Positions 1 to 32,443 of a DNA stretch of 32,443 nt are shown piece by piece. A model generated the notes under the pieces. The model was not told the origin of the DNA. It was given only the letters and a program-made list of their open reading frames with translations, and did no database searches. Made by a program: the position numbers and the translations under genes. This DNA is from an uncultured Oscillospiraceae bacterium (GTDB lineage Bacteria; Bacillota; Clostridia; Oscillospirales; Oscillospiraceae). The stretch lies in contig CATABD010000026.1 of assembly GCA_949494735.1 (NCBI GenBank), positions 1-32,443 of the forward strand, given 5' to 3'. Within the stretch, counting starts at the first letter, position 1, and each line of letters opens with the position of its first letter.

Positions 1-341
1 CGGAGAAATCCGGGGCGGGCCAACCTGTCGAAAAAACCAGCCCTGTCCGCTCCGAACGTCCCGCATAGGCGGGCCAGGATGGTGGGAAAGTTGGTCATGA
101 GTACAGGCACGCCCTGGTCAAGCAAAGCGTTCGCAATGCGCCCGGCCAGGAAGGATTTGCCCGTCCCAACGTCTCCGAACAGCAATAGGCCAATGTTCTT
201 TTTGAAAACTTCCGGCCAGTGATCCACATAGGCGTAAGCCTTTTCCATAATAAGGTTTTGGCCGTTATCGTGGGCAAAGGTGTACTCGAACAGGTAGGGG
301 TCATGGAGGCCTTGAGCCTTGCGCCGCCGAGTACGGTCCAT
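1..341 (-). CDS. DnaC/IstB-like replication ATPase, partial at left edge
   Basis: This minus-strand frame runs off the left edge and encodes the start of a DnaC/IstB-type AAA+ ATPase, probably a helicase loader for a mobile element. It contains a GLHD motif (about 303-314), a TFAHDNG segment, then GLLLFGDVGTGKS, which holds a Walker A motif, followed by FLAGRIANALLDQGVPVLMTNF, typical of this family. The start is unclear. ATG at 341 is the nearest, but no ribosome site precedes it. The usual N-terminal cysteine-rich part of such loaders is not visible; the frame upstream is arginine-rich and lies antisense to a GC3-rich plus-strand frame. The gene may therefore be 5'-truncated. The ATPase assignment is firm; the boundary is not. 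Confidence 0.65.
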   Translation of the reverse strand, partial: MDRTRRRKAQGLHDPYLFEYTFAHDNGQNLIMEKAYAYVDHWPEVFKKNIGLLLFGDVGTGKSFLAGRIANALLDQGVPVLMTNFPTILARLCGTFGADRAGFFDRLARPGFL

Positions 342-485
342 ACGCTGGCGGCGGCCGCCCAGTCTGACACGGAGAAGGCGCTGACGGATACGCTCCTGAT
401 CGACATGGAGCAGATCAACCGGAAGGCCCACGAGGCGGTGGGCTTCACCTACGCGCCGCTGGAGCAGCTGGCGGCGCTGCAATAA
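303..485 (+). CDS. Small conserved-looking protein or 3' fragment upstream of ssb
   Basis: I do not recognise this 60-residue frame. Its codons are strongly G/C-ending and the protein ends in a plausible amphipathic stretch (DMEQINRKAHEAVGFTYAPL), so the plus strand looks coding from about 310 to 485. It stops 21 bases before ssb and could be co-transcribed with it. The ATG at 303 has only a poorly spaced AGGGG. Upstream the frame stays open to 219, but that part is antisense to the conserved ATPase sequence and is unlikely to be coding. It may be the 3' end of a longer gene whose 5' part was lost at a junction near position 300. Confidence 0.4.
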   Translation: MEALSLAPPSTVHTLAAAAQSDTEKALTDTLLIDMEQINRKAHEAVGFTYAPLEQLAALQ

Positions 486-506
486 AAATATAAGGAGGAC
501 AATGCC

Positions 507-962
507 ATGTTGAATCACATCGTAATCATGGGTCGTCTGACCCGGGACCCGGAGCTGCGGCACACCCAGGCGGGCACCGCCGTGGCCAGCTTCACCGTGG
601 CGGTGGATCGGGACTACAAAAACAAGGAGACCGATAAGCGGGAGACCGACTTCATCGACTGCGTGGCCTGGCGTTCTACCGGCGAGTTTGTGAGCAAGTA
701 TTTCGCCAAGGGCCGCATGGCCGTGGTGGAGGGCAGGCTCCAGCTCCGGGACTGGAAGGACAAGGAGGGCAACAAGCGCCGCAGCGCGGAGATCCTGGTG
801 TCCAGCGTCTATTTTGGGGACAGCAAGCCCAAGGATGATGGCAGCGCCGGGGGCAAGGCCAAGGCCGAAAAAGACGATGATTTCCAGCTGCCGGAGGGCT
901 TTGGAACCGGCGGCGACGGCTTCGCGGATCTGGCGGACGACGATGGCGACCTGCCGTTCTGA
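507..962 (+). CDS. ssb: Single-stranded DNA-binding protein
   Basis: A complete 151-residue SSB. It binds single-stranded DNA in replication and repair. The OB fold spans roughly residues 1-105, starting MLNHIVIMGRLTRDPELR, with the conserved TPVA-like AVASFTVAVDR and DFIDCVAWR segments. A low-complexity, acidic linker follows and the protein ends in the classical acidic tip DDDGDLPF that recruits partner proteins. GGAGG at 494-498 is well spaced from the ATG. The neighbouring DnaC-like ATPase and downstream primase suggest it serves an element's own replication rather than being the housekeeping ssb, which usually lies between rpsF and rpsR. That last point is inference from context. Confidence 0.95.
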   Translation: MLNHIVIMGRLTRDPELRHTQAGTAVASFTVAVDRDYKNKETDKRETDFIDCVAWRSTGEFVSKYFAKGRMAVVEGRLQLRDWKDKEGNKRRSAEILVSSVYFGDSKPKDDGSAGGKAKAEKDDDFQLPEGFGTGGDGFADLADDDGDLPF

Positions 963-1067
963 CACAGCGCATGGCGGGAGGGGCGGCCCTCCTGCCCGCC
1001 GTACCGGCGCAGTTGTGCTTACGACACGAAACGAACTCTGATAAAAAGAAATGGAGGAATTAGAGCA

Positions 1068-1502
1068 ATGACGCTAAAAATTATGAACCTCTTTGGGGAG
1101 CAGGTCACATTGCAGCCTAGGGTGGAGCTGTACTCAGTCACTGATTTCATGGGCAGGGAGCTGCCTGGACTGGCAATTGTTCTCGACGAAGTGACCGGTT
1201 CGCCTGACGGGCTGGAAGAGTACGCCTTTCTGACGGTTTCGTTTGGCGAGTTTATCAGCATCAAGAACAGCGCCTACATCGACACCAACAACTGCCCGTT
1301 TGCGGAACAGCTCCTCAGCCAAGGTATCGCGGAGCCCACAGGCCTCTATAAAACGAGCGGCTTCTGCCAGTATCCTCTCTGGATATTCAAGAAGGATTTT
1401 CTGACGGAGATCGGCGGTGAGAATTATCAGGAGTACCTGCGGTCTTTTGAAGGGTATTTCAAGGCGCGAGAGGGCGCTTGCGATGATGGGGAAGACCAGT
1501 GA
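1068..1502 (+). CDS. DUF4313-like protein
   Basis: A 144-residue protein resembling the DUF4313 family of mobile-element proteins. The family-like core is the YIDTNNCPFAEQLL stretch (about residues 66-79), followed by a GLYKTSGFCQYPLWIF segment. An IMNLFGEQVTLQPRVELY start is also typical. No catalytic residues are recognisable and the function is unknown. A strong GGAGG (about 1052-1056) precedes the ATG. The gene is followed with small overlaps by two short frames and the vWA gene, so it probably heads a transcript with them. The family name is from memory of its pattern, not a search. Confidence 0.75.
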   Translation: MTLKIMNLFGEQVTLQPRVELYSVTDFMGRELPGLAIVLDEVTGSPDGLEEYAFLTVSFGEFISIKNSAYIDTNNCPFAEQLLSQGIAEPTGLYKTSGFCQYPLWIFKKDFLTEIGGENYQEYLRSFEGYFKAREGACDDGEDQ

Positions 1503-1626
1503 AGCCTGCGTTTTGAGTTATCTGCACCTGAACGCCTATGCCAAGGCCGCCAACGGCCGGGAGGTAGACGCCCCGTGCCCTGGCGCCGGTATCTCACAAA
1601 GCGCGAAAGGGGACATATCAAGATGA
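1483..1626 (+). CDS. Possible 47-residue small protein
   Basis: I do not recognise this frame. It is supported only by its arrangement. A GAGAGGG (1468-1474) lies 8 bases before ATG 1483. The frame overlaps the end of the DUF4313 gene by 20 bases and its TGA overlaps the next ATG in an ATGA (1623-1626), a usual sign of translational coupling. The protein has three cysteines and no obvious membrane segment. It could equally be a chance frame bridging two real genes. Confidence 0.35.
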   Translation: MMGKTSEACVLSYLHLNAYAKAANGREVDAPCPGAGISQSAKGDISR

Positions 1627-1796
1627 AAAAATACTTCGATTACTTAGACCGCCTGCGGGAGTCCGGCGTCACCAATATGTACGGTGCTGTGCCCTATCTC
1701 CAACGGGCGTTCCCGGAATTGGGCTTTAGCCACGCCCAGGCCGTCTACGTCCTGCGGCAGTGGATGGAGAGCCGTGAGAAGGGCGGGGATTCGTGA
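1623..1796 (+). CDS. Small conserved hypothetical protein (57 residues)
   Basis: The start at ATG 1623 is chosen because AAAGGGG (about 1607-1613) lies just upstream; longer in-frame starts lack a site. The protein begins MKKYFDYLDRLRESGVTNMY and continues with an amphipathic helix-rich body ending in REKGGDS. Similar short proteins recur in Firmicute integrative elements next to vWA genes, as far as I recall, without known function. Its TGA overlaps the ATG of the vWA gene (TGATG, 1794-1798), so the two are probably translated together. It might be a small regulatory or adaptor partner of the vWA protein, but nothing in the sequence proves this. Confidence 0.65.
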   Translation: MKKYFDYLDRLRESGVTNMYGAVPYLQRAFPELGFSHAQAVYVLRQWMESREKGGDS

Positions 1797-3379
1797 TGCG
1801 TAAGCCCTACCGAACCATTGAGGATGTCCTGCGCTCCCCCTGGGCCGCCATAGAGCGGCCCGGGGAGGGGCCCGCCACAGACCGGGTGCTGCGCTCCACC
1901 CGGCTGGAGGACGGAATCTACGCCGACCTGCGGGAGGGCGACGATGGGCTGGAGCAGGCCGAGGGGGAGGCGGCGAAAAAGCTGCCCTCCTTCCCGGCCC
2001 TGTCCCGGGACGTGTTCCAGTCCTTCTACTCCCTGATGCCCCGGAAGAATGGGGAGAATATGCTTTCCACTGCCGCCCGGAAGTTCAACGCCCCCATTTT
2101 GGAGCATATCACCCAGAGCGGGGACTATCCCACGCTGAAGGCGGTGTGCGAGGGCCGGGAGCTGCCCGCCTATGAGGCGGCGTCCGAGTTCATCACCCGC
2201 ACCGCCGGGGAGCTGGACAGCCTGCTTGACCACATCGGCGGGGAGAAAAACGCCCTGGACACCCTGGAAAAGCTGGAGAATGCCGAAAGAAAGGCCCAAA
2301 ACGATCTGGCCGGGCTGCTGGATCGGATGCGGGCCATGAAGGGGCGCGATTCCGGCTTGGAGCAGTCCATTGTGGACGCCGCCAACAAGGCCGAGAGCAA
2401 GCGCCGCCAGGTGGAGGCTGTGGGCAAGCTGGTGGACGCCGGCGCCGCGAAGGGAAAAGAGGCCGTGGCCGCCGCAGTGGCCATGGCGGTGAGCGCCGCC
2501 GCCGAAAAGGCGGAGGAGGTTCAGAGCATCATCGGGGCCTGGGGCAATGCCCCCGGCAATCTGGAAAAGAACGAGGCCAACGCCGGACTGCTGGCCCTGG
2601 TGCGTCAGAGCCCGGTGCTGCGGGACATTTCCAGATACCTGGGCCGTTTCCGGGAGATTTTCGCCCAAGGTAAGCGCAACGGCTACGCCTATGGCCGGGG
2701 GGAGAAATACTCCCTGGAGCTGGGGCGGGATCTGTCCCGAGCCATCACCTCCGAGCTGGCCATGCTGGCCTCGCCCCAGACCATCCCGCTGTTTCTGCGG
2801 AAATACCAGCGGGGGCAGATCAAGCAGTACCAGCGGCGGGAGCCCATCTACAAGGGCATGGGGGATATCATCTGCTGTTTGGATGAATCCGACTCCACCG
2901 AGGGCGACCTCGCAGCATGGGGGAAGGCCGTGGCCCTGACCCTGCTGGAGATCGCTGCGGACAGCGGGCGCAGCTTCGCCTTGATCCACTTTTCTGGGCC
3001 GGGGAGCTTCAAGGTCGACGTGTTCCAGCCTGGGGAGTATTCCATGGATGACAAGCTGCGGGCCGCCGAGACTTTTCTGAACGGCGGCACCGATTTCCAG
3101 ACACCCATGGAGCAGGCCCTGCTGCTGATGGAGCTGGGCGGTTTCGAGAACGCCGACATCGTATTCATCACGGACGGCGAGTGCGAGCTGCCGGACAAGT
3201 ATTTGGAACAGCTTCAGGCGGAGCAGGCCGCCCGGCAGTTCACCGTCACCGGGGTACTGCTGGACAAGGGCGATCCGGGGATGGCGTTCAGCCTGGAGCC
3301 CTTCTGCCAGAACATCTACCGCACCAGCGAGCTGCTGGGGGATGAGATCGTGCGGGAGATGATTACTAAACGGGTCTAA
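1796..3379 (+). CDS. ViaA/CoxE-like von Willebrand A domain protein
   Basis: A 527-residue cytoplasmic protein with an N-terminal helical and coiled-coil half (about residues 1-340, rich in Ala/Glu/Lys at 145-245) and a C-terminal vWA domain (about 358-520). The metal-site (MIDAS) residues are visible: D363-E-S-D-S367 as DxSxS, a Thr in the GGTDF loop near 431, and Asp 460 in FITDGE. The layout is like ViaA, which works with a MoxR-family AAA+ ATPase (RavA) as a chaperone-like pair. No MoxR gene lies nearby in this window, so the partner is missing or elsewhere. The ATG at 1796 overlaps the preceding stop; a GTG at 1793 is an alternative. Confidence 0.85.
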   Translation: MRKPYRTIEDVLRSPWAAIERPGEGPATDRVLRSTRLEDGIYADLREGDDGLEQAEGEAAKKLPSFPALSRDVFQSFYSLMPRKNGENMLSTAARKFNAPILEHITQSGDYPTLKAVCEGRELPAYEAASEFITRTAGELDSLLDHIGGEKNALDTLEKLENAERKAQNDLAGLLDRMRAMKGRDSGLEQSIVDAANKAESKRRQVEAVGKLVDAGAAKGKEAVAAAVAMAVSAAAEKAEEVQSIIGAWGNAPGNLEKNEANAGLLALVRQSPVLRDISRYLGRFREIFAQGKRNGYAYGRGEKYSLELGRDLSRAITSELAMLASPQTIPLFLRKYQRGQIKQYQRREPIYKGMGDIICCLDESDSTEGDLAAWGKAVALTLLEIAADSGRSFALIHFSGPGSFKVDVFQPGEYSMDDKLRAAETFLNGGTDFQTPMEQALLLMELGGFENADIVFITDGECELPDKYLEQLQAEQAARQFTVTGVLLDKGDPGMAFSLEPFCQNIYRTSELLGDEIVREMITKRV

Positions 3380-3405
3380 AAAATTGATATTGGAGTGATT
3401 ATATT

Positions 3406-3588
3406 ATGATCGTTTATATAACTGGAATGCCCGAACTGCCCGCCAACTGTCGGGATTGCATGATGGATCAGTGCGGGCTGCCTTTGAAGGCCAGAGTGCA
3501 CACGCCTACCATCAAGAAGCGTTTCTTATCCAGGCGGCACCCGGACTGTCCGCTCCGCGAGATACCAGCGCAGGCAGAGACTCTCTGA
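3406..3588 (+). CDS. Small cysteine-motif protein (60 residues)
   Basis: This short protein begins MIVYITGMPELPANCRDC and contains a CxxC (NCRDC) then a third Cys (DQCGLPL), and later RHPDCPLRE. The spaced cysteines and the RHPDCPL ending are a recurring pattern of small proteins in phages and integrative elements of Firmicutes, possibly zinc-binding. A TTGGAGTG lies 9 bases before the ATG and the gene follows the vWA gene by 26 bases. No function can be assigned. Confidence 0.7.
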   Translation: MIVYITGMPELPANCRDCMMDQCGLPLKARVHTPTIKKRFLSRRHPDCPLREIPAQAETL

Positions 3589-3614
3589 AATTGGCGATTT
3601 GCGGGCAAATATGG

Positions 3615-3643
3615 TTGCGGGCGCGGGTAAAACCGGCTATAAT
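3615..3643 (+). promoter_or_regulatory. Putative sigma-A promoter for the DUF3990 cassette
   Basis: TTGCGG (3615-3620) is followed after 17 bases by a perfect TATAAT (3638-3643). The start codon of the DUF3990 gene lies 29 bases downstream of the -10 box, so the cassette would have a short leader and its own transcription. Confidence 0.55.
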
Positions 3644-3672
3644 AGGAATTGCCGAAGGGATGGTGATGCTTG

Positions 3673-4143
3673 ATGCGCACCTTATTTCATGGAAGCCGGA
3701 TTGAGGTAATATACCCGGAGATCCGGGTGCAGAAATTCCATAAGGATTTTTTCTGGGGCTTCTACTGCACCACGATGGAGGAGCAGGCCGCCCGCTGGTC
3801 CATACGGTTTGGCGGAAAGGGCGTGGTCAACGTCTATTCTTTTGATGACGGCGCGGAGCTGACGGTCAAGCGATTCCCGGAGATGTCGGACGAATGGCTG
3901 GACTTTATCGCGGCCTGCCGCAGCGGCGTCCCCCACAGCTACGATGTGGTGGAAGGCCCCATGGTGGACGACACCATTTTCAACTATGTCCAGAGTTTTT
4001 TGGATGGGGAGATCAGCCGCGCCGCCTTCTGGGAGCTGGCGAGGTTCAAGCATCCCACCCATCAGATCAGTTTTCACACCGCCAAGGCGCTGGCCGCCCT
4101 GCGGTTCGAGAGGAGCTATGTTGTCGATGGAAAAGCGAAATGA
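3673..4143 (+). CDS. DUF3990 family protein (putative ADP-ribosyltransferase-like toxin)
   Basis: A 156-residue protein with the DUF3990 pattern: LFHGSRIEVIYPEIR near the N-terminus, then DFFWGFYCTTMEEQAARWS (about residues 27-45), and a late HQISFHT. The N-terminal HGS and the DFGxGFYxT-like segment resemble ADP-ribosyltransferase folds. In Firmicutes this family sits in two- or three-gene cassettes that look like toxin-antitoxin modules. ATG 3673 is preferred over a TTG at 3670. It has its own promoter and overlaps the next gene by 26 bases. No DUF3791 gene, the usual small companion, was found upstream. The toxin role is inference from family context. Confidence 0.75.
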   Translation: MRTLFHGSRIEVIYPEIRVQKFHKDFFWGFYCTTMEEQAARWSIRFGGKGVVNVYSFDDGAELTVKRFPEMSDEWLDFIAACRSGVPHSYDVVEGPMVDDTIFNYVQSFLDGEISRAAFWELARFKHPTHQISFHTAKALAALRFERSYVVDGKAK

Positions 4144-4573
4144 CAGCGCGCTGTTTTTTACCTGCTCCCTGATTGAACAGCTTGGCCGCACCCTCCATAG
4201 AAGCCGTGGGAATGTGGCGGCGGCGCTGGGGGAGACAGGTGTGCGGACGATTTACGACCATGCCGATGTGCTCCACTGTGAGCCCATAGAGAAAGTGGCG
4301 GACGACGCCATCGGAGAATTCGGCCTGACCGCCGGAAACTTTGACAACGTGGGCGAGGCCCGGTATGCCGTACCCGATGTGTGGACCATGGGCAAGGTGT
4401 ACGCCCGGCTGATTGAGGATGTGTCCGGGGAAGAGGATGTGATTGAAACGCTGCTGGGGGTCTATTCTTCCTGGATCGACGAACGGCTCTCCGATTACAA
4501 TTCCGCGTTTTATTACCAGCCCCGGGACTATCTGGCAGAGTGCTGCCGCCAGGGAATCGCCTTGGACGGCTGA
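4118..4573 (+). CDS. Conserved partner protein of the DUF3990 cassette
   Basis: A 151-residue, mostly helical soluble protein. It starts at ATG 4118 with GAGGAG just upstream; ATG 4127 is a weaker alternative. Recognisable stretches are ALFFTCSLIEQLGR, IYDHADVLHCEPIEK, a WTMGKVYARLI segment and a FYYQPRDYLAECC ending. I recall proteins of this pattern directly downstream of DUF3990 genes, where they may be an antitoxin or substrate partner. The 26-base overlap with the DUF3990 gene supports co-translation. A strong terminator follows directly, so the two genes form a closed unit. No biochemical role is known to me. Confidence 0.6.
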   Translation: MLSMEKRNDSALFFTCSLIEQLGRTLHRSRGNVAAALGETGVRTIYDHADVLHCEPIEKVADDAIGEFGLTAGNFDNVGEARYAVPDVWTMGKVYARLIEDVSGEEDVIETLLGVYSSWIDERLSDYNSAFYYQPRDYLAECCRQGIALDG

Positions 4574-4601
4574 TTCAAAAAATAAGATAGGTGTAAAACG
4601 G

Positions 4602-4636
4602 AGCCCCACAATGCAGACTGCATTGTGGGGCTTTTG
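4602..4636 (+). terminator. Intrinsic terminator after the DUF3990 cassette
   Basis: AGCCCCACAATG pairs perfectly with CATTGTGGGGCT around a short loop, followed by TTTTG. It lies 28 bases after the stop at 4573. On the other strand it also lies 20 bases beyond the end of the minus-strand DUF6465 gene, so it may serve both. Confidence 0.85.
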
Positions 4637-4656
4637 TGATTTGGGTAGTTCCAGCG

Positions 4657-4989
4657 TTACAGAAATGATACGCTCCCATTGTGCTTTCCGTTCACCACAT
4701 AGTAGGCCGTGCACTCCTCCGGCTTGACATACAGCTTCAAGTCCGTGATGGGCGTGCGCTTTTTTTCTTGCCGGAAATCGGCCTTGGCCGCCTCCACCAG
4801 CGTATCCAGATCCACCTCGGCGCCCTGGAACTGCACGACGACGGTGGGCTTGAGGCTGTCCGCCTTTGCCTTGCTCTCGGCGCGGGCCTTGGCTGCGGCG
4901 GCCTTTTCCGCCGCCGTCATGGGTTTTCTGCCGCCCTTCTTTTTGACCTCCGGCTCAGCGGCCGCAGCGGCTGTTTTTTCCTTATCCAT
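4657..4989 (-). CDS. DUF6465-like protein
   Basis: A 110-residue protein. Its N-terminal half (1-48) is a low-complexity Ala/Lys-rich, probably disordered tail with a GGRKPMTAAEKAAAA stretch. The C-terminal half (about 50-110) carries the compact conserved part: VVVQFQGAEVDLDTLVEAA, then TDLKLYVKPEECTAYYVVN. This layout matches DUF6465, common in clostridial genomes and of unknown function. The start ATG (4989) has AAAGGTGAT upstream on the minus strand. The basic tail suggests nucleic-acid contact, which is inference. It is monocistronic with its own promoter. Confidence 0.75.
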   Translation of the reverse strand: MDKEKTAAAAAEPEVKKKGGRKPMTAAEKAAAAKARAESKAKADSLKPTVVVQFQGAEVDLDTLVEAAKADFRQEKKRTPITDLKLYVKPEECTAYYVVNGKHNGSVSFL

Positions 4990-5035
4990 GGTATCACCTT
5001 TATTTTTCAATTTTACTGGGTCAGGATTCCAGCCC

Positions 5036-5064
5036 ATTATATACGGTGATAACCAAAAATGCAA
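5036..5064 (-). promoter_or_regulatory. Putative sigma-A promoter for the DUF6465 gene
   Basis: Read on the minus strand, TTGCAT (5064-5059) is followed after 17 bases by TATAAT (5041-5036). The DUF6465 start codon lies 46 bases downstream of the -10 box. The surrounding 4990-5140 stretch is clearly more AT-rich than the genes and holds nothing else I can support. Confidence 0.6.
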
Positions 5065-5140
5065 GTTACTATGCGTTTTCTCCTATTTCTCTCCTGTATC
5101 AAATAACGCTTATATCACTCCGCCTGTGTTAAAATGGCAG

Positions 5141-5175
5141 AACGGGCAGTGAGCCAACCTGGATCACTGCCCGTT
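5141..5175 (-). terminator. Hairpin downstream of the DUF3788 gene
   Basis: AACGGGCAGTGA and TCACTGCCCGTT form a perfect 12-bp stem with an 11-base loop, starting 12 bases past the DUF3788 stop codon. The following T-run on the minus strand is weak (CTGCCATTTT), so termination efficiency is uncertain. Confidence 0.55.
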
Positions 5176-5187
5176 AAACCGTAATTG

Positions 5188-5601
5188 TTATCTCCGATTC
5201 GGTCTTCTTTTGATAGCCAGCAATTTCATGTAATCATCAAAATCATCCCTATTGGACGGTTCAAACATAACCCATTTCCCGTCATGATAGGTTTTTGCCT
5301 CGTCATACTGCCTGCAAACGGCGTCAGAAAGAGTACCCCTTATAGCTTCAAATTTTGTTCTTTCATCTTTCCCAAATATGATCATGAAACCAACGCAATT
5401 TCTTTTTGCGTATAAGCTGCAAAGGGTTTTCCCCCCTCTGCGATACTTATACTCATAAGTCCAGTTCTTACCGCCAGTATTCCATACTCGCTCCATATCG
5501 TATTTTCCCTCAACAGCGGAACATAATGCTTGCCAAACTTCGTGCAGGGATTGTCCAAGCAATTCAGCCATATTTGATTGGGATGGTATATTTTCAAGCA
5601 T
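5188..5601 (-). CDS. DUF3788 family protein
   Basis: A complete 137-residue protein with the DUF3788 pattern: a helical N-terminus, WNTGGKNWTYEYKYRRGGKT (about residues 41-60), FMIIFGKDERTKFEAI, and a YHDGKWVMFE segment near the C-terminus. The family is widespread and uncharacterised, with a small alpha/beta fold that may bind ligands. The start at 5601 has GGAGGAAAT upstream on the minus strand. Codon usage is visibly more AT-rich than flanking genes, which suggests it arrived separately from the rest of this region. No partner gene is adjacent on the same strand except DUF4317, 131 bases upstream. Confidence 0.85.
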   Translation of the reverse strand: MLENIPSQSNMAELLGQSLHEVWQALCSAVEGKYDMERVWNTGGKNWTYEYKYRRGGKTLCSLYAKRNCVGFMIIFGKDERTKFEAIRGTLSDAVCRQYDEAKTYHDGKWVMFEPSNRDDFDDYMKLLAIKRRPNRR

Positions 5602-5732
5602 GATATTTCCTCCAAAAATCCAAATTCCTCAAATTCATCATGTCGCAAGCAATGTTCCATTTCAATTATTCCATTGGTGAAACCGCCGGGCAGCCAGAAC
5701 TGTCAACACAAGGGAGACACAGGCCTGCGTTT

Positions 5733-6872
5733 TTATTGCTCCACCCAGTCCACCGGCATCCCATTGACCTCCAATCCCTCCCCGGCGGGGATGAGGAGAT
5801 ACTTCTTGCCGTCGATTACCCGCGTCTCCACCAGGTAGCTGTGTTCCGGGTCAAGGGAGAGGACGGCGTCCGCCGTCTTCACCTCAAACCGCTTGCTGTC
5901 GATGAGGTTGGCGGGGCTGAGGGCCGCGTCCTCGCCGAACAGTTCCCCGCACTTTCCACAGAAGGCGGCGATCTGTTCATCAGACCCGCCGCAGTCCCGC
6001 AGGATGGCGGCCACATCCTTTGCGGTGACGGCCAACGGTTCCGGGTCTTTCGCCTCCCGGTGCTCCTCAATTTTGGCGGTCAGGCGCTCATGGACGGCCT
6101 GTACCACCTCCAGACCGCAGGCCCCCTCCAGTCCCTCCCGCAGGGCGGTCTGGAACGCCTCCCGCTGCTCCCCGGCGGACATGGGGGGCTCGGTGTGGAA
6201 GATGGCGTCCAGAAATTCCTGGTGCAGCTCATCCGGCTTGCGGGCGTAGGTGAGGGCGTTGTAGATGTTGGCCGCCCTGTCGTCAAAGGCAGGGAATAGG
6301 AAGCCCAGCTCCGGCGGAGAGACGATCTGGCTGGCGGCGCAGTTGTGGAACTCGTTCTCCCCGGGGCAGTAGCCCAGTTCCAGCCTGCCGTCCTTCACCG
6401 GGCAGACGCAGCACACGATATAGGAGAACACGGTATCGCCCTCGTCAGCGCGGTCCTCACCGTCCTTACCCCGGTGGGGCACATCATAGGCGTCATGAGC
6501 CAGCAGGATGAGATAATTGCTATCCCCCATGTCCAGGCTGTCGATAACCGACTGATAAAACTCCTGCCGCACCTCAACCTCCTTCAGCTTGGAATCCCGC
6601 AGGGCCATGAGGCGGCGGTGTTCGTCGCTGTCCGCCACCTGCTGGGTGGAGAACACGATGTCGATGAGGTTCCGGCCCAGCGCGCCGGACAGGGCCTTTT
6701 TCAGCAGGGTTAAATATTTCTCCGCCTCCTCCTCGGGCATCCGGCCCAGGGGTTCGTCCAGATAGGAGACGATCTCCTTCTGAGCGTTCACATAGCAGCC
6801 GTAGATGCGGCTGATGGCGTTCTTGCCCAGCTTGAAGCGGCGTTTCAGCTCGCTGATCTCTTTCTGATTCAT
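5733..6872 (-). CDS. DUF4317 family protein
   Basis: A 379-residue cytoplasmic protein with the full DUF4317 layout. The N-terminus (MNQKEISELKRRFKLGKNAI) and the ISRIYGCYVNAQKEIVSY stretch are highly characteristic. The middle contains a FSYIVCCVCPVKDGRLELGY segment (around residues 145-175), and the C-terminal part has a beta-rich region ending in a small domain with KKYLLIPAG. No catalytic motif is visible. The family is common in Firmicutes, both chromosomal and within elements, and its function is unknown. It has its own promoter, so it is transcribed independently and opposite to the surrounding plus-strand genes. The start at 6872 is supported by homologous N-terminal pattern and GAGGT upstream. 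Confidence 0.88.
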   Translation of the reverse strand: MNQKEISELKRRFKLGKNAISRIYGCYVNAQKEIVSYLDEPLGRMPEEEAEKYLTLLKKALSGALGRNLIDIVFSTQQVADSDEHRRLMALRDSKLKEVEVRQEFYQSVIDSLDMGDSNYLILLAHDAYDVPHRGKDGEDRADEGDTVFSYIVCCVCPVKDGRLELGYCPGENEFHNCAASQIVSPPELGFLFPAFDDRAANIYNALTYARKPDELHQEFLDAIFHTEPPMSAGEQREAFQTALREGLEGACGLEVVQAVHERLTAKIEEHREAKDPEPLAVTAKDVAAILRDCGGSDEQIAAFCGKCGELFGEDAALSPANLIDSKRFEVKTADAVLSLDPEHSYLVETRVIDGKKYLLIPAGEGLEVNGMPVDWVEQ

Positions 6873-6897
6873 GGTGACCTCGCAGTTTCAAATGGAT

Positions 6898-6919
6898 TTT
6901 GCGCGGGTGCCGCGCAATC
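6898..6919. repeat. Inverted repeat in the DUF4317 leader
   Basis: TTGCGCGG and CCGCGCAA form a perfect 8-bp inverted repeat around GTG. It lies between the predicted -10 box (6939-6934) and the DUF4317 start codon on the minus strand, so it could be an operator or a leader hairpin. Confidence 0.45.
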
Positions 6920-6933
6920 AAAGCAGCCGTTTC

Positions 6934-6962
6934 ATTATAGAGGAAAGCGGCGCAACTTACAA
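6934..6962 (-). promoter_or_regulatory. Putative sigma-A promoter for the DUF4317 gene
   Basis: On the minus strand TTGTAA (6962-6957) is followed after 17 bases by TATAAT (6939-6934). The DUF4317 ATG is 61 bases downstream of the -10 box. Confidence 0.6.
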
Positions 6963-6997
6963 GCCCTGCTTCAACCAGCCAACCCAGGCAATACTGC

Positions 6998-7026
6998 TTG
7001 GCATTATGTCAAGCCTATGCTATTAT
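6998..7026 (+). promoter_or_regulatory. Putative promoter for the membrane protein/TetR cassette
   Basis: TTGGCA (6998-7003), 17 bases, then TATTAT (7021-7026). A second -10-like TATAAT (7085-7090) lies inside a perfect 12-bp palindrome CCATTATAATGG (7081-7092), which could be an operator for the TetR protein encoded downstream. That regulatory link is inference. Confidence 0.5.
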
Positions 7027-7121
7027 GAATCAGAACTCAACAGTTTCCGCCAAATTTGTTGTTCCATCCAGGGAGACACGCCATTATAATGGGGCTATCA
7101 TCAGAAAAGGAGATGTCCCAT

Positions 7122-7484
7122 ATGAAAAACCTGGATACCGTTTATGCCGAGCGAATCGCTTCGGAGTACGACCAAAAGCCCGCCTCCAAGCTGGTGGCCC
7201 TGAAAAAGCTGGATCGGAAGGCCAAGCTGCCCGCTCAGGTTTTCACCTACACCTTTGGCGTAATTGGAACGCTGCTCCTGGGTGTGGGAATGTGCCTGTG
7301 TATGGGTGTGATCGGGCAGGGCCTGTCCATGGCCATGCCGCTGGGCATTGTGGTCGGCGTGGTTGGGATTGGGATGGTGTCGGTCAATTATCCCGTCCAC
7401 AAAAGGCTGCTGGAACAGGGCCGGAAAAAGTACGCCTTTGAGATCATGGAGCTGGCAAAGGATATCACGGCGGAAAATGCCTGA
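7122..7484 (+). CDS. Small two-span membrane protein (family often mislabelled dihydropteridine reductase)
   Basis: A 120-residue protein with two predicted membrane helices, at about residues 44-65 (FTYTFGVIGTLLLGVGMCLC) and 68-93 (GQGLSMAMPLGIVVGVVGIG). The ends are charged: a KLVALKKLDRKAKLP stretch before the first helix and a basic C-terminal tail. I recall this family being labelled dihydropteridine reductase in databases, but it has none of the features of a short-chain reductase, so that name should not be trusted. AAAGGAG lies 9 bases before ATG 7122; an upstream in-frame ATG at 7113 is too close to it. The TetR gene follows after 22 bases and is probably in the same operon. Confidence 0.8.
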   Translation: MKNLDTVYAERIASEYDQKPASKLVALKKLDRKAKLPAQVFTYTFGVIGTLLLGVGMCLCMGVIGQGLSMAMPLGIVVGVVGIGMVSVNYPVHKRLLEQGRKKYAFEIMELAKDITAENA

Positions 7485-7506
7485 ACCCGGTGGGGAGGGA
7501 AAGCGG

Positions 7507-8103
7507 ATGAACAAGTCGGAGAGCAAATATTTCCACACGGCGGAGCGCATGGACGAGGCCCTGCTTTCCCTCCTGCTGGAGAAGGATTTTGAGTATATCA
7601 CGGTCAAAGATGTCTGCGCCCGGGCCGGCGCGAACCGTTCCACCTTTTACCTCCATTATGAGAACACCGCCGAGCTTCTTTCGGAGGCTGTGGCGATGAT
7701 CCACCGGCGCTTCCAAACGAGCCTCCCGGAACTGGGGGCGGCAAACGCCGCGATTCCTGATTTGCCAAAGAAGGAGCTGTTTTTCATCACCGACCAGTGG
7801 CTGCTCCCCTGGCTCGGCTTTGTGGAGGAGAACCGGCGCGTTTACAAGGCCATCCATACCCAGGCGCATATGTTCGGCGTGGAGCGTACCTACAAGGACT
7901 TTTTCCAGAGCGTATTTTCCCCTATCCTGTCCCGGTACGGCGTCGCGGAGGAGCGGCACGGCTATATGATGGAGTTTTACCGCCACGGCCTGGTGGCCAT
8001 CATTCTCAGATGGGTGGACTCCGACTGCCGGGAGAGCGCCGCCGAGATTGCGGAGATCATCAAATTATGTGTGGGTCACAGAGCCGATGAAAAAACAGGT
8101 TAA
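7507..8103 (+). CDS. TetR/AcrR family transcriptional regulator
   Basis: A 198-residue regulator. The N-terminal helix-turn-helix region is clear: a helix ending LLEKDFEYITVKDVCARAGA followed by NRSTFYLHYENTAELL (about residues 30-62). The C-terminal domain (70-198) resembles the TetR_C type found in DhaS-like Firmicute regulators, and the ligand is unknown. GGGGAGGGAAAG precedes ATG 7507. It lies between two small membrane-protein genes and overlaps the downstream one by 17 bases, so it probably represses its own cassette. The likely operator is the palindrome at 7081-7092, which is inference. Confidence 0.9.
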   Translation: MNKSESKYFHTAERMDEALLSLLLEKDFEYITVKDVCARAGANRSTFYLHYENTAELLSEAVAMIHRRFQTSLPELGAANAAIPDLPKKELFFITDQWLLPWLGFVEENRRVYKAIHTQAHMFGVERTYKDFFQSVFSPILSRYGVAEERHGYMMEFYRHGLVAIILRWVDSDCRESAAEIAEIIKLCVGHRADEKTG

Positions 8104-8743
8104 AGGGCTGTTGGCCTATTGGCGGGAGAAACGCCCCATTTTTGCCTTGGTTGGGACGGCGGGAAGCTTTGCCGCCACGATTCTGTTCGCCCTGTACAAT
8201 GGCGGGCTGGGTCTTTGGCACAAGTCACTTTGGCATGGGAGCATTTGCATCTATTATATTCTGCTGTCCTTACTGCGGGGCATCTTGCTGGCCACAGAGC
8301 GGAGGGCCGGAAGCGAACAGCCAGACGTGGCGGAGGACTATCGCAAAAAGGCATTTTATGTGACCTCCGGCTTCGTGCTGGTAATGAATGCGGCGCTGCC
8401 TGTCCCGGCGGCGTTGATGGTGCTGAATCGGCGTTTCGTTCAGACAGGGTTGATCCCGGCTATTGCCTCAGCTGCCTACACTACCTACAAAATCAGCGCG
8501 GCGGCAGTAAAGTGGAAACAGACAGGCGGGACGATCCTGGAACGGGAACTGCGTATGATACGGCTTGTAGACGCCCTGGTGTCTGTTCTTGTCTTGCAGA
8601 ATACGATGATCATTGCTGTGGACAGCGGTATTTCTCAGGGGATGTTCCGGCTTGCGGCGGTCTCAAGCGCGGGGATACTTCTGCTTATTTTCACGGTATC
8701 GGCGGCATGGTTTGTGCAAGGCCGTTCGTTTCGCCGAAATTAG
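8087..8743 (+). CDS. Integral membrane protein, unknown function
   Basis: A 218-residue hydrophobic protein with about five to six predicted membrane helices, for example ALVGTAGSFAATILFALY, ICIYYILLSLLRGILL, and AVSSAGILLLIFTVSAAWFV near the C-terminus. I do not recognise the family. The ATG at 8087 lies inside the TetR gene and has no clear ribosome site, so translation is probably coupled to the regulator. A GTG a few codons upstream is possible. As the last gene of the membrane protein/TetR cassette it may be the target the regulator controls, perhaps a small transporter or sensor. Confidence 0.7.
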   Translation: MKKQVKGLLAYWREKRPIFALVGTAGSFAATILFALYNGGLGLWHKSLWHGSICIYYILLSLLRGILLATERRAGSEQPDVAEDYRKKAFYVTSGFVLVMNAALPVPAALMVLNRRFVQTGLIPAIASAAYTTYKISAAAVKWKQTGGTILERELRMIRLVDALVSVLVLQNTMIIAVDSGISQGMFRLAAVSSAGILLLIFTVSAAWFVQGRSFRRN

Positions 8744-8751
8744 CTTTAATC

Positions 8752-8786
8752 GACAGCGGCAGGACGCGGAAGGCCCTGCCGCTGTC
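8752..8786 (+). terminator. Terminator-like hairpin after the TetR cassette
   Basis: GACAGCGGCAGG and CCTGCCGCTGTC form a perfect 12-bp stem starting 9 bases after the membrane-protein stop. The following T content is weak (TTATGG). Confidence 0.6.
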
Positions 8787-8827
8787 TTATGGTGGAACCC
8801 CTCCACCTATCCGCCCGGGCCTGGGCA

Positions 8828-8836
8828 TGGTACAAT
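8828..8836 (+). promoter_or_regulatory. Possible extended -10 promoter for the Ubl-JAMM operon
   Basis: TGGTACAAT reads as an extended -10 element (TGn plus TACAAT). No convincing -35 box lies 17 bases upstream. It would give a leader of roughly 185 bases before the start codon at 9029. Confidence 0.35.
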
Positions 8837-8850
8837 GGGTTTGTATTTCA

Positions 8851-8880
8851 GGGCGGAGTAAGTTAGGGCGGAGTAAGCGA
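8851..8880. repeat. 15-bp direct repeats in the Ubl-JAMM leader
   Basis: GGGCGGAGTAAG occurs at 8851-8862 and 8866-8877 with a period of 15, and a degenerate third unit (GGGTGGAACGGCG) starts at 8881. The arrangement recalls short iterons or a protein-binding array upstream of the operon. Confidence 0.6.
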
Positions 8881-8960
8881 GGGTGGAACGGCGTGGAAAG
8901 GGGTGAAGTCTGCCCTCCGCCGGACCGAAACGGCCTGGAAAAACAAAAAATGGACAAGAA

Positions 8961-9000
8961 GACTGTGAGTTGCCCATGGGGCAGTTCACGGTCCTTTTTT
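8961..9000 (+). terminator. Strong intrinsic terminator in the leader of the Ubl-JAMM operon
   Basis: GACTGTGAGTTGCC pairs with GGCAGTTCACGGTC (14 pairs with G-U wobbles) around CATG and is followed by CTTTTTTG. It ends only 29 bases before the start codon at 9029, downstream of the candidate promoter, so it could attenuate the operon rather than simply end an upstream transcript. Confidence 0.75.
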
Positions 9001-9028
9001 GTCCCCAAACACGAGAGGAGAAAAGATC

Positions 9029-10459
9029 ATGAGTGAACAGAGCAGCAGCGGATTCCCCTTTACCGAGATGGCCGACGGCGCCGGCCTGGACATCGACGCC
9101 ATCTTTGGCGGCGCGTCCGGCGGCGGAACCCCCAGCGATGTGACCCCCTTCGAGGCGGCGCTGCCCCAGCAGGTCCAGCCCGCCGCACAGGCACAGCCCC
9201 AGGCGGCGCCCCAGCCCGCGCCCCAGCCCGCGCCCCAGGCGGCCCCGCAGCCCGCGGCGTCCGTGTTCCAGAGTGTCCAGCCCATACCGCCCGCCCCGGC
9301 TCCGGCGGCGCAGCCCGCCCCGGCCCCCGCGCCTGTGGCAACCCAGACACCGGCGGCACAGTCCCCGCTGGACATCGATCCCCTGGCCGCCGCCATGGCG
9401 GAGCAGGAGGCCAAGGCGGAGCAGAAAGCGGCCAAGTCCCTGTTCGAGAAATCCCCGGTGTTCTGCTACGGCAGCGCCAAAGAGGACATCGCCGACCCCG
9501 GCATGACCTTCGAGGAGCTTCGCATCGCCAAGGCGGAGGACTTCCCCGAGCTGGCCGAGGGCAAGAAGGTGTCCTGGACGGTGGAGTACGGCAAGACCGT
9601 GAAGCCCATCACTGACCCCAAGGGGACCACCATCGCCTCCGTCAAGTCGGAGATCGAAACCTCCAAGGCGTTCCTGGACAACCTCAAGAAGGCCAAGGAC
9701 AAGAACCCGGACTGCCTGGTGAAGCCCAAGGTCACCGCCCAGAGCAAGGGCATCGCCGCCTACAAGGGGGTGTTCGCCTCCCTGGAGGAGGCCCGGGCGT
9801 CGGACAAGACCATCTGCGCCATCCCCGGCGGGGACGGCAGGGTGTACGAGCTGCGGAAAAACGAGCTGGGGGAGTTCATCGCCCCCAAGGACTGCGTGAT
9901 CGACCTTCCAACGGTTGTGGCCGGGTTTACCCCGGCCCTTCCGCTGGTGCCCATGGAGCTGCTGGCCCAGATCATCTCCTTCTTCCGCTGCTGCATGAGC
10001 GGCCCAGAGGAGTTCGAGGCGCTGGCCCACATCTTCTGGGACAAGCAGGAGGAGAAATTTGTGGCGCACATCCCGAAACAGCGGGTGACCAAGGCCCACA
10101 TCGACGCCGACCTGACCCAGGAGGAGCTGCCGGAGGACCGTTACCTGCACTACATCGACATACACAGCCACAACAGCATGGAGGCCAAGTTCTCCCGTGT
10201 GGACGATGAGGATGAGCGGGCCACCCGGATCTACATCGTGGTGGGCCGGCTGGACAAGTTCTTCCCGGACGTCACGGTGCGGATGTCCTGCGGCGGCACC
10301 TACCTGACCCTGCCCCCCGGCTGCGTACTGGAGAGCTTCGGCGGGGTGTTCCCTGCTGAGTGGCGCGCCCAGGTGACGCTGCTGCGGAGGGAGGCCCTGC
10401 CGGTACTGCGTCCGATGGCGGAAGCGCCGGCGGAGAAGCCGTGGGAGGATCGCCAATGA
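9029..10459 (+). CDS. Fusion of PRTRC protein C-like ubiquitin-like domain and JAMM/JAB protease domain
   Basis: A 476-residue multidomain protein. Residues 1-40 are short and acidic; about 40-115 is an Ala/Pro/Gln-rich disordered linker with PQPAPQPAPQ repeats. Residues about 143-195 (VFCYGSAKEDIADPGMTFEE, then a FPELAEG segment) resemble the PRTRC system protein C, a prokaryotic ubiquitin-like family. The C-terminal domain (about 295-450) has a complete JAMM zinc-protease motif: H379-S-H381, seven residues, S389, two residues, D392, with E330 as candidate catalytic Glu. JAMM enzymes remove ubiquitin-like tags. GAGAGGAGAAAA precedes ATG 9029. It overlaps the E1-like gene by four bases (ATGA). 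The JAMM call is strong; the ubiquitin-like call is pattern recognition and needs a profile or structure check. Confidence 0.8.
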   Translation: MSEQSSSGFPFTEMADGAGLDIDAIFGGASGGGTPSDVTPFEAALPQQVQPAAQAQPQAAPQPAPQPAPQAAPQPAASVFQSVQPIPPAPAPAAQPAPAPAPVATQTPAAQSPLDIDPLAAAMAEQEAKAEQKAAKSLFEKSPVFCYGSAKEDIADPGMTFEELRIAKAEDFPELAEGKKVSWTVEYGKTVKPITDPKGTTIASVKSEIETSKAFLDNLKKAKDKNPDCLVKPKVTAQSKGIAAYKGVFASLEEARASDKTICAIPGGDGRVYELRKNELGEFIAPKDCVIDLPTVVAGFTPALPLVPMELLAQIISFFRCCMSGPEEFEALAHIFWDKQEEKFVAHIPKQRVTKAHIDADLTQEELPEDRYLHYIDIHSHNSMEAKFSRVDDEDERATRIYIVVGRLDKFFPDVTVRMSCGGTYLTLPPGCVLESFGGVFPAEWRAQVTLLRREALPVLRPMAEAPAEKPWEDRQ

Positions 10460-11112
10460 AGTTCTCCATGACCCGCCCGGTGAAGATCGTCATGCTGGGC
10501 GCGGGCAGCACCGGCGGCCACATCGCGCCCCACCTGTACCGCCTGCTGTACTCGCTGGACCGCCCGGTGCGGTTCATCCTCTGCGACGGTGATGTGGTGG
10601 AGGAGAAGAACCTGGTGCGGCAGAATTTCACCCCCGCCGACCTGGGAGAGAACAAGGCCAGGGTGCTGGCGGAGCGGTATTCCGCCGTATTCGGCCTGGA
10701 GACGGAATATGTGCCCTCCTTCGTGGAGGATGAGGAGCAGCTTCACGCCCTGCTGGAGCCGGAATATCTCTGGATGCGCCAGCCCGGCCATGCCTACGGC
10801 GTGCGGGAGCCGGAGCAGGTCATCCTCATCGGCGCGGTGGACAACAACAAATCCCGGCAGCTGTGCCACCGGGTATTTTACGACCGCCTTTCCCTGTCCG
10901 AGAAGATCCGGGCGGGGATGGAGGTGTCCGAGCTGATGAAGCGGCTCACCGGGCGCAATTACCCGGTGTTCGTGGACAACATGGAGTCCGTGGACGACCT
11001 CAACAACGTGCGGCCCACCGGGCAGGTCATCATGGCCAAGTGCGTCAGCGGCGCGCCCCTGGCGGTGCGGCCTGTGCGGCCTATTGACGTGGCCCAGCGG
11101 CAGGCGGCGTAG
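10456..11112 (+). CDS. E1-like ThiF family adenylyltransferase (PRTRC type)
   Basis: A 218-residue E1/ThiF/MoeB superfamily protein. The Rossmann nucleotide-binding loop G15-A-G-S-T-G20 starts the domain. D44 and D46 in CDGDVVEEKN, N52, R55-Q56 and K67 (GENKA) match the E1 pattern DxDxVexxNLxRQ and NKA; D129 in GAVDNNKSRQ matches the ATP/Mg-binding Asp. E1 enzymes adenylate the C-terminus of a ubiquitin-like or sulfur-carrier protein. Zinc-binding CxxC pairs of MoeB/ThiF are absent, and the protein is short. C137 and C196 are possible catalytic cysteines but cannot be assigned. It overlaps the JAMM gene, so the two products are probably made in step and work together. Confidence 0.88.
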   Translation: MKFSMTRPVKIVMLGAGSTGGHIAPHLYRLLYSLDRPVRFILCDGDVVEEKNLVRQNFTPADLGENKARVLAERYSAVFGLETEYVPSFVEDEEQLHALLEPEYLWMRQPGHAYGVREPEQVILIGAVDNNKSRQLCHRVFYDRLSLSEKIRAGMEVSELMKRLTGRNYPVFVDNMESVDDLNNVRPTGQVIMAKCVSGAPLAVRPVRPIDVAQRQAA

Positions 11113-11131
11113 GGGGTGAGTCCGTCTGGCC

Positions 11132-12196
11132 GTGAAGCAATACGAAAAAATCCCCATCGTGGACGCGGCCAGACGGTGCGGCATAGCCTTGGATTCCCGG
11201 ACGCTGCGGCATCGGGAGGTGGAGGCCACCTGCCCCTTCTGCCACGACCACGGGCCGGGGAAGTACCATCTCAGCCTGAACACCGCCACAGACCAGTACC
11301 GCTGCACCCTGTGCGGCGCCCACGGCAACAGCGTGACGCTGTACGCACGGCTCATGGGCGTGTCCAACCGGGAGGCGTACCACGCCCTGGCCCGGGAGGG
11401 CAAGGTCTATCCCATGCCCCGGCAGAAAGTGTCCGCGAAAGATGCGGAGCGCCAGCCCCTGCCCCTGGAGCGGCGACATGAGGCATATACCGCCATGCTG
11501 GATCACCTGACGCTGCTGGACCGGCACCGGGACAATCTGCTGGAGCGGGGGCTGTCCGGGGAGCGCATTGAGCGAAACCAGTACCGCAGTATGCCGGAGA
11601 CGGACGCGGGGCGGCGGCTGTTGGCCGCCCTGCTCCGCTCCTGCGGCCACGAGCTGCTGGGCCTGCCGGGGTTCCGCACCTACTACGGTGAGTGGGAGCT
11701 CTCCGGGCCGAAAGGGTTTCTGATCCCCGTCCGCAACAAGGACGGGCTGATCCAGGGCATGAAGATACGGCTGGACGACGCGGACAAGCCGAGCCGGAAA
11801 TACCGCTGGCTGTCCAGCAGGGATATGCCCAACGGCACCCGCAGTTATTCCTATATCCATGTCACCGGCGACACAACCCAAAAGCGGGCCTTCCTCACGG
11901 AGGGCCCGCTGAAGGGGGACGTGGCCAGCTATCTGGCCCACGACGCGCTGTTCGTGTGCGTGGGCGGGGTGAACGCCATCCGCGGGCTGAAGGACACACT
12001 GGTGGATCTGGGCGTCACCCATGCGGTGGAGGCCATGGACATGGACCAGCTGACCAACCCCAACGTCCGCAATGCCATATTGGCCATGCGGCGGGAAGTA
12101 CAGGCCATCAAGGGCCTAAAATACACGAAATACACATGGGATCCGGCGTATAAGGGGGTAGACAACTATTTCTTGAGCCGGGTGGCTGCCATGTAG
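11132..12196 (+). CDS. CHC2 zinc-finger DNA primase-like protein
   Basis: A 354-residue DnaG-like primase of the mobile-element type. An N-terminal CHC2 zinc finger is clear: C34-P-F-C37 and C58-T-L-C61, with HGNS following as in DnaG. The C-terminal half contains a Toprim-like core, with RAFLTEGPLKGDVASYLAHD (Glu) and later EAMDMDQLTN (DxD). The start is a GTG at 11132 with GGGGTGA upstream; no suitable ATG exists nearby. It would make primers for element replication, working with the SSB and DnaC-like ATPase seen at the left edge. It follows the ThiF gene by 19 bases in the same operon. Confidence 0.85.
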   Translation: MKQYEKIPIVDAARRCGIALDSRTLRHREVEATCPFCHDHGPGKYHLSLNTATDQYRCTLCGAHGNSVTLYARLMGVSNREAYHALAREGKVYPMPRQKVSAKDAERQPLPLERRHEAYTAMLDHLTLLDRHRDNLLERGLSGERIERNQYRSMPETDAGRRLLAALLRSCGHELLGLPGFRTYYGEWELSGPKGFLIPVRNKDGLIQGMKIRLDDADKPSRKYRWLSSRDMPNGTRSYSYIHVTGDTTQKRAFLTEGPLKGDVASYLAHDALFVCVGGVNAIRGLKDTLVDLGVTHAVEAMDMDQLTNPNVRNAILAMRREVQAIKGLKYTKYTWDPAYKGVDNYFLSRVAAM

Positions 12197-12207
12197 AAAG
12201 AGGGAAA

Positions 12208-12828
12208 ATGATGGACAGGATAATGGTGAAAGTGACCTGCATCGCGGATTGGATCAAGTTCCGAACGATCCGGCGCGGGTATGAGGCTTTGGACGGGATC
12301 GCTGTGTCCCGCGGCGTATTCGAGGATCTGGAGGCACACGGATATGCCGCGCAGAACGGGTCCAATTCCTTTGCAGTGTTTCGTCGGGACTGCTTTCGCG
12401 GAACTGTAAGCATCCGGCTCGCGTGGCTGAACTACTGCGGGCGTCGGCTGTTCGGCTGGGAAGAATGTGTGATATTGGATTATGAGAAATTGATGGCGTT
12501 TGTGCGGGACAGCGCCGTCCCCAACGGGCCAAAGGAGTGGCGGGGGTTATCCGTGGTACCCCGCACGCCCCGGTCCCGGCTGGTCTTTCGCTGCGATGAA
12601 CGGCTTCGGGAATGCCTGGACAATAAACTCGTCCGGCACAAGCTGGTGAAATTCCTGCGGGACAATTTTCGGTGGCCCAGATCTGAGCGAGTCGAATTTT
12701 ACACCGATTTTGAGCCATACAGCTTTTTCTTTCAAGAGTATTGCGGCGGCAAGCCCGCCATGTGTGGCGGCTTGATCCTCCATGGACAAGAGAATATGGA
12801 GAAGGCGTATTACTCCATTCATACTTAA
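12208..12828 (+). CDS. Conserved mobile-element protein, unknown function (DUF6329-like)
   Basis: A 206-residue soluble protein. Recognisable stretches are YEALDGIAVSRGVFEDLEAH, an FRRDCFRGTVSIRLAWLNYC segment, and a C-terminal PYSFFFQEYCGGKPAMCGGL followed by ILHG and ending in YSIHT. I recall this pattern from a conserved family of Firmicute elements, possibly DUF6329, but cannot confirm it. No catalytic motif is evident. AGAGGGAAA lies just before ATG 12208, 11 bases after the primase stop, so it belongs to the same operon. Codon usage is slightly less GC-biased than its neighbours. Confidence 0.65.
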   Translation: MMDRIMVKVTCIADWIKFRTIRRGYEALDGIAVSRGVFEDLEAHGYAAQNGSNSFAVFRRDCFRGTVSIRLAWLNYCGRRLFGWEECVILDYEKLMAFVRDSAVPNGPKEWRGLSVVPRTPRSRLVFRCDERLRECLDNKLVRHKLVKFLRDNFRWPRSERVEFYTDFEPYSFFFQEYCGGKPAMCGGLILHGQENMEKAYYSIHT

Positions 12829-12846
12829 CAAGAAAGGGACATGAAA

Positions 12847-13824
12847 ATGGATAACGTATTTGATATGCACGATTTCATCGGCACATCCCAGGGCGACCAG
12901 GCCCATATGCTGGGCAAGTTCCTCTATTTTTCCCTGGCGAACCTGCTGGTGGACAAGGGAGAACTGTCCAAGCTGTGCGAGGACATGGGCATCCCCTATG
13001 CCGGCGGCACCCGGCTGTCCGTGGGGGACGCTTTCCGCTCCGCCACCGGCGACATCCGGGAGCGGGTTCCTGTGACCGTCATGGGGGAGACCAACATCTA
13101 TTTGGCCTACTGCCGGGACAATAAACGCACCAGCGCCGAGATTTTATCCCGGGAGCTGGTGAAGGAGACGCTGAACCAGCGTACCAACAACTACGAGAAG
13201 CTGGCCAACATCAGCTACGACAAGAGGGACGGCGTGTTCCGGGCGGAAAACCTGGTGCCGGATGACGCCATCGACGTGGCCGCCTGCTGCCGCAAGGCGG
13301 AGGAGTTGTTTGAACTCTACCAGCGGTGTGCCAACCGTAAGCAGATCGAGACTATCTGCGTCAACTACCTGCGGGGGCTGGAGGCCACCAAGCTGAGCAT
13401 CTCGGGGCATATGTACTTCGTGCCCCGCACCTACATGGACAAGGTGGATCTGTTTGAGGACTTCATCGGCCTGCTGGGCGGGCTCAACCGCAGGGAGACT
13501 CCGCTGATGGTGAACAGCTTTTTCATCATTGACGATGAAAAGCAACGGTCCAAGATGACCGAGGAGTTCTACGCAGCGGTGAAGAAGGAGATCGCTGCCT
13601 ACCAGGAGCGGGCGGACTACCTCATCAAGTCCGGCAGCCAGAGCCCGGCGGTGATGGAACGCTGGGTACTGAAGATCCAGGCGCTGGAGGAGAAAAAGAA
13701 GCACTATGAGGGTGTGCTCCGCCGGGAACTGGATGGACTGGACGATGAATTTGCCACGCTGAAGTTCCTGGGGCAGGAGCTCCAGACGCGGGCGCAGAGC
13801 ATTCGGTTTCAAAAGGCGGCGTAG
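12847..13824 (+). CDS. DUF6744-like element protein
   Basis: A 325-residue mainly helical protein. Its middle has the recognisable ATKLSISGHMYFVPRTYMDK segment (about residues 182-201), and its C-terminal third (about 235-320) is predicted coiled coil with charged repeats (EEKKKHYEGVLRRELDGLDD). It resembles DUF6744 proteins of Firmicute elements, whose function is unknown. ATG 12847 has better spacing from AAGGGAC than ATG 12841. As last gene of the operon with the Ubl-JAMM, E1 and primase genes, it might be a structural or segregation factor; this is inference. Confidence 0.7.
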   Translation: MDNVFDMHDFIGTSQGDQAHMLGKFLYFSLANLLVDKGELSKLCEDMGIPYAGGTRLSVGDAFRSATGDIRERVPVTVMGETNIYLAYCRDNKRTSAEILSRELVKETLNQRTNNYEKLANISYDKRDGVFRAENLVPDDAIDVAACCRKAEELFELYQRCANRKQIETICVNYLRGLEATKLSISGHMYFVPRTYMDKVDLFEDFIGLLGGLNRRETPLMVNSFFIIDDEKQRSKMTEEFYAAVKKEIAAYQERADYLIKSGSQSPAVMERWVLKIQALEEKKKHYEGVLRRELDGLDDEFATLKFLGQELQTRAQSIRFQKAA

Positions 13825-13834
13825 ACCATAAGCA

Positions 13835-13868
13835 TGGGCGGAGAGGAAACTCTCCGCCCATTGTTTTT
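13835..13868 (+). terminator. Intrinsic terminator closing the Ubl-JAMM/primase operon
   Basis: TGGGCGGAGAG pairs perfectly with CTCTCCGCCCA around GAAA, followed by TTGTTTTT. It lies 11 bases after the stop at 13824. Confidence 0.9.
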
Positions 13869-13940
13869 GCAAATTACAGGTTTATCTATGTGAAGCAGCA
13901 GGGAATAAAAGCAGGGCCCTCCCTCTGCTGTTCAACCTTC

Positions 13941-14501
13941 TCATTTGTTAAACCCTTTCAGAATTTCCGCACTTTGGGCAATAAAACCATTCCGGTCGAA
14001 GGCCCCGTTCTGCATCGCCTCCTGAACGATGATTCCGTCGGACACCAGCAGGATCAGCCAGGCCAGGAACTCCGCCGAAACCCCGGTGCGCTGGGCAATC
14101 CGGGAGCTGATGAGTTGGTGGAACTCCCCATAGCGGCGCACCAGCTTCTCCCGCAGCACCTCATCCCCCGCCTGGGCCTCGCACAAAAGGTGCATCCGCA
14201 GGCCGGCCCAGGCGGTGTCCCGCTCCACCACGTATTTCACCAGCCGGGGCAGGGAGGTGTCCTTGGCCTCGTCATCCGTCCAGCGGATAAAGTCGTCCCA
14301 CTGCTCGCTGAGGTAGCGGTCGGCCAGGTCGAACAAAATTTCCCCCTTGGTCTTGTAGTGGTAGTACAGCGTCCCCTTGGACACCCCCGCTTTTTTGGCA
14401 ATATCCGCCAGAGAGGTGTCCCCCAAAGTTCCCTTCTCCAGCAGGACCTGGGTGGCATTCAAGATCACCGGTTTTACATCTTCTTTTCTGGGTGCGGCCA
14501 T
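13941..14501 (-). CDS. TetR family repressor of the divergent glycerol/ether-type operon
   Basis: A 186-residue TetR regulator. The helix-turn-helix is clear: TSLADIAKKAGVSKGTLYYH followed by YKTKGEILFDL (about residues 33-63). The C-terminal domain resembles the YfiR/BetI group of ligand-binding domains. ATG 14501 is preferred because GAGGGAAACGG sits directly upstream; ATG 14522 has no site. The gene is divergent from the five-gene FAD/kinase operon. The two promoters overlap, and a perfect 9-4-9 palindrome lies at the operon side, so the protein most likely represses the operon and possibly itself. The ligand may be an intermediate of the pathway, which is inference. Confidence 0.92.
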   Translation of the reverse strand: MAAPRKEDVKPVILNATQVLLEKGTLGDTSLADIAKKAGVSKGTLYYHYKTKGEILFDLADRYLSEQWDDFIRWTDDEAKDTSLPRLVKYVVERDTAWAGLRMHLLCEAQAGDEVLREKLVRRYGEFHQLISSRIAQRTGVSAEFLAWLILLVSDGIIVQEAMQNGAFDRNGFIAQSAEILKGFNK

Positions 14502-14536
14502 CCGTTTCCCTCTTTTCCACAAAAATACTTAACTAT

Positions 14537-14565
14537 ATTATAGCATTTTTGCGCCCCCTTGACAA
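14537..14565 (-). promoter_or_regulatory. Promoter of the TetR gene
   Basis: On the minus strand TTGTCA (14565-14560), exactly 17 bases, then a perfect TATAAT (14542-14537). The -35 box overlaps by five bases the -35 box of the divergent operon promoter, so the two promoters should compete for RNA polymerase. Confidence 0.8.
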
Positions 14566-14587
14566 TCTAAACTTGCTGTGTTATGAT
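14559..14587 (+). promoter_or_regulatory. Promoter of the Glp/FGGY/AGPS-like operon
   Basis: A perfect TTGACA (14559-14564), 17 bases, then TATGAT (14582-14587). This is close to the sigma-A consensus, as expected of a strong promoter held down by a repressor. Confidence 0.88.
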
Positions 14588-14598
14588 TCATTTAAATT

Positions 14599-14620
14599 AA
14601 GTCGGTCGTTTGACCGACTT
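14599..14620. promoter_or_regulatory. TetR-type operator palindrome
   Basis: AAGTCGGTC, GTTT, GACCGACTT: a perfect 9-4-9 inverted repeat starting 12 bases after the -10 box, at about +5. The size and symmetry are typical for a TetR dimer, and bound repressor would block the operon promoter. Confidence 0.85.
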
Positions 14621-14648
14621 GTTGGGAATTAAAAGAGGTGCAAGATCC

Positions 14649-16355
14649 GTGGATATGGGAAAGGTAAACAAAAAGCTGTCCGCCCGTTTTGGCGGAGCGG
14701 TGCGGGCGGAGCTGCGGGATGGCAGCGTTGTGCTGTCCGGGAAGCTGGACCGCTGGGCGGATGTGGTGGAGGCCTGCCAGCTGGCGGCGGTGAAGTACAG
14801 CCGGGTTCATGTGGTCAACGACATCACATGCGCGGAGGCCAAAGCTCAGCCCATGCGCCTGCCCGACCTGCGGGACAGCGTGCTGGAGGGCGCCCGGCCG
14901 GACGCGCTCATCATCGGCGGCGGCATTTCCGGCGCGTCCATTGCCCGGGAGCTGTCCAAGTGGAAGCTGGACATTCTGCTGGTGGATAAGGAGCCGGACC
15001 TGGCCCTCCATGCCTCCGGGCGCAATGACGGCGAGGTCCACCCCGGCGTGGATCTGGGAAAGGGCTCCCTGAAGCACCGCTATATCCGCAGGGGGAACGC
15101 CATGTACGATGAGGTGTGCCGGGAGCTGGACGTACCCTTCCGCCGGGTGGGGCAGTACGTGTGCTTTGACAAGGGCTGGCTGCGACCCTTCATCGCCCTG
15201 TACTGCCTGTGGCGCAGATATCACGACGGCATCTCCGATACCCGGATCATTTCCGGTGCGGAGCTGAGACGGCGGGAGCCAGCTCTGAGCCGGGACTTCA
15301 AATTCGCGGTGTCCAACCCCTCCTCCGGCTGTGTCTGCCCCTACGGCCTGACCATCGCCTACGGGGAAAACGCGGTGCAGAACGGGGCGAAAGTGTCGCT
15401 GGACACGGCGGTTCTGTCCATGGAGGTGGAGGACGGGGAGATCAAATCCGTCGCCACCAACCGGGGCACGGTATATCCGGCCCTGGTCATCAACGCGGCA
15501 GGGGTCTTCGCTGAGGAGGTGGCCCGGATGGCGGGGGACCGTTTCTACTCCATCCACCCACGGCGGGGCACCAACTCCATTCTGGATAAGAAGGCGGGGG
15601 CCTCGTTTTCCTCCATCGCCTCCGTCATGGAGGCGGCCCGCACCCGGGGCCGTTCCAAAGGGGGAGGCATCCTGCACACTGTCCACGACAACCTGCTGGC
15701 GGGCCCGGACGCGGTGGAGACCTGGGAAAAGGAAAACACCGAGACCCACCCCGAGAGCATCACCCACGTGTTTTCCAAGCAGCAAAGGACCATGCCCGCC
15801 CTCAGCCAGGGGGACATCATCACCTACTTCACCGGGGTGCGCGCCCCCACCTTCGAGGAGGACTTTATCATCGAAAAGGGGCGTAAAATCCATAACCTCA
15901 TCCACTGCGCGGGGATACAGTCCCCCGGCCTGACCACCGCCCCCGCCGTGGCCCTGGACATTGAGAAAATGGCGGTGGAGGAGCTGCGCAAGAGGGGCAG
16001 GACTGTGGAGCGCAACGAAAGCTTCAACCCCATTCGGAAGGGCCCGCCGGTGCTGAGGGACCTGCCGGACGGGGAACGGGCCGCCCTGATCCGGGAGAAT
16101 CCGGACTACGGCGTGATCGTCTGCCGCTGCGAGGAGGTGAGCCGGGGGGAGATTCTGGACGCCCTGCGCTCCCCCATCTGCGTACCCACGGTGGACGGGG
16201 TGAAAAAGCGGGTGCGCCCCGGCATGGGCCGGTGCCAGGGAGGCTTCTGCTCCCCCCTGGTGGCCCAGATCATCGCGGAGTTTTTGGATGTGCCTCTGGA
16301 GGACGTGAAAAAGTCCTCCAGCCAGTCGGACATCACCTTCGGGCGGACGAAGTAG
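14649..16355 (+). CDS. GlpA-like FAD-dependent glycerol-3-phosphate dehydrogenase-type enzyme with BFD [2Fe-2S] domain
   Basis: A 568-residue flavoprotein resembling the anaerobic glycerol-3-phosphate dehydrogenase subunit GlpA. An N-terminal extension (1-85) has a BON-like pattern (GSVVLSGKLDRWADVVEA, then VHVVNDI). The FAD-binding Rossmann motif is ALIIGGGISGASIAREL (about 89-105), followed by a DAO-type domain to about 455. The C-terminal BFD-like domain has CRC (near 493) and GRCQGGFC (near 525-532) to bind a [2Fe-2S] cluster. The start is GTG 14649, nine bases after AGAGGTG; ATG 14655 is also possible. It is the first gene of the repressed operon. The true substrate may be glycerol-3-phosphate or an alkylated analogue. 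Confidence 0.85.
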   Translation: MDMGKVNKKLSARFGGAVRAELRDGSVVLSGKLDRWADVVEACQLAAVKYSRVHVVNDITCAEAKAQPMRLPDLRDSVLEGARPDALIIGGGISGASIARELSKWKLDILLVDKEPDLALHASGRNDGEVHPGVDLGKGSLKHRYIRRGNAMYDEVCRELDVPFRRVGQYVCFDKGWLRPFIALYCLWRRYHDGISDTRIISGAELRRREPALSRDFKFAVSNPSSGCVCPYGLTIAYGENAVQNGAKVSLDTAVLSMEVEDGEIKSVATNRGTVYPALVINAAGVFAEEVARMAGDRFYSIHPRRGTNSILDKKAGASFSSIASVMEAARTRGRSKGGGILHTVHDNLLAGPDAVETWEKENTETHPESITHVFSKQQRTMPALSQGDIITYFTGVRAPTFEEDFIIEKGRKIHNLIHCAGIQSPGLTTAPAVALDIEKMAVEELRKRGRTVERNESFNPIRKGPPVLRDLPDGERAALIRENPDYGVIVCRCEEVSRGEILDALRSPICVPTVDGVKKRVRPGMGRCQGGFCSPLVAQIIAEFLDVPLEDVKKSSSQSDITFGRTK

Positions 16356-16367
16356 GGGGGTATTGAT

Positions 16368-17627
16368 ATGCGTACCTATGATGTCACTGTCATCGGCGGC
16401 GGTCCCGCGGGACTGGCGGCGGCGCTGTCCGCCCACGGAGAGGGGGCCAAGACCCTCCTGGTGGAGCGGGAGGCCCGCTTGGGCGGCATTTTGAAGCAGT
16501 GCATCCACGACGGCTTCGGGCTGGTGCGGTTCCAGGAAAAGCTCACCGGGCCGGAATACGCCCAGCGGTTTATCCTCCGCTTTCAACAAGCTGGCATCAG
16601 CTGCGCGGTGCAGACCTTCGTCACCCGGGCGGAGCGGGCCGGGGAGGGCTTCGACGTCACCCTGGTAAACCGGGATGGGGTGGGGACCATCCGGACCAAG
16701 ACGCTGGTGCTGGCCACCGGCTGCCGGGAGCGCACCGCCAAACAGGTGTCCATCCACGGCACCCGCCCCGCCGGGGTGTTCACCGCCGGGACGGCCCAGC
16801 ATTTCACCAACCTGCTGGGCCAGCTCCCCACCAAAAAATGTGTCATCCTGGGCAGCGGGGACATCGGCCTCATCATGGCCCGGCGGCTCACCCTGGAGGG
16901 GGCCCAGGTGCTGGGGGTGTACGAGGCCAAGCCCACCCCCTCCGGCCTGACCCGGAACATCCACCAGTGCCTCCATGACTACGGCATCCCCCTGTACCTG
17001 TCCCACACGGTGACCCGGGTGTTGGGGGCGGGCCGGCTGACGGCGGTGGAGGTGGCGCAGGTGGACGGCTCCATGAGGCCCATCCCCGGCACAGAGGAGG
17101 TGGTGGAGTGCGACGGGCTGATCCTGTCGGTGGGGCTCATCCCGGAAAACGAGCTGGCCCAGTCCCTGGGAGTGGAATTAGATCCCAAGACAAAGGGGCC
17201 GGTGTGCGACGGCCAGCTCATGACCAGCGTGGACGGGGTGTTTTCCTGCGGCAACGCCCTCCACGTCAACGATCTGGTGGACTACGTGTCCGAGAGCGGG
17301 GAGCTGGCGGGGCGGAACGCCGCCCGGTATGCCGCCGCCCCCCGGCGGACGGTGCCCATACGCCCCTCCCCGGCCCTGCTCTACGCCGTCCCCCAGCGGC
17401 TGGACCTGGACCGGGACAACAGCGAGACCGCCCTCTACTTCCGCAGCCGGGAGGTGCTGGACGGCTGCGTACTCCGCGTCCGGGCAGACGGGCGGGAGGT
17501 GTTCTCCAAGCGCTACCCCTTCCTGCGCCCGCCGGAGATAGAACGGCTGAACGTGGATTTCTCCCGGTTCGGCCTGCACGAGGGCTCCGAAATCGAATTG
17601 GATATCGAGGTGACGGAACATGGATGA
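16368..17627 (+). CDS. GlpB-like FAD/NAD(P)-dependent oxidoreductase
   Basis: A 419-residue pyridine nucleotide-disulfide-type oxidoreductase. The first dinucleotide fold is VTVIGGGPAGLAAALSAHGE (about residues 4-23), and the second is CVILGSGDIGLIMARRLTLE (about 157-176). The stretches GCRERTAKQVSIHGTRPAGV and FTAGTAQHF are typical of the enzymes paired with GlpA-like dehydrogenases and a DUF1667 protein in Firmicutes and Thermotogae, and of sarcosine or opine oxidase subunits. It probably passes electrons from the GlpA-like subunit to an acceptor. AGGGGGGTATTGAT precedes ATG 16368. It overlaps the DUF1667 gene by eight bases. Confidence 0.85.
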   Translation: MRTYDVTVIGGGPAGLAAALSAHGEGAKTLLVEREARLGGILKQCIHDGFGLVRFQEKLTGPEYAQRFILRFQQAGISCAVQTFVTRAERAGEGFDVTLVNRDGVGTIRTKTLVLATGCRERTAKQVSIHGTRPAGVFTAGTAQHFTNLLGQLPTKKCVILGSGDIGLIMARRLTLEGAQVLGVYEAKPTPSGLTRNIHQCLHDYGIPLYLSHTVTRVLGAGRLTAVEVAQVDGSMRPIPGTEEVVECDGLILSVGLIPENELAQSLGVELDPKTKGPVCDGQLMTSVDGVFSCGNALHVNDLVDYVSESGELAGRNAARYAAAPRRTVPIRPSPALLYAVPQRLDLDRDNSETALYFRSREVLDGCVLRVRADGREVFSKRYPFLRPPEIERLNVDFSRFGLHEGSEIELDIEVTEHG

Positions 17628-17976
17628 GCTGGTCTGTATCGTATGCCCCCGGGGCTGTACCCTGTCGGCGGAGCGGGAGGGGGATACCATCCGGGTGACG
17701 GGAAACGGCTGCAAGCGGGGGGCGGAGTTCGCCCGCATGGAGCTCACCGCCCCCAAACGAACCCTGTGCACCACGGTGCGCACCACCATCCCCGGCGTCC
17801 CGGTGCTGCCGGTGAAGGTGTCCGCCGAGATCCCCAAGGAGAAGATATTCCCCGTGATGGCCGCCATCAACGCCGCCACGGTGGACCGTCCGGTGGCCAT
17901 GGGCGGCGTGGTGCTGGAAAACGTGCTGGGGCTGGGGGTGGACGTGGTGGCCGCCAGCGCCCTGCTCGATGGATAG
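17620..17976 (+). CDS. DUF1667 cysteine-motif protein (Glp complex partner)
   Basis: A 118-residue DUF1667 protein. Four cysteines near the N-terminus, in VCIVCPRGC and GNGCKRG (C6, C9, C13, C31), could hold an iron-sulfur cluster or zinc. The rest includes PVLPVKVSAEIPKEKIFPVM, characteristic of the family. DUF1667 genes regularly follow GlpA/GlpB-like pairs in anaerobes, so it is probably a third, electron-transferring or assembly subunit of the same enzyme. That function is inference from gene neighbourhood. It overlaps the upstream gene and lies 14 bases before the kinase. Confidence 0.88.
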   Translation: MDELVCIVCPRGCTLSAEREGDTIRVTGNGCKRGAEFARMELTAPKRTLCTTVRTTIPGVPVLPVKVSAEIPKEKIFPVMAAINAATVDRPVAMGGVVLENVLGLGVDVVAASALLDG

Positions 17977-17990
17977 GGGGGTGGGCGGCG

Positions 17991-19550
17991 ATGGATACCC
18001 CGCTGATCCTTACCTTCGACGTGGGCACCCAGAGCACCCGCTGCCTGCTGGTCCGGCCGGACGGCGGTTTTGAGGACCTGTGCCAGGTGAAACACCAGCA
18101 GCCCTACTTCTCCCGCAACCCCGGCTGGGCGGAGCAGAGCCCGGACTTTTACTATGAGCGGCTCTGCGAGGCCGGGCGGGCCGTCTGCGGCCGGAACAAG
18201 GGGGCCTTAAGCCGGGTGTCCGCCGTGGCCCTCACCACCATCCGGGACACGGTGGTGTGCCTGGACCGGGACAACAAGCCCCTGCGGGACATCATCCTCT
18301 GGCTGGACAAGCGCAAGGCGGAGTTCGGCGACCCCTTTCCCTTTCATCGGAAGCTGATGTTCCGGGTGGCGGGGATGGCGCCGGCCACGGAAAACATCTA
18401 CCGCGCCTCCCCCTGCAACTGGATCGCCCAGCGCCAGCCGGACATTTGGGATAAAACGGCCCAGTATGTCATGCTCCCTACCTATTTGAATTACAAAATG
18501 ACCGGGGTGCTGGCCGACTCGGCGGCCAATATGATCGGCCATATGCCCTTTGACTACAAAAACCGGCGCTGGCAGGGCCGTTCCGCCCTCACCCGGTGCA
18601 TCTACAACATCCCCCAGGAAAAGCTGTGCCGGCTGGTGCCCTCCGGCCACACCATTGGCCATACCACCGCCGCCTTTGCCGCGGATTCCGGCGTGCCCGG
18701 GGGTCTGCCCCTCATCGCCACCGGGTCGGACAAGGGCTGCGAGACTCTGGGCCTGTCCGTGACCCAGCCCGCCAAGGCGGCCATCTCCCTGGGCACCACC
18801 GCCACCGTCCAGCTGGCCCTGGACCGCTATGTGGAGCCCCAGCCCTTCATGCCCGCCTACCCGGCGGTTCCCAACCACCTCTACAACCCGGAGATCGAGC
18901 TGTACCGGGGCTTCTGGCTTGTGTCCTGGTTCCTGCGGGAGTTCTGCGCCAAGGACCTGGCCCGGGCCAAGGAGCTGGGCTGTCCCCCGGAGCAGCTTTT
19001 GGACGAGTACATCGCGGATATCCCGCCGGGGTGCGGCGGACTGCTCCTCCAGCCCTATTGGACGCCGGGGATCACCACCCCCACCGCCCGGGGGGCCGTG
19101 GTGGGCTTTTCTGACCACCACACCCGCTACCACCTGTACCGGGCCATCCTGGAGGGCATCGGCTTCGAGCTGTACTACTCCTTGAAAGCCATGGAGCGGC
19201 GGGCCAGAATCACGGTGGAGGAGCTGTACGTGGGGGGCGGCGGGGCGAAAAGCAATGTGGCCTGCCAGATTCTGGCGGACATGTTCGGCCTGCCTGTCAA
19301 GCGCACCCAGACCCACGAGGTGAGCGCCGTGGGGGCGGCCATGGCGGCCTTCCTGGCCCTGGGAACATTCCGGGATTATGAGCAGGCCATTGCCGCCATG
19401 GTCCATGAGGGGGACGTGTTCCGCCCCGACCCCCAGCGCCATAAGACCTACGCCCGGCTGTACGCGGATGCCTACGCCAGGCTGTTCCCCCGGCTGGAAC
19501 CCCTGTACCGCCGGATCAACCATATCACGAAAAGGAGCGATACGCTGTGA
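17991..19550 (+). CDS. FGGY family carbohydrate kinase (glycerol kinase-like)
   Basis: A complete 519-residue FGGY kinase. It phosphorylates a polyol or sugar with ATP. The phosphate-binding N-terminus is LILTFDVGTQSTRCLL (about residues 4-19), the substrate-side region contains ILWLDKRKAEFGD, the adenosine-side loops are SLGTTATVQLAL and the C-terminal signature region is GGGGAKSNVACQILADMFGL. Next to GlpA/GlpB-like enzymes it could be a glycerol kinase, but the substrate pocket sequence deviates from canonical GlpK as far as I can judge, and an AGPS-like gene follows. A related substrate such as a 1-O-alkylglycerol is therefore conceivable. ATG 17991 is the first codon giving the normal N-terminus. 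Confidence 0.85.
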   Translation: MDTPLILTFDVGTQSTRCLLVRPDGGFEDLCQVKHQQPYFSRNPGWAEQSPDFYYERLCEAGRAVCGRNKGALSRVSAVALTTIRDTVVCLDRDNKPLRDIILWLDKRKAEFGDPFPFHRKLMFRVAGMAPATENIYRASPCNWIAQRQPDIWDKTAQYVMLPTYLNYKMTGVLADSAANMIGHMPFDYKNRRWQGRSALTRCIYNIPQEKLCRLVPSGHTIGHTTAAFAADSGVPGGLPLIATGSDKGCETLGLSVTQPAKAAISLGTTATVQLALDRYVEPQPFMPAYPAVPNHLYNPEIELYRGFWLVSWFLREFCAKDLARAKELGCPPEQLLDEYIADIPPGCGGLLLQPYWTPGITTPTARGAVVGFSDHHTRYHLYRAILEGIGFELYYSLKAMERRARITVEELYVGGGGAKSNVACQILADMFGLPVKRTQTHEVSAVGAAMAAFLALGTFRDYEQAIAAMVHEGDVFRPDPQRHKTYARLYADAYARLFPRLEPLYRRINHITKRSDTL

Positions 19551-21298
19551 GCAATAAGCCGTACAAGGGCTTCCGGCCCAACTGGCTGGAGGCCCCGGCC
19601 CCGGAGGGGAGCTACCGTTCCATCTTCCGCTGGGGCGACCCCAATTTCTTCAAATATCCCAAGGAATCCCTCTACAAGCTGATGAAGGAATCCTTCCAGA
19701 TGACGGATGACGACTTCCGGGACTACACCGACGATATCGGCTTCGACCGGGTGGACTTGTCCGATCACCCCTCCCAAATCGCCCCGGAGCACGTGGCGGC
19801 GCTGAAACAGATCGTGGGGGAGGACTTCGTCACCACCGGGGATTACCCCCGGCTGGCGGTGGCCTACGGCTGCACGGGGTACGATCTGCTGCGCCTGCGC
19901 CATAAACAGATCGAGAACCTTCCCGACGTGGTGGTCTACCCCGACACCGCGGAACAGGTGGAGGACATCGTGGCCTATGCCGTCCAGCACAAGATCCCCC
20001 TGTACGTCTACGGCGGCGGCAGCAGCGTCACCCGGGGCATGGAGTGCATGAAGGGCGGCATCAGCCTGGATATGCGCAAACGGTTCAACAAGATCCTCAG
20101 CTTCAACGAGGTGGACCAGACCATCACCGTCCAGGCGGGGCTGTCCGGGCCGGACCTGGAGGCCGCCCTCCAGGACGCGCCCCGGCGCTTCGGGGCCAAG
20201 CGGGCCTACACCTGCGGCCACTTTCCCCAGTCCTTTGAGTACAGCAGCGTGGGCGGCTGGGTGGTCACCCGTGGCGCGGGGCAGAACAGCACCTACTACG
20301 GCACCATTGAGGACATTGTGCTGGCCCAGAAATACGCCACCCCCATTGGCCGGATCACCACCAGCCCCTATCCCAGGGAGGCCACCGGCCCCAGCATGAA
20401 GCAGATCATGCTGGGCTCCGAGGGGGCGTTCGGCGTGCTCACCGAGGTAACGCTGCGGGTGTTCCGCTGGATGCCGGAAAACCGCAAACGCTTCTCCTAT
20501 ATGTTCCGGGACTGGCCCACCGCCATGGCCGCCGCCCGGGAGATGATGCAGCGGGAGTGCGGCTATTCCTCGGTGTTCCGCCTGTCCGACCCGGAGGAGA
20601 CCCACCTGATGCTCCGGCTGTACAATGTGGACGACACGCTGCTGGCCCCCATCATGGACAAACTGGGCTACAAGGACATGGAGCGGTGCATGTTCCTGGG
20701 CTTTACCGACGGGGAGAAGGGCTTCTCCAAAAACGTGGCCAAGAACATCGGCCGCATCGCCCGGAAATTCGGGGCCATGCCCATGACGGGCTATGTCACC
20801 CGCAGCTGGGAGAAGGGCCGCTTCAACGACCCCTACCTCCGGGACACCCTGATGGACTTCAGCGTCATCACCGACACCCTGGAGTGCACCGTCAACTGGT
20901 CCAACATGGCCCAGGTTCACCGGGATGTGCGGGCGGTGTGCCATGCCCTGCCCAACACCGTGGTTACCACCCATATGTCCCACTGCTACCCCCAGGGGGC
21001 CAATCTTTACTTCATCTTCATCACCAAAATGAACGACGCGGCGGAGTTCAAGCGCTACCACACCACCATCCTGGACGCCATCCAGCGCTCCGGGGCGGCG
21101 GTGAGCCACCACCACGGCATCGGCAAGATGTTCGCCCCCTGGATCGAGGGCTACATCGGAGAGCGGGAGTACGGTGCCATCCAAGCCCTGAAAAACTACT
21201 TTGACCCCGATTTTGTCATGAATCCCGGCGGCACCATTGGACTTGACCTGCCTCAGGAGGAAAAGAAGTTCCTCAACACCCGCAAAGACTACCGATAA
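19547..21298 (+). CDS. Alkyldihydroxyacetonephosphate synthase-like FAD-binding oxidase
   Basis: A 583-residue flavoprotein of the FAD_binding_4/VAO superfamily, most like AGPS. The FAD-binding segment includes PLYVYGGGSSVTRGMEC (about residues 150-168), CGHFPQSFEYSSVGGWVV, RGAGQNSTYYG, and MLGSEGAFGVLTEVTLR. The AGPS-type catalytic loop SHHHGIGK (S520, H521-H523) and a DPDFVMNPGG C-terminus are present. AGPS exchanges the acyl group of acyl-DHAP for an alkyl group in ether lipid synthesis; related bacterial proteins could act in the reverse, catabolic direction. GTG 19547 overlaps the kinase stop, with AAAAGGAG well spaced upstream. It is last in the operon, before a strong terminator. No FAR1-like gene is nearby. 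Confidence 0.85.
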   Translation: MSNKPYKGFRPNWLEAPAPEGSYRSIFRWGDPNFFKYPKESLYKLMKESFQMTDDDFRDYTDDIGFDRVDLSDHPSQIAPEHVAALKQIVGEDFVTTGDYPRLAVAYGCTGYDLLRLRHKQIENLPDVVVYPDTAEQVEDIVAYAVQHKIPLYVYGGGSSVTRGMECMKGGISLDMRKRFNKILSFNEVDQTITVQAGLSGPDLEAALQDAPRRFGAKRAYTCGHFPQSFEYSSVGGWVVTRGAGQNSTYYGTIEDIVLAQKYATPIGRITTSPYPREATGPSMKQIMLGSEGAFGVLTEVTLRVFRWMPENRKRFSYMFRDWPTAMAAAREMMQRECGYSSVFRLSDPEETHLMLRLYNVDDTLLAPIMDKLGYKDMERCMFLGFTDGEKGFSKNVAKNIGRIARKFGAMPMTGYVTRSWEKGRFNDPYLRDTLMDFSVITDTLECTVNWSNMAQVHRDVRAVCHALPNTVVTTHMSHCYPQGANLYFIFITKMNDAAEFKRYHTTILDAIQRSGAAVSHHHGIGKMFAPWIEGYIGEREYGAIQALKNYFDPDFVMNPGGTIGLDLPQEEKKFLNTRKDYR

Positions 21299-21304
21299 AT
21301 CATA

Positions 21305-21338
21305 TGAGAAAAGCCTGCCGGACGGCAGGCTTTTCTCA
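21305..21338 (+). terminator. Intrinsic terminator of the Glp/FGGY/AGPS-like operon
   Basis: TGAGAAAAGCCTGCC pairs perfectly with GGCAGGCTTTTCTCA around GGAC. It starts six bases after the stop at 21298. The pairing tail contains TTTTCT. Confidence 0.85.
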
Positions 21339-21413
21339 TGGAATGGCAACGGAACATCAGCCGTCTTTTTTGTTATAAATACGGCATTTCTGAAATACAC
21401 GGCCGGCCTGATG

Positions 21414-21422
21414 TGCTATGAT
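21414..21422 (+). promoter_or_regulatory. Extended -10 promoter of the esterase operon
   Basis: TGCTATGAT combines a TGn extension with TATGAT (21417-21422), 34 bases before ATG 21457. No good -35 box is present at the usual spacing, as tolerated in extended -10 promoters. Confidence 0.5.
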
Positions 21423-21456
21423 GAAATAACACAAAAACACTTTAGGGGGTCATCAT

Positions 21457-22575
21457 ATGGGACGGCACTATGACACACAGCTGCTGGAAAAAATGCGTTC
21501 CGGCCAGCGGACACAGACCGTGAGCGGGGTGGAGGTACTGGTCAAGCCCATTCCTGAGGGAGGCCAGCCGGGAGATATGGACCCCAGGCTCTACAAGTCC
21601 ATGAAGTGGATGCCCCTTCTCAGCCACTTTATGCCCAAGCCCAGGAATGACGCCTCGGTTTTGGAGATCGTGACCCCCTTCCGCAAAATGTTCGGAGAGT
21701 ACAAGGGGGACTACATCGCCGACGAGGGTATCTCCACCAGGCATATCACCGTGGACAGCGCCGACGGCTACCCGGTGCCCGTGCGCGTCTACAAGCGGGA
21801 GGATGCGGGGGAGAACCTCCCCATATTCGTCTATTACCACGGTGGCGGATTCTTTGGCGGCGGACCGGACATCGTGGAGCAGATGTGCAAGCTGCTGGTA
21901 CAGAACATCGACTGTGTGGCGCTGAACGTGGACTACCGCCTGTGCCCGGAGCACCACTACCCCCAGCCCTTTGACGACTGCTGGGCTGTCCTGCGCTGGG
22001 CCCATGACAATGCCGCCAGGCTGGGCGGCGACCCCGTCCGCATTGCCGTGGGGGGTGACAGCGCCGGTGGCAATCTGGCGGCGGCGGTCGCCCTCCGGGA
22101 CCGGGAGGAGGGGACCGGCATGGTCAAGCTCCAGGTCCTGCTCTATCCGGCGGTGAATCTGGCCGGGGCGCATACCGAGTTCTACCAGGGGGCGGACCTG
22201 GACAAATACCGCGCCAGCAAGCGCCACGGCAAGGTCCTGCGCAGCGTGCTGGGCATGATGACCGATATGATGAATTCAGACGGCCTGCTGGACAGGGTGT
22301 ATTTGCAGGGCAAGCTGCCCCCGGAGCACATCTACGCCTCCCCGCTGCTGGACGATTTCCACGCCCTGCCGCCCACCCTGCTGGTGTTCGGCGAGCACGA
22401 TATGCTGGCCTTTGAGGATTTCGCCTACGCCCGGACGGCGGCAAAGGCGGGCGTGGCGCTGAAAACCATTGTCTACGAAGGTATTTCCCACGGATTCGCC
22501 GATCAGATCGGCGTGATGCCCCAGGCGGAGGACTGCATCCAGGAGATCGCCGCCCAGATGCGGGCGGCGCTGTAA
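21457..22575 (+). CDS. Alpha/beta hydrolase, HSL family esterase
   Basis: A 372-residue hormone-sensitive-lipase-type carboxylesterase. The oxyanion-hole motif H128-G-G-G-F lies in FVYYHGGGFFGGG, the nucleophile is S202 in GGDSAGGN, and the acid and base are D315 (GEHDM) and H345 (SHGF). This complete triad predicts hydrolysis of short-chain esters or lipid-derived esters. There is no signal peptide, so it is cytoplasmic. The N-terminal 90 residues form the cap. A TTTAGGGGGTC precedes ATG 21457. It follows the ether-type operon but has its own promoter; together with the downstream PAP2 phosphatase it could take part in lipid breakdown, which is inference. Confidence 0.93.
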   Translation: MGRHYDTQLLEKMRSGQRTQTVSGVEVLVKPIPEGGQPGDMDPRLYKSMKWMPLLSHFMPKPRNDASVLEIVTPFRKMFGEYKGDYIADEGISTRHITVDSADGYPVPVRVYKREDAGENLPIFVYYHGGGFFGGGPDIVEQMCKLLVQNIDCVALNVDYRLCPEHHYPQPFDDCWAVLRWAHDNAARLGGDPVRIAVGGDSAGGNLAAAVALRDREEGTGMVKLQVLLYPAVNLAGAHTEFYQGADLDKYRASKRHGKVLRSVLGMMTDMMNSDGLLDRVYLQGKLPPEHIYASPLLDDFHALPPTLLVFGEHDMLAFEDFAYARTAAKAGVALKTIVYEGISHGFADQIGVMPQAEDCIQEIAAQMRAAL

Positions 22576-22591
22576 CAGGGAGGGAAAGCTC

Positions 22592-23479
22592 ATGAAGCGT
22601 GAAAACGCCCTTTTATCCCGGCGAGCGGTATTGACCGCGCTCGGAACCGCCGCCGCGCTGATGGTGCTGGGGTCGTTCCTGGACTTTCCCATCTCCCAGG
22701 CGCTGTACAACGAGAGCAGCCTGTCCGGCATTGCCCTGGCGGCCTTCGGGGAGTACCCCGCCGTGCTGGGCTTCGCGGCGGCGGGGGCCATGCTCATCGC
22801 CGGGCACAGCCGGGAGAAAACGCTGACCGGCATATTGCAATGTGTTGGCGGCGCGGTGCTGGCGGCGCTGGGTACGCTGATGGCCTCGTTCATGCCCAGT
22901 ATCTACCTGACCTGGCCCAGGCCCGTCGTCGCGGTCATCGGCGTGGCGTGCGGTGCCGCGGTCATGGCGCTGGTGTTCCGGCTGGCCCGGAACGCCGGCC
23001 ATGAGGAACTGATCCGGGTGGGCGCGGCGCTGTTCTTCGTCATTTTCGCTGAGATTGCGCTTATCAACATCGTCAAGATCCCCTGGGGCCGGGCGCGGAT
23101 GCGGCTGGTGGCCAACGATCCCCGGGCCTGTTTCATGCCCTGGTGGCAGACGGGCAGCGAGCTGAAGGACACGCTGGTGGCCGCCGGCGTGGCGGGTGAG
23201 GAGTTCAAGTCCTTCCCCTCCGGCCACACCGGAAACGCCGCCGCCCTCATCCTGATTTTGGGCCTGCTGCCCCGGCTGGATAACCGGCTGGCAGACAAAA
23301 AGGGCCTTCTGCTGGGCATCGGCTTCGCCTGGACAGCCCTGGTGGCCTTCTCCCGGATTATCATGGGGGCCCACTATCTCACCGACACCGTGGTGGGTTT
23401 TGTGGTGAGCTTACTGGTTATGTCCCTGGTGTGCGGCCTGGTGTTCCGAAAAGAAAAAGTGCGTCCTGCAAAGCATTGA
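22592..23479 (+). CDS. PAP2 family membrane phosphatase
   Basis: A 295-residue integral membrane phosphatase with about six helices and the three PAP2 signatures: KIPWGRARM (about residues 162-170), PSGHT (about 208-212), and SRIIMGAHYLTD (about 254-265), holding the catalytic histidines and stabilising Asp. Such enzymes dephosphorylate lipid phosphates such as phosphatidate or undecaprenyl diphosphate on the outer face. The Pro normally ending the first motif is Met here. GGGAGGGAAAG precedes ATG 22592, 16 bases after the esterase stop, so the two genes are co-transcribed. Confidence 0.92.
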   Translation: MKRENALLSRRAVLTALGTAAALMVLGSFLDFPISQALYNESSLSGIALAAFGEYPAVLGFAAAGAMLIAGHSREKTLTGILQCVGGAVLAALGTLMASFMPSIYLTWPRPVVAVIGVACGAAVMALVFRLARNAGHEELIRVGAALFFVIFAEIALINIVKIPWGRARMRLVANDPRACFMPWWQTGSELKDTLVAAGVAGEEFKSFPSGHTGNAAALILILGLLPRLDNRLADKKGLLLGIGFAWTALVAFSRIIMGAHYLTDTVVGFVVSLLVMSLVCGLVFRKEKVRPAKH

Positions 23480-23505
23480 TAAATGATAACTAGGAGATGT
23501 CATAC

Positions 23506-24765
23506 ATGGCGTTGTCATTATTCAGGCTTTTCCTGTCAGCCGGGATCGCGTTCCTGACCGGGAAGCTGGTGTCAAAGGTCAAACTGCCCGCCATCCTGGG
23601 CTGGCTCATTGCCGGGATGGCGCTGGGTCCCCACGTTCTCTCCCTGATGGACCAGCCGCTGCTGGACGCCGGGTGGTATCAGAACGCCGTCCACATCCTG
23701 GAGTGCGCTGTGGGCCTGATGATCGGGACAGAGCTTGTCTGGAGTAAACTCAAACGCTTTGGACGCTCCATCGTCATCACCACCCTTACCCAGTCGCTGG
23801 GCACGTTTCTGCTGCTCTGCCTGGTATTCGGGGTTGTTTTTTATCTCTCCCAGCTCCCCGTCTACCTGGCCTTTCTACTCGGCGGGATCGCTTTGGCTAC
23901 CGCCCCCGCCCCGGCGCTGTCCATCGTCCGGGAGTTCAGGACCAGCGGACCGGTGACCCAAACCCTTATCCCCATGGCTGCATTAGACGACATAGTAGGC
24001 TGCATTGTCTTTTTCACCACCATCGCCGTCGTGACCGGAAACCTCTCCGCCGGGACGCTCCCTCCATACATGGCGGCCCTGGTGGTGGGCCTCCCCCTGA
24101 TCATCGGCGCGGCGGTGGGCATCCCGGCGGGGCTGGCACTGAGAAAAGAGCGCAGCGCCTCCGCGTCCCTGGCAATCCTGCTGCTGACGATTCTGGCGGC
24201 GGCTGGGGTGGGCTTTTTCTTCAATCATGTGGTGATGCCCCGCCCGGTGCTGAACTTCATGCTCATCGGCATGGCCTTTTCCGCCGCGTTTTCCAACATG
24301 ATTTCAGAGGAACGGCTGTCGAGGCTGATGAGCGCCTTCAATCCCATCCTGGGCGCAGCCATGATCCTGGTGATCCTCAATCTGGGCGCGCCTCTGGACT
24401 ACCATTTGATCTTTGGAGCAGGGCTGTTTACCGCGGTGTATATCGCCGCCCGGGCGGCGGGTAAATATTTCGGCGCTTATTTTGGAGCCAGCATCACCAA
24501 AGCCCCGGACACGGTGAAAAAATACCTGGGACTGACCCTGCTGCCCCACTCCGGCGTGTCCCTGGTCTTTACCGGGATCGCCGTCTCCGTGCTGACAGGG
24601 GCCGACCCGGACAGCGCCAGGATCATCCAGGGCACCATCGCGGCCGCCGCCGTCATCAATGAGATCATCGCCGTGGTGGCGGCGAAAAAGGGCTTTGAGT
24701 GGGCGGGGGAACTGCGCCCGGAGCAAAGGGAAGCGGCGCAGGCCCCGCCGCGGAAATCAACTTAA
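23506..24765 (+). CDS. CPA2-type cation/proton antiporter
   Basis: A 419-residue membrane protein of the Na+/H+ exchanger (CPA2, KefB-like) family with about 12 hydrophobic helices. Family features are KLPAILGWLIAGMALGPHVL near the N-terminus, an FLLGGIALATAPAPALSIVR core, and the ALDD pair (MAALDDIVGCIV), whose acidic residues normally carry cation and proton. No C-terminal TrkA-N domain is present, so this is the short form. ATG 23506 is chosen because TAGGAG lies 9 bases before it, while ATG 23497 abuts it. It lies 26 bases after the PAP2 gene. It should exchange Na+ or K+ for protons. Confidence 0.9.
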   Translation: MALSLFRLFLSAGIAFLTGKLVSKVKLPAILGWLIAGMALGPHVLSLMDQPLLDAGWYQNAVHILECAVGLMIGTELVWSKLKRFGRSIVITTLTQSLGTFLLLCLVFGVVFYLSQLPVYLAFLLGGIALATAPAPALSIVREFRTSGPVTQTLIPMAALDDIVGCIVFFTTIAVVTGNLSAGTLPPYMAALVVGLPLIIGAAVGIPAGLALRKERSASASLAILLLTILAAAGVGFFFNHVVMPRPVLNFMLIGMAFSAAFSNMISEERLSRLMSAFNPILGAAMILVILNLGAPLDYHLIFGAGLFTAVYIAARAAGKYFGAYFGASITKAPDTVKKYLGLTLLPHSGVSLVFTGIAVSVLTGADPDSARIIQGTIAAAAVINEIIAVVAAKKGFEWAGELRPEQREAAQAPPRKST

Positions 24766-24782
24766 AAAGGAGAAACACACCT

Positions 24783-25487
24783 ATGGACCCCATGAAAAAA
24801 CATCAGATCACCGCTTTCGTTCTGTCTCTGGCACTGATCCTGTCCCTGGCCGCCTGCGGCGAGAAAAAGCCCAGCCTGGACGAGGTGGAGCAGGCCATTG
24901 AGGCGGGCACCCTTACCCTGGACGATGCCCTGGGAAAAGGGTATGTGACCCAGGACTGGGTGGACGCCTACATCGAAGCCAACAGCGTCCCCGCCGGGGA
25001 CAAGGTGGAGGCCAACAAGGTGGGGGATTTCTCCACCGCCACCCTCTCCGGGGAGGAATTCACAAAAGCTGATCTGGGGAACGTGGTGTTCTTCGCCTTT
25101 GCCGACCCCGCCGATGAAAATGCCCCGGCCTTTTTCCAGACCCTGGTGGACGCTTATGAGGGCGTAAAGGGGAACGGGGCGGACATCGTCCTGTGTACCA
25201 AGAGCGGGGAGGGGAACGAGGTGTTCGCCGACGCTCCCTTCCCGGTGATTCTTTGGAACGACTCCCTGAAAGAGGCCGTAGGCCACAATTCCGGCATGAT
25301 CGAGGACGAGGAGATTCACAACACCGCCTCCTGGTATGTGAACGGTTCCTTCCTTTCCTCCTGGAGCATTGTGATTGACAGGGACGATCTGGTGGAGTCC
25401 GCCGCCGCCTTTGCGGGGATGGCCGGGGGGATAGGCGGAGACGCTCCTGCTGGTGGTGAGGCTGCCGGTATGGTCCCCATGGGCTGA
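24783..25487 (+). CDS. Thioredoxin-like lipoprotein lacking a CXXC site
   Basis: A 234-residue secreted lipoprotein with a lipobox (SLAAC near residue 22) after a hydrophobic signal. An acidic region (25-75) follows, then a domain (about 80-210) with thioredoxin-like spacing (LGNVVFFAFADPADENAPAF, later WYVNGSFLSSWSIVIDRDDL). The place of the usual CxxC is taken by a cysteine-free ADPADEN, and the only other Cys is in VLCTKS. It is therefore unlikely to be a normal disulfide reductase. The C-terminus is Gly/Ala-rich. AAAAAGGAG precedes ATG 24783. It heads the redox gene set with the CD1871A, 4Fe-4S and TlpA-like genes. The fold call is tentative. Confidence 0.7.
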   Translation: MDPMKKHQITAFVLSLALILSLAACGEKKPSLDEVEQAIEAGTLTLDDALGKGYVTQDWVDAYIEANSVPAGDKVEANKVGDFSTATLSGEEFTKADLGNVVFFAFADPADENAPAFFQTLVDAYEGVKGNGADIVLCTKSGEGNEVFADAPFPVILWNDSLKEAVGHNSGMIEDEEIHNTASWYVNGSFLSSWSIVIDRDDLVESAAAFAGMAGGIGGDAPAGGEAAGMVPMG

Positions 25488-25488
25488 T

Positions 25489-25620
25489 ATGAGAAAGAGT
25501 ACTGTTTTTTTGCTGGCGGTCTCGCTGGTACTGATGGGCTTCGGCCTGTGGCGGGGTGAGGGGGCCACAGTCCTGCAAAAGGGAATCAATTTATGTCTGG
25601 AGTGTGTGGGCATTGGCTAG
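25489..25620 (+). CDS. CD1871A-type CXXC membrane micropeptide
   Basis: A 43-residue protein made of one membrane helix (VFLLAVSLVLMGFGLW, about residues 6-21) followed by GEGATVLQKGINLCLECVGIG, with C36 and C39 in a CLEC motif near the C-terminus. This matches the CD1871A family of clostridial CXXC micropeptides. The ATG follows directly on the stop of the lipoprotein gene (TGATATG), and its stop overlaps the 4Fe-4S gene start. The CXXC next to a membrane iron-sulfur protein suggests a membrane-anchored thiol relay. The function is not known. Confidence 0.88.
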   Translation: MRKSTVFLLAVSLVLMGFGLWRGEGATVLQKGINLCLECVGIG

Positions 25621-26479
25621 CAACAAAAACCGCTGGAAGATTCAGCTGGGTGCCACCCTGGCCACAAACCCCTTTCTGCTCAACTTTTTTCAAGGGAAGA
25701 TCCACCGGGGGAAGCTGAAGGCTGTCTGTGTCCCCGGGCTGAACTGCTACTCCTGTCCCGCCGCCGCGGCCTCCTGCCCCATCGGCTCCCTCCAGGCGGT
25801 GACGGGCTCGTCCAAGTTCCACCTGGCCTACTATGTGACCGGCTTTCTCATCCTGGTGGGAGCGCTGCTGGGGAGGGCGGTGTGCGGATTCCTGTGCCCC
25901 TTCGGCTGGTTTCAGGAGCTGCTCCACAAAATCCCCACCAAAAAGTTCAGCACTAGGCGGTTCCACACCCTCACCTATCTGAAATACGTGATCCTGGCAA
26001 TCTTCGTCATCGTTCTGCCTATGACGGTGGTGAACGAGGTGGGCATGGGCGACCCCTTTTTCTGCAAGTATATCTGCCCTGCCGGGATTTTAGAGGGAGG
26101 CATCCCCCTGGCCATCGCGAACCCCAGCATCCGCGCCAGCTTGGGCCGGCTGTTCACCTGGAAAAGCTGTATCCTGCTGGGCGTGGTAGTGCTGTCCGCG
26201 TTCTTCTACCGGCCCTTCTGCAAGTGGATCTGTCCCCTTGGGGCGTTCTACGCCCTGTTCAACCGGGTCTCCCTCTACCGCCTGAATATAGACCGGGACA
26301 AGTGTACCGCCTGTGGGGCTTGCTCCAAGGTGTGCAAAATGGATGTGGATGTGTTCCGCTCCCCCAACCATGCCGAATGCATCCGCTGCGGCGACTGCAT
26401 CACCACCTGCCCCCACCAAGCCATTTCTAAAACATTTTCACTGAAAACCACCCGAGGAAAGAAGGAAACAACCACATGA
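25613..26479 (+). CDS. NapH/YccM-like 4Fe-4S membrane protein
   Basis: A 288-residue membrane protein that probably passes electrons across the membrane. It has about five helices, an N-terminal cysteine cluster (CVPGLNCYSCPAAAASCP, about 40-57), two CxxxCP motifs typical of NapH-type proteins (CGFLCPFG near 91, CKWICPLG near 203), and a C-terminal ferredoxin with two clusters (CTACGACSKVC near 231 and CIRCGDCITTCP near 257). The start is uncertain. TTG 25613, ten bases after GGAG (25599-25602), fits best and overlaps the CD1871A gene; GTG 25604 is an alternative. Together with the thiol proteins around it, it may supply electrons to extracytoplasmic disulfide reduction. Confidence 0.88.
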   Translation: MASNKNRWKIQLGATLATNPFLLNFFQGKIHRGKLKAVCVPGLNCYSCPAAAASCPIGSLQAVTGSSKFHLAYYVTGFLILVGALLGRAVCGFLCPFGWFQELLHKIPTKKFSTRRFHTLTYLKYVILAIFVIVLPMTVVNEVGMGDPFFCKYICPAGILEGGIPLAIANPSIRASLGRLFTWKSCILLGVVVLSAFFYRPFCKWICPLGAFYALFNRVSLYRLNIDRDKCTACGACSKVCKMDVDVFRSPNHAECIRCGDCITTCPHQAISKTFSLKTTRGKKETTT

Positions 26480-27027
26480 GACGAATTTTGACGCTGTTTT
26501 TGAGCGCCGCTCTGCTGACCGCTTTGTTTGGCTGTGGTTCCGGCGGAGATGACCAGCTGGTGTCCAAGACGCCCTTCCCTCAATTTGACGAGGTGGATAC
26601 TGAAGGCGGCGCCATTTCCAGCGATATCTTTGCCGGTTACGACGCCATTATCGTAAATTTCTGGAACAACGGCTGCGGTACCTGCATCGCCGAGATGCCC
26701 GAGCTGGAGGAGATGTATCAGGAATTCAAAGATCGAAACATCAACCTCATCGGCGTGGGCGCCGACTCCGGCGAAGGGGAGGAGCAGCTCGCCTTTGCCC
26801 GGAATGTCTTGAAGGAGAAAGGGGTTACCTACCTCAATATCTCTCCCAGCCCTGAGAGGGATTTTTACAAGGATTTTGTGTCGGAGATATTCACTTACCC
26901 CACCACCTATATCGTGGACAGCCAGGGGGATATCATTGGAGCCCCGATCTCTGGGAACGTGAAGGAGCAGATAGACACAGTGGAGGCCAGACTGCGGATC
27001 GCCTTGGATGGGAAGACTCCCGATTGA
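26476..27027 (+). CDS. TlpA-like thiol-disulfide lipoprotein
   Basis: A 183-residue lipoprotein with a signal peptide and lipobox (TALFGC, Cys at about residue 20). The thioredoxin fold (about 35-165) holds WNNGCGTCIAEMPEL with the C67-G-T-C70 active site and YPTTYIVD with the cis-proline position. TlpA-type proteins reduce disulfides outside the cytoplasm. The ATG overlaps the stop of the 4Fe-4S gene in an ATGA, so they are coupled. With that membrane protein as electron source it would complete a redox relay. The bidirectional terminator follows. Confidence 0.93.
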   Translation: MRRILTLFLSAALLTALFGCGSGGDDQLVSKTPFPQFDEVDTEGGAISSDIFAGYDAIIVNFWNNGCGTCIAEMPELEEMYQEFKDRNINLIGVGADSGEGEEQLAFARNVLKEKGVTYLNISPSPERDFYKDFVSEIFTYPTTYIVDSQGDIIGAPISGNVKEQIDTVEARLRIALDGKTPD

Positions 27028-27048
27028 CCCCATTCTCCTATGGAACAT

Positions 27049-27083
27049 AAACACCCCGGAGGCTCGCGCCTCCGGGGTGTTTT
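27049..27083. terminator. Bidirectional intrinsic terminator
   Basis: AAACACCCCGGAGGC pairs perfectly with GCCTCCGGGGTGTTT around TCGC, with A- and T-runs on both sides. It separates the convergent TlpA-like and RsiV-like genes and should end transcription from both directions. Confidence 0.92.
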
Positions 27084-27943
27084 CATTTCGAGAAAGGCTG
27101 CTCAATCGTTTCGATCACGAATTCCAGCTGTCCCGCCGCGCCGCACGCCGCCTCGTACCGCTCGATCACCACCACCGCCTGCCCGTCCTGGTTCAGGTAG
27201 AAGTCCGTGTTCTCCGAGATCAGGTCGATGAGGGACAGGTCGTCCCACAGCATGGCGCGCCGCTCCTCGCTCCAGCCCGCGATGGTCTGCTCCATGCTGT
27301 CCGCCACGATCCGCCGGTAGTCGTTGCCGAACCAGTCCCGCAGGGTCAGGTCCCGGCCGGTGTCCAGGTCCAGGTTGTAGTAAAAATACTGGTTATACAC
27401 CCGGAACGCGGTCTCATACTCCCGCACGGTGAAGGAGACGTACTGGGGGCTGATGTGGTGGATCTCATAGTCCACCGTGATGCCCATGGGGAGGAAGTCC
27501 CCGGGGTCCCCGCCGGTCTGTATGAACGCGTCGTAATAATCCCTGGCCCGAGCCTCGCTCTCCTCCAGGCAGGCGCTCACCACCTTTTGAATCTCCAGGT
27601 TCACCCTGGCCTCCAGCTCTGTTTTCCCGGTGTTTTCAATTTGAGGGATTTGAGCGTCGATATATTTGACCTCGTCCTGGGCGTGGTACTCCCGGAACAG
27701 GAACACCCGGCACAGCCCGCCCACCACCGGCAGCTTGCAGGCCGCCGACGCGAAAGCGGGGGACAGGTTCAGCATGGTGACGACACACAGCGCCAGCACG
27801 GCGGCAATAGAGCCCGCCCATTTCAAAACAAATAGCGTCCCATGCCGGCGGCGGCGGGACAGTCCCTCGGCAATCGCCTCCTGAACCACCTCGTCCAGCT
27901 CCTCGGGAATTGGTATCCGCTCATACCCCTTACGGTCCATCAT
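27083..27943 (-). CDS. RsiV-like anti-sigma factor (DUF3298)
   Basis: A 286-residue single-span membrane protein. The cytoplasmic N-terminus (1-37) should bind the sigma factor. A membrane helix (about 38-60, FVLKWAGSIAAVLALCVVTM) is followed by an outer domain with the RsiV-type DUF3298 pattern (about 180-275, including YFYYNLDLDTGRDLTLRDWF and DFYLNQDGQAVVVIERYE). RsiV of Bacillus binds lysozyme and is then cut to release SigV. The gene overlaps the sigma gene by 14 bases, typical of coupled sigma/anti-sigma pairs. Lysozyme as the signal here is inference. Confidence 0.88.
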   Translation of the reverse strand: MMDRKGYERIPIPEELDEVVQEAIAEGLSRRRRHGTLFVLKWAGSIAAVLALCVVTMLNLSPAFASAACKLPVVGGLCRVFLFREYHAQDEVKYIDAQIPQIENTGKTELEARVNLEIQKVVSACLEESEARARDYYDAFIQTGGDPGDFLPMGITVDYEIHHISPQYVSFTVREYETAFRVYNQYFYYNLDLDTGRDLTLRDWFGNDYRRIVADSMEQTIAGWSEERRAMLWDDLSLIDLISENTDFYLNQDGQAVVVIERYEAACGAAGQLEFVIETIEQPFSK

Positions 27944-28421
27944 CGTCCAACACCTCCATATCCAGCTTCAGCAGCTTCAGCGCCCGGTACAGCCGGGACT
28001 TTACCGTACTCAGGTTGGCGGACAAGACCTCCGCGATCTCGTCCAGCTTCATATCCTCGAAAAAGCGGAGGATCACCACGGTTTTCAGCTCCGGCGGCAG
28101 CTTGTCAAGGGCCGCGTACAGGTCAAGATATGCCTCCTGTTCCGGCTGGGTATCGTCCGCTGTCTCTTGTATTTCCTCCAGCGGTACAAAACGGCGGTTT
28201 TTGCGCAGGAAGGAGACGCTCTCATTGATGAGGATGTGGCAGAACCAAGTTTGGGCATATTCCGGGCTGCGCAGGCCGGGACAGGACTGGAGCGCCTTGA
28301 CGATGGCGTTGTGGACGATGTCCAACGCGTCCTCCCGGTTTTTCACATAGGAGTACGCGATCCGGTAAAACCGCTCCTGCCCGTTTTCAATCAGCAGGAC
28401 AAGCTCCCGCACCGGCTTCAT
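27930..28421 (-). CDS. ECF sigma factor
   Basis: A 163-residue RNA polymerase sigma-70 factor of the ECF type. Region 2 includes ERFYRIAYSYVKNREDALDI and VHNAIVKALQ, with TWFCHILINESVSFLRKNRR after it. Region 4 is LPPELKTVVILRFFEDMKLD followed by EIAEVLSANLSTVKSRLYRA, the -35-binding helix-turn-helix. ATG 28421 gives the normal N-terminus; the longer frame to 28484 is antisense-like. It follows the DUF4358 gene by seven bases and overlaps the anti-sigma gene. An ECF-type promoter before the first gene of the operon indicates autoregulation. Confidence 0.95.
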   Translation of the reverse strand: MKPVRELVLLIENGQERFYRIAYSYVKNREDALDIVHNAIVKALQSCPGLRSPEYAQTWFCHILINESVSFLRKNRRFVPLEEIQETADDTQPEQEAYLDLYAALDKLPPELKTVVILRFFEDMKLDEIAEVLSANLSTVKSRLYRALKLLKLDMEVLDDDGP

Positions 28422-28428
28422 CCATCCG

Positions 28429-28890
28429 TCACCCGCCCTGAAAATAGTTGGAGAGGATCGGGCCCGCATCCCCCTCCGAAACACATACTACCACATAACG
28501 GCCATGCTGATCCACAACGGCGTCCTCCAGCTTTTTGACCTCGCCCGGCAGATAGGCGGCGAAGCTCTCTGCCTGCGCGTCCACCCGCGCCTGGGCCAGG
28601 GACAGGGCCGCCTTCGCGTCCTCCTCCGTCTCAAATTCCAGCAGGGCCAGCTCCGACGCCGTGGCCCCGCTGCCCACATAGAGCTGGAATGACACCGCAT
28701 CGTCGATGCCGTACAGCTTTTCGGCGATTTCCCCGTCGGCCGGGTTGAGCTCCTCTTCAAAGATGCCGCTTTCCAGCAGCTCCTCCGCCAGAGCGTCCAG
28801 GTCGATCTTCCGCTCTTCATTCTGCGGGGCGGAGCAGGCGGACAGAAGAACCAGCGCGGCGGTCAGAACTATGGTCAAGATATGCTTCAT
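28429..28890 (-). CDS. DUF4358 lipoprotein
   Basis: A 153-residue lipoprotein with a signal peptide and lipobox (LLSAC, Cys at about residue 19). The mature part (DLDALAEELLESGIFEEELN and later ELALLEFETEEDAKAALSLA) fits DUF4358, an uncharacterised family often next to SGNH hydrolases and MBOAT acyltransferases in Firmicutes. GAAAGGAGGG precedes ATG 28890, and the start overlaps the stop of the SGNH gene (ATGA). It may help the SGNH enzyme at the cell surface. Confidence 0.85.
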   Translation of the reverse strand: MKHILTIVLTAALVLLSACSAPQNEERKIDLDALAEELLESGIFEEELNPADGEIAEKLYGIDDAVSFQLYVGSGATASELALLEFETEEDAKAALSLAQARVDAQAESFAAYLPGEVKKLEDAVVDQHGRYVVVCVSEGDAGPILSNYFQGG

Positions 28891-29840
28891 GCGGCCCCTC
28901 CTTTCTCGCCGGGGGCGGTGTGGGCCATCAGGTATTCCAGCCACTTCTGGCAGTAGGAGCGCACCAGATGGATGCCGTCCGGGGCGGCGTCCTCCGGGAG
29001 CGCCCCATCCTCTCCCGCCACCGCGCCGGCGGTGTCAATGTAATAGACCTGCTTTTCCTCCGCTAATTGCTGCAAAAGCTGGTTATACTCGCTGATTTTG
29101 GCGTTTTTGATGTAGCTGTGGGTGTCCGAGACCCTTTGGGAGACAGGCATGATGGCCTGGATATAGATCACGGCGTCCGGTTTGATCTCCCGGATGGCGT
29201 CGATGAGCTCGCCGTATTTCTGGACAAATACCGAGCTGTAGATCCACCCCGTCTCGTTGATCCCCAGCATGACATATACCTTTGAAAAGTCGGCAGTCTT
29301 CAGCGCGTCGATGACGGGCACCTTTTCCCCATCGACGTTGAACAGCGGCCTGGTAAAAACGGTGTCCACCATCAGCCCCATGTGGGCAAGGGACGCGGCG
29401 TTGGACAGCCCGGTGTTGAGAAACAGCCCCTCCGTCCGGGAGTCGCCGATAAACACCGCGTCGTCAAAATAGGCGGTATCCGCCGGGTCCGAGAGGGGGA
29501 CGGGCTTTGAAAAGTCATACGCCCCGGACGGCGCGGGCCCGGTTTCCTCCTGGACAGCCTGCGAAGGCTCCGTATCCGTCGCTTCACCAGCGTCCCCGTC
29601 CAAGCGTTCCTCCGAACCAACCTCCTCCGGCGGCGCGCCGGCTGTCTCCCTGGTGCTGGTTTCCTCAATGGAAGCGCGGTCCGCCCTCCAGGCCGTAACG
29701 GCCTGCGCCCCCGCAGATATGGCCACCAGGGACAGGGCGATCATCACCAGCATCAAAAAGACATCCCCGCCCCGCCGCCTTCTGGCCCGCGCCCTTTTCC
29801 CGGCCCGTTTGGGCGCATAAATCTGTATGGTGCGTCTCAT
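28887..29840 (-). CDS. Membrane-anchored SGNH/GDSL hydrolase (possible cell-wall O-acyl enzyme)
   Basis: A 317-residue protein with a basic N-terminus (KRAGKRARARRRRGG), one membrane helix (about residues 27-50), a low-complexity acidic linker (about 55-110), and an extracellular SGNH domain. The catalytic blocks are visible: G132-D-S134 in FIGDSRTEG, GINE as the Asn block, and D288-G-I-H291. Such enzymes transfer or remove O-acetyl groups on the cell wall, or cleave esters. There is no acyltransferase-3 or MBOAT partner gene in the window. GGAGGGATC precedes ATG 29840. It is the first gene of the ECF operon. Confidence 0.88.
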   Translation of the reverse strand: MRRTIQIYAPKRAGKRARARRRRGGDVFLMLVMIALSLVAISAGAQAVTAWRADRASIEETSTRETAGAPPEEVGSEERLDGDAGEATDTEPSQAVQEETGPAPSGAYDFSKPVPLSDPADTAYFDDAVFIGDSRTEGLFLNTGLSNAASLAHMGLMVDTVFTRPLFNVDGEKVPVIDALKTADFSKVYVMLGINETGWIYSSVFVQKYGELIDAIREIKPDAVIYIQAIMPVSQRVSDTHSYIKNAKISEYNQLLQQLAEEKQVYYIDTAGAVAGEDGALPEDAAPDGIHLVRSYCQKWLEYLMAHTAPGEKGGAA

Positions 29841-29870
29841 GAAACGATCCCTCCGTTTTGTCTTTCTGTG

Positions 29871-29900
29871 TATTAGACGCTCCGGCGGCGGGAAAAGTTG
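29871..29900 (-). promoter_or_regulatory. ECF-type autoregulatory promoter
   Basis: On the minus strand CAACTTTTCC (29900-29891) and CGTCTAATA (29879-29871) are arranged so that CAAC and CGTC are 17 bases apart. This fits the AAC/CGTC architecture of SigV-like ECF promoters and sits 31 bases before the SGNH start codon. Confidence 0.65.
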
Positions 29901-29936
29901 GAGGGGTCGCGGAAAAATTTTGATACGTGCCGCAAA

Positions 29937-29965
29937 AACGCGCCCGCCGGACAGGCTGGCGCGTT
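29937..29965 (-). terminator. Intrinsic terminator of the GH3 gene
   Basis: On the minus strand AACGCGCC pairs with GGCGCGTT around a 13-base loop and is followed by TTTGCGG. It starts 10 bases after the GH3 stop codon. Confidence 0.7.
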
Positions 29966-29974
29966 CTTCTGCGT

Positions 29975-32380
29975 TTAGATGGCCGCGGCATCCTCCGGCT
30001 GGGTGTTGAGCTGCGCCAGCAGCCCCTCCAGCCGTTCCCCCGCGAAAGCCGGGCCCGCCATCATGGCGAACTGCCGCAGAGGCATATCCTCCAGCATGGC
30101 CTGGAGCATGGCGGACAGGTCGTCCTGGCCCGCCAGCATCCCCCGCATCCCCGCCTCGGCCTGTTGGACAATCTCCCGGCCCAGCGCGCAGGTGCGCAGC
30201 TCGCCCAGCGTGGAGTTGCGAGTGAAGGGCCGCACCGGCCTCCATGGGGTGATCTTCCGTCCCAGCAGCGCCTCGAACTGCTCTCGGGTCACGGACGGGA
30301 TCGTGTCCGGCGCGTAGCAGGCCGGGGCGGCTTCCTGGAAGCCAGCCCCAGCGTCCCGCTTCGCGCCCTCCACCGCCACCTGGCCCCGGAGCCGGATGTC
30401 CCGGCTGGAGGAGCCGATCTCGACGCAGTACGCGCCGCCGTCCACCGTCCAGACAGAGGCGCCCGCGTCGTACCGGGCAAAGGCTCTGGGCTCCAGGGTG
30501 AAGCTTACCTGTCTGCTCTCCCCCGGCTGGAGGGTGAGCTTTGCGTAATCCCGCAGCTCCCGCACAGGCTTGAACGCCGTACCCTCCGGCGGGGCCACGT
30601 AGAGCTGGGCCACCTCCGCCCCGGCCCGGTCCCCGGTGTTGGTCACGGTGCAGGACAGGGCCAGCTTGCCGCGCCCGTCCCACTGGGCGGGCAGCTCCAG
30701 CCCCGAATAGGCAAAGCTGGTATAGGACAGGCCGTGGCCGAAGGGATAGGCCACCGCTTTCCCCGCGGCGTCATAATAGCGGTAGCCCACGTAGACGCTC
30801 TCCCGGTACTCCACATTGCCCTTGCCGCCGAAGTTGGCGTTGCAGGGCACGTCGGACAGGGATACGGGCCAGCTCTCCGCCAGCTTTCCGCTGGGATTGG
30901 CGTCCCCGAACAGCAGGTCGGCGGCGGCGTTTCCGCCGTTCTGCCCCGTGAGGTAGAGCAGCAGGATGCTGTCCGCCCGGTCCCGCCAGGGCAGCTCCAC
31001 CACGCCGCCGGTGCTCACCACCGCAACCACCGGGACGCCGGTTTCTATGAGGGCGTCCATCAGCGCGTTCTGGCAGTCCGGCAGGCGCAGGTGGGCGCGG
31101 TCAAAGCCCTCGCTTTCACAGCGGTCCGGCAGACCCACGCAGGCGAACACCACATCCGCCCCCCGGGCCGCCTCCACCGCCTGGGCGATCAGGTCCAGGT
31201 CGGGCTTCTCCCCCTCCGCCTCGTACCCCGCAGACCAGGTGTAGCTTGTGCCCCGCGCGTCCAGGGCGCCGCACAGGCTGGTGACGCTGTGGGGGTTGAT
31301 CTTGCTGGACCCCGCCCCCTGATAACGGGGCGCTTTGGCGAACGCGCCCACCACGACCACTTTGGCCTCCTGGTTGGCGGGCAGGGCGGGGCCCCGCTTG
31401 AGCAGTACGGCGCTCTCCCGGGCGGCACGGCGGGCCAGCTGATTGTGGGCCTCCGCGTCATAGGGCCGGGCGGTGTTCTCCCCCGCTTTGAGGAGCAGCG
31501 CGGCCACCCGGACGGCGCAGCGGTCCAGCTCCGCCCCGTCCGGCTCCCCCGCCTCGATGGCAGCCAGGATGCGCTTGATGGAATCCCCGCAGGGGCCGGG
31601 CATCTCCAGGTCCAACCCGGCGCGGATAGCCGCTACCCGGTCGTTCATGGCCCCCCAGTCGGTCATGACGGCCCCGCCGAACCCCCACTCGCCCCGGAGG
31701 ATCTCGTCCATCAGCCGCTTGTTGTCCGAGGCGTAGACGCCGTTGATCTTATTATACGCGCACATCAGCGTCCAGGGCTGGGCCTCCTTCACCGCCAGCT
31801 CAAAACCCGCCAAGTAGATCTCCCGCAGGGCCCGCTCATCGATGATGGAGTCGGAGGCCAGCCGCGCCGTCTCCTGGTTGTTGGCCGCGTAGTGCTTGAG
31901 GCAGGCCCCCACGTTCTGGCTCTGGATGCCCCGGATCAGCGCCGCGGCGGACCGGCCGGACAGCAGCGGGTCCTCGGAGAAATACTCGAAATTCCGGCCG
32001 CACAGGGGGCTGCGCTTGATGTTGGCCGCCGGGCCCAAAAGGACGGCCACCCCCTCCTGACGGCACTCCTCGCCCATGGCCCGGCCCACCTCCTCCAGCA
32101 GGGTGTCGTCAAAGCTGCACGCGCTGGCGCAGGCGGGGGGAAAGCAGGTGGCGGGGACGGACTGGCTCAGCCCCAAATGGTCGGCGCTGCCCGCCTGCTT
32201 GCGCAGGCCGTGGGGGCCGTCGGTCACCATCACCGGGGACAGGCCCAGGCGCTCCACCCCGCCGGTGTGCCAGAAGTCCAGCCCGGAGCAGAGGCGGGCC
32301 TTTTCCTCCAGCGTCATCTGCGCCACCAGCGCCCCGGCCTCTGCCCGGACGCGGGCGAACGGGTCTTGTGCTTTTATCAT
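29975..32380 (-). CDS. Glycoside hydrolase family 3 beta-glucosidase
   Basis: A complete 801-residue GH3 enzyme that hydrolyses beta-linked glucosides or related sugars. The TIM-barrel domain (about 1-300) has TDGPHGLRKQ, KHYAANNQE and the nucleophile D241 in VMTDWGAM. The alpha/beta sandwich (about 320-560) and a fibronectin III-like domain (about 600-680, with PFGHGLSYTSF before it) follow. A further C-terminal extension to 801 carries WRPVRPFTRNSTLGEL, seen in some Firmicute members. There is no signal peptide, so it acts in the cytoplasm on imported oligosaccharides. CGAGGAG lies eight bases before ATG 32380. No transporter or regulator is visible in the remaining 63 bases upstream. Confidence 0.95.
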   Translation of the reverse strand: MIKAQDPFARVRAEAGALVAQMTLEEKARLCSGLDFWHTGGVERLGLSPVMVTDGPHGLRKQAGSADHLGLSQSVPATCFPPACASACSFDDTLLEEVGRAMGEECRQEGVAVLLGPAANIKRSPLCGRNFEYFSEDPLLSGRSAAALIRGIQSQNVGACLKHYAANNQETARLASDSIIDERALREIYLAGFELAVKEAQPWTLMCAYNKINGVYASDNKRLMDEILRGEWGFGGAVMTDWGAMNDRVAAIRAGLDLEMPGPCGDSIKRILAAIEAGEPDGAELDRCAVRVAALLLKAGENTARPYDAEAHNQLARRAARESAVLLKRGPALPANQEAKVVVVGAFAKAPRYQGAGSSKINPHSVTSLCGALDARGTSYTWSAGYEAEGEKPDLDLIAQAVEAARGADVVFACVGLPDRCESEGFDRAHLRLPDCQNALMDALIETGVPVVAVVSTGGVVELPWRDRADSILLLYLTGQNGGNAAADLLFGDANPSGKLAESWPVSLSDVPCNANFGGKGNVEYRESVYVGYRYYDAAGKAVAYPFGHGLSYTSFAYSGLELPAQWDGRGKLALSCTVTNTGDRAGAEVAQLYVAPPEGTAFKPVRELRDYAKLTLQPGESRQVSFTLEPRAFARYDAGASVWTVDGGAYCVEIGSSSRDIRLRGQVAVEGAKRDAGAGFQEAAPACYAPDTIPSVTREQFEALLGRKITPWRPVRPFTRNSTLGELRTCALGREIVQQAEAGMRGMLAGQDDLSAMLQAMLEDMPLRQFAMMAGPAFAGERLEGLLAQLNTQPEDAAAI

Positions 32381-32443
32381 CGTCAAAACTCCTCGTATAA
32401 TAAGTTTCAGGTTAATAAATTCAGTATCAGCAGGTTTAGAGAT

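Follow-up and report, generated by a model that had tools for sequence, protein, structure and literature searches.

Ubiquitin-like operons of the type 6d kind were predicted by Iyer, Burroughs and Aravind in 2006 (PMC1779556). The fusions of a ubiquitin-like domain (Ubl) to a JAB domain in the passages of that paper on such proteins are phage tail TAPI proteins and belong to another family. In Caldiarchaeum subterraneum, an Rpn11 JAMM protease frees the C-terminus of pro-ubiquitin, which is then activated by E1 (passages of PMC5654768). In Deinococcus, a JAMM protease cuts the Ubl out of a linear MoaD-MoaE fusion (passages of PMC8832034). The JAMM protein of the Bil system is reported in a review to expose the C-terminal glycine of the tag (passages of PMC11354881). 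Among the titles and abstract openings surveyed, none reported that PRTRC/6d-type systems had been tested biochemically or that a Ubl was fused to their JAMM family.

The window, i.e. the whole stretch of 32,443 nucleotides analysed here, is located on contig C26 of a genome of 214 contigs (84.9% complete, 2.7% contaminated) of a Clostridia-type bacterium, and the locus described here is probably mobile DNA. A second copy of the locus was present on contig C4 of the same genome, with a JAMM protein of 84% identity. The window locus derives, by deletion, from a PRTRC-like (Iyer type 6d) system, and its fused Ubl-JAMM protein is the new variant in that system.

Ubiquitin-like domain and JAMM protease in one chain

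The following features were located in the window, all on the forward strand:

9015..9020, +, Shine-Dalgarno-like AGGAGA 5' of the ATG at 9029, read in the sequence
9029..10459, +, whole Ubl-JAMM fusion gene, 476 aa, ATG start
9029..9418, +, N-terminal region rich in Pro, Ala and Gln, residues 1-130, putatively disordered (composition of the translation)
9449..9751, +, Ubl with predicted beta-grasp fold (b-b-a-b-b-a-a-b), residues 141-241
9746..9751, +, Lys240-Gly241, where the cut is predicted, within a linker of low model confidence (conservation, model pLDDT)
9752..9910, +, segment between Ubl and JAMM core, approximately residues 242-294, likely JAB-N region (alignments A1 and A3, model)
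9911..10342, +, JAMM/JAB catalytic core, residues 295-438 (E330, H379, H381, S389, D392)
10456..10872, +, first part of a chimeric ORF, from the N-terminus of an E1-like (ThiF) protein (PRTRC_ThiF under its cut-off at E 1.2e-17; 91% to C4 ThiF residues 1-142)
10873..10878, +, deletion junction between two blastn blocks (window 10872 = C4 8527; window 10879 = C4 17347)
10879..11112, +, second part of the chimeric ORF, the last 77 residues of an AAA (SbcC-like) ATPase (100% identity with residues 526-602 of the C4 ATPase)
11132..12196, +, DnaG-like primase protein, which comes next in intact copies as well
12841..13824, +, DUF6744 protein (Pfam E 2.5e-107), follows in intact copies too

The preliminary description had read a disordered linker, a PRTRC-C-like region and a full JAMM motif in one gene, and the translation agreed: a low-complexity N-terminus rich in Pro, Ala and Gln, the Ubl and a complete JAMM motif follow one another in a single ORF. 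It had also numbered S389 and D392 correctly, counted from the ATG at 9029, and had noted the four-base overlap (ATGA) with the downstream ORF, whose ATG starts at 10456, the fusion stop occupying 10457-10459. The start it had given, 8828, was misplaced, as the gene begins at 9029 after AGGAGA and about 200 bases of that range precede it. The upstream region 8791-9028, to which no gene was assigned and which is possibly an element end or control region, lay in a blastn block with 87% identity between the window and C4 copies.

The JAMM signature was HSH-x7-S-x2-D, and the fusion protein combined the Glu, HxH and S-x2-D residues with the fold of JAMM/MPN+ metalloproteases. Its matches to PRTRC_A (E 9e-12, 44.9 bits) and Prok-JAB (E 8e-4, 19.7 bits) were under the curated cut-offs of 101.8 and 25, respectively. 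No match to the JAMM protein was present in PHROGs, a scan of viral contigs with the window protein gave no relative, and AMSH-type matches appeared among PDB sequence profiles only at E >=0.15. Alignment A3 comprised 60 rows, the window and 59 fused loci; 20 of 79 loci were left out as split, short, broken or with undetermined letters. JAMM Glu, HxH, S and D were invariant in 60/60 rows, so the zinc residues are conserved in homologues, in line with the motif first described. R276 and W337 were at least 90% conserved in A3, although they may not equal the Arg and Trp of the type 6d JAB-N.

Residues 141-241 were predicted as a beta-grasp domain of b-b-a-b-b-b topology. The model superposed on ubiquitin, with K240-G241 at the position of ubiquitin's C-terminal residues. 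Two helices (202-221) and the last strand (229-236) preceded the Lys-Gly pair. A PRTRC-C-like Ubl with this fold had been proposed for residues 143-195; the Ubl and its fold stood, but the domain is longer and includes those helices and that strand. A domain limited to residues 183-241, as suggested by alignment A1, was rejected in favour of 141-241 because of a DFPEL motif common to Paenibacillus, the profile match and the model. In the structure model of residues 130-476 (pLDDT 86.5, pTM 0.56), residues 238-243 were the sole internal segment with pLDDT <50, and this one flexible interdomain linker holds K240-G241. At the sequence level, the profile similarity of the Ubl to PRTRC_C was weak only. 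The PRTRC_C HMM matched 0/5 records at E 1, and comparison of the Bacilli Ubl with the PRTRC_C profile gave a probability of 3%. Among PDB sequence profiles, the best match to the Ubl was a collagen adhesin (E 0.011), which is not convincing.

Fused and split relatives

In a scan of genome contigs, 134 relatives were found and 80 loci kept, of which 79 held a JAMM ORF. Sixty of these 79 were fused with Lys-Gly and two more were fused with Lys-Gly at a contig end (L074, L087). A separate Ubl ORF was present in eight. In two, the JAB part of the gene was disrupted and the Ubl lay upstream (L071, L106), and two were truncated where the contig stops (L103, L105). In the other 5/79 (L104, L109, L120, L121, L123), a Ubl ORF ending near KG was sought upstream and none was found; L120 and L121 showed a large intron-type ORF just before the JAMM ORF. 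K240 and G241 were invariant in 54/54 rows of alignment A2 and 60/60 of A3, both preselected for fused and sufficiently long proteins. The split Ubl genes ended in GGAKG, GAAKG, GTSKG and similar, some with 2-5 extra residues, and the JAMM ORF started <=10 bases from the Ubl end. Split homologues are thus divided at the Lys-Gly that fused ones keep, which bears out the earlier argument that a cut would have to expose the C-terminus of the Ubl.

Retention of Lys-Gly despite a floppy linker, in 62/62 fused proteins with >60 residues before the site (window and C4 included), argues against a Ubl that is never released and that would permanently serve a JAMM deconjugase of another tag for docking or regulation, like the UBLs in eukaryotic USPs. 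The end of the split Ubls at Lys-Gly points the same way. Such a role would suit the best structural matches of the Ubl, which included the internal UBL domains of USP15, USP4 and USP11. It would also suit the order of the window, where the uncut fusion was the sole form: among 394 genomes the Ubl profile matched nine, own genome included, at 10 places, all in ORFs of at least 350 aa. Against it, the own genome held no copy besides the two fused ones in this profile search, although a quite different tag gene is possible. We regard a permanently attached Ubl as unlikely and prefer a tag that is released.

In a genome of two contigs, the Ubl profile matched at a point 1.5 Mb inside one of them; spread within the order is patchy and at least once apparently chromosomal. 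A search of 60 genomes matched eight, G006 and G024 in the low-complexity part only. The element context given in the preliminary description was borne out, as relatives sit on plasmids; the window copy itself may be either plasmid-borne or integrated. The plasmid search gave 66 records with relatives, and 74 with a shorter query and a looser limit. By genus, records came from Paenibacillus (8), Sphingobium (7), Cytobacillus (6), Lysinibacillus (5), Sphingomonas (5), Nostoc (4) and others. Among the sphingomonad records listed, most were annotated as PRTRC.

The JAMM tree comprised 85 rows, with L109, L120 and L121 labelled split and two PRTRC_A rows added as split; L074, L087, L103-L105 and L123 were excluded, and the sequences of L071 and L106 were of insufficient length. 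The fused/split label needed four changes, at least two of them forced, one of the four being the added PRTRC_A rows. The exact events are unsure because of long branches.

A ThiF match was present in 75/80 loci, with coverage of at least 85% in 70/80. Prok-E2_D exceeded its cut-off in 5/5 records and 0/14 control genomes. ThiF-family enzymes also work in sulfur transfer, and ThiS/MoaD-like sulfur carriage instead of protein tagging is therefore an alternative. JAMM proteases process MoaD fusions (passages of PMC8832034), and a phosphoadenosine-phosphosulfate-reductase-like gene was found nearby in three plasmids (L025, L038, L041). This alternative is nevertheless highly improbable given the E2_D Cys in 55/56 rows, the replication and repair operon and the absence of a rhodanese domain from the two ThiFs scanned; tagging is the preferred function. 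For the conserved His that lies downstream in type 6d E2-like proteins, the E2_D alignment had no His among the columns kept at >=80%.

Several loci departed from the common arrangement. A single 714-aa ORF joined Ubl, JAMM and E1 in L061:9635-11779; its close kin L059 and L060 held two overlapping ORFs (JAMM, E1). In L050:4688-7059, no ThiF match was present and the JAMM ORF overlapped a clamp-like ORF. In L045:1232-1462, the nearest relative of the window copy, ThiF was cut at 76 aa. Because of L050 and L045, repeated loss of the E1 gene may have occurred. Group II intron genes were annotated between or near Ubl/JAMM and ThiF on several Bacilli plasmids (L006, L043, L004). Large phages also encode a JAMM of the fusion's family (L030:2261-4539, L037 and Vibrio phages D69, D148 and D181, H3-H5). 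In phage Arash, a ThiF-like ORF adjoined the JAMM gene, whose protein had no Ubl in front, and in phage ME3 a ThiF gene lay a few genes beyond JAMM.

Second copy and the chimeric E1 gene

The downstream gene had been described as E1-like. Its N-terminus was indeed that of a ThiF, but the reading frame ran on into the C-terminal end of an ATPase of another family, and the E1 Cys and C-terminal half were lost. Translation of window 10456-11112 gave ThiF residues 1-142 followed in frame by C4 ATPase residues 526-602, and blastn of the window against C4 showed that C4:8528-17346 (approximately 8.8 kb) was missing. Cys196, putatively catalytic, was Cys in 71/71 near-full-length ThiFs (70 loci and C4, coverage >=85%; five shorter matches left out) and its column was Met in the window. 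The examined adenylation columns G, D, N, R, F, D, K and D129 were kept in the window ThiF part; with Met in the Cys196 column, the ORF lacks the combination of adenylation residues and catalytic Cys expected of an E1.

The stretch present in C4 only comprised the remainder of ThiF, a clamp-like protein that the dnaN model matched below its cut-off (E 3e-12), small genes, a DUF6094 methylase, E2_D, a member of the Rad52 family and the greater part of the AAA ATPase, which in its intact form had an AAA_23 match. The C4 copy, with a full-length E1 and an E2_D gene, looks intact. Its gene order was common to G033, G007, G036, G016, a Subdoligranulum plasmid and a faecal 'phage' contig, in several of them in part; the Subdoligranulum plasmid had this order without the clamp. 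Because C4 carries the lost stretch, deletion and not design accounts for the missing E2 in the window. The compact E2-less variant that had been proposed was therefore rejected. The absence of ParB had been noted correctly: the PRTRC ParB model had no match on C26 or C4. It exceeded its cut-off in 2/14 records, both Sphingomonas controls, and in 0/12 non-control records; weaker, generic-looking ParB matches occurred in the own genome and the Rubrobacter and Subdoligranulum records, none of them on C26 or C4.

The junction could be an assembly artefact of the 214-contig genome, the true locus being like C4. The two copies are 84-91% alike, and the chimera was found only in the own genome when sought in 60 genomes (0/59 others). 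Close to the junction, at 10999-11238, some 240 bases are identical in both copies, and an assembler could have switched from one to the other there. The two sides of the joint have only a few bases in common, however, which is little for joining by k-mers, and immediately to its right 120 bases differ from C4 (95% alike). An artefact thus appears rather improbable, and a real deletion is preferred. The identical stretch itself is flanked by stretches approximately 90-95% alike and represents either recent conversion or an assembly switch.

Whether the window copy is a decayed remnant, with the fusion gene on its way out after the deletion took E1 and E2, is evenly balanced. This concerns the copy, not the family, and is compatible with the best explanation. 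The chimeric E1 without Cys, the missing E2 and the E1 losses in the nearest relative L045 and in L050 suggest decay. The fusion ORF is intact, with dN/dS of 0.23 against C4 and 0.29 against L045, which may only reflect the time before the deletion, and the C4 copy could serve in trans.

Window 14610-21298, right after the element genes, held glycerol-3-phosphate oxidase-like, pyridine nucleotide oxidoreductase, FGGY kinase and GlcD-like genes, either cargo or chromosome. At window 32389-32442, 54 bases were identical to the reversed start of contig C4, which looks like an assembler contig overlap.

Proposed mechanism and comparison with known systems

Sequence and models support the fusion, the predicted fold, the catalytic residues, the kept boundary, the split forms with the same boundary, the operon and the deletion. 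From these we infer cleavage, conjugation and a role for Ubl-JAMM. The fusion is probably a precursor protein within a plasmid-type bacterial ubiquitin system, in which JAMM cuts after G241, the tag passes to E1 and E2_D, and JAMM acts as remover. Tag and metalloprotease would be translated as one chain. The JAMM domain of the same or a neighbouring molecule would most likely cut after Lys240-Gly241 in the flexible linker. The freed tag with its C-terminal Gly would be adenylated by E1 and transferred through E2_D, and the freed JAMM would later strip it from targets. Precedents for the first steps are Caldiarchaeum (PMC5654768), Deinococcus (PMC8832034) and, by review, Bil (PMC11354881), each as described in passages of these papers. 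Because its E1 is broken and its E2 absent, the window copy alone could at most release or remove tags; E1 and E2 would come from C4.

The genes sharing the operon belong to replication and repair: clamp-like, Rad52, AAA ATPase and primase. It is conceivable, though doubtful, that the precursor matures itself and that intact E1/E2_D tags the element's replisome, perhaps the clamp or clamp loader, in the manner of PCNA ubiquitylation. A clamp-like gene overlapped or directly followed ThiF in 19/80 loci and was present anywhere in the fetched flanks in 29/80, counts from unequal flanks with no control for the expected rate. For a dnaX-like gene, the counts were 5/80 and 6/80; other loci held neither clamp nor dnaX.

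Tag and remover in one chain would be made 1:1, a parallel to eukaryotic ubiquitin fusion precursors. The fused/split pair offers a precise and cheap test of tag maturation by its own JAMM and of conjugation.

PADLOC at E 0.01 gave no match for JAMM or E2, and a known defence system was rejected. Other genes had E1-E2, BilD, ATPase, DRT-primase and methylase-type matches; the only Bil match was a weak BilD (E 0.006) for the C4 E1. Like BilABCD, the system has Ubl, E1, E2 and JAMM in one operon, whereas tag and JAMM are separate proteins in Bil (passages of PMC11354881). The structure 8tyx, of a bacterial Ubl-deubiquitinase, was considered alongside Bil. Protease and pro-tag are also separate genes in Caldiarchaeum (passages of PMC5654768), and in Deinococcus the protease is outside the fusion (passages of PMC8832034).

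Relative to the PRTRC cassette (TIGR03734-03738), counterparts of A (JAMM), B (E2), C (Ubl with GTKG) and ThiF were present and relatives are plasmid-borne, but the counterparts were under curated cut-offs or unmatched, and the Ubl is fused to A. PRTRC_ThiF reached 64.0 bits in the window and 99.5 in C4 against a cut-off of 144.75, and PRTRC_B 33.6 bits against 131.45. Four of six PRTRC_C proteins ended in GTKG. Those of Azonexus and Hydrogenophaga (L133:1001-1375, L134:1001-1417) ran on for 57 and 71 residues beyond GTKG/GAKG and might therefore need trimming.

With type 6d, as described in passages of PMC1779556, the system shares an N-terminally extended JAB, an adjacent E1 without rhodanese, a conserved-Cys E2-like protein and a Ubl ending in a conserved Gly. 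JAB next to such an E1 was found in the loci, the window's own E1 being truncated, and the family D E2-like protein with conserved Cys in relatives, the window itself having none. In type 6d the Ubl is a small standalone gene (passages of PMC1779556), as in 8/79 loci here, whereas in the window and 60/79 loci it is fused ahead of the JAB protein. The same system thus occurs naturally fused and split at one point, with Lys-Gly kept there.
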